This document shows, one piece after another, positions 1-64,000 of a stretch of 64,000 bases of DNA. The translations under genes and the position numbers were made by a program. The notes under the pieces were generated by a model that had not been told where the DNA came from, did no database searches, and was given only the letters and a program-made list of their open reading frames with translations. Source of the DNA: Anaerolineae bacterium (GTDB lineage Bacteria; Chloroflexota; Anaerolineae; Promineifilales; Promineifilaceae); NCBI GenBank assembly GCA_023954475.1, contig JAMLHW010000012.1, forward strand, positions 1 through 64,000. The letters are read 5' to 3'. Each line of letters starts with the position of its first letter. Positions within the stretch are counted from its first letter, which is position 1.

Positions 1-179
1 GCCTTCTTTTCGGCTATTTTGAAACACCTGACGATCTGCAAACTGCTGTGGCTCGTATGGGTGAGACAGAGGTCAACGCCAAGTGGCAGGCAATGATGGC
101 GCCGTTTTTTGAACATTCGGCCGATACACAAGCCGATCAAATGATGCTGGAACTCACCGAAGTGTTTCACCTCGATTAA
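1..179 (+). CDS. rhaM: L-rhamnose mutarotase, C-terminal part (left edge)
   Basis: This is the 3' end of a gene cut by the window edge; the reading frame starts at base 3 and stops at TAA 177-179. The visible 58 residues contain a GYFE stretch, a V-N-A-K-W segment, and end in L-T-E-V-F-H-L-D. This matches the C-terminus of the small (about 105 aa) RhaM family, which interconverts the alpha and beta anomers of L-rhamnose. The call is supported by rhaA starting 17 bp downstream on the same strand. The start codon and promoter of the operon lie outside the window. Confidence 0.8.
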
Positions 180-196
180 CGATTGGAGCTTATCCA

Positions 197-1456
197 ATGA
201 CCCGACTATCGCAATCATACCAACTTGCCCAAGAGCAATACGCTGCACTGGGAGTCGATACCGACGCCGCGCTGCAAACCCTCGCCACGATTCCGATCAG
301 CCTGCACTGCTGGCAGGGCGACGACGTCGCCGGCTTTGAAGACCCGGATCGCGGCCTCAGCGGCGGCATCATGGCCACAGGCAACTATCCGGGCAAGGCA
401 CGCAATGCCGACGAGCTGCGCGCCGATCTCGACGTGGCGTACAGTCTCATTCCCGGCACCCATCGTCTCAATTTGCACGCCATCTATGGCGACAGCGACG
501 GCAAAATGGATCGCAACGACTGGCGGCCACACCACTTTGATCGCTGGATCGATTGGGCGTGGGCCAATGACCACGGCATCGACTTTAATCCATCCTGTTT
601 TTCGCATCCGATGGCGGAAGGCGGTTTTACGCTGGCCAGCCTTGATGAGACTGTGCGTGCGTTCTGGATCGAGCATTGCATCAACAGCCGAGAAATCGGC
701 GGCTATATCGGCAAGCAGTTGGACAATCCATGCATCAACAATGTCTGGATTCCTGATGGGTATAAAGACACGCCGGTCGATCGCTTGCGCCATCGGGAAC
801 TTTTGAAAGAGAGTTTGGATGAGGTGTTTTCGGCCGAAATCTCCCACCCCGACTTCAACCGCGACGCCGTCGAATGCAAACTATTCGGCATCGGCTCCGA
901 AAGCTACGTTGTCGGCTCTCACGAATTTTACATGGGCTACGCCATTCAAAATCAAACCCTGCTGACGCTCGACGCCGGCCACTTCCACCCGACCGAAACA
1001 ATCGCTGACAAAATCTCATCAACATTGCTCTACGTGCCAGAACTACTGCTCCACGTCAGTCGTGGCGTACGCTGGGACAGCGACCACGTCGTCACACTCA
1101 CCGACGATTTACAGGCCATTATGCAGGAAATCGTGCGCCATGTCGCTCTTGACCGCGTTCATATCGGCCTCGACTTCTTTGATGCCAGCATCAACCGCAT
1201 CGCGGCGTGGACCATCGGCACGCGCAACGCCCTCAAAGCATTGCTCATGGCGCTGCTGGAACCAATCGACACCTTGCGCGAACTCGAAGCAGCCGGTGAT
1301 TGGACCGCGCGACTCGCTTTGCTTGAGGAATTAAAGATGCTGCCCTTCGGCGCCGTGTGGGACGCTTATTGCGCACAACAGAACACGCCCGTCGGCTACC
1401 AGTTCATGCAGGCGATCCGCCATCACGAGCAAACTGTATTGGCACAACGAGGCTAG
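197..1456 (+). CDS. rhaA: L-rhamnose isomerase
   Basis: The product has 419 residues, the same length as the E. coli enzyme, and is colinear with it from the N-terminal HCWQGDDV motif through [29 protein letters not shown] and the [13 protein letters not shown] block that carries metal and substrate ligands. RhaA converts L-rhamnose to L-rhamnulose in the cytoplasm and needs a divalent metal. It follows rhaM and is followed after 2 bp by the kinase gene, so the three are almost certainly co-transcribed. One TTCGGCCGAA palindrome lies inside it (829-838), read as Ser-Ala-Glu. There is no sign of damage. Confidence 0.97.
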
Positions 1457-1458
1457 CA

Positions 1459-2907
1459 ATGGCAAGCAAAACTGTGTTGGCCGTCGATCTTGGAGCAGAA
1501 TCGGGGCGCGTGATAGCCGTCCATTTTGATGGTCAACGCCTTTCGCTGGAAGAACAGCACCGGTTTGCCAATCCGCTGACGACGATCAACGGCACGCTGT
1601 ACTGGGATTTTCTCTATTTGTGGCGGCAGATCACGGCCGGCATCGAACGCGGCAAAGCGCTCCATCCCGCCGGCATCGGCGTCGATACATGGGGCGTCGA
1701 TTTCGGCCTGCTCGACGTACAGGGCAATTTGGTCGGCAATCCGGTCAACTACCGCGACAGTCGCACCGATGGCATGATGGAACGGGCATTTGTTGCCGTG
1801 CCCAAAGCCGACGTATTTGCCCAGACCGGCATTCAGTTTATGCCAATCAACACGCTCTATCATTTACTGAGCATGGTCGAAAGCGCTTCGCCGCAGCTCG
1901 CCATTGCCGACACCTTTCTGACCGTGCCCGACCTGCTCAATTACTGGTTGACCGGCACCAAAGTGTGCGAGTTCAGCAACGCGACGACCACACAGCTATT
2001 CAATCCGCGCACCGGCACTTGGGCGACCGAGATGCTGGCCACGCTCGGCATTCCAACGCACATCTTCCCCGAAATCGTCAAACCGGGCACACGCCTGGGT
2101 GTTTATGAAAGCATTCCCGTCATTGCACCCGCGACCCACGACACGGGCAGCGCCGTCGCCGCCATGCCCACCGACACGGAGGATTTTGCCTACATCAGCA
2201 GCGGCACCTGGAGTCTCGTCGGTCTCGAAGTGCGCGAACCGATCATCAACGCAGCTGCGCTGGCGGCCAATGTAACCAATGAGGGCGGCGTCTACGGCAC
2301 CTATCGGCTGTTGAAGAATGTGATGGGGCTGTGGATATTGCAGCAGTGCCGCAGAACGTGGCAAACACAGGGGCGCGATTTCAGTTACGCGGAGTTGGTG
2401 ACGTTGGCACAAGCGGCGTCACCTCTAGCTGCATTGATCGATCCCGACGATACCCGTTTCCTCGCACCGGGAGACTTCCCGCAAGCTGTCCAAGCTTACT
2501 GTGCCGAGACAGAGCAAACAGCTCCCAACAGCGTTGGCGCTATCGTGCGCTGCGTGCTGGAAAGTCTGGCGCTGAAATACCGAATGGTGCTGGACACATT
2601 GCGTGATCTGACGGGAAAATCGGTCGAAGTGCTGCACATTGGCGGCGGCGGTATCCAAAACCAACTGCTCAATCAACTGACGGCTAATGCAACCGGCATT
2701 CCAGTTGTGGCCGGGCCGATTGAAGCGACGGTGATGGGCAACGCTATCGTGCAACTGATCACACTGGGCGAGATTGCCGACCTTCAACAGGGGCGTCAGA
2801 TTGTGGCGCATTCGGCCGAATTGCAGCGCTATGAACCACAGGATCACGCCGTCTGGCAAGCCGCCTACCAACACTATCTGGAAATCATGCACAAGAAGCA
2901 TTTATGA
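1459..2907 (+). CDS. rhaB: Rhamnulokinase
   Basis: A 482-residue FGGY-family sugar kinase. The N-terminal AVDLGAESGRV phosphate-binding segment, the GVDTWGVDFGLLD block, YRDSRTDGMM, the S-S-G-T-W-S-L-V-G-L-E segment and the late G-G-G-I-Q-N adenosine motif are all characteristic of RhaB. It phosphorylates L-rhamnulose to L-rhamnulose-1-phosphate using ATP. I place the start at ATG 1459, two bases after the rhaA stop. An upstream in-frame start at 1357 would overlap rhaA by 100 bp and adds nothing typical of the family. Its end overlaps the next gene by 4 bp (ATGA), suggesting translational coupling. Confidence 0.95.
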   Translation: MASKTVLAVDLGAESGRVIAVHFDGQRLSLEEQHRFANPLTTINGTLYWDFLYLWRQITAGIERGKALHPAGIGVDTWGVDFGLLDVQGNLVGNPVNYRDSRTDGMMERAFVAVPKADVFAQTGIQFMPINTLYHLLSMVESASPQLAIADTFLTVPDLLNYWLTGTKVCEFSNATTTQLFNPRTGTWATEMLATLGIPTHIFPEIVKPGTRLGVYESIPVIAPATHDTGSAVAAMPTDTEDFAYISSGTWSLVGLEVREPIINAAALAANVTNEGGVYGTYRLLKNVMGLWILQQCRRTWQTQGRDFSYAELVTLAQAASPLAALIDPDDTRFLAPGDFPQAVQAYCAETEQTAPNSVGAIVRCVLESLALKYRMVLDTLRDLTGKSVEVLHIGGGGIQNQLLNQLTANATGIPVVAGPIEATVMGNAIVQLITLGEIADLQQGRQIVAHSAELQRYEPQDHAVWQAAYQHYLEIMHKKHL

Positions 2908-4190
2908 ATTTTCAACTGCTACACCCGCGCGACCAACTGGTCGCCATCATGAACCGCATCTATCACAACGGCATGACCACCCTCAGCGGCGGCAATCTGT
3001 CGATCAAAGACGAAAACGGCGACATCTGGATTACGCCGTCCGGCATCGATAAAGGCAAACTGACCCCGCAGGACATCATGTGCGTCCAAAAAGACGGTGC
3101 GATTATTGGGCCGCATAAACCATCCTCGGAGTTTCCGTTTCACCGGGCGATATACAAGTTGCGACCCGATATGCAGGCGATTGTACACGCGCATCCGCCG
3201 GCGCTGGTCTCGTTTAGCATCGTGCGCGAAATTCCCGACACGCGCATCATTCCACAGGCCAATCGCGTCTGCGGGCCGGTCGGTTATGCGCCCTATGCTT
3301 TGCCCGGCAGCGAAGCACTCGGTGCGAACATTGCGGCCACGTTTGCCGAAGGATACAACATCGTCATTTTGGAGAATCACGGCATGGCTGCGGGGGGTGC
3401 GACCTTGCTCGACGCCTTCCAACGCCTGGAGACGCTCGATTTTTGTGCCCGTACGCTGATTCGCGCCCGGTCGTTGGGCGACGTACACGCATTACCGGAA
3501 CCGGCACTCAACTTGTTTGACCACCGGCACAATGTGCTGCCGGAATTTGTGCCGACGACGCACAGCAGCGCAGAGCGCGAACTGCGGCAGCAAATCGCCG
3601 AGATCACGGCACGCGCCTATGATCGCCAGTTGATGATCAGCACCGAGGGCGTTGTGTCAGCGCGGCTCGATGACAGCAGCTTTTTGATCACGCCGACGGG
3701 TACCGACCGCTGCAACATTGCGATTGAAGATATCGTGTTGATCCGCAACGGCGTGCGCGAGGCAGGCAAATTGCCCAGCCGGTCGGTCAAACTGCATGAG
3801 GCGATTTACAAAACGCACCCCGATATCAATTGTGTCATGACCGCACAATGCCCCAACGTGACGGCCTATGCCATTACCGGCGTGCAATTCGACACGCGCA
3901 CGATTCCGGAGAGTTTTATTCTGTTGCGCGATATTCCAATTGTTGGATTCAAACAACTCTATACCGAGGCTGAGGCGATTGCGGAGGCGGTGTCGCTGGA
4001 TTCGCCGGTGCTGATTATTCGCAATGACAGTGTGTTGACGGTCGGCACCGACATTTTGAATGCATTTGACCGTTTAGAGGTGGCTGAGTTCAGTGCGCGA
4101 TCGCTGATCGATTCGGCCGAAATTGGCACCCTCGTTCCCATCGGCGCAGCCGAGATTCAAGACTTGGAACGCGCTTTTTCACTCAATTAG
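2904..4190 (+). CDS. Tandem class II aldolase/adducin-domain protein with degenerate second domain
   Basis: The 428 residues form two class II aldolase (fuculose/rhamnulose-phosphate aldolase-like) domains. Domain 1 (about 1-200) has the zinc-binding signature: HAHPP near residue 94 and ENHG near 156. Domain 2 (about 215-428) keeps the fold pattern, but the His-x-His position reads T-A-Q-C (near 311) and the N-H-G position reads R-N-D-S (near 372), so its metal site appears lost. It sits between rhaB and rhaEW, overlapping rhaB by 4 bp. It could be an extra rhamnulose-1-phosphate aldolase or act on a related deoxysugar phosphate. The domain assignment is firm; the exact substrate is inference. 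Confidence 0.8.
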   Translation: MNFQLLHPRDQLVAIMNRIYHNGMTTLSGGNLSIKDENGDIWITPSGIDKGKLTPQDIMCVQKDGAIIGPHKPSSEFPFHRAIYKLRPDMQAIVHAHPPALVSFSIVREIPDTRIIPQANRVCGPVGYAPYALPGSEALGANIAATFAEGYNIVILENHGMAAGGATLLDAFQRLETLDFCARTLIRARSLGDVHALPEPALNLFDHRHNVLPEFVPTTHSSAERELRQQIAEITARAYDRQLMISTEGVVSARLDDSSFLITPTGTDRCNIAIEDIVLIRNGVREAGKLPSRSVKLHEAIYKTHPDINCVMTAQCPNVTAYAITGVQFDTRTIPESFILLRDIPIVGFKQLYTEAEAIAEAVSLDSPVLIIRNDSVLTVGTDILNAFDRLEVAEFSARSLIDSAEIGTLVPIGAAEIQDLERAFSLN

Positions 4191-4200
4191 GAAACATACC

Positions 4201-6384
4201 ATGAGCACAAATTACCAACACGTCAATTACCTCTGGGACGATGCCGTCGCTGACCAACTCGATCCCGTTGAACGCCTGCGCTATCGTTCCAACTTGCTGG
4301 GAACCGATCAGCGCATCACTAACACGGGCGGCGGCAATACGTCTTCCAAATTACTGCTACCCGACCCGCTCACCGGCGAAACGGTGGACGTCATGGTCGT
4401 CAAAGGCTCGGGAGGTGACCTACGAACAGCGAAGCGCGCGAATTTTGCGTCGCTGTATATGGACAAATTGCTGGCGCTGCGCAAGATATGGGATTCGGCC
4501 GAAAACAAAGGCGTCAAAACAGAAATCGAAGACGCCATGGTCGGCATGTACCCACATTGCGTCTATAATCTCAACCCGCGCGCCAGCTCCATCGACACAC
4601 CTCTGCACGGTTTCATTCCCGCGCGTCACGTCGACCACACGCATCCCATCTCCGCCATTGCCGTCGCCGCCAGCAAAGATCAGGAACAGCTAACACAAGA
4701 CATCTATGGCGACGAAGTCGGCTACGTCGGTTGGCAGCGCCCCGGCTTTGATCTGGGTCTTGTCATGGGCGATATGGCCCGCGCAAATCCGCAGACCAAA
4801 GGGCTGATCATGGGCCAACACGGCCTGATCAACTGGGCAGATGACGACAAGGCGTGCTACGAATTGAGCCTCGACCTGATCGAAAAAGCAGCCCGTTACA
4901 TCGAAGCACATGACAAAGGCGCTGACACATTTGGCGGTCAGAAATATGCATCGTTGAACGAAAGTGAGCGCGACGCGCTGTTGGTCAAATTGCTGCCGAC
5001 ATTGCGCGGCAAAGTGTCGCAGGTCAATCGCTTTATCGGCACGGTGCACGTAACTGATAGCGTACTCGAATTCGTCAACAGCCATGACGCAACCCGCCTG
5101 GCCGAAATCGGCACCAGTTGCCCCGACCATTTCCTGCGCACCAAAATCAAGCCACTCTACATCGATTGGAACCCGCAGGCAGAAGATTACGACACGCTGT
5201 TGGCCAAACTCGACGCTGGCCTGGTGGCGTATCGTCGTGATTATGTCGCCTACTACGACGCGTGTAAACATCCCGATTCGCCGGCGATGCGCGATCCCAA
5301 CCCAACGGTGATCTTGATTCCGGGCGTTGGCCTGATTGCCTGGGGCAAGAACAAGAGTGAGAGTCGGGTAACGGCCGAATTCTACAGCCTTGCAATTCAA
5401 GTCATGCGTGCGTCCGAAGCGATCAGCACATATCAAGGCTTGCCACGCCAGGAAGCGTTTGACATCGAATACTGGCTACTTGAAGAGGCGAAGCTTCAGC
5501 GCATGCCACCCGAAAAAGAGCTGGCACGCAATGTCGTCATCGTTGTCGGCGCGGGCAGCGGCATCGGCAAGGCAACCGCCCATCGCGTGGCGCAGGAAGG
5601 GGCGCATGTCGTTTGCGTCGATTTGAATGCTGATGCAGCACAGGCAACGGCCGACGAGTTGACTGACAAATACGGCATGGGCATCGGCGTTGCCGGTACG
5701 GGTATTTCGAGATGTGGCCCCGCCATCGGTTTGGGTGCAGACATCACCAATCGCGATAGCGTACGTGCCATGTTGGAGCAGGTGATTTTGGCTTACGGCG
5801 GCATTGACAACGTCATCGTCACTGCCGGCGTCTTTGTGCCGCCGAGCAAAGCGGGCAAGGTGACAGATGCACAGTGGGATTTGACGTTTAATGTCAACGT
5901 CAAAGGGCTGTACATCGTTGCAGATGAGGCACGCCAAATCTGGCAAGCACAGGGATTGACGGGATCGCTGGTGTTGACGACCAGCGTTAACGCAGCGGTT
6001 GCCAAAGTCGGATCGGTTGCGTACGATACGAGCAAAGCGGCGGCCAATCACCTGGTGCGCGAGATGGCGATGACACTGGCACCACTGGTGCGTGTCAACG
6101 GTCTGGCACCGGCTACGGTAGTCGAGGGCAGCAGCATGTTCCCGCGCGATCGCGTGATTGCATCGCTGACCAAATACAACATTGAGTACAATGAGCGCGA
6201 AGATACGGAAGCGTTGCGCGACAAGCTGGCTCACTTCTACGCGCAGCGTACGCTGACGAAAGCGCCAATTACGCTGGCCGATCAGGCCGAAGCGGCCTAT
6301 TTGTTGGCGAGTTCCAAACTGTCGAAAACAACCGGACAGATCATCAGCGTCGACGGCGGTTTGCACGAGGCGTTCTTGCGTTAG
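4201..6384 (+). CDS. rhaEW: Bifunctional rhamnulose-1-phosphate aldolase / lactaldehyde dehydrogenase
   Basis: A 727-residue fusion. The N-terminal half (to about 430) is a class II aldolase with HVDHTH near residue 142 and MGQHG near 204. The C-terminal part is a short-chain dehydrogenase with the NAD-binding GAGSGIG motif near 450, a T-T-S-V-N catalytic serine region and the Y-D-T-S-K active site near 607. In the RhaEW family the aldolase makes DHAP and L-lactaldehyde, and the dehydrogenase half oxidises lactaldehyde to lactate. The ATG at 4201 follows a GGAAA ribosome site and matches the family N-terminus better than an in-frame start at 4123 inside the previous gene. The lld genes downstream fit lactate as product. 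Confidence 0.93.
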   Translation: MSTNYQHVNYLWDDAVADQLDPVERLRYRSNLLGTDQRITNTGGGNTSSKLLLPDPLTGETVDVMVVKGSGGDLRTAKRANFASLYMDKLLALRKIWDSAENKGVKTEIEDAMVGMYPHCVYNLNPRASSIDTPLHGFIPARHVDHTHPISAIAVAASKDQEQLTQDIYGDEVGYVGWQRPGFDLGLVMGDMARANPQTKGLIMGQHGLINWADDDKACYELSLDLIEKAARYIEAHDKGADTFGGQKYASLNESERDALLVKLLPTLRGKVSQVNRFIGTVHVTDSVLEFVNSHDATRLAEIGTSCPDHFLRTKIKPLYIDWNPQAEDYDTLLAKLDAGLVAYRRDYVAYYDACKHPDSPAMRDPNPTVILIPGVGLIAWGKNKSESRVTAEFYSLAIQVMRASEAISTYQGLPRQEAFDIEYWLLEEAKLQRMPPEKELARNVVIVVGAGSGIGKATAHRVAQEGAHVVCVDLNADAAQATADELTDKYGMGIGVAGTGISRCGPAIGLGADITNRDSVRAMLEQVILAYGGIDNVIVTAGVFVPPSKAGKVTDAQWDLTFNVNVKGLYIVADEARQIWQAQGLTGSLVLTTSVNAAVAKVGSVAYDTSKAAANHLVREMAMTLAPLVRVNGLAPATVVEGSSMFPRDRVIASLTKYNIEYNEREDTEALRDKLAHFYAQRTLTKAPITLADQAEAAYLLASSKLSKTTGQIISVDGGLHEAFLR

Positions 6385-6425
6385 CAATTCGCCTCCAAAC
6401 GGAGCGGAGCGAGTAGACAAGACAA

Positions 6426-7211
6426 ATGGCATTACCTGACCGCAAAAGCCCAATCGGCAAGAAAGTTTCCCTGTTTGTGACGTGCATCATTGACATGGTT
6501 TACCCCAATACAGGTATGTCAACGGTGACTGTACTGGAGCATCTGGGCTGTCAGGTCGACTTTCCCATGGCGCAGACGTGCTGTGGTCAGCCGGCATTCA
6601 ATAGCGGCTACCGCGATGCAGCACGTGAGGTCGCGATTCAGTTTCTGAAGGCGTTTGCCGATGCCGAAGTGATCGTCACGCCGTCCGGTTCGTGTGCGGC
6701 GATGGTGCGCCACGAGTATCCGGTGCTGTTTGCCGAAGACGAACAGTGGCGGACGGTTGCTGAAGAAGCGGCAAGCAAGACATGGGAATTGACCGAATTC
6801 ATCGTCGACGGGTTGGGTATCACCGATCTCAACGGCCGGCTGACACAACCAACACCGGTTGCGTTTCACGACGGATGTCATGGATTGCGTTTGCTCGGCT
6901 TGACAAACCAGGGACGCACGCTTGTCAGCGGCATAGAGAATGCCAACGTGATGGAAATGGACGGCTGCAATGAATGCTGTGGTTTTGGCGGCTTGTTTAG
7001 CGTCAAAATGGCTGACGTCAGCGGGGCGATGTTGCAGCAAAAGATGAAGCAGATCGAGGCATGTTCGGCCGAATCGATTCTCACCGGCGATGCCAGTTGT
7101 CTGATGCACATCAACGGGGGTTTCGAAAAGCAAAATCGACAACCGCCCGTGCGCCATATTGCCGACTTGTTGGCTGAGGCAGTGGCTGGGGAGCCGGCTC
7201 ATGCAGATTAA
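6426..7211 (+). CDS. lldE: L-lactate oxidation complex subunit LldE/LutA (CCG-domain protein)
   Basis: A 261-residue cysteine-rich (CCG) domain protein. Two CCG motifs are visible: T-C-C-G-Q-P-A-F-N-S-G near residue 50 and N-E-C-C-G-F-G-G near 182, which bind Fe-S clusters in LldE/LutA (YkgE). With LldF and LldG it forms the flavin-independent lactate dehydrogenase complex that oxidises L-lactate to pyruvate. It starts 41 bp after rhaEW and overlaps lldF by 11 bp. Its place behind a lactaldehyde dehydrogenase makes rhamnose-derived lactate its probable substrate. Confidence 0.93.
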   Translation: MALPDRKSPIGKKVSLFVTCIIDMVYPNTGMSTVTVLEHLGCQVDFPMAQTCCGQPAFNSGYRDAAREVAIQFLKAFADAEVIVTPSGSCAAMVRHEYPVLFAEDEQWRTVAEEAASKTWELTEFIVDGLGITDLNGRLTQPTPVAFHDGCHGLRLLGLTNQGRTLVSGIENANVMEMDGCNECCGFGGLFSVKMADVSGAMLQQKMKQIEACSAESILTGDASCLMHINGGFEKQNRQPPVRHIADLLAEAVAGEPAHAD

Positions 7212-8601
7212 GTCGAACAATTTCATTCCGGCGGCCCAAATCGGTATCAATGACGCCGAACAAGCGGCGGCCGTGCGTAAAGGCACGACGGGTGCGTACA
7301 ATAACCGCCTCGCCGCCGTGTTTGCGGACGGCAAGGCGCACGGTGAAGCGATGCGCCGGCAAGCGGCTGCCGCCAAGCGACGGACGCTCAAGCATCTGCC
7401 AGACTTGCTCGAACAGGCCGAAGCCAGGATGCAAGCCAACGGTACGGTTGTCTTGTGGGCTGAATCGGCCGAAGAAGCGAATCAACACGTCCTCGACATC
7501 GCGCAACGCCATGCGGTCAAGCGCGTGGCGAAGGCAAAGAGCATGTTGAGCGAGGAAATCGGGCTGAATGCGGTGCTGCAATCGGCCGATATCGAAGTCG
7601 TTGAAACCGATCTCGGTGAATACATCCTTCAGATCAACGGCGAAAAACCCAGCCACATCGTCGCCCCGATCGTGCACAAATCGAAAGAGAGTGTGCGCGA
7701 TCTCTTCATCGACAAACACGCCATGCCGTACACAGATGACGCGGGCGAGATGACGCAGTTTGCGCGCCAGATTTTGCGCGAGAAGTTCCTTTCGGCCGAA
7801 ATGGGCATCACCGGCGGCAACTTTATCATTGCCGAAACCGGATCCGTTTGCCTCGTGACGAACGAAGGCAACGCCCGTTTGGTAACGACAATTCCACCAG
7901 TACACGTCGCCGTCGTCGGCATCGAAAAGCTGGTCGGCACAGTCGAAGAATACGCTACGTTGACGCAAATGTTAACGCGCAGCGCCACCGGCCAGACGAT
8001 GACGGTGTACACGCATATGCTCAACGGTCCGCGCCGTCCCGGTGAAAAAGATGGGCCGGAACACAGTTACGTAATCCTGATCGATAACGGACGCTCCAAA
8101 ATCTACGCCTCAAATTATGCTGAAGCGCTGGCCTGTATTCGCTGCGGCGCGTGCCTGAATGGCTGTCCGGTATATCGCAGCACAGGCGGTCATGCGTATG
8201 GCTGGGTTTATCCGGGCCCAATCGGGGCGGTCATCACGCCCTTGCTGCAAGGATTGGAAAACGCCAAACAGTTGCCACACGCCAGCAGTTTGTGCGGCAT
8301 GTGCAAAGAGGTTTGTCCGGTCGATATCGACCTGCCACGCATGTTGCTCGATTTGCGGCACGATCTGGTGGAAGTTGGTGTAACAGACAGGACGTGGGAT
8401 TGGGGCATTGCAGGCTGGAAGACGGTCAACAAGTCGCCGCGTTTGTTCGAACTGTCTGGCAAAGCGGCTGCAAGGGGAGGGCGGTTTGCGCCGTCGCAGT
8501 TGCCCGGCCCATTAGGTGGCTGGACGATGTATCGCTCGTTGCCTTCGTTTGCGCCCAAGTCTTTTCGCCAGATGTGGCGTGAGAGGAATAGCGATGAGTG
8601 A
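7201..8601 (+). CDS. lldF: L-lactate oxidation complex iron-sulfur subunit LldF/LutB
   Basis: A 466-residue protein with an N-terminal LUD domain, then two 4Fe-4S motifs: CIRCGACLNGCP near residue 312 and CGMCKEVCP near 365, followed by the usual C-terminal tail containing P-R-L-F-E-L. This is the architecture of LldF/LutB (YkgF), the electron-transfer subunit of the LutABC lactate oxidase system. The ATG at 7201 overlaps the lldE stop; the longer frame from 7159 lies within lldE and is unlikely. The gene ends in an 8-bp overlap with lldG. Confidence 0.94.
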   Translation: MQIKSNNFIPAAQIGINDAEQAAAVRKGTTGAYNNRLAAVFADGKAHGEAMRRQAAAAKRRTLKHLPDLLEQAEARMQANGTVVLWAESAEEANQHVLDIAQRHAVKRVAKAKSMLSEEIGLNAVLQSADIEVVETDLGEYILQINGEKPSHIVAPIVHKSKESVRDLFIDKHAMPYTDDAGEMTQFARQILREKFLSAEMGITGGNFIIAETGSVCLVTNEGNARLVTTIPPVHVAVVGIEKLVGTVEEYATLTQMLTRSATGQTMTVYTHMLNGPRRPGEKDGPEHSYVILIDNGRSKIYASNYAEALACIRCGACLNGCPVYRSTGGHAYGWVYPGPIGAVITPLLQGLENAKQLPHASSLCGMCKEVCPVDIDLPRMLLDLRHDLVEVGVTDRTWDWGIAGWKTVNKSPRLFELSGKAAARGGRFAPSQLPGPLGGWTMYRSLPSFAPKSFRQMWRERNSDE

Positions 8602-9283
8602 TGCTCGTAAGAACATTCTCGGCCGATTACGCGCTGCGCAAGCTGATTTGCCGGAGATTGAGGAAACGGTCGATTTTCGGCCGATGGTTCCGAGCAAAGC
8701 GTTGAATTCGGCCGAATTGCGTGCTCATTTCATCCGCGAAGCAACAAAACTCAACTGCATTATCCACGAGGTTGAAGATGAGGATGCGGCGTTTGCCGTA
8801 ATCAGTCAACTGGTAGGAGCAAATCGGCGCGTTGCTGCATGGGATGATGCATCTGTACCAATCGCCGGTTTTACGATGCGAATGGCCAACGCCGGGTTCC
8901 AGCGGGTTTCGGCCGAAAGCCCACATGCCGAAATCGGCATCACCGGTGTTGACGCGGCATTGGCTGCGACGGGCAGTCTCGTATTCATGAGCGCACCTGG
9001 CAAGGTGCGTTCGACGTCCTTGTTGCCAGCGACCCACATCGCCATTGTCCGCGCGATGCAAATCGTAACCGACTTGGAAACATGGTTTGCGCAACAGCGC
9101 GACGATGCACTGACGATGTTTCAAGATGCAAGCAATGTCATCATCATTTCCGGGCCAAGCAGAACGGCCGATATTGGCATGGAATTGGTCTTGGGGGCGC
9201 ACGGCCCGCACACACTGCACATTATCTTGCCCATCGCGCACGATGATCCGGCAGGCAGTCTGCCGGACGTTCGGCCGATCTGA
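8594..9283 (+). CDS. lldG: L-lactate oxidation complex subunit LldG/LutC
   Basis: A 229-residue LUD-domain protein. It starts M-S-D-A-R-K-N-I-L-G-R-L-R, a typical LldG/LutC (YkgG) N-terminus, and contains the GITGVDAALAATGSL core found in LUD proteins, ending in L-P-D-V-R-P-I. The start at 8594 overlaps the lldF stop by 8 bp. Two TTCGGCCGAA palindromes lie inside it (8707, 8908). It is the last gene of the rhamnose-to-pyruvate operon; the next gene is convergent, and I saw no clear intrinsic terminator in the 181 bp between them. Confidence 0.92.
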   Translation: MSDARKNILGRLRAAQADLPEIEETVDFRPMVPSKALNSAELRAHFIREATKLNCIIHEVEDEDAAFAVISQLVGANRRVAAWDDASVPIAGFTMRMANAGFQRVSAESPHAEIGITGVDAALAATGSLVFMSAPGKVRSTSLLPATHIAIVRAMQIVTDLETWFAQQRDDALTMFQDASNVIIISGPSRTADIGMELVLGAHGPHTLHIILPIAHDDPAGSLPDVRPI

Positions 9284-9464
9284 CTGTATTTGCCAGCTCA
9301 AGTGCGGACGCACCACAGCGATCCCCAGTGGATTGACCAGCGATTCACAGCATAGTGCTGTCACATGTCGATCAGGGTGTCATGTCATTATGCGACTCAC
9401 CGCAGAGAAGTAGTGAGGTCTTTTATGCCCCTGTGGTCTTCGCTCTTTCTGCGACACATCTAAT

Positions 9465-10406
9465 CTAGCCGTTCATCTGCTGCATCCAGAGCGGCATCTC
9501 AGGCAGGTCTGGCGCAAAGCGTTTTTTGAGCCACGCTTCGACCAGTGCTATCCACTGGGCGGCGTCCGGATCGAGATCCAGGCACGAGCCGGCGGTAGCT
9601 TCATTGGACAGGCTGAGTCCATGCCTTCCCTCCTCGAACAGGTGAACCTCAAACGGCACGCCGTTGGCCGCCAGCGCGTTAGCCATGCGCGTGCTGTGTG
9701 CGACAGGCACTAGGGTGTCGGCAACGGTGGCCCAGATGAAGGTGGGGGGCGTTTCGGCCGAAACCAACCGTGCCGGACTCACCTCCGTCAACAACGCCTC
9801 ATCCGGCTCCGCCGTGCCCAACAACGCAATCGCGGCAGCGTGCCGGACATGCGTCTCCGCCGGGTCATGCGTCGTACTCATCGCCAGTTGGTAGTCAGTT
9901 AAGGCGTAGCCAAGAATAACGGCGGCGGGCCTGATCTTTGCCCCATCAACGCCCAGGTGGTCGGTGATGAGCGGCTTGTTCCAGTAGACTGCGTACATCG
10001 CGCAGTTGTGGCCGCCCGCCGAAAAGCCGCAAACGGCGATCTTGTCCATATCCAGCAGCCACTCGTCGGCGTGTGCGCGCAGTGTCAGAAACGCCTGACC
10101 GATGTCGCGCACGGGCGCGGGGTGAATTGTCTCCGGCTTGACTGGCATGTTGTCGGGATCAGGCGCCTGAAAGCGACCGTAGTAGGTCGAGTAGCGCAGG
10201 ACGAAGGCGTGGTAGCCCATCGCGGCAAAGCGCAGGGCGACCGGCTCCGCCTCGCGGTCGGAACAGCCGAGATACGCGCCGCCGGGACAGATGAGGATGC
10301 CGGCCCGTTTTTGTCCGTTGAGCATTTCGGCCGAATCGTCCAGCACATACGTCGTGACCGTAATAGTCGGTTTGTCGCTGTAGAGTTGAATTGTTTTGTG
10401 GATCAT
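9465..10406 (-). CDS. Alpha/beta hydrolase (acetyl-esterase / BD-FAE-like)
   Basis: A 313-residue cytoplasmic alpha/beta hydrolase without signal peptide. The oxyanion region I-C-P-G-G-A-Y (near residue 40), nucleophile elbow V-C-G-F-S-A-G-G-H (near 130), an Asp in V-A-D-T-L-V-P and the final E-G-R-H-G-L-S histidine form a complete catalytic set. The family includes carbohydrate acetyl esterases and feruloyl-esterase-like enzymes, so removal of acyl groups from sugars is plausible next to the rhamnose operon, but the substrate is not shown. Its ATG overlaps the stop of the upstream reductase gene (ATGA), so the two are translationally coupled. Confidence 0.8.
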   Translation of the reverse strand: MIHKTIQLYSDKPTITVTTYVLDDSAEMLNGQKRAGILICPGGAYLGCSDREAEPVALRFAAMGYHAFVLRYSTYYGRFQAPDPDNMPVKPETIHPAPVRDIGQAFLTLRAHADEWLLDMDKIAVCGFSAGGHNCAMYAVYWNKPLITDHLGVDGAKIRPAAVILGYALTDYQLAMSTTHDPAETHVRHAAAIALLGTAEPDEALLTEVSPARLVSAETPPTFIWATVADTLVPVAHSTRMANALAANGVPFEVHLFEEGRHGLSLSNEATAGSCLDLDPDAAQWIALVEAWLKKRFAPDLPEMPLWMQQMNG

Positions 10407-10990
10407 CTTGTCAATGCACCAGCTCGCTGATAGGTCACAATCATAACACCCTTCGCCGTGGCGATACTTTCCGTCACTGTGAACGTCGCCGGTAGCGTGC
10501 CTTCAGCAAAGAGCCGTTTCCCGCTGCCTAACGTGACCGGATAGATCATCAGCCAAAATACATCGACCAAATCATGCTTCATCAGCGTCTGTAGCAGATC
10601 GCCGCTGCCCCAAACGTGCAAATCTGGCCCATCCTGTTGTTTCAATTCGGCGACTTTCGCGGCAACATCACCGCTCAAAAATACCGAAGGCTGCCATACG
10701 CCGGCGGTCCGCGTGTTCGAGGCGATGTGCTTGGTGGCCTTGTTGGCATTCGGCCAAACATCTCCATGATTGGGCCAGTACGGTTCCCAAATCTCAAATG
10801 TCTTACGCCCAAGCAGCAAGTCGAACGACCGGTTCATTTGCTTGCGCAATGCGGTTCCCAGCACCTCGTCAGAGTAGGGCGCAACCCAGCCACCGTGCGC
10901 GAAGCCGCCGCTCGTGTCTTCCTGCGGCCCACCCGGTGCCTGGATGACGCCGTCGAGGGAGATATGTTCAAGCACAACAAGTTTTCTCAT
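10403..10990 (-). CDS. Dihydrofolate-reductase-fold (RibD C-terminal domain) protein
   Basis: About 195 residues starting M-R-K-L-V-V-L-E-H-I-S-L-D-G-V, the typical opening of the DHFR-like/RibD-C family, with L-L-G-R-K-T-F-E and an S-G-D-V-A-A-K-V-A-E-L-K segment near the middle. Members are stand-alone NADPH-binding reductases of mostly unknown substrate. I prefer ATG 10990 on family grounds. An in-frame ATG at 11047 overlaps the preceding stop as TGATG and would add 19 atypical residues, so it is a real alternative. The gene sits in the middle of a three-gene reverse-strand operon. Confidence 0.78.
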   Translation of the reverse strand: MRKLVVLEHISLDGVIQAPGGPQEDTSGGFAHGGWVAPYSDEVLGTALRKQMNRSFDLLLGRKTFEIWEPYWPNHGDVWPNANKATKHIASNTRTAGVWQPSVFLSGDVAAKVAELKQQDGPDLHVWGSGDLLQTLMKHDLVDVFWLMIYPVTLGSGKRLFAEGTLPATFTVTESIATAKGVMIVTYQRAGALTR

Positions 10991-11046
10991 GTTACGGTGT
11001 GATATATTTCGGCGAAACTCGCCAGGTTGCATTCCACTTACAACCA

Positions 11047-11673
11047 TCAGCGCTCTAGTGCGCCCTTGCCAGCCAGAATCTTGCTGCGGAATTTTTCAAT
11101 CCGTTGGATGCGGGTTTCCGACTTCTTTGCCGAATTCAAATTGATCACGTAGCTCTTCTGTCGTCCGGGTGTCAGACTGTAAAATGCTTCGGCAAGCTCT
11201 GGATCGGCATCCAGGGCTTCAACCAATTCATCAGGCACTTCAATTTCGCGTTCCACTTTGGGCGGCTTGATGTCGGCTTCCGCGTACGCCATCGCTTCCT
11301 TCAAATAGGACTCGATTGTGTGCGCCGTCGCCGCGACCTGTGCGTTGTCCGTGAAACGAATCATGTCGGGAAACTGGGTATTCGCCCCTTGCTTCTCCAG
11401 CACGCCTTCCGGGTCTTTCATCAGGGCGGCATTGAAGAAATTGAGGCGGAAGTCGCCACGCAACGCACCGATGATGGCTATGTTACGACCGGCGTGCATG
11501 TAACACGGATGTGCCCACTTGACGTGTTCGCTGAGACCGGCATTGCGACAGATCATGCGCAGTTCGCGCAGACCGGCTTCCCATTGCCGCGTTGAGCAAT
11601 CAAGCGTATCAAACCGCTCACAGCGACCGCACCCTTTTGTGAAAAAATCTTCGATATTTGTGATCATTGCCAT
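11047..11673 (-). CDS. YdeI/OmpD-associated (DUF1801-like) protein
   Basis: A 208-residue protein with the YdeI-type layout: an N-terminal DUF1801 fold (W-A-H-P-C-Y near residue 55, R-L-N-F-F-N-A-A-L near 78) and a C-terminal arm with S-L-T-P-G-R-Q-K-S-Y and a basic R-I-Q-R-I-E-K-F-R helix. The family is widespread and poorly characterised. The first gene of the reverse-strand trio; a GGAGATC ribosome site precedes the ATG. Confidence 0.78.
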   Translation of the reverse strand: MAMITNIEDFFTKGCGRCERFDTLDCSTRQWEAGLRELRMICRNAGLSEHVKWAHPCYMHAGRNIAIIGALRGDFRLNFFNAALMKDPEGVLEKQGANTQFPDMIRFTDNAQVAATAHTIESYLKEAMAYAEADIKPPKVEREIEVPDELVEALDADPELAEAFYSLTPGRQKSYVINLNSAKKSETRIQRIEKFRSKILAGKGALER

Positions 11674-11801
11674 TGTGATCTCCTGAAACTGTGTAGGTAT
11701 GCCATTCGTTTTCTGTACCGTTTCGCACCTAGGTTGTGAGAGTTAGCTTCGGCCGATTGTGGTGAAGTTGAATCGTTTCTCTGATCAACAAATGCGTTCT
11801 A

Positions 11802-11819
11802 AGCCGTCGTTTGACGGCT
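11802..11819. other. Short hairpin in the gap before the IS element
   Basis: AGCCGTC-GTTT-GACGGCT forms a perfect 7-bp stem with a 4-nt loop. No T-run follows on either strand, so it is not a classic terminator. The rest of 11674-11870 shows no gene, only a near-match TTCGGCCGAT at about 11748. Confidence 0.4.
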
Positions 11820-11870
11820 TCGTATGCACTGATTCAATAAAGGTTCTTTAATTCCTTGAATATCCAAGTC

Positions 11871-11898
11871 GGTAGAAGTACAGTAAAGCGTGAAAATG
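11871..11898 (+). repeat. Left terminal inverted repeat of the IS1-like element
   Basis: It begins GGTAG and shares the blocks GGTAG, GTACA and CGTGAA, in the same order and spacing, with the reverse complement of 13086-13113. Confidence 0.6.
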
Positions 11899-11968
11899 AG
11901 AGAGTTTGACGAAGTAGGTTCAAGATATGAAACTGATCGGTCAACCAAAACTGATCGGAGTCATTATC

Positions 11969-13087
11969 ATGAACCTACAGACCCTATTTTGTCCCAATTA
12001 TGCGTGTCCGGCCAGAGGTCAAGTCAATCAAGGCAATATTCATGCGCACAGCGTGCCAGAAAAACGGTGTCGGTGTGATGTGTGCGGGAAAACATTCAGC
12101 GTGACCAAAGGAACGCTCTTCTATCGTTTGCGAACTGACCCGGCAGTCGTGATGTTGGTAATCACGCTGTTGGCATATGGCTGTCCTGTGCAAGCCATTG
12201 TGGCAGGGTTTGGCTTCGACCGACGCACGGTCAAGCAGTGGTGGCAACGCGCAGGTAGGCACTGTGAAGCATTCCATCAGCAATTTGTGGCCACGGCACA
12301 ACTCGATTTGCAGCACGCACAAGCGGACGAGATCAAGGTCAAAATGTGGGGTCGGTCACTCTGGATGGGATTGAGCATGATGGTCTCGACAAGATTGTGG
12401 TTGGGCGGTGTCGTCAGCCTCAACCGAGACAAAGCCATGATTGACAAGTTGGTTGCAACCATGCGTCAGGTAGCTCTCTGTCGCCCCTTGCTGATTGCAG
12501 TCGATGGTCTGCCACACTATCGCAAGGCGATTCGTCGTGCGTTTCGCTCTCCCTTGCCACAGTGTGCCAACGGTCGACCGCGCCTGATTGCCTGGTCGGA
12601 TATTCTGATTGGTCGTGTCATCAAACGCAAGCTGAACGGTGTATTGACCGTCGAACGCCACCTACTGGGAACAGGCCGCCAACCTGTTACCGCACTGATT
12701 CAGCAATCACAGGGTGTTACCGGTGTTATCAACACGGCTTACATTGAACGGCTCAACGCCACGTTCCGACAACGTTTGGCATGGTTGTCACGCCGCAGTC
12801 GCGTGTTGGCGCAGCAGACGACGACATTGAACGCCGGCATGTACATTGTTGGTTGCTTCTACAATTTCTGTGATGCTCACAAATCGTTACGCATCCGACT
12901 GGCGTATGGTTCTTTTGACCACCGCTGGATTCAACGCACACCGGCTCTGGCAGCTGGATTGACTGACCATATCTGGTCGACTCAGGAACTATTGATGTAT
13001 CGCATGCCACCGCCACGATGGCAGCCACCGCTAAAGTGCGGTCGGCGTTCCAGAGAGCTCCAGGCTCTCATTGAGCGGTGGTGTTAA
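11969..13087 (+). CDS. IS1-like DDE transposase
   Basis: About 372 residues. The N-terminus carries a zinc-ribbon-like C-P-N-Y-A-C and C-R-C-D-V-C-G-K-T-F pattern followed by a helix-turn-helix (A-Y-G-C-P-V-Q-A-I-V, then D-R-R-T-V-K-Q-W). Candidate acidic catalytic residues lie in Q-A-D-E-I-K-V, A-V-D-G-L-P-H-Y and Y-I-E-R-L-N-A-T-F-R-Q-R. This single-ORF layout (InsA-like zinc finger plus DDE domain without a frameshift) occurs in IS1-group elements. I choose ATG 11969 because a CGGAG ribosome site lies 8 bp upstream; an in-frame start at 11927 is possible. The frame is intact, so the element could be active. Confidence 0.78.
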   Translation: MNLQTLFCPNYACPARGQVNQGNIHAHSVPEKRCRCDVCGKTFSVTKGTLFYRLRTDPAVVMLVITLLAYGCPVQAIVAGFGFDRRTVKQWWQRAGRHCEAFHQQFVATAQLDLQHAQADEIKVKMWGRSLWMGLSMMVSTRLWLGGVVSLNRDKAMIDKLVATMRQVALCRPLLIAVDGLPHYRKAIRRAFRSPLPQCANGRPRLIAWSDILIGRVIKRKLNGVLTVERHLLGTGRQPVTALIQQSQGVTGVINTAYIERLNATFRQRLAWLSRRSRVLAQQTTTLNAGMYIVGCFYNFCDAHKSLRIRLAYGSFDHRWIQRTPALAAGLTDHIWSTQELLMYRMPPPRWQPPLKCGRRSRELQALIERWC

Positions 13088-13113
13088 TGTTCACGATTAA
13101 ATGTACCACTACC
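13086..13113 (-). repeat. Right terminal inverted repeat of the IS1-like element
   Basis: Reverse-complement partner of 11871-11898. It overlaps the last two bases of the transposase stop codon, which is normal for compact insertion sequences. Confidence 0.6.
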
Positions 13114-13204
13114 TTCGGCCGAATTCACAATAATAATGGTTGATTGAGTACAAGTCCGGAGATTGCAATAGGCACGATCCGGGCTTTTTTGCACTGGATA
13201 ATAC

Positions 13205-13229
13205 AAAAACGCCGCGTAAAAACACGGCG
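13205..13229 (-). terminator. Intrinsic terminator for the 13258-13809 gene
   Basis: Read on the reverse strand, CGCCGTG-TTTTTA-CGCGGCG folds into a 7-bp stem (one G-T pair) followed by TTTTTGT. It lies about 30 bp beyond the stop of the reverse-strand coiled-coil gene. Confidence 0.75.
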
Positions 13230-13257
13230 TCGGTACTCTGGCAAAATCGAAAAGATT

Positions 13258-13809
13258 TTAAGCCGGCTTTGGCTCGGTGCGCTGTCCTTCAGCGTACTCG
13301 TCTGTAGCCGGGTCAGTAGCACTCATACCTTCGAGCCAACCTTCCGAATCTGTTGTCTTAATGCCTTTGCGTTGCCCTTTGACTTTGACGTAGTCACTTT
13401 CACCCGGTGCAGAATGTCCCATACCTTCTACCCAACCTTCCGAATCTGTTGTCTTCACACCTTCGCGCAACCCTTTGACATAGTCATCGCCTTTCGTAGC
13501 AGCTTCTGCAACGACAGCGACATCTGTTTTCTCCGTTTCATTGCCGTCGATTAGGGCCTCAATACTGCGGCCGAAATCGCTCAGGTCAGTTTCAAATTCG
13601 CGCTTGAACTCGCTCCAGCGTGCTTCCGCATTATCGCCCCAGCGTTCCAAGTCGGTTTCAACTTCTTGCCAGCGTCGGTGCAATAGAGTGAGACGTTCAT
13701 CGTATTCGTCTTTCACGTCTTTTTGTAAGAGGTTAAGGCGTACGCGCAAGTGGTCGATTTTGGCTTTCCACTCATCGATTTGTTGTTGTGCTATTGTTTT
13801 CCAATTCAT
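13258..13809 (-). CDS. Coiled-coil protein with duplicated acidic C-terminal motif
   Basis: A 183-residue soluble protein I do not recognise. Residues 1-90 are a charged, heptad-like helix (L-L-Q-K-D-V-K-D-E-Y-D-E-R and W-Q-E-V-E-T-D-L-E-R-W). The C-terminal part carries two near-identical copies of KTTDSEGW-V/L-EGM, each preceded by a short G-x-x-x-G segment. It opens a region of stress-type genes, is divergent from the first csbD-like gene, and has its own terminator. A stress-induced, possibly disordered or membrane-surface helper is a guess from context only. Confidence 0.6.
   Translation of the reverse strand: MNWKTIAQQQIDEWKAKIDHLRVRLNLLQKDVKDEYDERLTLLHRRWQEVETDLERWGDNAEARWSEFKREFETDLSDFGRSIEALIDGNETEKTDVAVVAEAATKGDDYVKGLREGVKTTDSEGWVEGMGHSAPGESDYVKVKGQRKGIKTTDSEGWLEGMSATDPATDEYAEGQRTEPKPA
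13335..13455. repeat. Internal 24-bp direct repeat within the coiled-coil gene
   Basis: An identical 24-bp block beginning CCAACCTTCCGAATC occurs at 13335-13358 and 13432-13455, encoding the duplicated T-T-D-S-E-G-W motif. Identity at the DNA level points to a recent internal duplication or gene conversion. Confidence 0.8.
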
Positions 13810-14114
13810 AGGTATCTCCTCGTTCGTTTAATTTTGCGTTGTAGTTGTACATATATGATAAGGTGAAATTCGGCCGAAACGCAGGGGGGATGTCCCGGTT
13901 CATTGCTACGGGAGTTCCCTTATGTGGCGTAGGGAAACTCCTGACTCCTCAAACGGGAATTCCCCAATGCGGCAGCAACCCCATCCGACATACACTAACC
14001 TTGTAAATTCTGAGTTGACTACTTTTCGATCTCTTCGATCTCTGACCTCATTGTCAGATCGGTCGTGGACAAATGGTCAACTCTTCAAAACATAATCGGA
14101 GGCGAAAACCACCA
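13810..14114. promoter_or_regulatory. Divergent intergenic region with GGGA-N-TCCC palindromes
   Basis: This 305-bp gap separates the reverse coiled-coil gene from csbD-like gene 1. It holds a TTCGGCCGAA palindrome (13869-13878) and three related sites: GGGAGTTCCC (13910-13919), GGGAAACTCC (13932-13941) and GGGAATTCCC (13955-13964). The first two form a bulged inverted repeat. The third starts the promoter-like block shared with csbD-like gene 2. Confidence 0.55.
13955..13996 (+). promoter_or_regulatory. Shared stress promoter element upstream of csbD-like gene 1
   Basis: GGGAATTCCCCAATGCGG followed by CAGC, then TACACT as a candidate -10 box 36 nt after the first G. The same arrangement with the same 36-nt spacing (TATACT) lies upstream of the second csbD-like gene at 14945. 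The GGGA-TT-CCC part is palindromic and could bind a dimeric regulator. Confidence 0.5.
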
Positions 14115-14342
14115 ATGGACAACGACACTATTTTGCAAGGACAATGGGATCAATTAAAAGGCCAGATTCGGCAACAATGGGGCAAATTGACCGACGACGA
14201 TGTCGAACGCATCCACGGCGAAAGACAAGAACTCGTCGGTATCCTCAAAGAGCGTTATGGGCGCACGGAAAAGGAAATCGAAGCAGAAGTTGCCGATTTT
14301 CTCGACAGTGTGAACAGCAAGTTGCAAGGCGAACCAGCCTGA
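14115..14342 (+). CDS. CsbD-like stress protein
   Basis: A 75-residue hydrophilic protein with the CsbD pattern: Q-W-D-Q-L-K-G-Q-I-R-Q-Q-W-G-K-L-T-D-D-D followed by G-E-R-Q-E-L-V-G-I-L and R-Y-G-R-T-E-K-E-I-E. CsbD proteins are small, abundant general-stress proteins of unknown biochemical role. I start at ATG 14115, where a CGGAGG ribosome site precedes and the family N-terminus begins. The frame from 14073 adds a non-family basic leader. Confidence 0.85.
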   Translation: MDNDTILQGQWDQLKGQIRQQWGKLTDDDVERIHGERQELVGILKERYGRTEKEIEAEVADFLDSVNSKLQGEPA

Positions 14343-14404
14343 TCAATTGCAAGAAACAGATTGCCTGGTCTTGAACGAGGCCAGGCTGTTTTGGAGCAGA
14401 CGGA

Positions 14405-14860
14405 ATGAACGACAAATCATCCTATAAGAAGCTCGCCCTCACGATCGCCATCAATGCGATATTGATGTTTCTCATAACCTACGCTCTGATCGATACGATA
14501 GATCATTTTTACATCAACATTAATCGTTTCTATATGACGTTGATGATGGTAGCGCCTATGGCCATTCTCATGTTAATTGTGATGCGCTCCATGTTTAAAG
14601 ATAAATGGCTGAACGCCTTTCTTCTGGCAATTTTCGCTATTGCATTCTTCGTCAGTCTGGCACTTGCACGTTCTCAAACACCTATAGGCAATGAGCAGTT
14701 TTTGCGTTCGATGATTCCACATCATTCAAGCGCCATCCTGATGTGTGAACATGGGTCATTTACCGATGCTGAGATCGTGGATTTGTGTGACCAGATCGTC
14801 GCAGCACAAAAGGAAGAAATTGCGCAAATGAAGGGCATTTTGGCACGCATCAATCCCTGA
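14405..14860 (+). CDS. DUF305-type membrane protein
   Basis: A 151-residue protein with three hydrophobic segments (about 10-32, 42-60 and 68-88), then a C-terminal DUF305-like domain: F-L-R-S-M-I-P-H-H-S-S-A-I near residue 100, with paired histidines, a cysteine-bearing L-M-C-E, and I-V-A-A-Q-K-E-E-I-A-Q-M-K. DUF305 is a four-helix ferritin-like fold often found in copper and stress contexts, with His/Met that may bind metal. It sits between two csbD-like genes. Function beyond this is unknown. Confidence 0.75.
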   Translation: MNDKSSYKKLALTIAINAILMFLITYALIDTIDHFYININRFYMTLMMVAPMAILMLIVMRSMFKDKWLNAFLLAIFAIAFFVSLALARSQTPIGNEQFLRSMIPHHSSAILMCEHGSFTDAEIVDLCDQIVAAQKEEIAQMKGILARINP

Positions 14861-14899
14861 ACTGACGCGTTTTCACTATCACAATGAACAAGCAATTTA

Positions 14900-14933
14900 C
14901 GGGTTTTCCCTAAAACAAACACGGGAAAACCCG
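14900..14933. terminator. Strong hairpin after the DUF305 gene
   Basis: CGGGTTTTCCC and GGGAAAACCCG form a perfect 11-bp stem around a 12-nt A-rich loop, 40 bp past the DUF305 stop. There is no long T-run after it, so it may be a weak terminator, an mRNA-stabilising stem, or a regulator site; its arms resemble the GGGA-N-TCCC sites of this cluster. Confidence 0.5.
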
Positions 14934-14944
14934 CATCCATAGTC

Positions 14945-14986
14945 GGGAGTTTCCCAATATGGTCAGCGTTAATGGCGCTCTATACT
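14945..14986 (+). promoter_or_regulatory. Shared stress promoter element upstream of csbD-like gene 2
   Basis: GGGAGTTTCCCAATATGG then CAGC, with TATACT 36 nt after the first G. It aligns with 13955-13996 at the palindrome, the CCCAAT box, the GG-CAGC block and the -10-like hexamer, while the sequence between is unrelated. Confidence 0.5.
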
Positions 14987-15071
14987 CAAGAGTAACAGAA
15001 ATAAATCACCTGCGATGAGCCGATGGGCAAATTTGGTCATGGAATCGCAACAATGACGGGAGTAAGAAAAT

Positions 15072-15485
15072 ATGAGTATTGACACAATGAATGAAGCAGT
15101 GAGTGAAGCAGTAGACACAGTGGCCGATTTGGGCACAAATGTTGCCAAGGCAGACATGTACCGCGACGTGGTCAGTGGCAAAGTACAGCAAGTGCGTGGA
15201 CGTATGCGCGAAGCTAAAGGTGCGCTGACTGACAGTAACCAAGACCGCTTCTACGGGCGGCGCGATCAGCTGGTGGGTATGCTGCAGGAGAAATACGGCT
15301 ACACTCGGATACAGGCTGTCGATTTTCTCAATGAGTTTGTCAGCGAAGCGATATTGGCAGAAACAGAGACTGAAGAGGAAACTATTTCGGCCGAAAGGTC
15401 CACTCGCAAAGCTGGATGGATCGGTCTCGCGCTCGTGGCTGTTGGTAGCGCATTAGTCTGGCGCTTTTTGAAGAAGGGAGGCTGA
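15072..15485 (+). CDS. CsbD-like protein with C-terminal membrane anchor
   Basis: A 137-residue protein. The middle (K-V-Q-Q-V-R-G-R-M-R-E-A-K-G-A-L-T-D-S, then G-R-R-D-Q-L-V-G-M-L-Q-E-K-Y-G-Y) is CsbD-like. The C-terminus has a single transmembrane helix (about 115-132) ending W-R-F-L-K-K-G-G. The N-terminus is an acidic amphipathic helix. The protein probably presents a CsbD unit on the inner face of the membrane. A GGGAG ribosome site lies 10 nt before the ATG. It contains a TTCGGCCGAA palindrome read as Ser-Ala-Glu. Confidence 0.75.
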   Translation: MSIDTMNEAVSEAVDTVADLGTNVAKADMYRDVVSGKVQQVRGRMREAKGALTDSNQDRFYGRRDQLVGMLQEKYGYTRIQAVDFLNEFVSEAILAETETEEETISAERSTRKAGWIGLALVAVGSALVWRFLKKGG

Positions 15486-15496
15486 TCGTTTGAGCT

Positions 15497-16027
15497 ATGC
15501 AATTGATCGTCGCCCTGTTCAATCGCTATGAAGACGCTGAAAAAGCGATCGAACATCTGACTGCCGGACTTTTCTCTATGCAAGCGATCAGTGTCGTTTT
15601 GCGACAATGGCCTGATCTGCCAGCGTTTGCTGATGCCGGACATCGCCATTATCGCGATCCCGGCGCCATCCTCGGTGGCGCGCCCGATGACCTGAACGCC
15701 CTGTTGGCCGGACGCCGACCTGTGACACTGCCACACGTAGGCACAGTCGTTGTGGCCGGGCCGTTGGGCCGCTGGTTACGTCGTTCCAGAGTGGCGCTGA
15801 AAACCATCTTGTTGAGCGTGGGGCTGGATGAAAAACAGGCTGACGCCTATCAAAAAGGCGTTCGCGCAGGCAAGATTATGCTCGTTTTGCACCACGATAG
15901 CAAGACGGACGATATAGTGGCTGCACTGCTGGATGACCTCGATTTCGATATAGAACGCATAGATCGAAGGAAATACGTTGCCGTTTCGCATTCATCTTCA
16001 TCTACACGTGACCGCATGCAACAGTAA
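15497..16027 (+). CDS. Stress-cluster protein with N-terminal GSP17M/DUF1269-like domain
   Basis: A 176-residue protein. It opens M-Q-L-I-V-A-L-F-N-R-Y-E-D-A-E-K-A-I-E-H-L, the pattern of the general-stress-protein-17M/YflT and DUF1269-like families that begin with a strand followed by a residue-pairing helix. A second alpha-beta unit near the end (K-I-M-L-V-L-H-H-D-S, I-V-A-A-L-L-D-D-L) looks like a repeat of the first. The function of these proteins is not known; the co-directional neighbours (CsbD-like, Dps) suggest co-regulation. It starts 11 bp after the previous stop. Confidence 0.55.
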   Translation: MQLIVALFNRYEDAEKAIEHLTAGLFSMQAISVVLRQWPDLPAFADAGHRHYRDPGAILGGAPDDLNALLAGRRPVTLPHVGTVVVAGPLGRWLRRSRVALKTILLSVGLDEKQADAYQKGVRAGKIMLVLHHDSKTDDIVAALLDDLDFDIERIDRRKYVAVSHSSSSTRDRMQQ

Positions 16028-16066
16028 ACAGATAGCAAGCAATATACAACACAAGGAGTTATGAAT

Positions 16067-16573
16067 ATGACTATGACATTGACACGAGAATTAACTCACG
16101 AACCACAAATTGGTCTATCGGCCGAAAACCGTGCCGAACTGATCGCGATCCTCAATCGCATCCTGGCAGATGAGCATATGCTCTACGCTCGCTTGCGCAA
16201 CTTCCACTGGAATGTGAGCGGCATCCATTTCCGCACATTCCACGAACTATTTGAGGAACAATACAATGCCATTATGTTGATTGCTGACGAAGTCGCTGAA
16301 CGTGTGCGCATGTTGGGCGGTTATGCCATCGGTACACTGAGCGAATTCCTCGGCGCGACGACGCTTGACGAATCACCAAACACGTATCCATCGGCCGAAA
16401 CGATGGTACGTCGCCTGGCGCAAGCCCACGAACACATTATCCAGAATCTGCGCGACGACATCGATGCCTGCGCCGATGAATTTGGCGACGAAGGTACAGC
16501 CGACCTGTTAACCGGCATTATGCGTCAACACGAAGAGATGGCGTGGATGCTGCGCAGCACGCTGAATCAATAG
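16067..16573 (+). CDS. dps: Dps-family DNA-binding ferritin
   Basis: A 168-residue ferritin-like protein with the Dps ferroxidase layout: N-F-H-W-N-V-S-G near residue 44, then F-H-E-L-F-E-E-Q-Y and I-A-D-E-V-A-E-R-V-R, giving the inter-subunit His/Asp/Glu iron site. Dps dodecamers oxidise Fe(II) with peroxide and compact DNA in stationary phase. Two in-frame ATGs lie 6 bp apart. The AAGGAG site ends 2 nt before the first (16061) but 8 nt before the second (16067), so I choose 16067. Confidence 0.92.
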   Translation: MTMTLTRELTHEPQIGLSAENRAELIAILNRILADEHMLYARLRNFHWNVSGIHFRTFHELFEEQYNAIMLIADEVAERVRMLGGYAIGTLSEFLGATTLDESPNTYPSAETMVRRLAQAHEHIIQNLRDDIDACADEFGDEGTADLLTGIMRQHEEMAWMLRSTLNQ

Positions 16574-16656
16574 CAATCGCGAATGGAGCGTTTAGAAGGT
16601 TGGGCGTCAGCGATGACGATACAGCCTTGTGGATCGCTTCAAGGAGATAGTAATAT

Positions 16657-17031
16657 ATGAAAATCTATGCCCTATTCACAGACGAAACTCAGTTGAGCGC
16701 TGCCATTGCGGCAGTCGAAAACAGTGATAGCGACGCTGCAATCGAAGTGTTACCAGGCTTGACAGCGGAAACAAAAGAGCCTGAAGCGGAAGCAGCTGTC
16801 GCCATGCCGTTCCCGGCTTCCACGCCGATACCCGGCACTGCGGCAGCGAGTGGAAACCCGCCGCTTGAAGAGAATGTCATCGAGGCGTCGAGCCTCGACA
16901 ATGAGACACAGACTTATTTATTGCGGCAAGTGCAAAATGGCGCAGCCGTGATGATGGTGGAAAGTGACCACGGAAACGCAATTGAGCGCATCATCGTCTC
17001 CAACGGTGGACGTGTGTGGCGGACGGCGTGA
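16657..17031 (+). CDS. Small stress-cluster protein with Ala/Pro-rich linker
   Basis: A 124-residue protein I do not recognise. It has a short alpha-beta start (M-K-I-Y-A-L-F-T-D-E-T-Q-L-S-A-A-I), a low-complexity linker rich in Ala, Pro and Glu (about 45-80), and a C-terminal half with T-Y-L-L-R-Q-V-Q-N-G-A-A-V-M-M-V and a final G-G-R-V-W-R. The two ends resemble the split halves of DUF1269/GSP17M-type proteins in this cluster. A GGAG site precedes the ATG, and its stop overlaps the next start (TGATG), implying coupled translation with the baeRF gene. Confidence 0.6.
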   Translation: MKIYALFTDETQLSAAIAAVENSDSDAAIEVLPGLTAETKEPEAEAAVAMPFPASTPIPGTAAASGNPPLEENVIEASSLDNETQTYLLRQVQNGAAVMMVESDHGNAIERIIVSNGGRVWRTA

Positions 17032-18218
17032 TGGTAACTACAACGAGCGAAAGAACGACATCACGCTTGACTCGCGACCGGCTGAAAGAAATCGGCCGAT
17101 TTTCGGCCGAAAATTGCTTTACCTTCACCGTACTCACCGAGCCTGAACGGCCCGAGGCATACGAAAAGGGGCGTATACGGTTTAAGAATCTGTTGGCGTG
17201 CGCTCAAGCAGCACTGGCGCAAGACGGCTGGACGCCACCTGAGATCGAGCAATTCTTCGAACCGATTGCCGACTTGCAAGAGAATCGGCGGTTTTGGGCC
17301 GAACAGTCCCAAACCCTGATGATCTATCATGCTGCTGCATTCTCGGAGCAATTCCGGCTACCGTATACGTTGGCGAAGCCGCGTGTTGACCACAACACAC
17401 GCTTCAATATTCGGCCGTTGCTCCCCTATTTCTTCAAAAATCACCACTTCTATATTCTGCAACTGAGTCAAAATCAGGTGCACCTGTACGAAGCAAATCG
17501 GCATCACATTCAGCTACTGGAGGCAGATGATATCCCCGGCAGTCTCGATGAGGCGTTGCGTTACGACGATCCGGAAGCGCGCCTGTTCGTCCACAACAAG
17601 GGAGATGCGACCACTTTCCACGGTCATCATCCTAAAGACGAGGAAGCCAAAACGCTGCACCGCTTTTTCAATCTGGTTGATAAAGCCGTTTGCCGCTATA
17701 TCGGCGACAGTGGTGCACCACTGCTGTTGGCTGCCGTTGAACATTACTTGCCGATCTATCAGGTGGTGACGGATTATCCGAACCTGGTTGATGGGATTGT
17801 GGCAGGCAATTTTGACACGGTTTCGGCCGAAAAGCTGCACACTGCTGCCTGGCCGATCATGAGTGACTATTTCGACGAGGCGCGTGCATCCGTGCTGCAA
17901 CGACTCGAATTCGGCCGAAAATCTGATTTGACCACTACTGAGTGGCAAACCATTGTTCCGGCCGCCTACTACGGGCAAATCGACACACTCCTTCTGCCGC
18001 AAGACCAAACCATATACGGTTTTTTTGACCCACACACAGGCACTGTTGAACGCGCTGCAGAGGGTGAAGAGAGCGTCGAACTGCTCGATCTGGCCGCGAC
18101 GCATGTCTTGTTGCAGGGTGGCGAGATTTATGCGGCAGAAAAATTAGCTGCGTTGTTGCGCTCACCCGCACGTTGGCCGGCCCACGAAGCGCCGCTCAAT
18201 CAGGCCCCGGCCCATTAG
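17031..18218 (+). CDS. Bacterial archaeo-eukaryotic release factor (baeRF3-like) protein
   Basis: A 395-residue protein with the eRF1-like three-part layout of the baeRF families: an N-terminal domain with R-F-W-A-E-Q-S-Q-T-L-M-I-Y, a middle part with Y-F-F-K-N-H-H-F-Y-I-L-Q-L-S-Q-N-Q-V, and a C-terminal Rossmann-like part (T-L-L-L-P-Q-D-Q-T-I-Y-G, then A-A-T-H-V-L-L-Q-G-G). Such proteins are proposed to act on ribosomes during stress or hibernation, which suits the neighbours. I start at ATG 17031, overlapping the previous stop by one base, rather than the GTG at 17016. Confidence 0.72.
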   Translation: MVTTTSERTTSRLTRDRLKEIGRFSAENCFTFTVLTEPERPEAYEKGRIRFKNLLACAQAALAQDGWTPPEIEQFFEPIADLQENRRFWAEQSQTLMIYHAAAFSEQFRLPYTLAKPRVDHNTRFNIRPLLPYFFKNHHFYILQLSQNQVHLYEANRHHIQLLEADDIPGSLDEALRYDDPEARLFVHNKGDATTFHGHHPKDEEAKTLHRFFNLVDKAVCRYIGDSGAPLLLAAVEHYLPIYQVVTDYPNLVDGIVAGNFDTVSAEKLHTAAWPIMSDYFDEARASVLQRLEFGRKSDLTTTEWQTIVPAAYYGQIDTLLLPQDQTIYGFFDPHTGTVERAAEGEESVELLDLAATHVLLQGGEIYAAEKLAALLRSPARWPAHEAPLNQAPAH

Positions 18219-18224
18219 GGCCGG
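18207..18224. terminator. GC-rich hairpin at the end of the baeRF gene
   Basis: CCGGCCC-ATTA-GGGCCGG is a perfect 7-bp stem that includes the stop codon, followed at 18236-18260 by a second hairpin with CCGG/CCGG and ATTGA/TCAAT arms that touches the convergent dodecin stop. There is no T-run, so these would be factor-dependent or bidirectional roadblocks at best. Confidence 0.45.
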
Positions 18225-18255
18225 CGGCTGACAGATTGACCCGGCAACGGCCGGA

Positions 18256-18465
18256 TCAATCTTCCATGGTGAAGCCTACTTTGAGCGTGACCTGCCATTC
18301 CCGAACGCTGTCAGTGTTGATTGTGCCGCGGATTTCCACGACTTCAAACCAACGCATGTTGCGCACGGTTTTAGCAGAGCGGGCAATGGCTGCATTGACC
18401 GCATCTTCGATGCTTGTGGTTGAAGTGCCGGTCAATTCGATCTTCTTGTAAACGGTTGTGCTCAT
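18256..18465 (-). CDS. Dodecin (flavin storage protein)
   Basis: A 69-residue protein matching dodecin across its length: [11 protein letters not shown] at the start, the helix [11 protein letters not shown], then [11 protein letters not shown] and the flavin-stacking tryptophan region [11 protein letters not shown]. Dodecamers sequester riboflavin, FMN or related flavins. A GGAG ribosome site lies 8 nt before the ATG. Its start codon is only 18 bp from the divergent mgtC-like start. Confidence 0.9.
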
Positions 18466-18483
18466 AGGTGTTACTCCTGAATT

Positions 18484-18921
18484 ATGTTTGATGCACAGTT
18501 AACACTGCTTGGGATTGTCTTTATTGCCACGATTCTGGGCGGTGTAATCGGTTTTGATCGTGAGTTAGCGGACAAACCCGCCGGTCTGCGCACGCATATG
18601 CTCGTCGCAGCCACATCGGCGCTGCTCGTGAGCCTAGTAAATACCATTATACCCAATCTACAGATCGATACGTCACTCATACGCACCGATCCCATTCGCA
18701 CTATCGAAGCGGTTATAACTGGCGTTACATTTTTGGGTGCAGGCACAATCATTCGCAACCGATCTGGCGTGAAGGGACTGACGACAGCCGCTTCACTCTT
18801 TTTCGTCGCTGCGCTGGGAATCACGGTGGCTTTGGAGCAGTTTTTCCTGGCTGTCGGATTGACCATTCTCAATTTGGTGGTGTTGCGGGGGGTCAAGTGG
18901 TTGGAGCCCTTCTATTCATAA
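18484..18921 (+). CDS. MgtC/SapB-family membrane protein
   Basis: A 145-residue protein with four to five hydrophobic segments and the MgtC signature: [10 protein letters not shown] near the start, G-L-R-T-H-M-L-V and [10 protein letters not shown] with [14 protein letters not shown]. It covers only the membrane domain, without the C-terminal ACT-like domain. Members affect magnesium, phosphate or acid-stress physiology. No ribosome site is evident before the ATG. With only 18 bp to the divergent dodecin start, its promoter must lie inside the dodecin gene. Confidence 0.85.
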
Positions 18922-19020
18922 CCGTAATCCGATCGACGCGTGCAACATACGCTGTGAGTCGGAATAGCAGCATCATTTTTAAGTGACAAACAGAAGTATA
19001 ACAAGGAGCCGAAAACGAAT

Positions 19021-19509
19021 ATGACATTTTATGTAGTTGGGATTTTTGAGAAACACGATCAGGTAGATATCGTCTTAGACACCTTGGATGGCATAGGTGT
19101 GACAAATGAAGCCATTACGCTGCTGACATCGGCCGAATCAGATGAGATCGCCGGATTGATCGACACACAACCAGAAAAAGGTGCTTTACAAGGAGCTCTT
19201 GCGGGAACGGTAATAGGCGGCACTTTGGGTACGCTGGGTACAGTTGCATTGGTTACGGTACCTGGGCTGGGTCCGGTTATCGCATCCGGCGTCATTGCCA
19301 TACTGAGCAGTGGCGTGATCGGCGGCTATCTCGGTGCATTGTACGGTACGCGCGCCGAAACAGACGACGTGATCGACATCAAGAACGAGATTTCGGCCGA
19401 AAACATCATAGCTATTGCACAAACGGCTGATCGCGCTTTGGCAGAGCGATGCAGCGAGATTTTTGAAGCGCACAGCAATCACCCGACACATATCGTTGAA
19501 GGTGAATAA
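19021..19509 (+). CDS. GSP17M/DUF1269-like protein with glycine-zipper membrane hairpin
   Basis: A 162-residue protein. The N-terminus (F-Y-V-V-G-I-F-E-K-H-D-Q-V-D-I-V-L-D-T-L) is the same strand-helix unit seen in the other stress-cluster proteins. Residues about 58-105 form a Gly/Ala-rich hydrophobic hairpin (G-A-L-A-G-T-V-I-G-G-T-L-G and G-V-I-G-G-Y-L-G-A-L-Y-G). The C-terminus returns to a soluble alpha-beta unit. AAGGAG lies 12 nt before the ATG. Function unknown; probably a stress-induced inner-membrane protein. Confidence 0.6.
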   Translation: MTFYVVGIFEKHDQVDIVLDTLDGIGVTNEAITLLTSAESDEIAGLIDTQPEKGALQGALAGTVIGGTLGTLGTVALVTVPGLGPVIASGVIAILSSGVIGGYLGALYGTRAETDDVIDIKNEISAENIIAIAQTADRALAERCSEIFEAHSNHPTHIVEGE

Positions 19510-19542
19510 CATCCAGGTTCGGCTATTGTCGGGCGTTGTGGG

Positions 19543-19580
19543 TCGGCCGAATGTGGCAAAATATATCGCCGCCCGATCAA
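19543..19580 (-). pseudogene. Possible remnant of a serine-hydrolase gene
   Basis: This stretch is about 85 percent identical over 38 bp to 19981-20018 inside the adjacent serine-hydrolase gene. On the reverse strand it encodes D-R-A-A-I-Y-F-A-T-F-G-R, against G-R-A-I-D-F-A-K-F-G-R in the real gene. It lies in the convergent gap and could be a decayed partial duplicate. The match is short, so this is tentative. Confidence 0.3.
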
Positions 19581-19639
19581 TAGACGAAACGCGTTTATCA
19601 TGAACCATTCCCGGCACACGGTGAAGGAAACTGAATGAC

Positions 19640-20842
19640 CTACGATTCGCCTCCAGAGAACCCTGAAGCGAAATCGTAGAACAAATTTGTCCACTCCGAC
19701 TCATGCACACCATACTCTTCACCGTGTCGCACGAAGATCAGATTTTTGTGTGGTGAGACGTAGATGAATTGACCGTAGTTGCCGGCAGCCGTGAAGTCGT
19801 TTGGTTCGCCGTCGCGGTACTTGCCCCACCACATATACTTGTAGTAGCCGTTTGGATTAAACTCGTAAAACCCTTTTGAATAGTAATCATCAGGCAAACC
19901 GATTGCGGGTTGTGTCGCTTCGCGCACCCATTCGGCCGAAACGATTTGCTCGCCGTCCCAGTTGCCTTCGTTGAGCAGCAATCGGCCGAATTTGGCAAAA
20001 TCAATCGCCCGCCCGTTAATCCCGCTCTCCATCTTCTCAAAACCATTCTCGTCCAGACTCCAGGAACCATCAAACTCAGCACCCATCGGTTGCCAGATTT
20101 TCTGCGCCAGATAAGTGGCGACCGAGCGACCGGTCGCTCGTTCCAAAATCATCCCCAACAATAGCGGATGGTAATTGTTGTAGAGGAACGCTTCGCCAGG
20201 TACGCCGTTTATCTTCGTTTGATTGAGCGCCAAATCCCGTAAATCAGGATAATAATATGTTTTTGAATCGTCACCGTTGAGAAACGGGAACTCGGCGTAG
20301 CGGATGCCCGAAGACATCATCAACAAGTCGCGAATGGTTATCTGTGCAAATGCGAGATCGCGCTCGGCCAACTCGGGCAGATAATCGGTAATCGGATCGT
20401 CGACGCTGTTGATGTGCCCTTCTTCGATCGCGATGCCAATCAGCGTTGAGGCGAACGATTTTGCCATTGAAAAGGATGTGACAATTGAGTCGCGTGATGC
20501 ACCATTAAAGTAATTTTCGTACAAAATCGTATCATCTTGAATGACGATAAACGCCTGCGTTCCCGTGTCGGTCAAAAATGTATCCAAATCGCCATTGGTA
20601 ACGGCACTTTTCTCAAATTGTGCTTTGATTGCCGTTTCGCTTACTGTATGTTCAAATTCAAAGGCGTCGTCAGCGGCAGGCATGCTGCGTTCCGGAAACT
20701 TCTGATAATCGTACACATCGGCAAATCCCCAACTTAAAACGCGTTGCGTGTATTCTAATGGATATGCCACCACCACCCATACTGGAACGACTACAATCAA
20801 GCTGACAATAGCAACTGCTGTCCATCTGATTGCTGTTTTCAT
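19640..20842 (-). CDS. Membrane-anchored serine hydrolase, class C beta-lactamase family
   Basis: A 400-residue protein with an N-terminal transmembrane anchor (about 8-30). The active-site serine is in S-F-S-M-A-K-S-F (SxxK) near residue 125 and the YxN motif is Y-N-N-Y-H near 215. The family includes esterases, D-aminopeptidases and penicillin-binding-like proteins as well as beta-lactamases, so resistance cannot be inferred. I choose ATG 20842: GGAGG lies just upstream, and the ATG at 20854 overlaps that ribosome site. It is followed downstream only by a short gap to the convergent stress cluster. Confidence 0.82.
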   Translation of the reverse strand: MKTAIRWTAVAIVSLIVVVPVWVVVAYPLEYTQRVLSWGFADVYDYQKFPERSMPAADDAFEFEHTVSETAIKAQFEKSAVTNGDLDTFLTDTGTQAFIVIQDDTILYENYFNGASRDSIVTSFSMAKSFASTLIGIAIEEGHINSVDDPITDYLPELAERDLAFAQITIRDLLMMSSGIRYAEFPFLNGDDSKTYYYPDLRDLALNQTKINGVPGEAFLYNNYHPLLLGMILERATGRSVATYLAQKIWQPMGAEFDGSWSLDENGFEKMESGINGRAIDFAKFGRLLLNEGNWDGEQIVSAEWVREATQPAIGLPDDYYSKGFYEFNPNGYYKYMWWGKYRDGEPNDFTAAGNYGQFIYVSPHKNLIFVRHGEEYGVHESEWTNLFYDFASGFSGGES

Positions 20843-20871
20843 GTTACCCTCCACTTTGGAGCCGTCTTGTT

Positions 20872-22152
20872 CTATGCCTGTACCTGTGTCTCTACAGTTT
20901 GTGCCACAGGCGTTGACGGTTCAGGTTCCTGAACGGACTGCTTTAACATGACCAATGCCATCAGGCCAGAGAGGATGTAGATGATTGCGGCGCACAACAG
21001 GAGCGTCGTCACGCCAATCCAATCGGCCGAACCGCCTGCCAGCGCACTGCTGATCAACATCAACAGCGAAACCGTTGTGCCAAACGCGCCAAACACCCGT
21101 CCGCGATATTCATCAGCCGTCACCTGTTGCAACTGCGTCTGCGCGCCGACAATCCACGCAATAGCGGGCACGCCAATCAATGCCATACCGACAATCAGCA
21201 CGATGACTGTGGGTTGCGCCAACATGACCAGCATCAGCGCACCCGAAATGAGCAATCCCCAGCCGGTCAACTGCCGATTCGACAACTTCGCACCGATCTG
21301 TGCCACGAGCAAGCCGCCAATCAGGCCCCCAACACCGCGTGCCGTCAGCATCCAGCCAAACTGCGTCGAATTCAAACCCGCATCATCCTGCACAAATACC
21401 ACCAACAACGCGCTCATAATTGCATCGGCAAACAATGCCGTACCCAGAACAATAAACACACTGGCTAAGGCGCGTTCACTCGCCACCAGGCGCAGTCCGG
21501 CAACCCATTCTGTCCAGACGCCAGTGAATTTAGCACGCACCGTATTGACCCTGTCGGAATCCTTGACTGTGCGCACGAAAGGCGGTGCTGCGATGAGCAC
21601 AATCAAGACCGCTGCCAGCAGGTACGAGAGCGCATCGGCAATGACGACGCTGCTCAAGCCCCAGGTCGCTAACAGCAGGCCACCAATGGCCGGCCCAACG
21701 ATACGAGCCAGATTGTCATTCAGTGAATTGAGCGAATTGGCCGAGACGAGATGTTCTTCGCCGACCAGCGTCGGTAGCAAAGCACTTTCGGCCGGACCAA
21801 AGAAGTTGCTCAACGTTGATTCGAGGAAGCCGACCACGTAGACGATCCAAATCCACTCTGGCGATTGCACCAGCAACAGCAATGGAATGACTATCATCTG
21901 TAACAGACTGACGCCGATCATCGTCTTGCGCCTGTCCCAACGATCGATGAAAACACCGGCTACCGAACCGAACAACACGCCCGGCAGAATGTAGGCCATC
22001 AGCCAGGCGCTGGTCGCCAATGCCGACCCGGTGACGGAATAGATGTGAAACGGCAGCGCGGCAATCAGCATCCAGTTGCCCGTGATCGAGATCAAACCTG
22101 CCAGCCAGAGCAATGAGAAGTTGCGGTTACGGAATGTTGCAATCATGTTCAT
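20872..22152 (-). CDS. MFS transporter (MefA/enterobactin-exporter-like)
   Basis: A 426-residue protein with 12 predicted membrane helices. The opening F-R-N-R-N-F-S-L-L-W-L-A-G-L-I-S and the loop G-V-F-I-D-R-W-D-R-R-K-T-M are typical of the MFS group annotated as macrolide or siderophore exporters. A second loop, G-L-L-V-A-Q-I-G-A-K-L-S-N, marks the repeat in the second half. It probably exports a drug or metabolite; the substrate is unknown. It is followed by the serine hydrolase on the same strand after 29 bp. A TTCGGCCGAA palindrome lies 33 bp upstream of its start. Confidence 0.85.
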   Translation of the reverse strand: MNMIATFRNRNFSLLWLAGLISITGNWMLIAALPFHIYSVTGSALATSAWLMAYILPGVLFGSVAGVFIDRWDRRKTMIGVSLLQMIVIPLLLLVQSPEWIWIVYVVGFLESTLSNFFGPAESALLPTLVGEEHLVSANSLNSLNDNLARIVGPAIGGLLLATWGLSSVVIADALSYLLAAVLIVLIAAPPFVRTVKDSDRVNTVRAKFTGVWTEWVAGLRLVASERALASVFIVLGTALFADAIMSALLVVFVQDDAGLNSTQFGWMLTARGVGGLIGGLLVAQIGAKLSNRQLTGWGLLISGALMLVMLAQPTVIVLIVGMALIGVPAIAWIVGAQTQLQQVTADEYRGRVFGAFGTTVSLLMLISSALAGGSADWIGVTTLLLCAAIIYILSGLMALVMLKQSVQEPEPSTPVAQTVETQVQA

Positions 22153-22201
22153 TTATCTCCAAATCAGTTGAAATTGGATGGGTTTTCGGCCGAAACAGTC
22201 A

Positions 22202-23308
22202 CTATTGGATCACGAATTCGCCGCTATCGTAGAACAGTTCGTCATCGACCCAGATTTTGCCGCCGTCGCGCATGTCACAAATCATGTCCCAGTGAACGGC
22301 CGATGTGTTTTTGCCGTTAGCCTCCGGAAAGCCAAGCCCCACAGCCAGATGGATACTGCCACCGATCTTCTCGTCAAACAGAATCGATTTGGTAAATTGC
22401 TTGATCCCGTTATTCGTCCCAATCGCAAACTCACCCAAATAGCGCGATCCTTCATCAGTATCGAGCACGTTGAGCAGAAACGCTTCGTTCTTTTTTGCGC
22501 ATGCTGCCACAACTTTTCCATTTTTGAAGTGCAATTCGATGCCTTCAACTTCGCGGGCGCTGTAAATGGCCGGATAAGTGAAACGGATCCAGCCTTCGGC
22601 CGAATCTTCAACCGGACTGGTAAAGATTTCACCGCTGGGCATATTTTTGTGTCCATCAGAGTTAATAAATCGTCTCCCGGCAATCGACAGCGTGAGATCG
22701 GCGTTCGGCCCTTTGATGCGCACCCGTTCTTTGCCGTCGAGCCAATCGATCAAGCGCTGCTGCTCCTCATGAACTCTGTTCCACTCCACAATCGGGTTTT
22801 CTTTATCGACAAAACAGGTGCCGTACACGAAATCCTCGTATTCGGTCAGCGACATGTCAGCTTCCTGTGCAAAGGCAGGGGTTGGGAACATCGCGCCGAC
22901 CCAACGCAATTCACCAGCTGCGCTGCGCTGTAAAATGATGTCGCTCAATTCGCCTTCAGCGACACTGTTGAGTTGCATTTTCGCCGGATCGATATTGCTC
23001 AAATTACGCGTGTTTGCAGAGCCCCACAACGAGATCAAACAATCATACGTTTTCACAATCTGGACAAACACATCCGGTACGGTGCCAAGCTGTTCCTCGT
23101 TCCCTTCTTTGAAGAAAATCTCTTGCATCTCATCATCTTGCCAAAATGCAAGAGGGTGGCCGCCGGCGCGAATGACCGCACGATATATCTCCACCATTAA
23201 GGGACGTGTCACTAAATTGCCCATAATGGCGACTTTGTCACCCGGCTGTACGTTTACGGAGTAAGTTACTAAAATGTCTGCCAGTTTTTTGACGCGTTGA
23301 TCTGCCAT
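22202..23308 (-). CDS. M29-family aminopeptidase
   Basis: A 368-residue protein of the AmpS/aminopeptidase T family. It has an N-terminal Rossmann-like part (V-Q-P-G-D-K-V-A-I-M-G, then A-G-G-H-P-L-A-F-W) and a C-terminal metal-binding part: P-S-G-E-I-F-T-S-P-V-E near residue 230, and S-A-V-H-W-D-M-I-C-D-M near 345. These Glu/His/Asp residues bind two metal ions. It removes N-terminal residues from peptides in the cytoplasm. An AGAGGA ribosome site precedes the ATG. Confidence 0.9.
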   Translation of the reverse strand: MADQRVKKLADILVTYSVNVQPGDKVAIMGNLVTRPLMVEIYRAVIRAGGHPLAFWQDDEMQEIFFKEGNEEQLGTVPDVFVQIVKTYDCLISLWGSANTRNLSNIDPAKMQLNSVAEGELSDIILQRSAAGELRWVGAMFPTPAFAQEADMSLTEYEDFVYGTCFVDKENPIVEWNRVHEEQQRLIDWLDGKERVRIKGPNADLTLSIAGRRFINSDGHKNMPSGEIFTSPVEDSAEGWIRFTYPAIYSAREVEGIELHFKNGKVVAACAKKNEAFLLNVLDTDEGSRYLGEFAIGTNNGIKQFTKSILFDEKIGGSIHLAVGLGFPEANGKNTSAVHWDMICDMRDGGKIWVDDELFYDSGEFVIQ

Positions 23309-23456
23309 GATGTATTCCTCTTAAAGAATGGGGGTTGCAGGATGAGGCATGTAGTGAAAAGAGTTTGAACTCATCCGTATTGGTTACAGTCTATTCGTTT
23401 TTGTACAAGTTGTCTTCACTGTTGGGGGTGAAACGGGGGGTGAGAAGGGGGGTGAA

Positions 23457-26102
23457 TTAGGTGATCAGGCCACATTCGCGGGCTTTTTTTACAGCCTGGG
23501 TGCGACTACTCACGTCGAGTTTGCTGTAAAGGTTTTTGATGTGGGTACGGACGGTATTTTTGGAGATGAAGAGGGTGTTTTCGATTTGTTTGTTAGACAG
23601 ACCGGAGGCGATCAGTTGCAGGATTTCATTTTCGCGATCGGTGAGCTGAATGGATGGGGTGGGAGATTCGGCCGAATCCAGTTCTTCGGCAAAAGCAGCC
23701 AACAATCGCTTCACAACCGCTTGATCACCCGCATCAACCTGTTGCAGCAATTGCTGCATCGGTCGGCCCCAATCGAGGAACACCCGTATGAAACTACCCG
23801 GTTTCGCCAGAACCAATGCCTTCTGCATGAATGTCAATGCATCCGGACTACCCGCCAAATCCTGGATCAGTGCCCTCAGGATCAGCGCATCGATCATGCC
23901 TGTCACATGGCGCGATGCCATAACCAGACTTTCCAGCCGCGCCGCCATTGCCGCCATACCCGGCACGAGATGCCTGCTGTTGGCCTGACGGCTTTCTGCA
24001 AGCCGGATGGCGACAAATGTGTGATAGGTGTCAAAGCGATCAAAGGTTGGTATGTCGTCAAGCGACAAGCCCGACGCATTGGCCCAGCGCACAGCGATGT
24101 CTATTGCGCCCATGCGCAACCAAAATCCGGCAGCCAACCGTTCTACCGCTGCTGCAGCCTTTGGCAAACGCATTGCATCAATGCGATCCGTGAAAACAGC
24201 CAGCGCCGCTTTTAATGCCACAGCGTCGCGTGCCTGACAAGCCAAATTAGCTTGAATGGTTGCCGAATAGGTGTATAAATCTGAAATACCGGTACGTCGC
24301 GCCCAATCCACGGCTTTATCGACATACAATCGGGCACGTTCCAGCTCATTCCACTCGTAATAAACCATGCCAAGTCCCGTATACATGATCCCAATCAGCG
24401 GTGAGAGTTCCCGCTGTTCCTGCGTTGCCAACGCGATACCTTCCAAACACAACTTCTCCGCACGGTACAAACTGCCTTGCGCATAGGCGTTGATAAATTG
24501 CAGTTCAATTGCCTGGAGCTGCATCGATAGAGCGGCCCTCCCATCTCCCTGAATAGCATTTCGTGCTTCAAACGCGGCTTGATCCGCTTCTTCAAGCTGT
24601 CCCAGATTGTAGTGATTGACCGCAATCTGGCCCCACGCCATCGGAACCAGCGTTTCATCGCTGCCGGCATCGCCTGCTAGCGCCTGCTGTGCAAGCTGCA
24701 GCGCCAGACCGTGGTCGCCGCTCTTGTTACGCGTCAAAATCGAACGATAAAGGTCTCTGTATGGCTGTGCCAACGCATCATTTTCAACCAGTTCGATATA
24801 TGTTGTCGCCAGTTGCGATTTGCCATTGAGCATGGCCGCGCCAGCCAATAGCACCGCCACGTAGGGCGCAGATGACAGCACATCCAGAGGCAATTTGCTA
24901 CCCCATTGCAAAATGCGCAGGGAGCCGCCGTCTTCATAGATCGCATGCATGGGAACGGTGGCGATGTAATGGGCGACCTGTTCGTAATCGGGGATTTGGA
25001 AAGCATGGGCGATTGCTTCGTCGAGTAAATCGTGCGCGGCATACCAGTGAGCGGCGCGACGGTGTAGATCAGCAATACTATCGGCCGACCAGTCGCGCGC
25101 CAGACGGTAACGCAGCAGTTCGGCAAACAAATGATGGTAACGATACCAGTAACGCGAGTTATCGAGCGGAATGATGAACAAATTGCTCTGTTCCAGTTCG
25201 TCGAGGATATCCTGGCTATCCGTCCTGCCGCCAACCTCGTCGCACAGATTGGCGCTGAAGCGTTCCAAAATCGACGTTCGTAACAGAAACTGCTGAATCG
25301 TTTCTGACTGCTGGAATAAAACTTCTTGCAACAAGTAGTCGGCAATCTGTCGGTCACTGCCGACAAACGTGTTGAGAAACTGTGCTATGTCCTCGCTTGT
25401 GTGCAGCGAGATCGCGGCCAGTTGCAGACCGGCAATCCAGCCCTCTGTGCGCGACTCCAGCCTGGCGACCGTGTCTGCAGAAAGTTCTAGGCCCATTGTG
25501 TCGCGCAGAAACGCGGCGGCTTCATCGGTTGTAAAGCGCAAATCGGCCGAATGCACCTCAGTCAACTGCCCGCGCACACGCCAACGCGGTAACGGCAGCG
25601 GTGGTTCTTCACGGCTCGTGATTACCAGATGAAGCGACGGCGGCAGATAATCCAGCAAAAACGCCAGCGCATTGTGGATCGCATCGTCAGTAATGGCGTG
25701 ATAATCGTCCAGAACGAGGATGAAGGGGGTGGGGTGGGCAGCCAGTTCGTTTAGGAGAGCAGGAATAACGGCCGATTCTTCTGGCGGACTGGCAGAACGC
25801 AAGCCCACTGCCAATGTTTCGGCAATCGAACTATCGATCGTCTGGATGGCAGCGACCAGATAAGAAAAGAAGCGCAGTGGCTCATCGTCATTTTCATCGA
25901 TTGACAGCCACGCGACAGGGCGCGTTTGCTGTTGCAGCCAATCGACTACCAATGTCGTTTTACCAAAACCGGCGGGCGCAGAGACGAGGGTCAGTTTCTT
26001 GTGGATGCCGGCGTTGAGCCCGGCAAGCAGGCGTGGGCGTGCCACCAGCGATGCTCTCAATGGCGGTAGAAACAGCTTGGTACGCAGCAATATCTCAGTC
26101 AC
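23457..26102 (-). CDS. LuxR-family MalT-like (LAL) transcriptional regulator 1
   Basis: An 881-residue regulator: an N-terminal STAND ATPase with [12 protein letters not shown] (Walker A) and L-V-L-D-D-Y-H (Walker B), a TPR-like superhelix (about 400-780), and a C-terminal LuxR helix-turn-helix (L-T-D-R-E-N-E-I-L-Q-L-I-A-S-G-L-S-N-K-Q-I). I choose GTG 26102 over ATG 26144 because V-T-E-I-L-L-R-T-K-L-F aligns with the family start, and TACAAT (26109-26114) lies 6 nt before it. It overlaps the lipoprotein stop as GTGA. It carries the host-type TTCGGCCGAA word (23667). Confidence 0.88.
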   Translation of the reverse strand: MTEILLRTKLFLPPLRASLVARPRLLAGLNAGIHKKLTLVSAPAGFGKTTLVVDWLQQQTRPVAWLSIDENDDEPLRFFSYLVAAIQTIDSSIAETLAVGLRSASPPEESAVIPALLNELAAHPTPFILVLDDYHAITDDAIHNALAFLLDYLPPSLHLVITSREEPPLPLPRWRVRGQLTEVHSADLRFTTDEAAAFLRDTMGLELSADTVARLESRTEGWIAGLQLAAISLHTSEDIAQFLNTFVGSDRQIADYLLQEVLFQQSETIQQFLLRTSILERFSANLCDEVGGRTDSQDILDELEQSNLFIIPLDNSRYWYRYHHLFAELLRYRLARDWSADSIADLHRRAAHWYAAHDLLDEAIAHAFQIPDYEQVAHYIATVPMHAIYEDGGSLRILQWGSKLPLDVLSSAPYVAVLLAGAAMLNGKSQLATTYIELVENDALAQPYRDLYRSILTRNKSGDHGLALQLAQQALAGDAGSDETLVPMAWGQIAVNHYNLGQLEEADQAAFEARNAIQGDGRAALSMQLQAIELQFINAYAQGSLYRAEKLCLEGIALATQEQRELSPLIGIMYTGLGMVYYEWNELERARLYVDKAVDWARRTGISDLYTYSATIQANLACQARDAVALKAALAVFTDRIDAMRLPKAAAAVERLAAGFWLRMGAIDIAVRWANASGLSLDDIPTFDRFDTYHTFVAIRLAESRQANSRHLVPGMAAMAARLESLVMASRHVTGMIDALILRALIQDLAGSPDALTFMQKALVLAKPGSFIRVFLDWGRPMQQLLQQVDAGDQAVVKRLLAAFAEELDSAESPTPSIQLTDRENEILQLIASGLSNKQIENTLFISKNTVRTHIKNLYSKLDVSSRTQAVKKARECGLIT

Positions 26103-26944
26103 ACCGTTATTGTACACAGCCGGTAACGATCGCGAAACTGACAATTGGGCGGAGCCGCTGCTGCATTGGGTATGCGCAACGATTTGTTAAAGTAAGCGGC
26201 AATCTCACCGTCTGCATCAATGGTGCTTAACGGCAAAACAGGCAGTCTTCGCGATTCATGTGCGGCGTGCCGGGCAATGACCGCTGCTGCATTCGGGAAG
26301 GTCTTTGGCTGGTAACCAACGTCTCTTAACATGACGCGAATATCACCGCCGGAATTGTCATTATAATCGGCCGATTCCTGGCTGCACTGCACATAGACAT
26401 TGCTCATCTCGTCCGGTTGGTACACAAACGTCCCCACGCAGTTCCGCACCTGTCCCATATATCGATCAATGAGAGACAAGGGAAAAGAGGCCCGACTCCA
26501 TGCGCCGTCATTTTCTTCCTGCCACACAGCGCCTGTGCCCACAATCACATCCCAGAAACTACTACTGGCATCTCTGGTGATAATTGGTCCGGTTTGCAGA
26601 GGGATTAAAGCGCCTTCATCCGCAATAAAGTCTACAGTAAACGCCGGAAAAGTGTTCTCGCCGGCATACGGGTTTCTCTCTTTGGGAAAGATCATTCTGG
26701 TATCGGCAAAGCTAAGCGAACCGGAAAAGCTGTGGGCCGCCTCGCTGGCCCATGCAGGTTTGGCAAAATAGCTCATGTCCGCGAAAGGCAGGAATCTGTT
26801 TTGCTGCAACTCCGCCACCGTCAGTTGGTCACGTGGTTGACTTAATTCCGGCCCTACCCACGGGGCAGGGCCTGCCTGGGTGCATGCGCTAACCAGCAAA
26901 ACGAGAATAAACAGAATCAAAACTTTATTGATCGAAACCATCAT
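26099..26944 (-). CDS. Lipoprotein of unknown function
   Basis: A 281-residue protein with a lipoprotein signal (I-L-F-I-L-V-L-L-V-S-A-C, lipidated Cys at 21). The mature part begins T-Q-A-G-P-A-P-W and has no motif I recognise. It includes F-A-D-M-S-Y-F-A, a C-V-G-T-F-V-Y pair and a C-terminal C-Q-F-R-D-R-Y-R-L-C, so disulfides are possible. I start at ATG 26944, preceded by GAAGGA; the longer frame to 26995 would bury the signal peptide. Its stop overlaps the LAL regulator start. Confidence 0.65.
   Translation of the reverse strand: MMVSINKVLILFILVLLVSACTQAGPAPWVGPELSQPRDQLTVAELQQNRFLPFADMSYFAKPAWASEAAHSFSGSLSFADTRMIFPKERNPYAGENTFPAFTVDFIADEGALIPLQTGPIITRDASSSFWDVIVGTGAVWQEENDGAWSRASFPLSLIDRYMGQVRNCVGTFVYQPDEMSNVYVQCSQESADYNDNSGGDIRVMLRDVGYQPKTFPNAAAVIARHAAHESRRLPVLPLSTIDADGEIAAYFNKSLRIPNAAAAPPNCQFRDRYRLCTITV
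26109..26114 (-). promoter_or_regulatory. Candidate -10 box for a leaderless LAL regulator 1 mRNA
   Basis: Reverse strand TACAAT, then AACGGT, then the GTG start. A -10 box 6 nt before the start codon places the transcription start at or next to the first codon. It lies within the 3' end of the upstream lipoprotein gene. Confidence 0.5.
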
Positions 26945-27001
26945 TTTATCCTTCAGGAGCGAAGGTCGATGTGTTTTTGGAATCGCACTCAACAATATTG
27001 A

Positions 27002-28072
27002 TTACTGGTGCAGAATGCGGACAATGCGGTCGTAAACAACATCCGCTACCATCACCTTAGTGCCACCCTGAACATCGAAAACCGGAACGATTGGGGTGCC
27101 ACCGGCTGTGTTCACAAACTGAACCACAACCGTATCAATGTCACTGTGGTAACGAGCAATACTTTGGTATCCAGGTATCAAGCCAGAATGGCCATACTCA
27201 TAAATAGAGGAGTAAATAGCCTGTTCATTATCATTTAACAATGAGCCATCATTTAAAGCCCTCAAGAATATGCCCACATCCTCTGCCGTCGCCAGCATGG
27301 AGCCGTGAGGGTCACTCTTTAAGTCAGGCTCATAGCCTACCCAGTAGCCGCTCATGACATCGTCTGCATCCACATCATCAAGCGGGGTATACGTATTGTT
27401 CAGATCGAGCGGGATCAGAATCTCCTCTTCGATATATTGCCAATGGCTGTACCCCACCACTTTTGTAATGAGTTCGCCCAGCAAAAAATAATTCGTGTTT
27501 GAATAGCCGTAATCTTCATCCGGGGCAAAGTTAGCAGGCAAATCAAGCGCTAATTCAAGGGCTGCTTCACTGCTATCCGGTGGGTTTTCCCAATAACCGG
27601 GAGCGTCGGTGAAATTGGGAATACCGCTGCGATGCTGCACCATCATCCTCACCGTAATCTGATCGGCATATTCAATTCTGCCCACAAGCTCTGGAAAGTG
27701 ATCCGCGAGCGTATCATCCAGCGCTATCTGTTGGTCATCGACCAGTTTAGCGATAGAAACGGCAACAAATAATTTATCGATGCTGGCAATCTTGAATAAT
27801 GATTGCGGGTCGGCCGGTATTTGATCTTCCCGGTTTTTATAGCCGGCTGTATAAAATGCAGGTGGTTCACCTGCTTCGTCCACGTACACAATCATGCCAT
27901 CCAATCCATGGCCAATGGCGTCATCGACTTGTTCCTGGACGGTGTCAGGTAATGGTTTTATCCAGGCCCATATTCCGTCCCAGGGCGCGAATACTACGAT
28001 ACAGATTAGCCCCACGAGAGGCATGATGATTCTAAGTATGCGAACGATACGGGTCTTATTGGGATTTTCCAT
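27002..28072 (-). CDS. Membrane-anchored serine hydrolase, class C beta-lactamase family
   Basis: A 356-residue protein with an N-terminal membrane anchor (about 12-29), SxxK in I-A-S-I-D-K-L-F near residue 96 and Y-S-N-T-N-Y near 180. GAGGAG lies 8 nt before the ATG. It is similar in plan to the larger lipoprotein hydrolase upstream (28179-29480), so the two look like diverged paralogues. Extracytoplasmic esterase or peptidase activity is likely; the substrate is unknown. Confidence 0.82.
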   Translation of the reverse strand: MENPNKTRIVRILRIIMPLVGLICIVVFAPWDGIWAWIKPLPDTVQEQVDDAIGHGLDGMIVYVDEAGEPPAFYTAGYKNREDQIPADPQSLFKIASIDKLFVAVSIAKLVDDQQIALDDTLADHFPELVGRIEYADQITVRMMVQHRSGIPNFTDAPGYWENPPDSSEAALELALDLPANFAPDEDYGYSNTNYFLLGELITKVVGYSHWQYIEEEILIPLDLNNTYTPLDDVDADDVMSGYWVGYEPDLKSDPHGSMLATAEDVGIFLRALNDGSLLNDNEQAIYSSIYEYGHSGLIPGYQSIARYHSDIDTVVVQFVNTAGGTPIVPVFDVQGGTKVMVADVVYDRIVRILHQ

Positions 28073-28110
28073 GATTTTTTCTCCTCAGATCACTTGGTTT
28101 ACGTAGTTGA

Positions 28111-28170
28111 AGACTACAAAAGTCTTGTATCTTTAGCCAAATCGCTCTAAGACCAAGACTTTTGTAGTCT
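28111..28170. repeat. Intergenic palindromic element (17-bp arms)
   Basis: AGACTACAAAAGTCTTG at 28111-28127 is repeated inverted at 28154-28170 with a 26-nt spacer. Each arm is itself near-palindromic (AGACT-ACAAA-AGTCT). It occupies most of the 106-bp gap between two serine-hydrolase genes. Possibly a REP-like element or terminator. Confidence 0.7.
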
Positions 28171-28178
28171 AGCCCTTC

Positions 28179-29480
28179 TTACTGAGCCGCTTGCAGCAGC
28201 GGGAGCGCCGGATTCAGCACATCCGCCAGACTTTGTTCGGGATCGGCACCATCGTGGTTGTAGAGCATCACCACAACGATATCCAACTCAGGCGCATAAT
28301 TGAGCACCGACCGAAAACCGGCAATATAGCCTGCATGCCCCATATAATCTCCCTGGAGCATGACACCCAAACCGTAGGCACTGCCTGGCGCGGCTGTCGT
28401 CATCGCTACCAGCGACTCGGGATCATCAAACAACGCCCCACCGAACAACCCACGAGCGAAGGTGGTCAGGTCTGCGGCAGTGGAAACGAGGCCACCGGCC
28501 GACCAGCCAACCGATTCGTGCAGCTCGGTGACGTCGGCCATCTCGTCACCAGCACCTGTGTAGCCATGAACGATGTCAATTACCGGCTCTTCGTAGCAAT
28601 CCAGGAATGTGGATGTCATGCCCAAAGGTTCATAGATGTGCGTGCGGTACGCTTCAGCCAGCGGCATCTCCGCGGCCGTTTCGATGATCATGCCGAGCAG
28701 CGTGTAGTTGGTATTGCTGTAGCGCCACTGTTTCCCCGGCTCAAACTGGGCCTCTTTGCCGTAAACGTAGCGAGCCAGCGTATCGTTGGGGTCCCGTTCA
28801 ACGCAGTCCAGCGTCACATTGCCGGTAGCTTCATCTACCACCATTTCTGTGAAGATATCAGCGTAGTAAGCCTCGTGTTCAACCACGTTGAACAAACCGG
28901 ATGTGTGCGTCAGCAGGTGGCGTAGCGTGATCTGGTCGCCATAGGGTAACTGCTCGACAACCTCCGGCAGCCACAGCGTCAGCGAATCGTCCAGAGTCAG
29001 CACGCCATCCTCCGCCAGTTGCATAATCACCACGGCGGTAAACATTTTGGTGATGCTACCAATTCGGAATGCACCCTCCGGCGACATCGGGGTGTCGTCC
29101 ATAAGGTTTGCAGATCCACTGGCTCCGGCAAACTGGTACTCCGGCGCGTCGATCCAGGCGACCATGCCGGGTGGCATTGTGCCTGCGGTCAGTGCATCCA
29201 TTTCTGCTTGAATCTCCGCAACAACATCGGGCGGAAACGCTTGCGGGAGTGCCTTCCCGTCATCCTGGGTGGCGGACTCTTCGATTTCAACTGGTGTCTC
29301 CGCAGCGACCTCTTGTCGGGCGGTCGGCTCGGTGTCTTGGGTGGTGGCGTCGTCCATTTCTACGGGTGTCTCTGTAACGATAACGGTCGGAGATGCTTGC
29401 GGTTCGTCCTGGGTGATGCTGCTGCAACCGATTAGCAGCAGCAATAATAAGGTTAAGCACAAGAGTAGTTTTTTGTTCAT
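28179..29480 (-). CDS. Serine hydrolase lipoprotein, class C beta-lactamase family
   Basis: A 433-residue lipoprotein (lipobox L-I-G-C at 16-19). A Thr/Glu-rich linker (about 25-80) contains two related copies of E-T-P-V-E-x-x-x-x-A-T-Q-D, then the hydrolase domain has I-G-S-I-T-K-M-F (SxxK) near residue 140 and Y-S-N-T-N-Y near 250. It acts outside the cytoplasmic membrane. The extra D-C-V-E-R-D-P and L-D-C-Y-E-E cysteines may form a disulfide. Confidence 0.85.
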   Translation of the reverse strand: MNKKLLLCLTLLLLLLIGCSSITQDEPQASPTVIVTETPVEMDDATTQDTEPTARQEVAAETPVEIEESATQDDGKALPQAFPPDVVAEIQAEMDALTAGTMPPGMVAWIDAPEYQFAGASGSANLMDDTPMSPEGAFRIGSITKMFTAVVIMQLAEDGVLTLDDSLTLWLPEVVEQLPYGDQITLRHLLTHTSGLFNVVEHEAYYADIFTEMVVDEATGNVTLDCVERDPNDTLARYVYGKEAQFEPGKQWRYSNTNYTLLGMIIETAAEMPLAEAYRTHIYEPLGMTSTFLDCYEEPVIDIVHGYTGAGDEMADVTELHESVGWSAGGLVSTAADLTTFARGLFGGALFDDPESLVAMTTAAPGSAYGLGVMLQGDYMGHAGYIAGFRSVLNYAPELDIVVVMLYNHDGADPEQSLADVLNPALPLLQAAQ

Positions 29481-29553
29481 GATTGTTTCCTTGATGGATT
29501 TGAAATTTTTTACTGAAGGCGTGTAGGGAAACGGCCGTTTCCCTACCTAAAGG

Positions 29554-29721
29554 TTAGCTAAGTTTAGCGATCAGAGCACCAATGGCAGCGCCCAAACTGA
29601 TGCCTAACCCAATGCCGAGGGCCAGATTATTGAAAATGACTTGGCCAATGATTGCGCCTAAGGCCGTGCCAAGGGCAATCCCTATACCAGTAGGCTTGGA
29701 TTGTTTTTCTTTGTTTGACAT
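29554..29721 (-). CDS. Small glycine-zipper membrane protein (55 aa)
   Basis: A short open frame starting at ATG 29721 with a strong AAGGAG site 5 nt upstream, ending at TAA 29554-29556. The product begins M-S-N-K-E-K-Q-S-K-P, then has two glycine-zipper helices (G-I-G-I-A-L-G-T-A-L-G-A-I-I-G and G-I-G-L-G-I-S-L-G-A-A-I-G). It probably forms a membrane hairpin or a small oligomer. Function unknown. The good ribosome site and regular GxxxG pattern argue that it is real, while a forward-strand frame over the same DNA (29582-29776) has no such support. Confidence 0.7.
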   Translation of the reverse strand: MSNKEKQSKPTGIGIALGTALGAIIGQVIFNNLALGIGLGISLGAAIGALIAKLS

Positions 29722-29762
29722 TTTTTCTCCTTGTGTAAAGTGTTTGTTTTGTGGCCGCGTTT

Positions 29763-30731
29763 TTAGGCCATGGTAATTACAACGCTCCCTTTTTTGTTTC
29801 CTGTTTCAAAATAGCGGTAGGCTTCGGCCGTTTCCGCCAATGGATAGCATCGATCAATAAGCGATTTTAATTGACCAGCCTCGATCAACTCTGTGAGGAA
29901 GCGCAGGTCTTTGGCCTGTTCGCTGGCTGGTCGCAGGCCGGCAAATGCTATTTTTGCCTTTTTGCTACCTACGATTGATGTCCATATCATGTCAAAAACA
30001 ATCCTAGGAGAGAGTACGGTGGACAAGTAGATGCCGTTTTCTTTGAGGAGGTGTTTGCATCGGCCGAATGAACTCTTACCGGCTGCATCAAAAATAATGT
30101 CATAGGTCTCATCGATATCGGTGAAATCCTCTTGCTTGTAATCAATGACCTTATCTGCTCCCAAAGATTTCACAAACTCCATTTTCTCTGTGCTGCACAC
30201 CCCGGTCACTGTGGCACCTGCTTGTTTAGCAAGCTGAACCGCATAACTACCGACGCTGCCAGACGCGCCATTGATTAGAACTCTTTGGCCGCTCCGAATT
30301 TGCCCACTGTCTCTGAGAAACGGCAGCGCGGTTAGCACCGCATTGGTGGCAACAGCTTCTTCGTAGGTGATGCTGGCCGGCTTTAGCGCCAGAGCCCCGT
30401 TTTCGGGCAAACAAATGTATTCGGCATGCGCACCAAAATCGGCGGTAGCCCCAAAAACTTGGTCCCCTTCTTTGAATAAGGTGACATCTTTGCCAACGGC
30501 TTCAATCTCTCCCGCCAGCGTAGACCCCAGCACAGCTCTTTTGGGGCGTTTGAGACCGGTGTAAAATCGTCCGCTCAATGACGCTCCCTGGCGAAAAGTG
30601 CTGTCAACGGCCGTTACCGTCGTCGCCTCAATACGTATCAGAAGTTCATTGTCCTTAGGTGTCGGTTTTGCGACCTCTTTGAGTTGAAGGACTTCAGGCG
30701 GCCCATATTCGGTATAAACAATTGCTTTCAT
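29763..30731 (-). CDS. Zinc-independent MDR oxidoreductase (quinone-reductase-like) 1
   Basis: A 322-residue medium-chain dehydrogenase/reductase of the NADPH:quinone reductase type. It opens M-K-A-I-V-Y-T-E-Y-G-P-P-E-V-L and has the nucleotide-binding N-G-A-S-G-S-V-G-S-Y-A-V-Q-L-A-K near residue 150. The catalytic zinc ligands of alcohol dehydrogenases are absent. It reduces quinones or enones with NADPH. AAGGAAAA precedes the start. It contains an AACGGCCGTT palindrome and is a paralogue of the next gene. Confidence 0.85.
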   Translation of the reverse strand: MKAIVYTEYGPPEVLQLKEVAKPTPKDNELLIRIEATTVTAVDSTFRQGASLSGRFYTGLKRPKRAVLGSTLAGEIEAVGKDVTLFKEGDQVFGATADFGAHAEYICLPENGALALKPASITYEEAVATNAVLTALPFLRDSGQIRSGQRVLINGASGSVGSYAVQLAKQAGATVTGVCSTEKMEFVKSLGADKVIDYKQEDFTDIDETYDIIFDAAGKSSFGRCKHLLKENGIYLSTVLSPRIVFDMIWTSIVGSKKAKIAFAGLRPASEQAKDLRFLTELIEAGQLKSLIDRCYPLAETAEAYRYFETGNKKGSVVITMA

Positions 30732-30769
30732 CAGATTTTCCTTTGGATTTTGAATCGTAACTTGTTTAC

Positions 30770-31729
30770 CTACGTCGTAATCACAACCTTGCCGCTGATC
30801 TGCTTGCTGCCCTGCAATGCCATGGCAGCGGCCGTTTCTGCCAGCGGGAAGGTGCGGTCAATGACGGATTTGACCACGCCGGACGCCATGAGCTGCGCCA
30901 GAGTGCTTAGGTCGTCGGTGTTGAACTGCGCCACGAAACTGAAGACCTTCTCTTCTTCTTCCGATGCCTTGTAGGCCCCCATCTTGGCCATAAATGCCAT
31001 CATGTCCACGCCGAGTGCACCGACAGAGACCATCCGCCCGTTTGATGTGAGGTTCTTGACGTACAGATCGAAGGGGCGATCGCCGACCATATCCAGAATG
31101 AGGTCAAAAGGTCCGGCGCCATCCCAATCCTGTTGGGTGTAGTCGATTACCGCATCAGCACCGATACGTTTCACCATCTCTATGTTGCGCGTGCTGCACA
31201 CGGCCGTTACATGGGTCTGGAACGATTTGGCGATTTGCACCGCATAACTCCCCACGCCGCCGGATGCGCCAATGATCAAAACGCGGTGACCCTGTGCGAT
31301 ACGGCCGTAATCACGCAACCCTTGCAGGGCCGTCAGCCCGCCGGTGGGAATGGCGGCGGCGTCCACAAAAGAGACGCTTTCCGGCTTGTGGACGAGATTT
31401 TTCTCGGCAGCGATGGCGTACTCGGCGAAAGCACCCTTCGCTGCCCCAAAGACGGCATCACCCACGGCAAACCGGGTGACGTTTTTGCCAACGGCAACGG
31501 CCGTTCCCGCACAATCACCGCCCATAGCGTAATCAGTCGGTTGCGGATCACCATACATCTTGCGGAGCATGGGAATCTTGCCCTCCATGCGGTGCCAGTA
31601 AGATGGGTTGGTTGCCGCCGCGTGTACTTTCACCAAAACTTGATCGTCTCCCGGCGTGGGCTGCTCGATTTCTTCCAGTGTCAAAACCTCAGGAGAACCA
31701 TATGTGCGTGCTAAAATTGCTTTCATCAT
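30770..31729 (-). CDS. Zinc-independent MDR oxidoreductase (quinone-reductase-like) 2
   Basis: A 319-residue paralogue of the preceding gene: M-M-K-A-I-L-A-R-T-Y-G-S-P-E-V-L at the start and I-G-A-S-G-G-V-G-S-Y-A-V-Q-I-A-K for NADPH binding. I start at the ATG-ATG pair at 31729 behind AGGAAA; the frame from 31783 has a non-family leader. The two genes are adjacent and co-directional, a local duplication that has since diverged. An AACGGCCGTT palindrome lies inside (31496). Confidence 0.85.
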   Translation of the reverse strand: MMKAILARTYGSPEVLTLEEIEQPTPGDDQVLVKVHAAATNPSYWHRMEGKIPMLRKMYGDPQPTDYAMGGDCAGTAVAVGKNVTRFAVGDAVFGAAKGAFAEYAIAAEKNLVHKPESVSFVDAAAIPTGGLTALQGLRDYGRIAQGHRVLIIGASGGVGSYAVQIAKSFQTHVTAVCSTRNIEMVKRIGADAVIDYTQQDWDGAGPFDLILDMVGDRPFDLYVKNLTSNGRMVSVGALGVDMMAFMAKMGAYKASEEEEKVFSFVAQFNTDDLSTLAQLMASGVVKSVIDRTFPLAETAAAMALQGSKQISGKVVITT

Positions 31730-31771
31730 TTTCCTAATACCTCCAAGTAAGCGTTTGTATTTAATGTCGCA

Positions 31772-31805
31772 AGATTGGACCAATCTCCAGAGATTGGTCC
31801 AATCT
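31772..31805. repeat. Intergenic double palindrome
   Basis: AGATTGGACCAATCT (palindromic about its central A), CCAG, then AGATTGGTCCAATCT. The two 15-mers are reverse complements of each other and each is a near-perfect palindrome. It lies between the MDR gene start and the DUF4386 gene end, where it could terminate transcription. Confidence 0.75.
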
Positions 31806-31820
31806 CAGTTCTACGTTAAC

Positions 31821-32555
31821 CTATGCCGTTTCCAAGACCAGGGCGCGATTTTGCCAGCGGTCCATGTTGACGCCTTTCACCAGCAGCCAGATGGGGAAAG
31901 CGATTTCGGCGAAGGCAATGACGGCGGCAATCGCGCCGGGGGTGGTGGTGTAGCCGGAGACCAGCAGCTGGCCCATGCTGTCGAACAGATAGCCAATTCC
32001 AGCGGCGATGAACAGGAAGCCCAGCACCTTGGGGAAGTAGCCCGACTGCACAATCAGGTAACCCAGAATCAGCACGTGGGGCACCAGAAAGGCGATGCCA
32101 ATCGTAAAGCCGATGCTGTGCGCGTCGAGGAACAGCGTCACCAGCGCGTTGACCTGGTCTGGGTTAAAGGCGGTTGCAAAGTCAGCCCCGTTCAACAGTT
32201 GAAAGACGAGGTAGTAGTTGAGCAGATTCAGACCGTGGATGGTGGTCATGGCTAGCCGGGAAACGGCCGCAATCAACGATAATGTCTTATTCACCGGCTT
32301 CAGCAGCACGTACAGCACCACAGCCAGCACAATCTCGCTCAGCAAAATAAATAGCTCACTGCCCACCGTACCCAGGCGGAACGTCGTTTCGTTGGCGGCG
32401 ATGTTGGCGGCCGTGGCCGCTGCGTCGCCAGTCACAATAAACTGCTCCGGAATGACCATATGGGCGAAGATGGCGGCGACGGCGATGAGCAAATAGAGTA
32501 CACCGGCAAAACGAGCATAAGCGGACGGGGACATTTCACGAAGTTTACTGTTCAT
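31821..32555 (-). CDS. DUF4386-family membrane protein
   Basis: A 244-residue protein with about six transmembrane helices. The opening A-R-F-A-G-V-L-Y-L-L-I-A-V, the L-S-E-I-V-L-A-V-V-L-Y-V-L-L-K-P-V region and L-D-A-H-S-I-G-F-T-I-G-I-A are typical of DUF4386. The role of the family is unknown; it is common in Chloroflexota and Bacteroidota. AAGGAG precedes the ATG. It follows the small 32568-32792 gene by 12 bp on the same strand. Confidence 0.8.
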   Translation of the reverse strand: MNSKLREMSPSAYARFAGVLYLLIAVAAIFAHMVIPEQFIVTGDAAATAANIAANETTFRLGTVGSELFILLSEIVLAVVLYVLLKPVNKTLSLIAAVSRLAMTTIHGLNLLNYYLVFQLLNGADFATAFNPDQVNALVTLFLDAHSIGFTIGIAFLVPHVLILGYLIVQSGYFPKVLGFLFIAAGIGYLFDSMGQLLVSGYTTTPGAIAAVIAFAEIAFPIWLLVKGVNMDRWQNRALVLETA

Positions 32556-32567
32556 TTCAAATTCTCC

Positions 32568-32792
32568 TTATGTTTTGATGGGGTTGATGGAGAGCAGGGG
32601 CAAGCCTAAATCACGTACTTTTTTGAGTAAGCCGTGCAGAGCAGCCTGGTCAGCGACCGAACCGGTGAGAATCGTCTCGCCGTCCTCGGTCTGGGTGATG
32701 GTCAGGCCATCGAACCAGCTGGCCCAGCGCGTATCCAGATGTCCCTGGAGGCGAATCTCAAAAATTTCTGGTTGGGGTTGCCTGGTATCCAT
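32568..32792 (-). CDS. Small soluble protein, BON/ferredoxin-like fold guess
   Basis: A 74-residue protein starting M-D-T-R-Q-P-Q-P-E at 32792, with F-E-I-R-L-Q-G-H-L, W-F-D-G-L-T-I-T-Q-T and a final A-A-L-H-G-L-L-K-K-V-R-D-L-G-L-P-L-L-S-I. The strand-strand-helix rhythm ending in L-x-L-x-S-I suggests a small alpha-beta regulatory or sensor unit. I do not recognise a named family. An AGGAG site lies 13 nt upstream. It is co-directional with the DUF4386 gene 12 bp downstream. The frame to 32846 adds a basic, unlikely leader. Confidence 0.6.
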   Translation of the reverse strand: MDTRQPQPEIFEIRLQGHLDTRWASWFDGLTITQTEDGETILTGSVADQAALHGLLKKVRDLGLPLLSINPIKT

Positions 32793-32868
32793 TGCTGCCT
32801 CAGTTCTCCTGTGGCTGTGGCTTTGTGGCCACCGCCTTAACTTCAATGCCTGGAGAATACAAATTTAT

Positions 32869-32922
32869 GTGGTGAGTGGTCATCACCACATCTGGTGATT
32901 GAGGTGGTGATTTGTGTGGTGA
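32869..32922. promoter_or_regulatory. GTGGTGA repeat cluster upstream of the DUF4386 operon
   Basis: GTGGTGA occurs at 32869, 32904 and 32916, CTGGTGA at 32892, and the inverse TCACCAC at 32883. The 32892, 32904 and 32916 copies are spaced exactly 12 bp apart. The cluster lies 77-130 bp upstream of the 32792 start. Direct repeats of an asymmetric box are how MalT-type regulators bind, and two LAL genes lie nearby, but the link is inference. The rest of 32793-33062 shows no gene. Confidence 0.45.
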
Positions 32923-33062
32923 CGGCCGTTTGCCACATCAGCAGCAAAGCGGATTTCTACTCCACGATCTAATCAACTTTTTTAGTAGTCCTACAACAAA
33001 TGATTGTCCCAATCTACGCTTCCATGGTGATCGCAACCTTATCGTAGATATAAATCTTGTTC

Positions 33063-33656
33063 TTATTTGTCGGGGCTGGGGTCGTGATCGGTCTCTTTGA
33101 ACGAGAATCTATATTGCTTTATGTCAAACCCACTAAGCGTAAAAGCGAAAAGACCCAGCGAGATGAGCAACAGTGGCCAGCCAAATTCCAGAGCAAATCC
33201 ACCCAGCCCCACGATGAATTCAAAGAAAACGGCAAAGACGCCAAATAGCCCCAGTCCGATTTTGATATGGTTCCAACCAGCGCGGCTTAGTTTTGGTTTG
33301 GTTTTCAGGGCCCCATAGGCCAACATGCCTAACCCAACTGCGGTGGGATAGATCAAGGTCCAAGTATAGGCCCAGGATGCCCTGTAGCTAATCATTACGT
33401 TTACCCAAAATATCAGGCCGGTCATCGTCGTGACGCTACTAATGATTGACCACACCACGCCGTTTTTTTCGTCCATGAACAAGGCGATAAAAAACAGCGC
33501 GACACCCGGCACAATGATGCGGAAGGGCCATAAGTCAACGCTCAAAAGGGTGCCGAGCAAGGTGTCAAACAGGAGCAAGGCACCGGTTAAAATTGTGATT
33601 TTGCCCAATATTCCAATCGTGGCATGTAGTTTCTGCTTATTACTTTGTTGTTTCAT
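33063..33656 (-). CDS. Multi-pass membrane protein of unknown function
   Basis: A 197-residue protein with five hydrophobic segments (roughly 12-35, 42-62, 70-92, 98-118 and 140-178) and a hydrophilic C-terminus. Early features are G-K-I-T-I-L-T-G-A-L-L-L-F and F-I-A-L-F-M-D-E-K-N-G. GAGGAG lies 7 nt before ATG 33656, deciding the start over a longer frame. No family recognised. Confidence 0.65.
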   Translation of the reverse strand: MKQQSNKQKLHATIGILGKITILTGALLLFDTLLGTLLSVDLWPFRIIVPGVALFFIALFMDEKNGVVWSIISSVTTMTGLIFWVNVMISYRASWAYTWTLIYPTAVGLGMLAYGALKTKPKLSRAGWNHIKIGLGLFGVFAVFFEFIVGLGGFALEFGWPLLLISLGLFAFTLSGFDIKQYRFSFKETDHDPSPDK

Positions 33657-33808
33657 TTTGATTCTCCTCGTATGATATGTAGTAACGGGGACAACCCCAT
33701 TGACAATAAATTGAATCCCTGAGATGCTGCCACAAACAGCCAAGAGGAAACGCTCTTTCTCCTTGTTGCCTTCGGCAGAAGGAGTTCTGCTCCAAGAATG
33801 AGTTTGGA

Positions 33809-33839
33809 GACCTGACAGGTTCTAATAACCTGTCAGGTC
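33809..33839. repeat. Intergenic inverted repeat (CCTGACAGG type)
   Basis: GACCTGACAGGTT, CTAAT, then AACCTGTCAGGTC: 13-bp perfect arms with a 5-nt loop, each arm containing the near-palindrome ACCTGACAGGT. It sits just past the stop of the 33853-34530 gene, as a terminator would. Confidence 0.75.
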
Positions 33840-33852
33840 AATATCCCTCGCA

Positions 33853-34530
33853 TTATGCCGTTACGGTCGCACCTTGCGTTACCGGCGCCGGCTGGCGCAG
33901 CATGTTGATCCCCAACCAGGCAAACCAGACGATCTGGGTCAGCCCGAAGATGCTGGTGCTGATTTCACTGAGTGTTGGAATGACACTGAGCAGCCCCGCG
34001 GCGCCGACGATGAAGCCGAAGAGGCTGAAGGGGCGGGAGAGACGGCCGTTCCGCAGCCCGGCCACGCTCAGCAGCAGCACCCAGATGCCGCCGACCACTT
34101 CCACACCACCGCCCAGGCCATTAAAGATGGAGCCAATCGCCAGCCAGACGGTGGCCGCCTGTTCGGGATTGGCCGCTTGCAGGGCGACTACGGTTTCCAT
34201 GCCCACGATGTAGATCATGCCGCTGGCGATGACGAGCACCGACCAGATGAGGCCGAAGGCGGTGGCGGTGCGTGCCAGGGCAGAATTTTTGCCGTTCAGT
34301 CGCTCATGCAGCGCCAGCGTCAGCACCACCAGCGACGCGCCCCAGGCGACGTAGACAATCAGCATCAGGGCTGTCAGCATCCCCTGATTGGCGACAATGG
34401 CCGCCACCTTGTCCAGCGGGTCGGCGATGCCGCCGACGTTGACCACGGCAATAAAGCCGATAAAACCAATGATGTAGGCCAATGCTTCGTACAATGCGGC
34501 CGCGCCGCCCCACTTCTGTAACTGATTCAT
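33853..34530 (-). CDS. DUF4386-like multi-pass membrane protein
   Basis: A 225-residue protein with six hydrophobic segments, opening M-N-Q-L-Q-K-W-G-G-A-A-A-L-Y-E-A-L-A-Y-I-I-G-F. The overall pattern resembles DUF4386-type proteins such as 31821-32555, though more distantly. AAGGAG precedes the ATG. It lies downstream of, and in the same orientation as, the LAL regulators, with a 157-bp gap that contains the TTGTAG repeats. Confidence 0.65.
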   Translation of the reverse strand: MNQLQKWGGAAALYEALAYIIGFIGFIAVVNVGGIADPLDKVAAIVANQGMLTALMLIVYVAWGASLVVLTLALHERLNGKNSALARTATAFGLIWSVLVIASGMIYIVGMETVVALQAANPEQAATVWLAIGSIFNGLGGGVEVVGGIWVLLLSVAGLRNGRLSRPFSLFGFIVGAAGLLSVIPTLSEISTSIFGLTQIVWFAWLGINMLRQPAPVTQGATVTA

Positions 34531-34614
34531 GTTTTCCTATCTCCTTGTCGTGGGTCTGTTTGTTTGTTGTGTACACAGGATAGGGCAGATGGCAGCATCA
34601 GTCCCTACCAGAAC

Positions 34615-34663
34615 TTGTAGTTGGCGGTGAAAAAAGTTGTAGTTTGTTGGGGGAATGTTGTAG
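34615..34663. promoter_or_regulatory. Three TTGTAG direct repeats at two-turn spacing
   Basis: TTGTAG occurs at 34615, 34637 and 34658, spaced 22 and 21 bp, i.e. on one face of the helix. On the reverse strand these are CTACAA boxes about 85-130 bp upstream of the 34530 start. They lie between LAL regulator 2 and its neighbour and may be binding sites for one of the LAL proteins. Confidence 0.45.
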
Positions 34664-34687
34664 GTAGGTGGGTGAGGGAAACGGCCG

Positions 34688-37432
34688 TTATGCCAACAAA
34701 TCCAGCTCTTTTGCTTTGGTAATCGCCTGTGTGCGGCTGTTCACCCCTAATTTACCGTAGAGATTTTTAGTGTGATAATGCACGGTGTTCACACTCACAA
34801 AAAGGGAAGCGGCGATTTCCTTGTTTTTTAATCCGGTGGCAATGAGAGATAAAATTTCCATCTCTCGTTTTGTGAGCGGATCTATAAGGGATTGGGCAGG
34901 GGCTGGAGACGTTTCTGTCTCGATATTGTGCCCCTCATCTGCAAAGACAGCGAGCAGATCTTCACAATAGGACGGCATGATGCCGCGAACGGCCGTTTCC
35001 GACAAAAGCTTCGCCATCGGCAGCCCTTCATCAACAAAGATGCGAACATAATTTTCTGGTTGGGCCAGCGTGAGTGCTTGTGTCAGTGGACGGAGAGCCG
35101 AGGTAATATCGTTTTGGGCTTCCTTAGCCAGGGCTTGCAAAATCAAGATTTTGATGACGCTTGCTGTTCTTTTTTCTACTTCGGCCAGTTGCAACAGACG
35201 GTCTAACAACTGCACCGTCTGCTGAATGTCATCAGCATCATGAGAATTTCGATGCTGAGCAATGCGTAGCCTGGCCAGCGTCAGGTAGTCAAACTCATGT
35301 AAATAACTAGGCTCATCATCTGTGGAGAAGCCTTGCTTATTGACCCAAGTTTGTGCTTTGTCTAATTGTCCTTGCTTTATCCACACGTGGGCCTTGATAG
35401 CGGCCAACGGCCGCATCTCACTCAGGTGAACTTGCTCAAACCAAGGGTCGGCATCATCAAGGTGGACGAGTGCCTCATCAAACGCTCCTTGACTCACCTT
35501 TCTATCTGCCAAAGCCAGCCTGCTTCGATACTGGTAGGTAGAGTTTGAAGCCTGTTTGCTCAAGGCATCACTCTGTTGCCGATACTCGGCGGCCGTTTTT
35601 GACTCCCCCTGCTGGCGGTGTATTTCGCTCAGGCTCAACAGCAGGTTGGCCGTCCCCCGCACGTTTAAGTCATCTTGAGCATGTACAACAAGCTGTAACG
35701 CTTGCTCACACGTTTGCTTGGCATCATGTAGACGACCTTGCACCATTTGTATATCGGCCAGCAGCGATTTCATGCTAATGGCGGCAATAAGATTGCCACT
35801 ACCATAAGAACTGGTGAAAGAATTGCTGAAGGTTTCGCAAGCAGATAACAACGCGCCATTGGCGAAGTAACTAATGCCTAGTATTGGTTCGGCGAGGGCG
35901 CGACCAAGGTGATCATCTTCGGGCAAGAGATCGAGCGCCTGCCTTGCGTGTCTGATCGCGCCAACCGTATCGTCCGCCACAAGCGCGGCGACGGCACGAG
36001 CCGAGGCGATGGAGACGGGCAGCCGCTTAAATTTCTCTTCATCGACAACAACCATCCCCAACGCCTCTTGTTCTGCCTCAGAGCGTTTGAGCCACTGTTC
36101 AGCCTCTTGCAGACGCCGCTCACAGGCATCCCGTTCGCTACGAAAGATTAGATGAGCCCAGGCATAACTGACAATGAGTACTGGCCTCAGGCGAATAACT
36201 GAATCCGGCAGGACATCAAGCGATTGCCACCAAGGATCTGATCGGTGGGTGTATATGATGCTCCATGCCAGCTCCATATGGTGGGCGGCCCGCTCAAAAT
36301 CGTTGGCTGCCAGGGCATGGCGAATGGCATCATTCGAACGGCCGTTTGCTGCATACCAATCGCTCGCACGCTGGTGTAATGGCGTTCCCAAATCTGGTTG
36401 CTCCTGAGCCAGTCGCTGCCGCAGCAAATCGGCAAAGAGATGATGATAGCGATACCAGCGCCGCTCGTTGTCCAGCGGCACGAGGAACAGGTTGGCGCGA
36501 TCCAGTGATTCTAACATTTCCTGGCCATCGTCGTCGCCGGTCAGGGCATCGCACAAAGAACCGGTGAGTTGGGTGAGCACGGCCGTTTTCAACAAAAATT
36601 CCTGCACATGTTCCGGCTGCTGGTGCAGCACCTCTTCCAGCAAATAATCAAGTACAAAGCGGTGGCTGCCGGTAAAGGATTGGACGAACCCTGACACATC
36701 CGCCTGGCCGCGCATGGATAAAGCGGCCATTTGCAGCCCGGCGACCCAGCCTTCGGTGCGGGCTTCCAGGGCGGCAATCTGGTCTTCGGTCAGGTCCAGC
36801 CCCATTACCTTCCGCAGGAAAACGGCGGTTTCCGCCACCGTAAAGCGCAAATCTGCCGCCCGCAGTTCCGTGAGCAAGCCGCGCACGCGCAGCCGCGCCA
36901 GCGGCAGGTTGGGGTCCTCGCGCGAGGTGATCACCAGATGCAGCTGTGGCGGCAGATTATCCAGGAGGAAGGTCACCGCCTCGTCAATCGGTCGCGAATC
37001 AACGGCGTGGTAATCATCCAGCACCAACATGAGCGCATCCGGCTGTTGGGCAATATCGTTGAGTAAGGTTGTCAATACGCTGGACACTGGCAGCGGCGAC
37101 GCTTGCAGCAACGGTAGCGCCGACGCGCCAATATACGGATCAACACGTTGCAAAGCGGCGATGACGTAAGACAGGAACTGGGCCAACTCGCTGTCGTTTT
37201 CGTCCAGCGACAGCCAGGCGATTTGTGCGGGGCTTGGGGCAGTACTTTCTGTTTGCAAGGCATCAAGCCAACTGCTGACCAATGTTGTTTTGCCGAAACC
37301 AGCGGGAGCGGAGATGAGCGTTAGCTTGCCTGCCAGCCCCTGATTGAGTGTTTTGATCAGGCGCGGACGGGTAACGAGAGACGGCCGTAATCGAGGCAGA
37401 TACAGTTTGGTTTGTAACAAGTCGCCGGACAT
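34688..37432 (-). CDS. LuxR-family MalT-like (LAL) transcriptional regulator 2
   Basis: A 914-residue regulator with [12 protein letters not shown] (Walker A near residue 40), L-M-L-V-L-D-D-Y-H-A-V (Walker B), a long TPR region and a C-terminal LuxR helix-turn-helix (L-T-K-R-E-M-E-I-L-S-L-I-A-T-G-L-K-N-K-E-I). Its N-terminal 300 residues are strikingly similar to LAL regulator 3, 26 bp upstream, so they are tandem duplicates. TATAAT sits 6 nt before the ATG. AACGGCCGTT words occur at 34988 and 36337, plus one across the stop codon. Confidence 0.9.
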   Translation of the reverse strand: MSGDLLQTKLYLPRLRPSLVTRPRLIKTLNQGLAGKLTLISAPAGFGKTTLVSSWLDALQTESTAPSPAQIAWLSLDENDSELAQFLSYVIAALQRVDPYIGASALPLLQASPLPVSSVLTTLLNDIAQQPDALMLVLDDYHAVDSRPIDEAVTFLLDNLPPQLHLVITSREDPNLPLARLRVRGLLTELRAADLRFTVAETAVFLRKVMGLDLTEDQIAALEARTEGWVAGLQMAALSMRGQADVSGFVQSFTGSHRFVLDYLLEEVLHQQPEHVQEFLLKTAVLTQLTGSLCDALTGDDDGQEMLESLDRANLFLVPLDNERRWYRYHHLFADLLRQRLAQEQPDLGTPLHQRASDWYAANGRSNDAIRHALAANDFERAAHHMELAWSIIYTHRSDPWWQSLDVLPDSVIRLRPVLIVSYAWAHLIFRSERDACERRLQEAEQWLKRSEAEQEALGMVVVDEEKFKRLPVSIASARAVAALVADDTVGAIRHARQALDLLPEDDHLGRALAEPILGISYFANGALLSACETFSNSFTSSYGSGNLIAAISMKSLLADIQMVQGRLHDAKQTCEQALQLVVHAQDDLNVRGTANLLLSLSEIHRQQGESKTAAEYRQQSDALSKQASNSTYQYRSRLALADRKVSQGAFDEALVHLDDADPWFEQVHLSEMRPLAAIKAHVWIKQGQLDKAQTWVNKQGFSTDDEPSYLHEFDYLTLARLRIAQHRNSHDADDIQQTVQLLDRLLQLAEVEKRTASVIKILILQALAKEAQNDITSALRPLTQALTLAQPENYVRIFVDEGLPMAKLLSETAVRGIMPSYCEDLLAVFADEGHNIETETSPAPAQSLIDPLTKREMEILSLIATGLKNKEIAASLFVSVNTVHYHTKNLYGKLGVNSRTQAITKAKELDLLA

Positions 37433-37438
37433 GAGGCC

Positions 37439-37444
37439 ATTATA
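37439..37444 (-). promoter_or_regulatory. Candidate -10 box for a leaderless LAL regulator 2 mRNA
   Basis: Reverse strand TATAAT, then GGCCTC, then the ATG at 37432. No Shine-Dalgarno sequence is present. It lies in the 26-bp gap after LAL regulator 3. Confidence 0.55.
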
Positions 37445-37458
37445 GGGGATAAGTGGAT

Positions 37459-40089
37459 TTAGAGTAAGTTGAGTTCTTCCGCGCGGGAAACGGCCGTTCG
37501 CCGACTATTCACCCCCAGCTTCGAATAAATATTTTTCGTATGCGTGCGCAGCGTGTTCAGGGAAATCATCAGCTCGCGGGCAATTTCGGGGCCGGTGAGA
37601 TTGGTGGTAAGCAGCCTGAGTACCTCTAGTTCGCGTTCCGACAGGGGATCAAAGAGAGGTTGAGCAGTGGGTGGAGAATCGGCCGAATCCCCAAATGCCG
37701 CAAACACCTGCTGCGCAAACAGCGATGCCGCGCCTCCCCTGACCATCTCCCGCAGCAGCGCCGCCATCGGTGCTCCTTCATCCACAAACAAGCGCAGCAG
37801 GCCGCCCGGCTCAGCCAGTGCCAACGCCTCCTCGACCGTTTGCATCGCCATCTCGCCTTCACCGGCAGCCTGATGGGCTAACGCTTGCAGAAGCAACACC
37901 TTGAGCCGCATGTCGGCCCATTCGTTTGCTTCTGCCTGCTGCCGCATCGGTTCCAATGCCGCTAACGCTGCGGAGGGATCACCTTGAGCCTGCTTCACAC
38001 GTGCCTCGCTGAGGGGTATGTCTTGCGATTTGGCTAACCGAGCGGCAGCGGCGAGATTGCCCTGCTGCAGATGGATTTGGATGCGAACGGCCGTTATCGC
38101 CCCCATCTGATGATCAAAATGCTTCTGCTGTACGAACTGCTCCGCTTCGGCCAACGTCGTGAATGCAGCCGCCGCATTGCCCTGCGCCAGTTGCACGCGG
38201 GCCAGCAGAATACCACAGGTGGCAGGCGTATCCACATTTTCCAACTGCCGCGCCAGTTCGAGACCCTGCTGTGCATACCGTTCCGCAGCACCTAAATCAT
38301 TCCATTGGTAATGGATGCGGGCCAGTCCCACACATGCTTCGCATGCTGCCGGCCATGGCGGATCACCGACCAAGTATAGGATGCGTTGGAAGGTTTCCGC
38401 TGCCTGATGAAGTTGATTTTCGGTTTCCTGAATCTGTCCCATGCAGGTCATGGCGGCGATTTCAGTCATGATATTGCCCGATTTCTGGCTTTGGGCGATC
38501 GTTTCGGCATAAGCCTCCTTCGCCGCCGCCCGTTTCCCCTGAACCTGATAGGCATAGCCCAGCGTCCAGGTGGTGGTAGTGCGCATGGGCGCGTTGTCGG
38601 GGTACAGCAGCTCCAGAGCACGACGAGATTGCGTGATGATCTTTTCGGCCTCATTTTTTACAACGCCCAACATGGCCCGGTTTGCCGCAATCTGGCCAAG
38701 CAGATCGTTTGTTTTGTCGTCTGGTGCCATGTCTTGCAGTGCCGTTTCTGCCGCTTGCAGGATTTCTTCGATGTTATCGTGCAGGCGACCGGTCAGGGTG
38801 AGTACGGAGGCGTACGTCACCCACAAGGCAGGCCTGGCCTTAAATTCGCTTTCCGGCAGCGATTCCATCCAGTGCCGTACCGGAATCGCCTCGCCCCGAA
38901 AATAGAGCGGCAACCCATCCCCTTCGATTAGACGCAGCGCACAGTCTACGTCATTGGCGGCTGTCGCGTGATAAAACGCTTCCAGTTCAAACCCATTGAC
39001 TTCGTACCATTCACTGGCCCGGATGTGCAGCGTATTGACAATACTCTCTGTGGCACTCTCCTGTAATCGCTGTCGCAGCAGCTCTGCAAAAAGATGATGA
39101 TACCGGTACCAATGTCGCTCGTTGTCCAGCGGCACGAGGAACAGGTTAGCGCGATCCAGTAATTCCAGAATCTCTCGACTATTGGCTTCTCCGGTCAGAA
39201 CATCACAGAGGGAACCGGTGAGTTGGTTGAGAACGGCCGTTTTTAGTAAAAACGCCTGCACATCATCCGGCTGCTGATGCAGCACCTCTTCCAACAGGTA
39301 GTCGAGCACAAAACGATGGCTGCCGGTGAAGGATTGGATGAAACCGGACACATCGTCTTGGCCACGCATGGATAGCGGCCCTTGCAAAGCCAGGGCGGCC
39401 ATTTGCAACCCGGCAATCCAGCCTTCGGTGCGGGATTCCAGCGCGGCGATTTGGTCTTCTGTCAGGTTCAGTCCCATCGCTTGCTGCAGGAAATCGGCCG
39501 ATTCCGCCACCGTAAAACGCAAATCTGCCGCCCGCAACTCCGTTAGCAGATCGCGCACGCGGAGCCGCGCCAGCGGCAGGTTAGGATCCTCGCGGGTGGT
39601 CATGACCAGATGCAACTGCGGCGGCATGTGGTCGAGCAGAAAGGTGAGCGCCCGATCTACTGGCTGCGACTCCACCACATGGTAATCATCCAAAACCAGG
39701 GCGAATTCTTGGGAAGCAGCAGCGATTTCGTTGAGCAAAGAGGTGAGGAGTGGGTCTGTGGCGGGTTGCTGCGCACCTTGCAAGATTTCCAAAACGCGCT
39801 GCCCGATGTTGGGCACAACCGTCTGCAGAGCGGCCACAAAGTAGGTGAGAAAGTGGCTGAGATCGCCATCCCGTTCATCTAGAGAGACCCAGGCAAACGG
39901 CCGTCCCCCACCATCAATCCACTCGCTAACCAATGTTGTTTTACCAAAGCCGGCTGGAGCAGAGATCAGAGTCAGTTTCCGTTGCAGGTGCAAACCTTGA
40001 TTGAGTTTTTGGATGAGATGTGGGCGCGGGACGAGAGAAGGCCGTAATCGTGGTATATATAATTTGGTTTGCAGCAGCTCTCCAGGCAT
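37459..40089 (-). CDS. LuxR-family MalT-like (LAL) transcriptional regulator 3
   Basis: An 876-residue regulator: STAND ATPase with [12 protein letters not shown], Walker B in [12 protein letters not shown]-like middle, and LuxR helix-turn-helix ([21 protein letters not shown]). The phrase E-E-V-L-H-Q-Q-P and flanks are shared with LAL regulator 2. I choose ATG 40089 over 40098 because TATAAT (40097-40102) overlaps the latter. It contains both AACGGCCGTT (three copies) and host-like ATCGGCCGAA/ATCGGCCGAT variants. Confidence 0.88.
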
Positions 40090-40096
40090 GGAACCC

Positions 40097-40102
40097 ATTA
40101 TA
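40097..40102 (-). promoter_or_regulatory. Candidate -10 box for a leaderless LAL regulator 3 mRNA
   Basis: Reverse strand TATAAT, 7 nt (GGGTTCC), then ATG 40089, without a Shine-Dalgarno sequence. The same layout as at LAL regulators 1 and 2. Confidence 0.55.
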
Positions 40103-40144
40103 GCGGAAAGTATTTATGCTATCTTAAACATGCCTTTTACTACT

Positions 40145-40228
40145 CTGTAACAAAAGAAGCCTAGCTTTTTCGTCTGGTGCAAACGCTACTCATAGCAAAA
40201 GCTAGGCTTCTGAAAATTTCTGTTACAG
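40145..40228. repeat. Large intergenic inverted repeat at the island edge
   Basis: AGAAGCCTAGCTTTT (40155-40169) is repeated inverted at 40197-40211, with outer arms CTGTAACA (40145-40152) and TGTTACAG (40221-40228) displaced by an 8-nt insertion on one side. It fills half of the gap between the GH17-like gene end and the LAL regulator start. It could be a MITE-like element or a strong terminator for the glycan operon. Confidence 0.65.
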
Positions 40229-40266
40229 TGTATTTACCGCACTCAGATAAAATGGAAAAACTGGCG

Positions 40267-41229
40267 TTATAAATCCTTCCCCAAAATCGTTTGAATTACC
40301 AGTTTCGGTGTACGATCTACAGTAAAAAGCCCCCAATGTTTTTCGGGTTCGTTTGGGTCAGGCGATCCTTTCCAGGGTTCGTCGAAAGCTTCGAACACGA
40401 AGGTCAAAATACCTTCTTCCTCTGTCCATGCCATCAGTTGCTGGTAGTATTGGGCTTGTAATGTTTCAGATGCATTCCAAGGCTCAATGCCCCGTCCATT
40501 AGATGCAGTTGGCCAACCCGCCTCAGTAATTACCACTGGTTTATTGGGATAATGTTGTACAACTGCATTGAAGTTTTGTTTGGTATATTCCAGTGCATCT
40601 TCCAGCGTGCGATATTCCCATACCGGATATGTATGCATCGAAATAAAATCTAGCTCAGCAGCTAGAGGTGCCAGTCTATATAGCCATGGCACATAGTTCT
40701 CGCAAAACGTAACCGGCTGTGAAACGGCTTCGTTGACCCGGCGAGCATATGCAACCAGACTGTCGACAGGAACCATGTGGTCGGTCCATTCGACACTTGC
40801 TTCGTTGCCTATTGAAACCGCAAAAACGATATCGGAGTAGAGATTGGCTAACGCAATCAAATGGTCGATTTGATGCCTGTTTGCCAGTCGGTTTGCGGTA
40901 AGCGTTTCTTCACTGAACTCGGCTCCCCATGGACAATTGGGGTTGCTCACCTCAGCGCCCATATCTACGCCCAACAATACCTTGAAGTCTAACCCCGTAT
41001 CGCGGATCACTTTCAGCGTCGTGTCGGCATGTGGGCCACTATCGTACAGTCTGATGAACGACCAATTTTGCGCCAGGATCAGGAGGTCTTCTTTTATTTC
41101 GGCATAGCTTGGGAAAATCCCCTGCCGGGGATCCTGTCCCTCACGGTAGCCAGAATAGCAAATTGCATTGTCGCGGCTTCGACCAAGGAATTGATCGAGC
41201 CGCGCCTGTTTCTCTGATAGCTTAGACAT
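40267..41229 (-). CDS. GH17-like beta-glucanase, second copy (cytoplasmic)
   Basis: A 320-residue TIM-barrel protein of the GH17 type without a signal peptide. The acid/base glutamate is in V-S-I-G-N-E-A-S near residue 175, and the nucleophile in V-V-I-T-E-A-G-W-P-T near 255; W-S-F-I-R-L-Y-D near 57 is also typical. GH17 enzymes cut beta-1,3 (and 1,3-1,4) glucans. Being intracellular, it probably acts on imported oligosaccharides. It overlaps the first copy by 8 bp and is the last gene of the locus. Confidence 0.8.
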   Translation of the reverse strand: MSKLSEKQARLDQFLGRSRDNAICYSGYREGQDPRQGIFPSYAEIKEDLLILAQNWSFIRLYDSGPHADTTLKVIRDTGLDFKVLLGVDMGAEVSNPNCPWGAEFSEETLTANRLANRHQIDHLIALANLYSDIVFAVSIGNEASVEWTDHMVPVDSLVAYARRVNEAVSQPVTFCENYVPWLYRLAPLAAELDFISMHTYPVWEYRTLEDALEYTKQNFNAVVQHYPNKPVVITEAGWPTASNGRGIEPWNASETLQAQYYQQLMAWTEEEGILTFVFEAFDEPWKGSPDPNEPEKHWGLFTVDRTPKLVIQTILGKDL

Positions 41230-42109
41230 ATTTCATGTTCCCGTGTTTGTCCCACAGCCCCCAGAAAGCACCCACGGCGCCTTCATGCTCTATCTTCCAG
41301 ACCTCGTCAAAAGAAGAGAAGTAAAATATTTCGATTCCTTCTTCTTCAGCCCATTGGTAAGCGTTGACGAAATAACGGACTGCGTTTTCAAAGGAGGGGA
41401 CAGACCCCCATTCGGCCGAACCGAGATTAGGCCAACCGGTCTCGCTAATAATTACGCGCTTGCCCTTCGCTGCAATAGTCGCCTGCCGGTACATTTCCTT
41501 CATATAAACGAGTGCATGCTCGGCGGGACAGCCTTCCCAGAACGGATAGCAGTTGGCGAATATCACCTCACAAGCGTCGCTGACACGCGGATAGTCAACA
41601 AATTTGAAATAGGCGTCCACATAGCCCGTCGGAACGTCCGGCGCGCCCGCTTTCGCCCGGTTGATGTAGTCAATCAGTTGATCCTCCGACATTTCATCCC
41701 GCAGCAGAACCTCATTACCGACCGCCAACAGATTGGCATAACCCGCTCTGGCGACCTCAAGGGCATTGTTGAGTTCCAATGCATTGTGATCGTGATTGTC
41801 GTCGAGCCAGACGCCCACCATCGTTTTGAGCCCAAGCTCTGTTGCAACTCGAGGGATCAGTTCATTGCCCTCTGTACAAGAAAAAGTGCGCACCCACTCA
41901 ACATAAGGCTGAATGATGCTGAGACGCTCCCTGATTTGAGCCTCCGTGATTTGTGTGCCGGGACCTTGTCCCTCGATATACGGGCTAAAACAAATTCCGT
42001 GAATTTTCTGCTCTAAGATGTTGGCCACAAGCGCTTTCAAATCATCGATCGATAGACTTGAAATATCTATTCCTGCCAGGGACCGTTTTCTAGAATATAA
42101 GTTGGACAC
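41222..42109 (-). CDS. GH17-like beta-glucanase, first copy (cytoplasmic)
   Basis: A 295-residue GH17-type protein with A-V-G-N-E-V-L near residue 140 and I-S-E-T-G-W-P-N near 225 as the two catalytic glutamates. There is no signal peptide. I choose GTG 42109 because GGAG lies 6 nt upstream; the longest frame would begin at a TTG (42193) inside a palindromic repeat, which is implausible. It shares its plan with the second copy but is clearly diverged, suggesting different chain-length or linkage preferences. Confidence 0.78.
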   Translation of the reverse strand: MSNLYSRKRSLAGIDISSLSIDDLKALVANILEQKIHGICFSPYIEGQGPGTQITEAQIRERLSIIQPYVEWVRTFSCTEGNELIPRVATELGLKTMVGVWLDDNHDHNALELNNALEVARAGYANLLAVGNEVLLRDEMSEDQLIDYINRAKAGAPDVPTGYVDAYFKFVDYPRVSDACEVIFANCYPFWEGCPAEHALVYMKEMYRQATIAAKGKRVIISETGWPNLGSAEWGSVPSFENAVRYFVNAYQWAEEEGIEIFYFSSFDEVWKIEHEGAVGAFWGLWDKHGNMKYV

Positions 42110-42155
42110 AGTTTTCTCCACTCTGTTTCGTATCTTCCCGAATTTTCGGGTAATC

Positions 42156-42203
42156 GTAGGGCGGAATGGTATTCCGCACAGTCGGATTGACAATCCGACC
42201 TAC
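42156..42203. repeat. Dispersed palindromic element between phosphorylase and GH17 genes
   Basis: GTAGG, then GCGGAAT-GGT-ATTCCGC, ACA, GTCGGATTG-A-CAATCCGAC, then CTAC: two adjacent hairpins enclosed by complementary ends. A related unit (TCGGATTGTTAATCCG plus GTAGG) lies at 54438. REP-like; within this operon it could shape mRNA stability. Confidence 0.65.
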
Positions 42204-42253
42204 GCCTTGCCCCAGATTTTTGAGAAGATACACTCTGTTTCGTATTGATTCTG

Positions 42254-45200
42254 TTAGATAGTTACAGTGACGCGTACCTGTTTGATATGCCCGGTACGAT
42301 TCAAAATATGCTGGGTCGTCGTGTTGTCAAGACAGTTGCCCTGAATTATGACGCTGTTTTTGTACGCAAACACAATCTCAATCTGGGAATCGCTCGCAGC
42401 ATCGCGCGCAAGTTCATAGATGATTGGAACCTGGCAACAGGTAAAAGCCAGCGATCTCGGTGTCAGCATCAAGGTATGGGTTTTTCCGTCCATGGCGACA
42501 TAGTTGAAGCGCATGTTCGCCTGCAAGAATTCGTCTGCGCGCAGCATGGTTGGCTGGAAGCACAGCGCACCATTGTGTAGCTTGACGCCCAATTCTCCCC
42601 AGCGGGTCAGGATTTCTTCCTTGACCAGGCCCGTCATGCCTGGCTGGCTGGCACCGCCGCCCAGCGGTGTATGCGAGTAGGGGTCGGTTGGGAAAGCACC
42701 GTACACATCGGGTGTTTTGTTAAATCCCATCCCTGCACGGATGTCATAGTAGGCTACCGCCAATGCGTCTACCGTAGTCGCATCTGCGCCCGACTCCACG
42801 GCTTGCTGATAGCTTTCCTGCGCCGCCAGCAGCAGTTTGGAAACCATGTGCCAATAGATGCTGCCCAATCCTTCGTAGGCAAAAAAGGTGCCTGATCGGC
42901 CGGTAAACGAATTGTGATTGAATGTTTTTTCAAACAGGTCGAGGATAAAGTCGCGCTCCTCAGCAACCCAGTCGGCATAAGCCGGTTCTTGCGCCAGCGT
43001 ATCGAGTACGTCCGCAACATTTTTGGCGTTGCGGAAGCGGCCGTTAAAGTGAAAAACGCCCGCGTCATCACACGTCAGTAAACGGCTGTCACGAGCTGCC
43101 ATGAGGGCTTTGACTAGACCGGAATCAGCGACCTGTTCGGCGGCGACGTTGTTCTTTTGGAGGAATCCTGGCAGCTTGCGGTTGGGATACAGCATGTATG
43201 AATGCTGGTCGGCGCGGTACAAATCGCTGTGGCGCATACTGTGCAGCAATGTCAATGCGTCTTTTGATGAGAGGGTTCCGGATGATAGATAGGCTACCTG
43301 CCCCTCCAGCATCAGGTAGAGATGCTCAATGGACACGCCCTGTCCGTTTAGGGTCAAAATATTGTACGTGTGTCCCATGCCGTCGGGACGGCGGTTGGCC
43401 TGCAGCGTATGGTCGATGAAGGATTGTGCCAGTGTCAGGAACTCGTGTAAATCTTCGGCCGAAAGTTCAATTTGTCCAGCAGCGATGCCGTGCGGGTAGA
43501 TGGTTGCGCGATAGTCAGTAATGGCCATCCCCAACGCATCCATGAAGGCCCGTCTATCTGCTGGCGTGAAGCCATTGTCTAACTGTGGCTGGTACGTGGC
43601 AAAGGTCGCCTGGACAGAACTAAAGAGAGCGGCTAGCGTTGAATTGATCGCAAATGACCGCTCTATGTTGCTTCGCTGCGCCAACTGATCCTGCCAGAAT
43701 GCGATGAAGCGGCGTAAATAGGCCGCAGTCACGACCGACAGCCCTTTGCCGACCAATGCGTTGTTGGCGTCATTCCACTCCGGTCGCTGGGTGTTCATCC
43801 AGATGCCACCATCGGGCACAAGATTAGTCAGCTTGGCCAACAACAGTACCAGCAATTTTTCAACCATCGTAACGTGAACCACGTTGCCGTTGCTATCGCG
43901 CAATAGCCGGCCATCCGTGCCCATATGCGACACGGCTTCTTCGGTCGCTTCCTCGCTTTCCCAGTCAAAATCGATGGTGTTGTACCAATCTTTCAACATT
44001 TCCTGATAGGAACGCAGTCGATAGGGGACGTTGGCATAAGCGAAAATCGGCCGATTCCAGAGCTGAGCCAGCGCGCCGGGTTGCACCTTTTCGGCAATCT
44101 CCAGCAGCTTCTGCAAGTAAATTATTTGGTGATCGCTCCAATAACCGATATTTGACCACGGGTTATCCGGCTCCGGGATCTCCCACTCAATGCCGTCACG
44201 CGTCACGCGATACGGATTGTAACCGTCTGGCGTTGTCGCATTCAGGAACTTGGCAATGATGCCTTCAATGTAAGCCGGAAAGGCCAGCGCCAAAGGCTCC
44301 CAGTTCTGAAAGATGTCGCGCCAGTTGCCTTGATAGTCCAGATTGGGTGAGCCATCTGCTTTTTTGAGGTTGATCGAGAAATGATTCCAGGGACGGCTGG
44401 GATCGCCGTGTCGTCGACTGAAGATCAGCGGCAAAAACTCATAGCACAGCCGCATTGTGTTTGGATCGCCCGTTTCAGCCGCGCGCGCGTATAGATCGCT
44501 GATATCCAGCGTAGCAGGCAAGCTTTTGAACCATGCGATCTGTTCTTGCAGCACGACGCGATTGCGTATGCCGACAAATTCCAACAGCGCATCGCGCTCA
44601 ACGTGATATCCATCGGCAAAAATGCCGCCACGCATGATATTGAACAACACGTTGGCGTAATGATGGACGATTGTCGATTCCTGTGCTGATTGCTGCAGTC
44701 CGTCTGCTGCTGCGACGAGGCGAATCAATTCGGCCGAATTGCGCTGAATGTCTACCTCAAGTTCATCTACGATGTCTGCTTGATCGCGTTTCATCATGCG
44801 TAGTAATCGCGTAATTGCGACCCGATCCCGATTCACGTCCGCGACGATGTGCCATTCTTTCTGTTCACCCGACGTCAGATCAAAGCGCGCTGTCACAAGA
44901 TAGGCTCCGGCTTTGCCGCAGATGTCATGCTCTGTTGTAAGCACACGACCGGTGCGAAATGCATCGATTTGTCGGGTGCTGAGGAGATACGTGTTCACGT
45001 CTAGTCCCACTTGCCAAACCACCGTTGTCTGGAGCGACTCGCTCGGCTCGGCCTGGTCGGTCAGCGTTGCACTGAGGGTGAAAATACCCAAACCTGAATT
45101 GGGTTCCAACTCATTGCGCTTGTATGCATTCAGCAAATTGCTGCTGACCCGTTGAGTTGCGGACAATACACCGTACGGCAGCACATTTTGCAGGCCGTCC

Positions 45201-45739
45201 AGCAAATCAATCCGGCAAGGGGTATCACCATCATTTTGTAACCAGACTGTTCTGACAAAGCCAAAGCGTTTACTGGTGCGCCACGCCTGGCGCAATGTCA
45301 GCCCTAAATCATGGTTAATTGCTTCGAAAACGAGCTTGTCACCGTAAATGTTTTTGTAGAGATTGCGCTCTACATCGTAGATGCCTGCATACCGGTCTGA
45401 AAACGGCTCCCAAAGTTGGCTAAGATCATTGCGCAACGCGTGAATAATGGTTTTGCTGCCAGTGGATTCGCGTTGTGCGTCGAGCTTGTCTTCTGTCTGA
45501 TAAGGAAAAAGCGCGGAATCCGGGTTCACGCGCCCGGCAGTTAGACCACCGTCACTGGTGATAAACAGCCAGTGGTCAGCACCGCCGACCACGCTCATGA
45601 AAAATGACGGTATCTGGTCGCTGTGGGAGATGCGATAATACGTTTCGCCCAGCAGTTGCACAAAGCTTCCCGTTGTTGGCCGTTGCATATCTTTAATTTT
45701 GGTTTGACCCACCAGGCTTTCAAATTGTGGCTCATTCAT
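42254..45739 (-). CDS. Large glycoside phosphorylase-like protein (GH94/GH149/GH161 type)
   Basis: An 1161-residue cytoplasmic protein. An N-terminal beta-sandwich-like region is followed by an alpha-barrel region with G-N-W-R-D-I-F-Q-N-W near residue 476 and P-E-W-N-D-A-N-N-A-L-V-G near 650. The latter resembles the W-N-D motif around the catalytic acid of GH94-type phosphorylases (clan GH-Q). Its length suits GH149/GH161 beta-1,3-glucan phosphorylases rather than the shorter GH94, and two GH17-like genes follow. It would release glucose-1-phosphate from oligosaccharides. Family placement is inference. ATG 45739 has AAGGAAC upstream; longer frames do not. Confidence 0.6.
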   Translation of the reverse strand: MNEPQFESLVGQTKIKDMQRPTTGSFVQLLGETYYRISHSDQIPSFFMSVVGGADHWLFITSDGGLTAGRVNPDSALFPYQTEDKLDAQRESTGSKTIIHALRNDLSQLWEPFSDRYAGIYDVERNLYKNIYGDKLVFEAINHDLGLTLRQAWRTSKRFGFVRTVWLQNDGDTPCRIDLLDGLQNVLPYGVLSATQRVSSNLLNAYKRNELEPNSGLGIFTLSATLTDQAEPSESLQTTVVWQVGLDVNTYLLSTRQIDAFRTGRVLTTEHDICGKAGAYLVTARFDLTSGEQKEWHIVADVNRDRVAITRLLRMMKRDQADIVDELEVDIQRNSAELIRLVAAADGLQQSAQESTIVHHYANVLFNIMRGGIFADGYHVERDALLEFVGIRNRVVLQEQIAWFKSLPATLDISDLYARAAETGDPNTMRLCYEFLPLIFSRRHGDPSRPWNHFSINLKKADGSPNLDYQGNWRDIFQNWEPLALAFPAYIEGIIAKFLNATTPDGYNPYRVTRDGIEWEIPEPDNPWSNIGYWSDHQIIYLQKLLEIAEKVQPGALAQLWNRPIFAYANVPYRLRSYQEMLKDWYNTIDFDWESEEATEEAVSHMGTDGRLLRDSNGNVVHVTMVEKLLVLLLAKLTNLVPDGGIWMNTQRPEWNDANNALVGKGLSVVTAAYLRRFIAFWQDQLAQRSNIERSFAINSTLAALFSSVQATFATYQPQLDNGFTPADRRAFMDALGMAITDYRATIYPHGIAAGQIELSAEDLHEFLTLAQSFIDHTLQANRRPDGMGHTYNILTLNGQGVSIEHLYLMLEGQVAYLSSGTLSSKDALTLLHSMRHSDLYRADQHSYMLYPNRKLPGFLQKNNVAAEQVADSGLVKALMAARDSRLLTCDDAGVFHFNGRFRNAKNVADVLDTLAQEPAYADWVAEERDFILDLFEKTFNHNSFTGRSGTFFAYEGLGSIYWHMVSKLLLAAQESYQQAVESGADATTVDALAVAYYDIRAGMGFNKTPDVYGAFPTDPYSHTPLGGGASQPGMTGLVKEEILTRWGELGVKLHNGALCFQPTMLRADEFLQANMRFNYVAMDGKTHTLMLTPRSLAFTCCQVPIIYELARDAASDSQIEIVFAYKNSVIIQGNCLDNTTTQHILNRTGHIKQVRVTVTI

Positions 45740-46299
45740 CAGGTTCTGTTCCTTTTCATTGAATCTTTGGTGAATGTGGCTTGAAGACGCGAGCATCAAC
45801 ACCCTGCCATCGTTCTGGACACATTGGCGCAATAACCTGTATATTTAGTAGTCTGATCATTGACTTGAGCTAGTTCAGAAACCAAATTTTAGCAGAAAAC
45901 TCAGTTTCTCTGCCTCAACAACATGTTTTGGTCGAAGCAGAAGGCGTGAGAGACAATTCGGGGTTCTGTTCGCTAACCGGAACCCCGAAACTGAAGCAAG
46001 CGCTTATCGATGCCGTCGGCTTTTGCACGCGTTGGTGCCGCTGCTGAAGTTCGACCGGTTCGATGAGGTCGGCGACTGATTGATTACTTAACCGGACCAT
46101 TCAGTGGATGATCGGACAGCAGAATAAAGGCCACCGAATACAGAGCCAAAATCATAGGTACGCACAGCATCGGGTGTGATGCTATGCGTTGCAACCTATG
46201 CCATCGGACTATATTTTTCGGCCGAATTCATACATGCCAGCAATTCAGCAACACGCCGACACGCTTTGCAATAGATACTTGTTCCGCTGTGATCGCCAA
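45740..46299. other. 560-bp gap with two hairpins, no gene seen
   Basis: Holds hairpin TTCGGGGTTC/GAACCCCGAA (45957-45989, 13-nt loop), a nested bulged hairpin (46153-46200, outer arms CATAGGT/ACCTATG), and a TTCGGCCGAA palindrome (46217-46226). Reverse and forward short frames here lack ribosome sites and recognisable content. The hairpins lie after the ABC importer genes and before the phosphorylase, where they could end or stabilise the transporter transcript. Confidence 0.55.
46153..46200 (-). terminator. Bulged hairpin downstream of the ABC importer genes
   Basis: Nested arms CATAGGT/ACCTATG, ACGCA/TGCGT and GCATC/GATGC give a 48-nt stem-loop about 100 bp past the last permease stop. 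No T-run follows, so an mRNA-stabilising role is as likely as termination. Confidence 0.45.
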
Positions 46300-47373
46300 C
46301 TATTTCTCCACACCGGTGATAACGACACCTTGAATGAATGCCCTCTGTGCAAAGAAGAACACAATCAGTGGAATGATCGACGCTGTCAACGAAGCAGCCT
46401 GAATCAGATTGTCCTGACCCTCATACAATCCCTGAAAGCCATTTAGACCCACCGTAATCGGATACAAATCCGGATTACCGGCGAGATAAATTAGCGGCCC
46501 GAAGAAATCATTCCAGGCAAAGAAGAAGTGGAAAAGCGTAACGGCCAATAGCGCCGGTCTGGCTTGCGGCAGAATAATCGACCAGAAAATCCGGAAGTGG
46601 CCAGCGCCATCGATCATGGCCGCCTCGTCTAGCGCTCGCGGAATGCCGAGGAAAAACTGGCGCAACAAGAAGATATTGTAGCCGTTGGCAAAAAATTGCG
46701 GGACAATTAACGGCCACCAACTACCGACCCAACCGATTCGATTGAAAAATGTATACGTTGGAACAAGCGTCACCATCGGTGGCAAGATAATCGTCGCCAT
46801 CACGACCAGGAACAAAACACTCTTATGAGGGAAATCGTAGCGCGCAAAGCCATAGGCAACCAACGCCGCCGAGCTCACAGCGCCAATCGTGCTGACTACA
46901 GCATAGAATACCGTATTGCGCAACAGTAGCGGAAAATTGATCGTGTTCCAGGCATCGACGAAATTCTGCCAGACTGGATCAAATTGCCATGCCTGCTCAA
47001 GGGTACGCCAACGTCCCTCCCAGGGGATTAACCCGGCACTGGGATCGGCGGGATCGATAAACTCGCTGGCTTCACGCCCCTTGTTGACCAATGCCCATTC
47101 GTAAGTGTTTCCATCAACAGGCACTTCGTAGACGTCATACTCACGGCCTTCGTATTCATAAACAACCGGTGATGCCGGATACCAGGGCGCACCAATCGAT
47201 GATATTTGCGCCTCAGTCTTAAGAGATGTCATTACACCATAGGCTAATGGCATCAGGAAAATCGCCAAAATGACAGCGGTGAGCGTTGTCAGCAGGACAA
47301 TATTGATGCGTTTGCGGTTCTTCGCCGAAATGCGTGGTGGTGATGGCTGTGGCGTCATTGTTGCAGTAGCCAT
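46300..47373 (-). CDS. Carbohydrate ABC transporter permease (MalG/CUT1-like)
   Basis: A 357-residue inner-membrane permease. The first helix (about 23-45) is followed by an unusually long hydrophilic insert (about 50-145, with E-Y-E-G-R-E-Y-D-V-Y-E-V) before the usual five helices. The ATPase-contacting EAA loop is D-E-A-A-M-I-D-G-A-G-H-F. This extended loop occurs in MalG/GanQ-like permeases and should face the outside. GAGGAG precedes ATG 47373, only 4 bp after the partner permease stop. Confidence 0.9.
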   Translation of the reverse strand: MATATMTPQPSPPRISAKNRKRINIVLLTTLTAVILAIFLMPLAYGVMTSLKTEAQISSIGAPWYPASPVVYEYEGREYDVYEVPVDGNTYEWALVNKGREASEFIDPADPSAGLIPWEGRWRTLEQAWQFDPVWQNFVDAWNTINFPLLLRNTVFYAVVSTIGAVSSAALVAYGFARYDFPHKSVLFLVVMATIILPPMVTLVPTYTFFNRIGWVGSWWPLIVPQFFANGYNIFLLRQFFLGIPRALDEAAMIDGAGHFRIFWSIILPQARPALLAVTLFHFFFAWNDFFGPLIYLAGNPDLYPITVGLNGFQGLYEGQDNLIQAASLTASIIPLIVFFFAQRAFIQGVVITGVEK

Positions 47374-47377
47374 GACA

Positions 47378-48358
47378 TTACTCCTCACCTGCGTAGTAGA
47401 CCCAATACCGAGCGCTACCAAACAAGACAATGGTTAGGACAAGGGATACGATGAAGATCAACCAGGCGATCACTGCACCATAGCCCATGTTGAAAAAGCG
47501 AAAAGCCTGATTGAAGAAATAGATCCCGACAAAGTTCGTTCTTCCATCGGGGAATCCACTTCCGCCATTGAGCACGAAAGGCACGAGGAAATATTGCATT
47601 AGGCCAATCGTACCTAGAACGAGATTGTAGAACAGCACAGGAGAGAGCATCGGGATCGTAATACTGATCAGCTGTCGCGTCCATCCAGCACCGTCAATTT
47701 CGGCCGCCTCATACATCTCAGTCGGAATGCTCTGCAAACCAGCCAACGTAATCATCATCGTGTTACCAACGGCCCATAAGCCAATAAACGTCAGCGTCAA
47801 GTAGATCAGATTGGGATTAGCCAGCCAGCGAATGCCGCTGGGACCCGTTGCCTGAATACCAAAAATATTCTCCAGGAGCAGATTGAACCAACCGGTCTGC
47901 TCGTTGAGTACACCTGTCCAAATCAGCACGGCCGCCACCAACGGAATCATCGTCGGCATGAAAAACATGGTGCGGAACAGCGCTTTGCCGCGCACAGCCT
48001 TCGTATTCATCAAAAGAGCTAACAAGATCGCAAAACCCAATCCAATGGGTAGCGATATGAAAGCAAACAAAAACGTTACGCCAAAGGATTGGTAGGTATT
48101 CGGATCTTCGAATAGCGCACGTTGCCAGTTTTCTAACCCAATAAATTCAGTTGCGTCGGGATTGGCCAGATTAAATCGAAACAGTGAAAAACCAAATGAA
48201 GCGACAAATGGGATCAGGTAAAAGACGATGATCCCAATTATCCAGGGACTGATAAAGAACAGGCCCCATTTGATCTGATCCCGTTCAATTCGACCCCGCT
48301 TATGTTTCTTTGGTTCGGAAACTTGAGAAGTTGCATCAGAAGTGATAGTTGCCATCAT
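47378..48358 (-). CDS. Carbohydrate ABC transporter permease (MalF/CUT1-like)
   Basis: A 326-residue permease with six membrane helices and the EAA loop Y-E-A-A-E-I-D-G-A-G-W. The N-terminus is basic and cytoplasmic (K-K-H-K-R-G-R-I-E-R). Together with the next permease it forms the membrane channel for the sugar bound by the lipoprotein. No ATPase gene is in the window; CUT1 importers often share an MsmK/MsiK-type ATPase encoded elsewhere. GGGAGG lies right before the ATG pair. Confidence 0.9.
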   Translation of the reverse strand: MMATITSDATSQVSEPKKHKRGRIERDQIKWGLFFISPWIIGIIVFYLIPFVASFGFSLFRFNLANPDATEFIGLENWQRALFEDPNTYQSFGVTFLFAFISLPIGLGFAILLALLMNTKAVRGKALFRTMFFMPTMIPLVAAVLIWTGVLNEQTGWFNLLLENIFGIQATGPSGIRWLANPNLIYLTLTFIGLWAVGNTMMITLAGLQSIPTEMYEAAEIDGAGWTRQLISITIPMLSPVLFYNLVLGTIGLMQYFLVPFVLNGGSGFPDGRTNFVGIYFFNQAFRFFNMGYGAVIAWLIFIVSLVLTIVLFGSARYWVYYAGEE

Positions 48359-48522
48359 ACCTCCCTTTCCAGTTTACGAAGTAGCTTGTTATGCCGTTGC
48401 GCTTACCGGAGAAATCGCTTGCTTGTATTGTGAAAGCAGTCCGTCCAATCAAAAGATTGGCGTTCCACAATGGGTATGTGGAACGCCTTTTCTCACTAGA
48501 ATCGGACCGAATTCAATCAGAT

Positions 48523-50052
48523 TTATTCGTTGCCGGCAGCGTCGTAGATGGCTTGCAAGTCAACTACCAACTTATCGATGTCAGCTTGAACATCACGATC
48601 GGGTTCCTGACCCAGCAACGACCAGAACGCGTTGTAGGCTTCATTGGCTTCTTGCGGGCTGGGCATGTATGCCTCATGATTGGGATTATCAGCGTACGCC
48701 ATCGAGTCGACAACGACCTGCCAATTGAGATTCTCACCATTTGGTACAGTTGTCTGGAACGTATCGAAGTAAGCATCCTGCAAGCTCAAACGAGCAGGCA
48801 TACCACCATACATCTGTGTCATTGTCTCTGCGTTTTCACCCAGGAAGTATTTGAGAACTTCCCACGCTGCATCAGGGTTGTCACCACCCTTCAATATGCC
48901 AAATGTATCAGCATGCATCTTGGCTGTCGGCTCACCGGTATACTCGTTGGCCGGCACGGCAGCCAGACCATAGTCAAAGTCGATGTTACCAACGCAGCAA
49001 CCATAGTACCAGAGGTGGGTGTGTGCCATAGCGACATTGCCCGACTCAAAACCGTTACCGGCAATGACGTCACTGGCATCGTAAATTCCATTGGGGTAGA
49101 AGACTTCGTTCCACATGCCATCGTAGAACCACTCGGCAGCATCACGCCAATGATCGGGAACCTGCGCATCACCGTTTTCGTCAACCAGCGAGCCGGGACC
49201 AAACAGGGTGGCAGCACCACGGAAGTCAGTCCACTGCTCGTAGTATCCAAACTGGACGATATTGTCAGGGTCAAAGTCAGGGCTTGTCGCGTCATTGCCA
49301 TTAGCATCAACCGTCAGTAACAAGGCAACTTCACGCATGGCGTCGATATCCCAGGGAACTTCTTCGCCGTCGACGTTGACATAGGGTGCGCCGTACTCTT
49401 GTGGCGGGTAGGGGATACCACCTTCATCAAACAGTTCGTAATTGATGGAAAGGAATGACGGGAAAATGGCAAACGGCAAACCAAGTTGTCCTTCAGCTTT
49501 GTCGACGTAGAATTCGACAAGCGCAGGATCAAAGTCAGAAAGATCATACCCTTCAGCATCGATGTATGGTTGCAGATCGACCCATGCGCCGCGGAAGAAG
49601 TCGCGACCACGGATGCCGACTGGGCCGACGATGTCTGGTGCATTACCGGCTGCAATTTGTGTGGCGAGGGTGGCAAACGCTTGATCGGCATCGACGATCT
49701 CGAGTACTAACTCGATTTCATCTTGACTGGCGTTGTAATCAGCTACTACCTGTTCTTGTGGCGCGAACATTGGCTCATCTGAACCTGCACCGAGACCAAC
49801 GTACCAGCGTACTTCTGTACGTTCACCATTGCCACTCGGCTCTGTGGCCGAATCTGAATCGTCTTCAGCCATTGCTTCATCGTCGGCCATTGCTTCATCT
49901 TCAGCCATTGCTTCATCGTCGGCTGGAGCCGCCTCTTCAGCGGTTGTCGAAGCGGGTTCTTCGGCCGATTCTTCAGTACTACTACCGCAGGCTACTAATA
50001 GCATAGCCAGAATTACAAACAAACTTACAAGAAATAAACTCGATTTCTTCAT
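48523..50052 (-). CDS. Extracellular sugar-binding lipoprotein of the ABC importer
   Basis: A 509-residue substrate-binding protein. Signal and lipobox are L-L-V-A-C (Cys 22). Residues about 24-80 are a low-complexity acidic linker with repeated D-E-A-M-A and E-D-E-A-M-A units, likely a flexible tether off the membrane. The binding domain starts near R-W-Y-V-G-L-G-A-G. ATG 50052 follows GGAGGAG; the frame further upstream lies in the operator region. Three LacI-type operators sit between this gene and lacI, and the binding protein is first in the importer operon. Confidence 0.9.
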   Translation of the reverse strand: MKKSSLFLVSLFVILAMLLVACGSSTEESAEEPASTTAEEAAPADDEAMAEDEAMADDEAMAEDDSDSATEPSGNGERTEVRWYVGLGAGSDEPMFAPQEQVVADYNASQDEIELVLEIVDADQAFATLATQIAAGNAPDIVGPVGIRGRDFFRGAWVDLQPYIDAEGYDLSDFDPALVEFYVDKAEGQLGLPFAIFPSFLSINYELFDEGGIPYPPQEYGAPYVNVDGEEVPWDIDAMREVALLLTVDANGNDATSPDFDPDNIVQFGYYEQWTDFRGAATLFGPGSLVDENGDAQVPDHWRDAAEWFYDGMWNEVFYPNGIYDASDVIAGNGFESGNVAMAHTHLWYYGCCVGNIDFDYGLAAVPANEYTGEPTAKMHADTFGILKGGDNPDAAWEVLKYFLGENAETMTQMYGGMPARLSLQDAYFDTFQTTVPNGENLNWQVVVDSMAYADNPNHEAYMPSPQEANEAYNAFWSLLGQEPDRDVQADIDKLVVDLQAIYDAAGNE

Positions 50053-50187
50053 CTTAATCTCCTCCGTTGAGATTGTGTCATTGCATAATGAGTTTTCATT
50101 TTGGAATTGGTTTGTGGTGGATATAGTTGATGTAATCAGCACCTCCCATTTGAACTGTAATTACCAGAACGTCCAAGATGTGGTTAC

Positions 50188-50199
50188 GAAGACGCTTTC
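50188..50199. promoter_or_regulatory. LacI-type operator 1
   Basis: GAAGACGCTTTC, one mismatch from a perfect inverted GAAA-NCGN-TTTC site. It lies 136 bp upstream of the binding-protein start and 43 bp from operator 2. Confidence 0.55.
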
Positions 50200-50230
50200 A
50201 TTCGTATCCTGAGTACTTTTAAGCTGAATT

Positions 50231-50242
50231 GAAAGCGTTTTC
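50231..50242. promoter_or_regulatory. LacI-type operator 2
   Basis: GAAAGCGTTTTC, the reverse complement of GAAAACGCTTTC, with a central CG as in LacI/GalR-family operators. Confidence 0.7.
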
Positions 50243-50366
50243 ATAAGTATAACATCAGATTTACCGCATGTCAATCAAAAACATGCTGAATCGCCTCATC
50301 TTAGCTGAGGAATTGGAAACAATCTAGGGCGAAATGGGGCAGCAAAATATGTTTTGACGGTTGATT

Positions 50367-50378
50367 GAAAACGCTTTC
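50367..50378. promoter_or_regulatory. LacI-type operator 3
   Basis: GAAAACGCTTTC, the exact reverse complement of operator 2 and 136 bp from it, close to 13 helical turns. It lies 229 bp before the LacI start codon. Confidence 0.7.
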
Positions 50379-50606
50379 TATGGTAATCTATTTATCAGGA
50401 TACTCGTAAAGCTTTCGGAAACGGATTTTAATTGCTTCCTGGAAACCTAATCTGGAATTAGCTACCCGGTACAAAATCAGTTTCCTGCTATGTGACGAGA
50501 AATAAATCAGACTTTATACTACAGGTGACTCGACTGGTCACGAGTCCAAACTTTTGTGCAATGCCTTTGCGAGACTTGCGTAGCTGATTTGAATACGGGT
50601 AAAACC

Positions 50607-51629
50607 ATGACAACCCAGCAAAAACACGTCACTATCCAGCATATTGCCGAACGGGCAGGGGTTTCCATTAGCACCGTCTCGCGCGTATTTAACGATAGCG
50701 CCGGCGTCAAAGAAAGTAAGCGTCAAGCAGTGATGGATGCAGCCGCGGCATTGGATTATCGGCCGAATCTGTTTGCGCAGGGTCTTGCCAGTGGACAATC
50801 CATGTCGGTCGGGGTGCTGACACAAAATTTCGGCAGTGCTTTCTATGATGGCATACTACGCGGCATTATTGCAGGGCTGGATAACAGCAATTACGCGCCG
50901 CTGTTCGCAGATGGTCGTTGGCGATTGGATATTGAAGAACGGGCATTACAGACATTACTTGATAGGCGCGTTGATGGGCTGATCTTGGTGGGTCCGCAGC
51001 AATCGGCCGATTTATTAAAACAACTCGCACAGAAGATGCCAATCGTGATCATATCCCGCATCGTGGAAGGATTTGAGAAATTCTGCCTCACTGTGGACAA
51101 TTATGATGCCGGCTATCGGGCCACCAAATATCTACTCGATCGCGGTCACCACCAAATCGCACACATCACGGGCGTGTTGTCAGAATCGAGAGTTTTGCGC
51201 GATGCTGCAGACCGCTTCGCCGGGTATCGGGACGCGCTACTCGACGTCGGTTTGGAACCCGATCCGGATTTGATCGTAGAGGGCAACTTCAGAACACAGT
51301 CTGGCCTTCTGGCAATTGAAACGTTGCTGTCGCGCGGGCGACCATTCAGCGCTCTGTTTGTCGCCAACGACCAGATGGCATCAGGTGTACGACTGGGACT
51401 GTATCGGCGTGGCATTCGTGTGCCGGACGATATAGCGTTGATCGGATTTGATGACCAACCGCATTCAGCCTATATGATCCCGCCACTGACAACCATACGA
51501 CAGCCGGCAGAAGAGATGGGCTCAATCGCAGCGGAGGCGATCTTAAACCAACTGGATGATAAGCCATTTTCGCTGCCAACCATGTCGGCCGAATTGATCA
51601 TTCGAGAGTCGGTCAAATCTATCTACTGA
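50607..51629 (+). CDS. LacI-family transcriptional regulator
   Basis: A 340-residue regulator. The N-terminal helix-turn-helix is T-I-Q-H-I-A-E-R-A-G-V-S-I-S-T-V-S-R-V-F, with the hinge Y-R-P-N-L-F-A-Q-G-L. The rest is a periplasmic-binding-protein-like sensor domain (G-V-L-T-Q-N-F, G-F-D-D-Q-P, P-P-L-T-T-I-R-Q-P). It most likely represses the divergent importer by binding the GAAAACGCTTTC sites and releases on a sugar inducer. I start at ATG 50607 where the family begins; the earlier in-frame ATG at 50556 adds a cysteine-rich leader without support. Confidence 0.92.
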   Translation: MTTQQKHVTIQHIAERAGVSISTVSRVFNDSAGVKESKRQAVMDAAAALDYRPNLFAQGLASGQSMSVGVLTQNFGSAFYDGILRGIIAGLDNSNYAPLFADGRWRLDIEERALQTLLDRRVDGLILVGPQQSADLLKQLAQKMPIVIISRIVEGFEKFCLTVDNYDAGYRATKYLLDRGHHQIAHITGVLSESRVLRDAADRFAGYRDALLDVGLEPDPDLIVEGNFRTQSGLLAIETLLSRGRPFSALFVANDQMASGVRLGLYRRGIRVPDDIALIGFDDQPHSAYMIPPLTTIRQPAEEMGSIAAEAILNQLDDKPFSLPTMSAELIIRESVKSIY

Positions 51630-51662
51630 ACGTAGTTAGCGTTCACTACAGGAGAAATGAAC

Positions 51663-52187
51663 ATGAGTAGTACAGTTGCCATTGTAACATTTGAGGATAG
51701 GGATTCGGCCAACAAGGCGTATAAGTCGCTCAAGCATCTCGAACAAGAGCAGCTTGTTGTGACGAAAGATGTTGTCGTCATCGTAAAAGATGAAAAAGGC
51801 AAAGTTAAAGTACACGAAACAGAAGAAACCACGACAGCAGGTGGCGCAGCCAAAGGGGGCGTACTGGGTTTTGTCGTCGGTTTTATGTTCGGTGGCCCAA
51901 TCGGCGGCTTACTCGTCGGTGGCGTAGCAGGTGCTTTGCTGGCCAAGAAGACTGACTATGGTGTCAGTGTTGATAAGGTAAAGGCTGTTGGTGAAGGAAT
52001 GGCTAACAACAGCTCGGCATTGCTCGTTCAGATTGAATCGGGCAATACAGCAGCATTGCGGGGTCTGGTCGATACGTATAAAGGTACAGTACACGATCTG
52101 GACATTTCGGCCGATGCAGAAATCGCCATCAATGAATCAGCGGCAGCGGCTCACACCGCAACCGGTGGGATGTCAGCCCTCACGTAG
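51663..52187 (+). CDS. DUF1269-family glycine-zipper protein
   Basis: A 174-residue protein: an N-terminal strand-helix unit (S-S-T-V-A-I-V-T-F-E-D-R-D-S-A-N-K-A), a central glycine-rich hydrophobic hairpin (G-G-V-L-G-F-V-V-G-F-M-F-G-G-P-I-G-G), and a C-terminal unit with S-S-A-L-L-V-Q-I-E. This is the DUF1269 plan, related to the stress-cluster proteins at 15.5 and 19.0 kb. GGAG is 2 nt before ATG 51657 but 8 nt before ATG 51663, so I choose the latter. Confidence 0.78.
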   Translation: MSSTVAIVTFEDRDSANKAYKSLKHLEQEQLVVTKDVVVIVKDEKGKVKVHETEETTTAGGAAKGGVLGFVVGFMFGGPIGGLLVGGVAGALLAKKTDYGVSVDKVKAVGEGMANNSSALLVQIESGNTAALRGLVDTYKGTVHDLDISADAEIAINESAAAAHTATGGMSALT

Positions 52188-52274
52188 GAGACCAGAAAAA
52201 ACCAGGCGAATTAGCCGGTGGTGGATTTACTGCACTCTTGGGTGAGATGCTTTGCCCTCACGATCTAGAGTGTT

Positions 52275-53246
52275 TCATTGCATTGTTGTCACTGCACGAA
52301 CGCCACTCACTGACGGCAGTGGCTGTGTCCACCGCCAATCGTCGGGTATGACTTGCCAAAATTGACCATCAGAAGTGACGGCAAAAACATGGTCGTCGCT
52401 ATGGGCAAAGCGTTCAATCATGCGGCGTCGCCAGGGTGTTACCAGGCCATTCGCTGCGGTCTGCCAAGTCTGGCCACCGTCTTTGGTTTCAAGCACGTTG
52501 CCGTTGCGACCGGATGCGTTTTCGGCCGAACCAATCAAAAAATGCGCCGGATCATCTTTATCCCACCAAGCAGTCCGCACATAACCGTCCCAGAGGAACT
52601 GCCACATTTTGCCCCCGTCTGTTGAACGGTACAAGCCCCCGCCAGTCGGCGCAAGCAGATGGTCGGGGGAAGTCGGGTGCACCTCTATTGAGTGGACATC
52701 GGGGTGGAGTAAGCCCGGCTGTGGACGTGCAAACATGGGGCGGCCATCGCTGCCGGCAGCCAGTCGCCATGATGCGCCGTTGTCATCAGACCGTAGCAGA
52801 CCGCCTACTTCCACAGCCGCATATGCGCGTTGGCCATGGAAGGCAAAGCCGCGCACACAGCCGGCTTCAGGCGAGTAGGGAAGCCACCAGCCATGCTTGT
52901 CGCGCAGCAGGGCGAGTTTGGGCCGTTCCTGCCATCGGTCGCCACCGTCTTGCGACACATACAAGGCGGCGGGCTCCGTGCCGGCAAACTCCAGATCTGA
53001 GATATCGGGATGATAGGCGAGCCAGCGGATGTGTCGGTTTGTGAGTCCGCTCGATGCTTGCTCCCAGGTTCGGCCGAAATCGTCTGAGCGCCACACGCCA
53101 TCAGTTGTGCCAGCCAGAATCACGCCCTCCCGCGCAATTACAGAGGTCACGTCGTGTCCTGCGTGCAACAGCGTGCTGCTCGACAAACCTCTCCCATCTG
53201 TATCGGCCAGGATAACACCGTTTTGAGTCGCAAGTATCACCATCAT
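52275..53246 (-). CDS. BNR/Asp-box beta-propeller protein
   Basis: A 323-residue protein with at least five Asp-box (S-x-D-x-G-x-x-W) repeats: S-D-D-F-G-R-T-W, S-Q-D-G-G-D-R-W, S-D-D-N-G-A-S-W, S-T-D-G-G-K-M-W and T-K-D-G-G-Q-T-W. This predicts a sialidase/VPS10-like propeller. No signal peptide is seen, and no sialidase catalytic set (Arg triad, F-R-I-P) is visible, so it is more likely a binding or photosystem-assembly-like propeller than an enzyme. It stands alone between convergent and divergent neighbours. Confidence 0.8.
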   Translation of the reverse strand: MMVILATQNGVILADTDGRGLSSSTLLHAGHDVTSVIAREGVILAGTTDGVWRSDDFGRTWEQASSGLTNRHIRWLAYHPDISDLEFAGTEPAALYVSQDGGDRWQERPKLALLRDKHGWWLPYSPEAGCVRGFAFHGQRAYAAVEVGGLLRSDDNGASWRLAAGSDGRPMFARPQPGLLHPDVHSIEVHPTSPDHLLAPTGGGLYRSTDGGKMWQFLWDGYVRTAWWDKDDPAHFLIGSAENASGRNGNVLETKDGGQTWQTAANGLVTPWRRRMIERFAHSDDHVFAVTSDGQFWQVIPDDWRWTQPLPSVSGVRAVTTMQ

Positions 53247-53316
53247 ATGTCCCTATCGCTCCTACTGCACGGGAAAGTAAAGCGTTTGCCTCAGCTGCAA
53301 ATGTGCACGCTCAACA

Positions 53317-54417
53317 TCATGGCAAGATCAGATGTAGATCGCCAAACTCGTGCCACAAGTAACGCTCGTGCAGTGCGCTAGCGTAAGTGAGTTTGAGATG
53401 CTCAACGCCAGTCAAGGCCTGCAACATAGCCAGGTGGGTCGCACGCGGCTCGTGAAAGCCCGTGAGCAGTCCATCGACAACCCGCAAGCCGCGCTCCGGT
53501 GTGATGACCAGCTCTGTCCAACCCTTGCCGGCATAAATATACCCGTTTTCGTCGGCCACGGTCTCAAGGGCACGCACCGAGGTAGTGCCAACCGCGATGA
53601 TGCGCTTGCCGCGTGCGCGGGCGCTGTTGATACGTGCGGCACTATCGGCCGAAACGCGGTACGGTTCAGCGTAAGGTGCTTCATGGTCTTCCAGGCTTGC
53701 CACGCCGGTGTGCAGCAGCAGCGGCACGATCTCAACGCCTGCCGCGACGAGTTTGGTGATCAATTCGGCCGAAAACGCACGTCCCGCACTCGGCATTTCA
53801 GCACTCCCTGCTTCTGTGGCATAGACGGTCTGATACGCCTCAATCGGCCATGCCTGTTCCACGTAACTGTAACGAATCGGAAAGCCATGTTGCGCCAGGT
53901 AGGCGGGGAGCGGTTGGTGAATGTCAAACTGAGCGAGCCAGAGTCTGACCTTCCCGTCTCCACGCGCAGTTTTGTTCCCGGACGGTGCTAATAGGGTCAC
54001 GTGATGCCCGGTGGCCAGTCGAACGGCCTCTCCAGCTACGGCGTCGTACAGTGGTTGCGATCCAGCAGACGTGAGCCGACGCAGTTCAACGACTGCCAAT
54101 GGTGCAATCTCATTTGTCACGATTGTCGATACGTGCACATGCACCTGCTCGCCGTTGTCGCGCTGACCGATCAATGCTGCCGGCAGCGTGCCGCTGGTAT
54201 TAATGACCAACACATCGCCTGGCCCAAGAAAGCGTGGCAAGCTGCCGAATGCGCTGTGCATAAGCCTGTCTGACTGGTAGTGCGAGACCAGAAGGCGCAC
54301 CGCATGGCGGGCTAGACCGCGTGCCTCGGGCGGTGCATGCGCTTCCAGTTCATTTGGCAGCGCAAAGTCAAGGGATGGAATTGAACTGCTTCCGGCAGCT
54401 TGCATAACAGTCTGCAT
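53317..54417 (-). CDS. queA: S-adenosylmethionine:tRNA ribosyltransferase-isomerase (QueA), divergent
   Basis: A 366-residue QueA-family protein. L-D-F-A-L-P-N-E-L-E-A near residue 16, G-D-V-L-V-I-N-T-S-G-T near 67, V-E-Q-A-W-P-I-E-A-Y-Q-T-V-Y, the A-G-R-A-F-S-A-E-L segment and a late V-G-T-T-S-V-R-A-L-E are characteristic. QueA transfers the ribosyl part of SAM to preQ1 in tRNA, making epoxyqueuosine. The usual N-x-T-K-V-x-P-A-R-L loop is replaced by N-T-S-G-T-L-P-A-A-L, so this is a divergent subgroup whose substrate may differ. The SDR gene upstream is co-directional. Confidence 0.8.
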   Translation of the reverse strand: MQTVMQAAGSSSIPSLDFALPNELEAHAPPEARGLARHAVRLLVSHYQSDRLMHSAFGSLPRFLGPGDVLVINTSGTLPAALIGQRDNGEQVHVHVSTIVTNEIAPLAVVELRRLTSAGSQPLYDAVAGEAVRLATGHHVTLLAPSGNKTARGDGKVRLWLAQFDIHQPLPAYLAQHGFPIRYSYVEQAWPIEAYQTVYATEAGSAEMPSAGRAFSAELITKLVAAGVEIVPLLLHTGVASLEDHEAPYAEPYRVSADSAARINSARARGKRIIAVGTTSVRALETVADENGYIYAGKGWTELVITPERGLRVVDGLLTGFHEPRATHLAMLQALTGVEHLKLTYASALHERYLWHEFGDLHLILP

Positions 54418-54437
54418 AACAATGTATCCTGTGTAAA

Positions 54438-54458
54438 TCGGATTGTTAATCCGGTAGG
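54438..54458. repeat. Second copy of the GGATTG-AATCC palindromic unit
   Basis: TCGGATTGTTAATCCG followed by GTAGG, related to part of the element at 42156-42203. It lies just upstream of queA. A further inverted repeat (CCACGAAGT at 54522 / ACTTCGTGG at 54555) occupies the same gap. Confidence 0.55.
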
Positions 54459-54630
54459 CGAGGCGGATTATATGAAAGTTACGAAAGTGAACCGGTAATC
54501 ATCCAAAAGAGCTACGAAGCACCACGAAGTAAACCCCTTCGTGTTCTTCGCGTGACTTCGTGGATCAGAGTAACAATCTCTTAACAGATTAATTTGTAAA
54601 ACGCCATTCAACCCGCCCTGCGAATTCAGT

Positions 54631-55338
54631 TCAGGCAACTGCCGGTTCAGCTAATGCTCTGGCTCGGTAGCGCCCGCTTGGAAGATGACCACTCAGTAGC
54701 GTCAGCAGTCCGGGCACGCTGGACTCGGGTAGTTCGCGGTCGCTGATATCTTCGTTTGGGAATGCTTCTTGATGCATTTGCGTGCGCATGTCGCCGGGGT
54801 CGACCCAATAGACGCGCCAATCAGGGTTCTCGCTCGACAGAACTGCCGATAGCTGTTCGAGTGCTGCCTTGCTGGCTCCGTAGCCACCCCAACCGGGGTA
54901 TGCTTCCACACCCGCATCGCTGCTGATATTGATGACAATCGGATTTGGCTTCAATTGCGCATGGACTGCCTGCAACACGCCGAGCGGTGCAATCGTGTTG
55001 ATGTGAAAGACGTCGTGTAGAACGCCGAGCGGATAGTTGAGCAAGGTCGGCTGCGGACTAGGGCCCAGGATGCCGGCGTTGTTCACGACGGCGTCCAAAC
55101 CGCCGAGGTCACGGGCAACGATTCCAAGCGTCTGCAGGTGACGTGGATCGCCAACATCACCGGCTACTGCCACGACTGTGGTCGTCCGACTCAATGATTG
55201 TTGAATCCGCGCCAGCTCATCAGTTCCACGTGCGGTGATGATCAGCCGCCAGCCATGATGTGCCAGCGCTTGAGCTAGGGCAAGGCCCAGCCCACGTGAG
55301 GCACCAGTGATGAGAGCCGTTTGTATATGCTGTGTCAT
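54631..55338 (-). CDS. Short-chain dehydrogenase/reductase
   Basis: A 235-residue SDR with T-G-A-S-R-G-L-G for cofactor binding near residue 13, N-N-A-G near 88, a serine in I-N-I-S-S-D-A-G and the Y-G-A-S-K active site near 155. The substrate is not predictable from sequence. I choose ATG 55338: GGAG lies 6 nt upstream, while the ATG at 55350 overlaps this ribosome site. It precedes queA by 213 bp on the same strand. Confidence 0.85.
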   Translation of the reverse strand: MTQHIQTALITGASRGLGLALAQALAHHGWRLIITARGTDELARIQQSLSRTTTVVAVAGDVGDPRHLQTLGIVARDLGGLDAVVNNAGILGPSPQPTLLNYPLGVLHDVFHINTIAPLGVLQAVHAQLKPNPIVINISSDAGVEAYPGWGGYGASKAALEQLSAVLSSENPDWRVYWVDPGDMRTQMHQEAFPNEDISDRELPESSVPGLLTLLSGHLPSGRYRARALAEPAVA

Positions 55339-55497
55339 GATATTCTCCATTTGATGACGTAATTAGTCATCCGTGAACCGCAGTCGGATGACCGATTTGC
55401 GATTACGGACTAACAACCGTTCTGTGTCTATGTTGATATGAATTGTAAGCGGAGTGGCTTCGGCCGAAATCCGGTATTCGGTCAGGATGCAGGCAAC

Positions 55498-55526
55498 AAA
55501 AAAGGACAGGTAAGCACCTGTCCTTT
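55498..55526 (-). terminator. Intrinsic terminator after the two-component genes
   Basis: On the reverse strand, GGACAGGT-GCTT-ACCTGTCC forms an 8-bp stem (extended by AAA/TTT) followed by a six-T run. It ends transcription of the kinase-regulator operon that stops at 55674. Confidence 0.85.
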
Positions 55527-55553
55527 GGTACAGTATCAGAAGGTAGACGACGT

Positions 55554-55677
55554 CTAGCAGCTTGTCGGAAAAAGAATGATGGGGCGCAGATCTTGGGGCA
55601 TTTCTGAGTTTAACATCACTACAGAGCAGCGTTTATCTGCGTTCATCTGTGTCCTGACTTCTCCGACAGACTGCTAG
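55554..55677. mobile_element. MITE-like element with about 16-bp terminal inverted repeats
   Basis: CTAGCAGCTTGTCGGA at 55554-55569 is matched, inverted, by TCCGACAGACTGCTAG at 55662-55677 (14 of 16 positions). The 124-bp unit has no coding potential. Its ends resemble those of DDE-type insertion sequences that carry GTCTGTCGGA, so it is probably a non-autonomous derivative. Its right end overlaps the response-regulator stop codon, so the insertion may have set the present C-terminus. Confidence 0.6.
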
Positions 55678-56309
55678 AGCTCGACTAAATTGTGCTGTGC
55701 AGCAATCGCCACGGCTTCTGTGCGGTTGCCCGCACCCAATTTGCTCAGAAGCGAGCTGACATGGACCTTGACGGTGCGCTCACTAATGTTCAACTGCAGC
55801 GAGATTTCCTTGTTTTGGAGCCCCGTTGCGAGCAAGTTGAGCACCTCTTGCTCACGCGGCGTGAGCGCGTCGAGGGTAGGGGGCGGTGGTTGCGTGATGT
55901 GGTGCAGTAATTTGGACGCTACGATGGGTTGTAGTAACGATTCACCGCCATGCACCACACGAATGGCGTCAAAGAGTTCCTGACGCGGAACACCCTTGAG
56001 CAAATAGCCTTGTGCACCGGCACGCAACGCTTCGACAATGCGTTCATCGCTGTCAAAGGCGGTGAAGACGATGACACGACGACCTGGATGAGTGACTCGC
56101 ATCTGTTGCAGGGCAGCGACGCCATCGAGGCCCGGCATTTCAAGATCGAGCAGAACAATATCAGGATCGAGCTCACCAGCAAGACGTATCGCTTCGCTAC
56201 CGCTTCCGGCTTCGCCAACGATATCGAAGTCGGTCTGCGTGCTGAGAATCGCTACAAGGCCGTCGCGCACCACCGGGTGGTCATCGACAATCAGGATTCG
56301 AATCGCCAT
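55674..56309 (-). CDS. NarL/DesR-type response regulator
   Basis: A 211-residue regulator. The receiver domain has the phosphate-accepting Asp in D-I-V-L-L-D-L-E-M-P-G near residue 54, with V-D-D-H-P-V-V at the start and L-L-K-G-V-P near 104. The C-terminal LuxR helix-turn-helix is L-T-P-R-E-Q-E-V-L-N-L-L-A-T-G-L-Q-N-K-E-I. It overlaps its partner kinase gene by 19 bp. Its stop lies in the MITE-like repeat. Confidence 0.93.
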   Translation of the reverse strand: MAIRILIVDDHPVVRDGLVAILSTQTDFDIVGEAGSGSEAIRLAGELDPDIVLLDLEMPGLDGVAALQQMRVTHPGRRVIVFTAFDSDERIVEALRAGAQGYLLKGVPRQELFDAIRVVHGGESLLQPIVASKLLHHITQPPPPTLDALTPREQEVLNLLATGLQNKEISLQLNISERTVKVHVSSLLSKLGAGNRTEAVAIAAQHNLVEL

Positions 56310-57478
56310 GGTTGCTCCTGTTCAAGCGGAATAGTGACCTGCAAGTTTGTGCCCTCTCCAAGTGTGCTGCTGATTTGCAGGTTGCCGCCCAGCAAGCGAA
56401 CCCTCTCGTTAAGACCGACTAGGCCAAAGCGCTGAGTCGGTATGTCGCTGACATCGAACCCCAGGCCATCGTCTGCAATAAGCAGCGTGATTTCGCTCGG
56501 CGTATGGGTCAGGGTTAATGACACGTGGTCGGCTTGCGCATGTTGAACCGCATTGTTCAACGCTTCCTGTGCAATGCGATACAGACCGATCTCGAGACGG
56601 GGTGACAACGGCCGATTCTCGCCAATCATGTTCAGTATCACGTCAATGGGCAGGCTGTTACAGAGATCGCGCAGGGCTTGCGGCAAGCTGCGACTTTCGA
56701 GGGGCGCCGCACGCAAGTCCAGTACTGAGCGGCGGGCTTCATCTAGATTGTGACGTGTCAGATTTAGTGCCTTGCGTATTGTTTGCAGGATGCGGCTTGG
56801 GTTAGCTTTCAGTTCGAACAGTGTTTCGGCCGATTCCAACTGCAAGGCGACTCCGGTTAATCCTTGTGCCAACGTATCGTGAATCTCACGTGCCAGGCGG
56901 TTGCGTTCTTGAAGCACCCCAAGATGACGACTCTGCTGCACCAGCCGATTGCGTTCGATTGCGATGCCCAACATGTCGCCGATGGTGTAGAACAAACGCA
57001 GGTCTTCGGCCGAAAGCTCGCGCCAGTCGGTGCTTGCCAAATTTAGAATGCCCAGCTTCTTTCCATGGGCATTGATGGGTATGCTGGCATGGTAGGCTAG
57101 GCCGTTTGTGCCATCGACCAAATCCTCCAAACGGCTGCATTGGACCACGTTGACATTGGCAGCTCCCTTCAAGTCACCTTTGCGATATGTCGAGAGGCAG
57201 TAGCAACTGCCTTCCATGCGCGCCGGATGATTGGCTAGTCCGGGTGGCAGGTTTTGGGAAGCGGCTAGATAGCTTTCGGCCGAACCGGCATGATCCAGGT
57301 CTTCCCGCAGCAGCCAGACCCAACCCGTTTCCAGGCCAAATAGTTCCGCTGCCTGGGCCAAAACAACCTGAAGCGCCTCTTTAATTTCAAGCGTGCCGTT
57401 CAGCGCCTGAGCAACTGTATTGAGCAGGCTCAGCTCACGATTGCGCTGGCGAAGTTGGTCGACCGTACGAATGCCCAT
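56291..57478 (-). CDS. GAF-domain sensor histidine kinase (HisKA_3)
   Basis: A 395-residue cytoplasmic kinase: GAF domain (about 30-180, with L-N-T-V-A-Q-A-L-N-G-T-L), dimerisation/phosphoacceptor L-A-R-E-I-H-D-T-L-A-Q-G-L near 200, and HATPase with N-N-A-V-Q-H-A near 305 and I-A-D-D-G-L-G-F near 335. This is the LiaS/NarX-like kinase group. The signal is unknown; the GAF domain points to a small cytoplasmic ligand or redox state. I start at ATG 57478; TACAAT (57485-57490) lies 6 nt before it. Confidence 0.92.
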   Translation of the reverse strand: MGIRTVDQLRQRNRELSLLNTVAQALNGTLEIKEALQVVLAQAAELFGLETGWVWLLREDLDHAGSAESYLAASQNLPPGLANHPARMEGSCYCLSTYRKGDLKGAANVNVVQCSRLEDLVDGTNGLAYHASIPINAHGKKLGILNLASTDWRELSAEDLRLFYTIGDMLGIAIERNRLVQQSRHLGVLQERNRLAREIHDTLAQGLTGVALQLESAETLFELKANPSRILQTIRKALNLTRHNLDEARRSVLDLRAAPLESRSLPQALRDLCNSLPIDVILNMIGENRPLSPRLEIGLYRIAQEALNNAVQHAQADHVSLTLTHTPSEITLLIADDGLGFDVSDIPTQRFGLVGLNERVRLLGGNLQISSTLGEGTNLQVTIPLEQEQPWRFES

Positions 57479-57484
57479 GTAAAG

Positions 57485-57490
57485 ATTGTA
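57485..57490 (-). promoter_or_regulatory. Candidate -10 box for a leaderless kinase mRNA
   Basis: Reverse strand TACAAT, then CTTTAC, then ATG 57478, without a Shine-Dalgarno sequence: the same arrangement as in front of the LAL regulators. Confidence 0.5.
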
Positions 57491-57580
57491 GTTGAGTCTT
57501 ACTCTGATACCAAGAAGTGTGGGATTCTCCCGCTTTGGTGGACAAAGAGATACGATAGAGCGTTCACAACGGAGGAACAA

Positions 57581-57868
57581 ATGGGAAAGCAGTACAGCAG
57601 AGAGTCCAAGATCGAAACCGTCCGGCTGTCATATCAGACGGACAAGAAACCAGATGATTTTGCCGCCAGCGTCGGAATCAGCCCTAGCAGCCTCAACAGG
57701 TGGCGTTCCGAGTATGGTCAAGATCCGCAACAGGCGTTTCCAGGCAAGGGAGTGCGCAAGGAGCGGGATGAAGAAGTCGCCCAGCTGAAAAAGCAGCTGC
57801 GTGACGCGCAGTTGGAGAATGAGGTGTTAAAAAAAGCCGTCGCCATCTTCACGCAACCAAAGCGATGA
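57581..57868 (+). CDS. IS3-family transposase OrfA
   Basis: A 95-residue helix-turn-helix and leucine-zipper protein: M-G-K-Q-Y-S-R-E-S-K-I-E-T-V-R-L at the start, a DNA-binding S-V-G-I-S-P-S-S-L-N-R-W, then a coiled coil with R-D-A-Q-L-E-N-E-V-L-K-K-A-V-A-I-F. The GGAGGA ribosome site fixes ATG 57581. Its end overlaps orfB by 4 bp (ATGA), as in other IS3 members. Without a full orfB it cannot transpose by itself. Confidence 0.85.
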   Translation: MGKQYSRESKIETVRLSYQTDKKPDDFAASVGISPSSLNRWRSEYGQDPQQAFPGKGVRKERDEEVAQLKKQLRDAQLENEVLKKAVAIFTQPKR

Positions 57869-58047
57869 GATTTGAGTTTGTCGACACCCATCGGGACAGG
57901 TATCCGGTTGAGCTGATGTGTCGGGTCTTGGACGTCTCGCGCAGCGGCTACTATGCTTGGCGCAAGCGAGAACCAAGCAAGCGGAAGATGGCGAACCAGA
58001 AGCTACTGGCTTTGATCAAGGAGCTTCACCAGCAGAACAAAGGCCGG
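57865..58047 (+). pseudogene. Truncated IS3-family orfB, 5' fragment
   Basis: Encodes M-R-F-E-F-V-D-T-H and V-L-D-V-S-R-S-G-Y-Y-A-W, the normal OrfB N-terminus, through H-Q-Q-N-K-G-R-Y, then runs into unrelated sequence and stops at 58068. The whole DDE catalytic domain (about 220 residues) is missing. Confidence 0.85.
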
Positions 58048-58080
58048 TATGATCCCATCCAGCTTTAATGGACACGTAAT

Positions 58081-58161
58081 CTAAGCGGGTACAACCGCAT
58101 AGGCCTCTTCATAATTAGCCGGGCTCACATTGCTATTTGACGAGTGTCGTCTCGATGCGAT
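58081..58161 (-). pseudogene. IS3-family orfB, 3' fragment on the opposite strand
   Basis: On the reverse strand this encodes S-R-R-H-S-S-N-S-N-V-S-P-A-N-Y-E-E followed by A-Y-A-V-V-P-A and a TAG at 58081-58083. R-R-H-S-S-N and S-P-x-x-Y-E are the classic C-terminal motifs of IS3 OrfB. Nothing of the domain upstream remains. Confidence 0.7.
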
Positions 58162-58179
58162 TTACGATACCTGTTTTTA

Positions 58180-58302
58180 CAATTGGGTATGACCGAGCGC
58201 ACAATCAAAGCCCATCTGACTAACCTCTACAATAAGCTTGGCGTCGATTCCCGTGCCGCGGCCGTATCCGTGGCGATTCAACAAGGTGTGTTGAGCGGAT
58301 AA
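58180..58302 (+). pseudogene. Beheaded NarL/LuxR-type response regulator
   Basis: Encodes Q-L-G-M-T-E-R-T-I-K-A-H-L-T-N-L-Y-N-K-L, then G-V-D-S-R-A-A-A-V and Q-Q-G-V-L-S-G with a TAA stop: the last two helices of a LuxR-type helix-turn-helix and the usual tail. The receiver domain and the first helices are absent. It adjoins the IS3 remnant directly, so the transposon probably removed the rest. The remaining 130 bp to 58432 show nothing. Confidence 0.7.
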
Positions 58303-58432
58303 CGTTTTTTCACCCACTGCCCAATCCATACATAATGTTGACTTTTGTACTGCTAGGCAGAAACGGCTTGGAATCTGGTCGCAGTTCGCCGTTTAACAAA
58401 CTCGGATTCTGAACCCTCATGCTGTCTTCCCG

Positions 58433-59056
58433 TCAGTATGTCCCGCAACTCGACAATGCCGGCGAAAGCCGCTCGAGTTTATGGCGCATTTCAACAATAT
58501 GCTGCTGCTTTCTCACTGCATACAAATGCTGCGCTGCATCACTAAAATAACGTTGAGATTGTAGAAACTGGAGTTGACGTGTGTACCATTCGTAGTCAGA
58601 AATCGGCCGAACTGTCGCTTCAAATTCCCGCCGCAACGCATTGTTCAGCGGCCAGAAATTTACGCTGCCCAATACGCTCAGGTCAGCATCTGCGAGCAAC
58701 GATTCGAACTGATTTCTTGGCGTTTGCGGCAGCTTTGTCGCCCAGATTGCGCCACATATTTGCTTGATTTGCTCACTATCAAAATCGTAGCGGGGTAAAA
58801 TTGAATGCGCAATTTGAACACCATGCGCTTCGTGATTGGCCAAACTCTCGATGAACCCGATGTCGTGGAACGCAGCCGCCACCTCCAACAAATGCGTGTC
58901 CGTCTCGTTCATGTTGCTGAGTTGGGCCAGACAGAGTGCCGCAACCATCACGTAGCTCTGCGTATGCTGCACATTGTGGTAGAAGAGGGTAGGGGGTAGG
59001 TCTGTCTGCATTCGGCCGATTGCCCACACCTTTGCACCGTCAAAATCGGGATTCAT
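58433..59056 (-). CDS. HD-domain phosphohydrolase
   Basis: A 207-residue protein with the HD metal ligands Y-H-N-V-Q-H-T near residue 28, A-A-F-H-D-I-G-F near 62 and L-A-D-A-D-L-S near 123 (H...HD...D). HD-domain enzymes hydrolyse phosphoester bonds, including cyclic nucleotides and nucleotides. It begins 9 bp after the stop of the cyclase-like gene on the same strand, so the two form an operon; a cNMP phosphodiesterase paired with a cyclase is an attractive but unproven idea. Confidence 0.8.
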   Translation of the reverse strand: MNPDFDGAKVWAIGRMQTDLPPTLFYHNVQHTQSYVMVAALCLAQLSNMNETDTHLLEVAAAFHDIGFIESLANHEAHGVQIAHSILPRYDFDSEQIKQICGAIWATKLPQTPRNQFESLLADADLSVLGSVNFWPLNNALRREFEATVRPISDYEWYTRQLQFLQSQRYFSDAAQHLYAVRKQQHIVEMRHKLERLSPALSSCGTY

Positions 59057-59065
59057 GTGATTGTC

Positions 59066-62000
59066 TCACTGTAAAGCAAGCGCGACGGCATCTTGCAGCG
59101 ACAAGGAACGGCCGGCAGCGATCAGGGCAGTTTGATTATCGGCCGAAAAAGCAGTTGCCGCCGGCTTAAGTGCTGTATCAATCTTCGCCGCATACTTCGG
59201 CGGACGCGGCGATCCAATCTCCTCGTGCAAGCGATCAGCGACGGCAACCAGTTTAACCGCCCGCTCAAAGTCGCCGTCTGCCACCCACAGCAACGCCACA
59301 TCCTCCAACCAGTACGCCAGACCCCAGCGATCATCGAGTTCCATCCAGCGCCTGGCAGCGTCTGCATAGGTCGCCAGCGCTCCGGCCAGGTCACCTTCGT
59401 CGCGCGATACATTGGCCAGATTGTGAATCGTATTAGCTGTTGCCCAGCGCTCGCCAATTTCGCGCCAGATCAGCAATGCGCGCTCCAATTGGCGACGAGC
59501 GTAATCGTATTTTTTGTCGTCAATGGCGAGGAGTGCCAGATTGTTGAGCTGGGCACCAATCGACCAACGATTGCCCATCTCCTCATGAATGGCTAGACTG
59601 GCCTCCTGATAGGTACGTGCTGCATCCAGATCATTTTGCCACCGGGCGACAATGCCTAGGTTATTGAGAACATTTGCTTCGTTTTCCCGATCACCGAGCG
59701 CATGACGAATTTCCATGCTCTCGACATAGCGTCGTTTGGCCGTTTCAAAATCGCCTTGCTGTGCGGCCAAAGTGCCGCCGATATGCATCACACGCCCAAC
59801 GCCGACCTGATTGTCGATAGCCAAAAATGTGTCGCGTGCTTGCGCCAACCACTCGGCTGCTTCGTCGTATTGGCTGCGCTTGCGCATCAATTCGCCGATC
59901 GATGTCCGGCACCACGCCTCCGCATCGCGATCGCCATTCGCTACGCTCGCCGTGAGTGCGGTCTCATACAATTCACCTGCACCATCACGATCACCTGTCA
60001 ATTCGAGGATCGCGCCCAATTGCAGACGTACATCAATCGCTTCTCGCCCGTCGAGCAATGGCAGCGCTCTTTCGTAATAATTGATTGCTGCGAGATTGGC
60101 ATATGCTGCTTGTGCTGCGTTACCTGCTTTGACGAAGTACAAACGTTGCTTCGCTTCGTCATCTGAGTGACCGTAATGATGGGCGAGCAAGTCGACAAAC
60201 TGGTCGAGGGCGTCGGCATGTGTGCGTTCGATATAGTCACCAATGGCGCGGTGCAGACGCGAACGGGTTGCATAGAGTAAGCTCTCGTAGGCAACTTGCT
60301 GCGTGACGACATGCTTGAAGAGATAGACGAAATCTGGTTCGGGTGCGTCGAGTTGGGTCAAATCAAGCGTGCGCAGTGCGTCCAAGCGTCGCAACAATTG
60401 GTCGAAGTCACCCGCATCTGGATGAACACCCCATAACATTGATGCCTGAAACATTCGGCCGATAACACTGGCAACCTTTAGCACGATCTGTTCGTCTTCA
60501 CTGAGTCGATCGACACGGCTCAACACGAGACTATACAAGGTGGGCGGCAGATCGACCTTTGCCAGAGCCGCTTCGTCATGCGGATCAATACGCATGTCCT
60601 GTAGGAAATTGAGCAATTCTTCGATATAGAATGGGTTGCCCGACGCCTGTTCAGTAACGCGTTGAACAAATGTTGTAGGCCCGGTCGTAGTAGTGTCGAA
60701 ATAGCCGCCCAATTTGATGTCGATTAGTTGGGCAGCTTCTTCAGTAGAAAATTCGCGCAACTGAATTTCTGAGAAATGGGGCATTACGTCGATTGCAGCG
60801 ACCGGTTGGGGCGGACGATACATTGTGAGCAGTAAAATAGGCAAATCGGCAACGGCGCGTCCGATTTCCACCAGCAAATCGGCCGATAGCGGATCAATCC
60901 AATGCGTATCCTCAAGCACAATAACCAGCGCACGCTCCGGCGCGAGGGCCTGCAGCAGCGCTACACACAGTGATTCAAGCGCTGTTTTTCGTACTTTGGG
61001 GCTCAATGAGCGCGTCAGGTGGTTTTCTTCAATGGCGACGTGCAACAGCGCGCCCAGTAAGGGCAACCTGCCAGCCAACACAGGATCAATGCTTACCAGC
61101 AATGCCTGCAAATGGCCGACTATTGCTTCTTTCGATGATCCTGCTTCAAGACCCAGCAAATGCCACCATACGTCGCGCCAGACCAGATAGCTGCTGTTGA
61201 AACCGTACGATTGGCATTCGCCACCAAATACCTCTAATCCTGCTGCACGCGCAATGCGCACGATCTCCGCAGCGAGACGTGATTTGCCCATGCCCGCTTC
61301 GGCCGAAATGCCCACGATCTGTCCGCGTCCGGCGACGGCTGCGGCCACGATGCGCTTTGCTTGCGCCAACTCTTCTGCGCGCCCTACCATGGGCAGCTTA
61401 TAGAGCGATTCGTGGAGGCTGGCTTGCGTCTGAGTTTTGACGCCGAGCAGGCAGGATACGTCGATAGGCTGACTCTTGCCTTTAACAGTCATCGGAGCAA
61501 GCTGCTCCCATGCAAACGCGTCTTTGGTCTGCGAGACAATTGTATCGCTGACCAGAATCTGACCGGGTTGTGCAACTGTCATTAACCTGGCGGCCAGATT
61601 GGTCGCGTCACCTAATACGCCGTAGGTGCGTCGGGTTGTGCTCCCGTAAGCGCCTGTCCGCATTCGGCCGAATGCGATGCCGATCTGCACCTCAGTCAGA
61701 TAGTCGAGTCCGGCTGCAAGCGCATCGAGTGTCAGGGCTGCCGAGCAAGCGCGTTCAGCATCATCTTCGTGTGCAATGGGCGCACCAAACACGGCATACA
61801 GATAGCTGCCTTTGTCGCCGACGGTAAGTTGGATCAAACTGCCGTCGTAGTCTGTCAGAACTTGCTGCACTTGCCTGATGAATCGGTCGAGTTTTTGCGG
61901 AGAATCGGCATCGTGTTCATAGTCGATGCCGGTGAATTTGAGGAACAGCGCAACAGCAGGGCGCAATTCGGCAAGAAAATCGCCCATGCCGTGTGCCAGC

Positions 62001-62713
62001 CGTTCGTAAACGGGCGGTAGAAGCCAGGCTCGCGTTATTTCGGCCGAAAGCACATCCTCCAGCGGCGGCCAGCGTGCCTCAGCAATATCCGCGTTCACTC
62101 CGCTGACTATGGCACAGGCTCCATCTCCGCGCCATTCGGAGACAATCAGCAGATCGGCGAGCGTGGTCGCCGTGGTCGCATCGAGCACGACCTCACCGCG
62201 TTCAACCCACGCTTCAGTTGCCGCCAAACGCTCCAATGTCACTCCGGCGATCACATCGACGATGCCATGGTCGGGATCGCCGACGCAAAAGCGCCGCACC
62301 GAGCCGGCGACGAGAGCCGCTTTCATGCCCAGCGCGATGACAGTACCGGAACGCGTTTGCACAGCAGCGAACTGCATCATGGCCGATTGCATCGCCAGTG
62401 CACAGGCTGTGGCTCGTCGGCCGTCATCTTGTTCGAGCCAGCACGTAATCGCGTCGCCACTGAACCCGATCACACTACCCCCAAAGCGATGTAGTGTCGC
62501 AATCAGGGCATCATAAACGCGGTTGAGGTGCATCGTCAATTCTTCAGCACCGCGTTTGTGGCCTAGTTCGCGCGCCAACGTCTCAGTCAATGGTGTGAAG
62601 CCTGAGATGTCGGCAAACAATGCCGCACCATGCATGCGTTCAGGCAGAGGTTCGCCGGCTGCCACGGCATGCCGTCGATCAATTGGCATATAGGCGCTGA
62701 ATCTATCTATCAC
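59066..62713 (-). CDS. Soluble adenylyl cyclase-like protein: two cyclase domains, AAA ATPase, TPR
   Basis: About 1215 residues. Cyclase domain 1 has A-L-F-A-D-I-S-G-F-T near residue 30 and G-F-S-G-D-A-I near 87, so both metal aspartates are present. Domain 2 reads A-L-F-L-K-F-T-G near 256 (metal Asp lost) but keeps G-V-L-G-D-A-T-N-L-A-A-R-L. A STAND/AAA ATPase follows (S-A-E-A-G-M-G-K-S-R-L-A near 468), then TPR repeats (about 870-1180). This order matches mammalian soluble adenylyl cyclase (ADCY10). The start is uncertain: GTG 62713 fits the family; TTG 62752 and ATG 62689 are alternatives. Confidence 0.82.
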   Translation of the reverse strand: MIDRFSAYMPIDRRHAVAAGEPLPERMHGAALFADISGFTPLTETLARELGHKRGAEELTMHLNRVYDALIATLHRFGGSVIGFSGDAITCWLEQDDGRRATACALAMQSAMMQFAAVQTRSGTVIALGMKAALVAGSVRRFCVGDPDHGIVDVIAGVTLERLAATEAWVERGEVVLDATTATTLADLLIVSEWRGDGACAIVSGVNADIAEARWPPLEDVLSAEITRAWLLPPVYERLAHGMGDFLAELRPAVALFLKFTGIDYEHDADSPQKLDRFIRQVQQVLTDYDGSLIQLTVGDKGSYLYAVFGAPIAHEDDAERACSAALTLDALAAGLDYLTEVQIGIAFGRMRTGAYGSTTRRTYGVLGDATNLAARLMTVAQPGQILVSDTIVSQTKDAFAWEQLAPMTVKGKSQPIDVSCLLGVKTQTQASLHESLYKLPMVGRAEELAQAKRIVAAAVAGRGQIVGISAEAGMGKSRLAAEIVRIARAAGLEVFGGECQSYGFNSSYLVWRDVWWHLLGLEAGSSKEAIVGHLQALLVSIDPVLAGRLPLLGALLHVAIEENHLTRSLSPKVRKTALESLCVALLQALAPERALVIVLEDTHWIDPLSADLLVEIGRAVADLPILLLTMYRPPQPVAAIDVMPHFSEIQLREFSTEEAAQLIDIKLGGYFDTTTTGPTTFVQRVTEQASGNPFYIEELLNFLQDMRIDPHDEAALAKVDLPPTLYSLVLSRVDRLSEDEQIVLKVASVIGRMFQASMLWGVHPDAGDFDQLLRRLDALRTLDLTQLDAPEPDFVYLFKHVVTQQVAYESLLYATRSRLHRAIGDYIERTHADALDQFVDLLAHHYGHSDDEAKQRLYFVKAGNAAQAAYANLAAINYYERALPLLDGREAIDVRLQLGAILELTGDRDGAGELYETALTASVANGDRDAEAWCRTSIGELMRKRSQYDEAAEWLAQARDTFLAIDNQVGVGRVMHIGGTLAAQQGDFETAKRRYVESMEIRHALGDRENEANVLNNLGIVARWQNDLDAARTYQEASLAIHEEMGNRWSIGAQLNNLALLAIDDKKYDYARRQLERALLIWREIGERWATANTIHNLANVSRDEGDLAGALATYADAARRWMELDDRWGLAYWLEDVALLWVADGDFERAVKLVAVADRLHEEIGSPRPPKYAAKIDTALKPAATAFSADNQTALIAAGRSLSLQDAVALALQ

Positions 62714-62794
62714 AATCGTCTCTGAGCAGATTGTCAATTGACGTGATGGCAATCAGCATAGCTGACTTGATACGTAGGCGACATCTGCGAATGG

Positions 62795-64000
62795 TTACGG
62801 GCCGGACAACGTGCCGTCGATCATCAAAGCTGAGATGATCGGAAGCGCGCGGGCATCGGTGATTTGCACACCATCCTCCACCTTGAGTGCGTGAGCGAAA
62901 ATGGCGCCGTCGAGCTGCGTGTTCTTCTTCAGCGTCGCATCGGCCGAAAGCACGAGATAAGTTCCGATCAATAAATTGTCTTTATCGACCTGGAGCTTGT
63001 CACCCGTACTGCGGAACAAAAGTTGATCCGCACCGCCGCCGACAACGGACATCACCACGTGCTTGTCGAATTCGATTTTGCCGACCACATCGACGATGAT
63101 CGGGCCATTGGTCACATCAAAGACAATGGTCACATCTTTATCGACTTGCCATTCGTCGAACTGGTAATGTCCGCTGCTCAAATTGAGCGTGCTGTCTTTG
63201 TGTACGTGCAATTTGCCGAAACTGCCGGGAGCCAAACTCTCGACCTCGTTCTTCTTGACATCGACTTGGGGACCACCCGCACTGAGCGCCAGGTTCAACG
63301 AACTTGTCACAGGCAAGATCGGCTGGGCGGCATACTCTGTCACTGTACCGTCGACGGTTGCACCGTTCTTGACTTCGACTGCGCCGCTCGCAGTTATGTC
63401 GCCGGCCACGTAGGCACCTTCCTTGATTTCAACATCGTCGCCGGCGATGATGTTGCCGTTTACAATCGCGTCTTTTTCAACTGTGACCTTGCCGGCGGTG
63501 ATAATGTCACCTAGAATTTCGGCCGAATCTTCGACCTTCACATCATCACCCAAAGCATAGACCGAACCGGCTACAAAAGTATCTTTCTTGATAGTCGCCT
63601 TGCCTTCCGACCAAAGCAAACAGGAAATGCTGCTGTCCTTGTCAATAGTCAACCCCGCACCACTGTCGGCGACATAGGCACATGCCTGCATGAACCCGTA
63701 CAAGACGACGATCTGTTGTGTATCTGTTGCCGATGAGCCGTTGATCACGCTCGTCACGGTCAATGTAACATCATACACACCGGGCATATTGTACAGGTGT
63801 TCCGGTTGCAAAGAGCCGAATGCCGTATTTCCATCGCCGAAATCCCAGGAGATGATGAACGGTGACGGATTGCCGTTGGTCAAGAAATCGGCATCGAATG
63901 CAACTATTTGACCTTCAAAAACGGTGGCAGACGGTATGATGGTGACACTCGGTGGGTCAGTGGCGACAACTTCAATAGTCGAACTGTCACCTGTAGTCGC
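62795..64000 (-). CDS. PKD-domain protein with bactofilin-like repeat region (N-terminus beyond right edge)
   Basis: The frame is open from the right edge to the stop at 62795, giving 401 visible residues. A PKD domain (I-S-W-D-F-G-D-G-N-T near the edge) is followed by a series of short beta-solenoid repeats (V-E-K-D-A-I-V-N-G-N-I-I-A-G-D-D and similar), as in bactofilins, then a beta-rich region rich in V-D-K-D, F-D-K-H and V-H-K-D turns. Probably a secreted or surface structural protein. A start at 63883 would be TTG inside the PKD domain, so the true start lies outside the window. Confidence 0.75.
   Translation of the reverse strand, partial: ATTGDSSTIEVVATDPPSVTIIPSATVFEGQIVAFDADFLTNGNPSPFIISWDFGDGNTAFGSLQPEHLYNMPGVYDVTLTVTSVINGSSATDTQQIVVLYGFMQACAYVADSGAGLTIDKDSSISCLLWSEGKATIKKDTFVAGSVYALGDDVKVEDSAEILGDIITAGKVTVEKDAIVNGNIIAGDDVEIKEGAYVAGDITASGAVEVKNGATVDGTVTEYAAQPILPVTSSLNLALSAGGPQVDVKKNEVESLAPGSFGKLHVHKDSTLNLSSGHYQFDEWQVDKDVTIVFDVTNGPIIVDVVGKIEFDKHVVMSVVGGGADQLLFRSTGDKLQVDKDNLLIGTYLVLSADATLKKNTQLDGAIFAHALKVEDGVQITDARALPIISALMIDGTLSGP

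Follow-up and report, generated by a model that had tools for sequence, protein, structure and literature searches.

The window, a 64,000-nucleotide stretch of an Anaerolineae (Chloroflexota) genome, contained an operon-like run of genes that very probably handles import and the cytoplasmic steps in the use of laminarin-type β-1,3-glucan, within a regulon split over two loci. This reading was based on sequence comparisons, in which all four perfect operator sites, the only GH16 pair, and the only GH17 pair in the genome fell at two loci. The predicted substrate is most likely short chains of β-1,3-glucan, possibly algal or fungal, with callose and paramylon as other candidate sources.

As judged by their families, the products of the second locus (contig C10), two secreted GH16 proteins and a GH3 lipoprotein, would cut and trim the polymer outside the cell. 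A binding lipoprotein and two permeases would import the resulting oligosaccharides, with a solitary MalK/MsmK-like ATPase as the putative power source. In the cytoplasm, GH17b would cut longer chains internally, GH17a would trim them, and a GH149 enzyme would release glucose 1-phosphate and glucose from the chains by phosphorolysis, assuming that it acts like the characterized enzyme Pro_7066. Twin LacI proteins would bind three-operator promoters and keep both loci shut until a breakdown product released them. By standard biochemistry, phosphorolysis of this type would save ATP.

Gene content of the operon and its phosphorylase

The initial annotation of this DNA listed a LacI regulator with three operators, a binding protein and a pair of permeases, a large phosphorylase, and two GH17-like enzymes, and the window contained all of these parts where they had been placed. 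The LacI-family repressor gene (50556..51629, + strand; Pfam LacI and Peripla_BP_3; likely start, ATG at 50607) was divergent from the transport and enzyme genes. The transport genes encoded the sugar-binding lipoprotein of an ABC importer (48523..50052, - strand; Pfam SBP_bac_1; 509 aa from the ATG at 50052), a MalF/UgpA-type permease (47378..48358, - strand; Pfam BPD_transp_1 and NCBIfam), and a MalG/UgpE-type permease (46300..47430, - strand; Pfam BPD_transp_1 and NCBIfam; longest ORF, start uncertain). Read by eye in translation, the MalG-type permease appeared to have about 80 extra residues inserted between membrane segments one and two. The enzyme genes encoded the GH149 phosphorylase (42254..45739, - strand; 1,161 aa from the ATG at 45739, the length given in the initial annotation), GH17a of the FbGH17B/MlGH17B type (41222..42109, - strand; Pfam Glyco_hydro_17; 295 aa from the GTG at 42109), and GH17b with an endo-laminarinase-like fold (40267..41229, - strand; Pfam Glyco_hydro_17; 320 aa), which overlapped the end of GH17a by 8 bp. 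The start codons of GH149, GH17a, and the binding protein were picked by homologue lengths and signals; close homologues of GH17a were 294 to 296 aa long, compared to 295 aa for the GTG start.

A simple hydropathy check identified a lipoprotein signal in the binding protein (...LLVACGSS, lipobox LVAC) and no strong hydrophobic N-terminal segment in GH149, GH17a, or GH17b. The latter result supported the cytoplasmic location that had been suggested for the three enzymes. The description of the module as complete did not hold up, as the ORFs and Pfam matches showed no ABC ATPase in the cluster, the operon locus carried no secreted endoglucanase, and the polymer-cutting enzymes were found at the second locus, under the same operator. 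Directly downstream of GH17b, we observed tandem genes for two large regulators (34688-37432 and 37459-40098, - strand; 914 and 879 aa, 46% identical) that, judging by sequence, seemed to belong to the MalT/LuxR type. Near 40159-40211, an inverted repeat could be a terminator.

The large protein had no Pfam match. It scored 1,581.5 bits against the NCBIfam GH149 model NF058639 (curated cutoff, 1,150), with a full-length match that spanned profile positions 4 to 1133 of 1134, and it scored 1,151 bits against the crystallized GH149 enzyme Pro_7066 (6HQ6). The GH149 motifs described for Pro_7066 are RD (sugar phosphate), WND (catalytic Asp), and a phosphate-binding His (PMC6771811). Residues R505-D506, W686-N687-D688, E987, and H995 (numbering of the 1,192-aa ORF) were present in the window protein and invariant among eight Chloroflexota sequences. 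GH94 and GH161 were considered and rejected, since a GH161 structure and a chain named cellobiose phosphorylase scored about 51 bits, versus 1,151 bits for GH149. The initial annotation had proposed a clan GH-Q phosphorylase and had named a placement outside that clan as a refutation; the profile score of 1,581 bits and the intact catalytic motifs put the protein inside the clan and specifically in GH149. By sequence, the enzyme is clearly a GH149 β-1,3-glucan phosphorylase, and by analogy with Pro_7066, its predicted activity is phosphorolysis of β-1,3-gluco-oligosaccharides. Identities reached 66% with Chloroflexota relatives and were 44 to 50% with Bacteroidota and Vibrio members.

The spacer between the second permease gene and GH149 contained a 53-codon GH3-like stretch (46100..46255, - strand; 41% identity, one in-frame stop) that scored 34.7 bits, compared to 26.6 bits for the best of 60 shuffles. 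An intact GH3 gene was located at the corresponding position in an orthologous locus (L058), and a GH3 gene followed the same permease gene in genome G088. The stretch is probably the remnant of a GH3 β-glucosidase gene. A 102-bp MITE-like mobile repeat (42130..42231) separated GH149 from GH17a; its ends were inverted (GTATCTTC/GAAGATAC), and it was flanked by a direct repeat of 10 bp (GAAACAGAGT). The genome carried four copies of the repeat with 99 to 100% identity, and a search of the window alone showed one; shorter related pieces clustered in contigs C1 and C21.

Operators, twin LacI proteins, and the second locus

Between the divergent genes were three putative operators: O1 (GAAAACGCTTTC, 50367..50378), a perfect palindrome that was the closest of the three to lacI; O2 (GAAAGCGTTTTC, 50231..50242), also a perfect palindrome; and O3 (GAAGACGCTTTC, 50188..50199), which had one mismatch and was 43 bp away from O2. 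The earlier proposal of LacI control via three operators was supported. The perfect site TGAAARCGYTTTC occurred at four places in the 5.12-Mb genome, two at the window operon and two in contig C10, and the reversed control pattern occurred at none. When one mismatch was allowed, 68 scattered genome sites were found versus 40 for the control, and such sites carry little meaning.

The operators in contig C10 were located between a second LacI gene (G000:C10:9723-10892), whose product was 72% identical to the window LacI, and a divergent gene run (locus G000:C10:480-10892). This run encoded a GH16 lipoprotein, a 1,770-aa secreted CBM11/Calx-beta/GH16 protein, and a GH3 lipoprotein that also had a CBM9-like domain, and it included the only two GH16 genes in the genome. 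Both loci had the same three-site layout, in which an enzyme-side pair was 41 to 43 bp apart and the third site, adjoining lacI, was 126 to 136 bp further away; the outermost C10 site had two mismatches. The layout was repeated at the orthologous locus L058 (42 and 125 bp). The G088 locus had paired sites as well, with a LacI that was only 34% identical.

The palindromes, which were positioned between divergent genes and were common to functionally related loci, had the properties of a putative LacI regulon. Because the two loci had common perfect sites, the same three-site layout, and LacI proteins with a matching recognition helix (SISTVSRV) and hinge, we infer that the window operon and the C10 locus form one regulon with two repressors. 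Alternatively, each LacI might respond to its own signal, and the common operators might be no more than the trace of a recent event that duplicated the regulator together with its promoter. LacI paralogues with 72% identity and the same promoter layout are what a duplication would yield, but the matching helix and hinge and the perfect sites kept at both loci would make cross-binding hard to avoid, and the gene contents of the two loci were functionally complementary. We therefore view separate regulation of the two loci as unlikely. Many LacI-family regulators have the operator core GAAARCGYTTTC in common, and therefore another regulator could also bind it.

The GH17 pair and the substrate of the importer

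The two GH17 proteins, which were encoded by the only GH17 genes in the genome, scored 40 and 45 bits against PF00332 (cutoff, 28.2). Both had a TIM-barrel fold and two catalytic Glu residues (NE in strand 4 and E in strand 7); these residues were Glu133 and Glu223 in GH17a, and the same alignment columns were occupied in GH17b. The nearest fold to the GH17a AlphaFold model was the transferase RmBgt17A (4WTR; TM score of 0.85 by target length), and the nearest fold to the GH17b model was the endo-laminarinase FbGH17A (6FCG). Alongside these families, folds, and catalytic residues, an endo role for GH17b and an exo role for GH17a are predicted.

In the transglycosylase MlGH17B, the aglycone subsite residues Tyr136, Trp191, and Glu192 have been linked to transfer; position 136 is Met in the hydrolase FbGH17B (PMC11005184). 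Our alignment showed that neither window protein had the full set of three residues: GH17a retained Trp191 and Glu192 and had Leu136 instead of Tyr, and GH17b had Val at this position. Among 45 aligned stand-alone GH17a-type rows, 42 had Tyr and three had Leu, including window GH17a and a Vibrio fortis protein. Leu was also found in three further Chloroflexota relatives of GH17a, and Leu and Met predominated in MFS-GH17 fusions. Because GH17a has Leu136 where MlGH17B has Tyr136, it is predicted to act by hydrolysis rather than by transglycosylation.

This residue also bears on the idea that the operon serves an internal reserve, in which the GH17 pair would be glucanosyltransferases that remodel or store β-1,3/1,6-glucan and GH149 would work in either direction. 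One relative of GH17a, MlGH17B, makes β-1,6 links as a cytoplasmic transglycosylase and has a proposed storage role (PMC11005184), the GH149 reaction is reversible (PMC5827456), and the nearest fold of GH17a is, as noted above, a transferase. However, the transglycosylation-linked Tyr is replaced by Leu in GH17a, its three Chloroflexota relatives, and the Vibrio fortis protein, and the hydrolase FbGH17B likewise lacks it; moreover, the genes are in an operon-like run with an importer, and their operators are common to the locus for secreted GH16 and GH3 proteins. An internal reserve is thus an improbable function, and use of imported β-1,3-glucan chains is the reading that we prefer.

As for the power source of the importer, we found two MalK-like ATPase genes in the genome; one was part of another transporter (C12), and one was solitary (C24). 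Because the cluster had no ATPase and a solitary gene was present elsewhere, the C24 ATPase is the likely partner. A separately encoded ATPase has likewise been proposed for GH161 clusters (PMC6484121). The nearest relatives of the importer were at L058, where LacI, binding protein, permease, GH3, and GH149 genes occurred together (72 to 81% identity), and in genome G088, where the neighbors were GH3, GH16, and GH161 phosphorylase genes (55 to 61% identity); for the binding protein, the identities were 72% and 55%, respectively. Since homologous importers were paired with two different β-1,3-glucan phosphorylase families, the earlier suggestion of β-1,3-gluco-oligosaccharides as the most likely substrate gained support. 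It is quite improbable, and the least probable of the alternatives, that the importer serves another β-glucoside (mixed-linkage glucan or cello-, sophoro-, or gentio-oligosaccharides) and that a side product is what GH149 and GH17 degrade: substrates are not predictable for SBP_bac_1 family binding proteins, and GH16 includes mixed-linkage glucanases, with weak matches to 1,3-1,4-β-glycanases, but the characterized GH149 and GH17 cases considered here all act on β-1,3-glucans, and the homologous importer also accompanies GH161.

Occurrence of the GH149-GH17 pairing and comparison with known systems

The initial annotation had described GH17 as an uncommon partner of such a phosphorylase. This view had to be revised, as GH149 clusters with cytoplasmic GH17 were reported in 2018 (PMC5827456), and we found GH17 genes in the flanks of 59 of 80 GH149 loci in public genomes (41 with the GH17a type, 10 with the GH17b type, and 8 with both), although the 80 loci were best matches only, were rich in Bacteroidota, and included some contigs that ended beside GH149, such as L058. 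The pairing is uncommon only within Chloroflexota, where most GH149 loci had ABC genes with GH16 or GH3 and without GH17. PF00332 alone found GH17 in 2 of 400 Chloroflexota genomes, which is an underestimate; a protein query found GH17 in 13 of 396 genomes of the class, and the true GH17a type was found in four (the window genome and three others, with 72 to 73% identity).

The order GH149-GH17a-GH17b was found in three other Chloroflexota genomes (61 to 72% identity) and at a Bacteroidales locus (L136). A plasmid of Vibrio fortis (NZ_AP025489.1, 11992-13804) carried a GH17a-GH17b tandem that was 61.5% and 59.5% identical to the window pair, and a GH149 gene was located on the same plasmid, about 70 kb away from the tandem. 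In a GH17a tree that left out the three extra Chloroflexota copies, the window and Vibrio fortis plasmid copies were grouped with 99% SH-aLRT support on long branches, and the tree did not fix the direction or date of transfer. Resolution of the GH17b tree was too poor to name a donor phylum, and no relative was found in viral contigs. We tentatively suggest, as a possibility that is well short of probable, that GH149-GH17a-GH17b moves between genomes as a cytoplasmic cassette, whose endo and exo GH17 enzymes cut down imported chains, which may be branched, before the phosphorylase acts on them. The cassette might have joined a Chloroflexota ABC operon and made its own GH3 dispensable, leaving the relic, and the twin LacI proteins might synchronize the surface and cytoplasmic halves.

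Our findings add Chloroflexota, with an ABC importer, to the marine Bacteroidota and Proteobacteria in which GH149/GH17 laminarin systems have been described, and they point to a regulon, open to testing, that would tie surface and cytoplasmic steps together. GH17a, with its natural Leu136, is also a test case for what separates glucan transferases from hydrolases. The general picture of β-glucan use stays as before.

Pro_7066 (PDB 6HQ6/6HQ8) and EgP1 belong to the same family as the window GH149 over the full length and share its RD, WND, E, and H residues in the active site, but they come from different phyla. In Proteobacteria, type I clusters have a COG0747 ABC binding protein, two permeases, two ATPases, and a LacI or AraC regulator, and type II clusters have a TonB-dependent receptor with GH16 and a cytoplasmic GH17 (PMC5827456). 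The window operon has the ABC importer and LacI in common with type I, but its binding protein is of the SBP_bac_1 (maltose) type rather than COG0747, and ATPase genes are absent from the cluster. It has the cytoplasmic GH17 in common with type II, but on reading the ORFs beside the cluster, none looked like a TonB receptor, and GH16 is at another locus. The window operon mixes features of the two types and has no apparent outer-membrane receptor.

The laminarin PULs of Formosa sp. Hel1_33_131 and Muricauda contain GH149, GH16, both GH17 types, and β-glucosidases (PMC6246565, PMC13188888), all of which are shared with the window system. These PULs rely on SusCD/TonB, with an MFS-GH17 fusion (FbGH17B) and an endo GH17 anchored in the membrane, whereas both window GH17 proteins look soluble and cytoplasmic and are accompanied by an ABC importer. 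Gram-positive GH161 clusters (PMC6484121) likewise combine an ABC importer that lacks an ATPase with a cytoplasmic β-1,3-glucan phosphorylase, but GH161 replaces GH149, and the partners are GH1/GH3/GH30 or GH94 rather than GH17. Against this background, the window system is an ordinary, well-formed β-1,3-glucan utilization system of a known kind in a less studied phylum.
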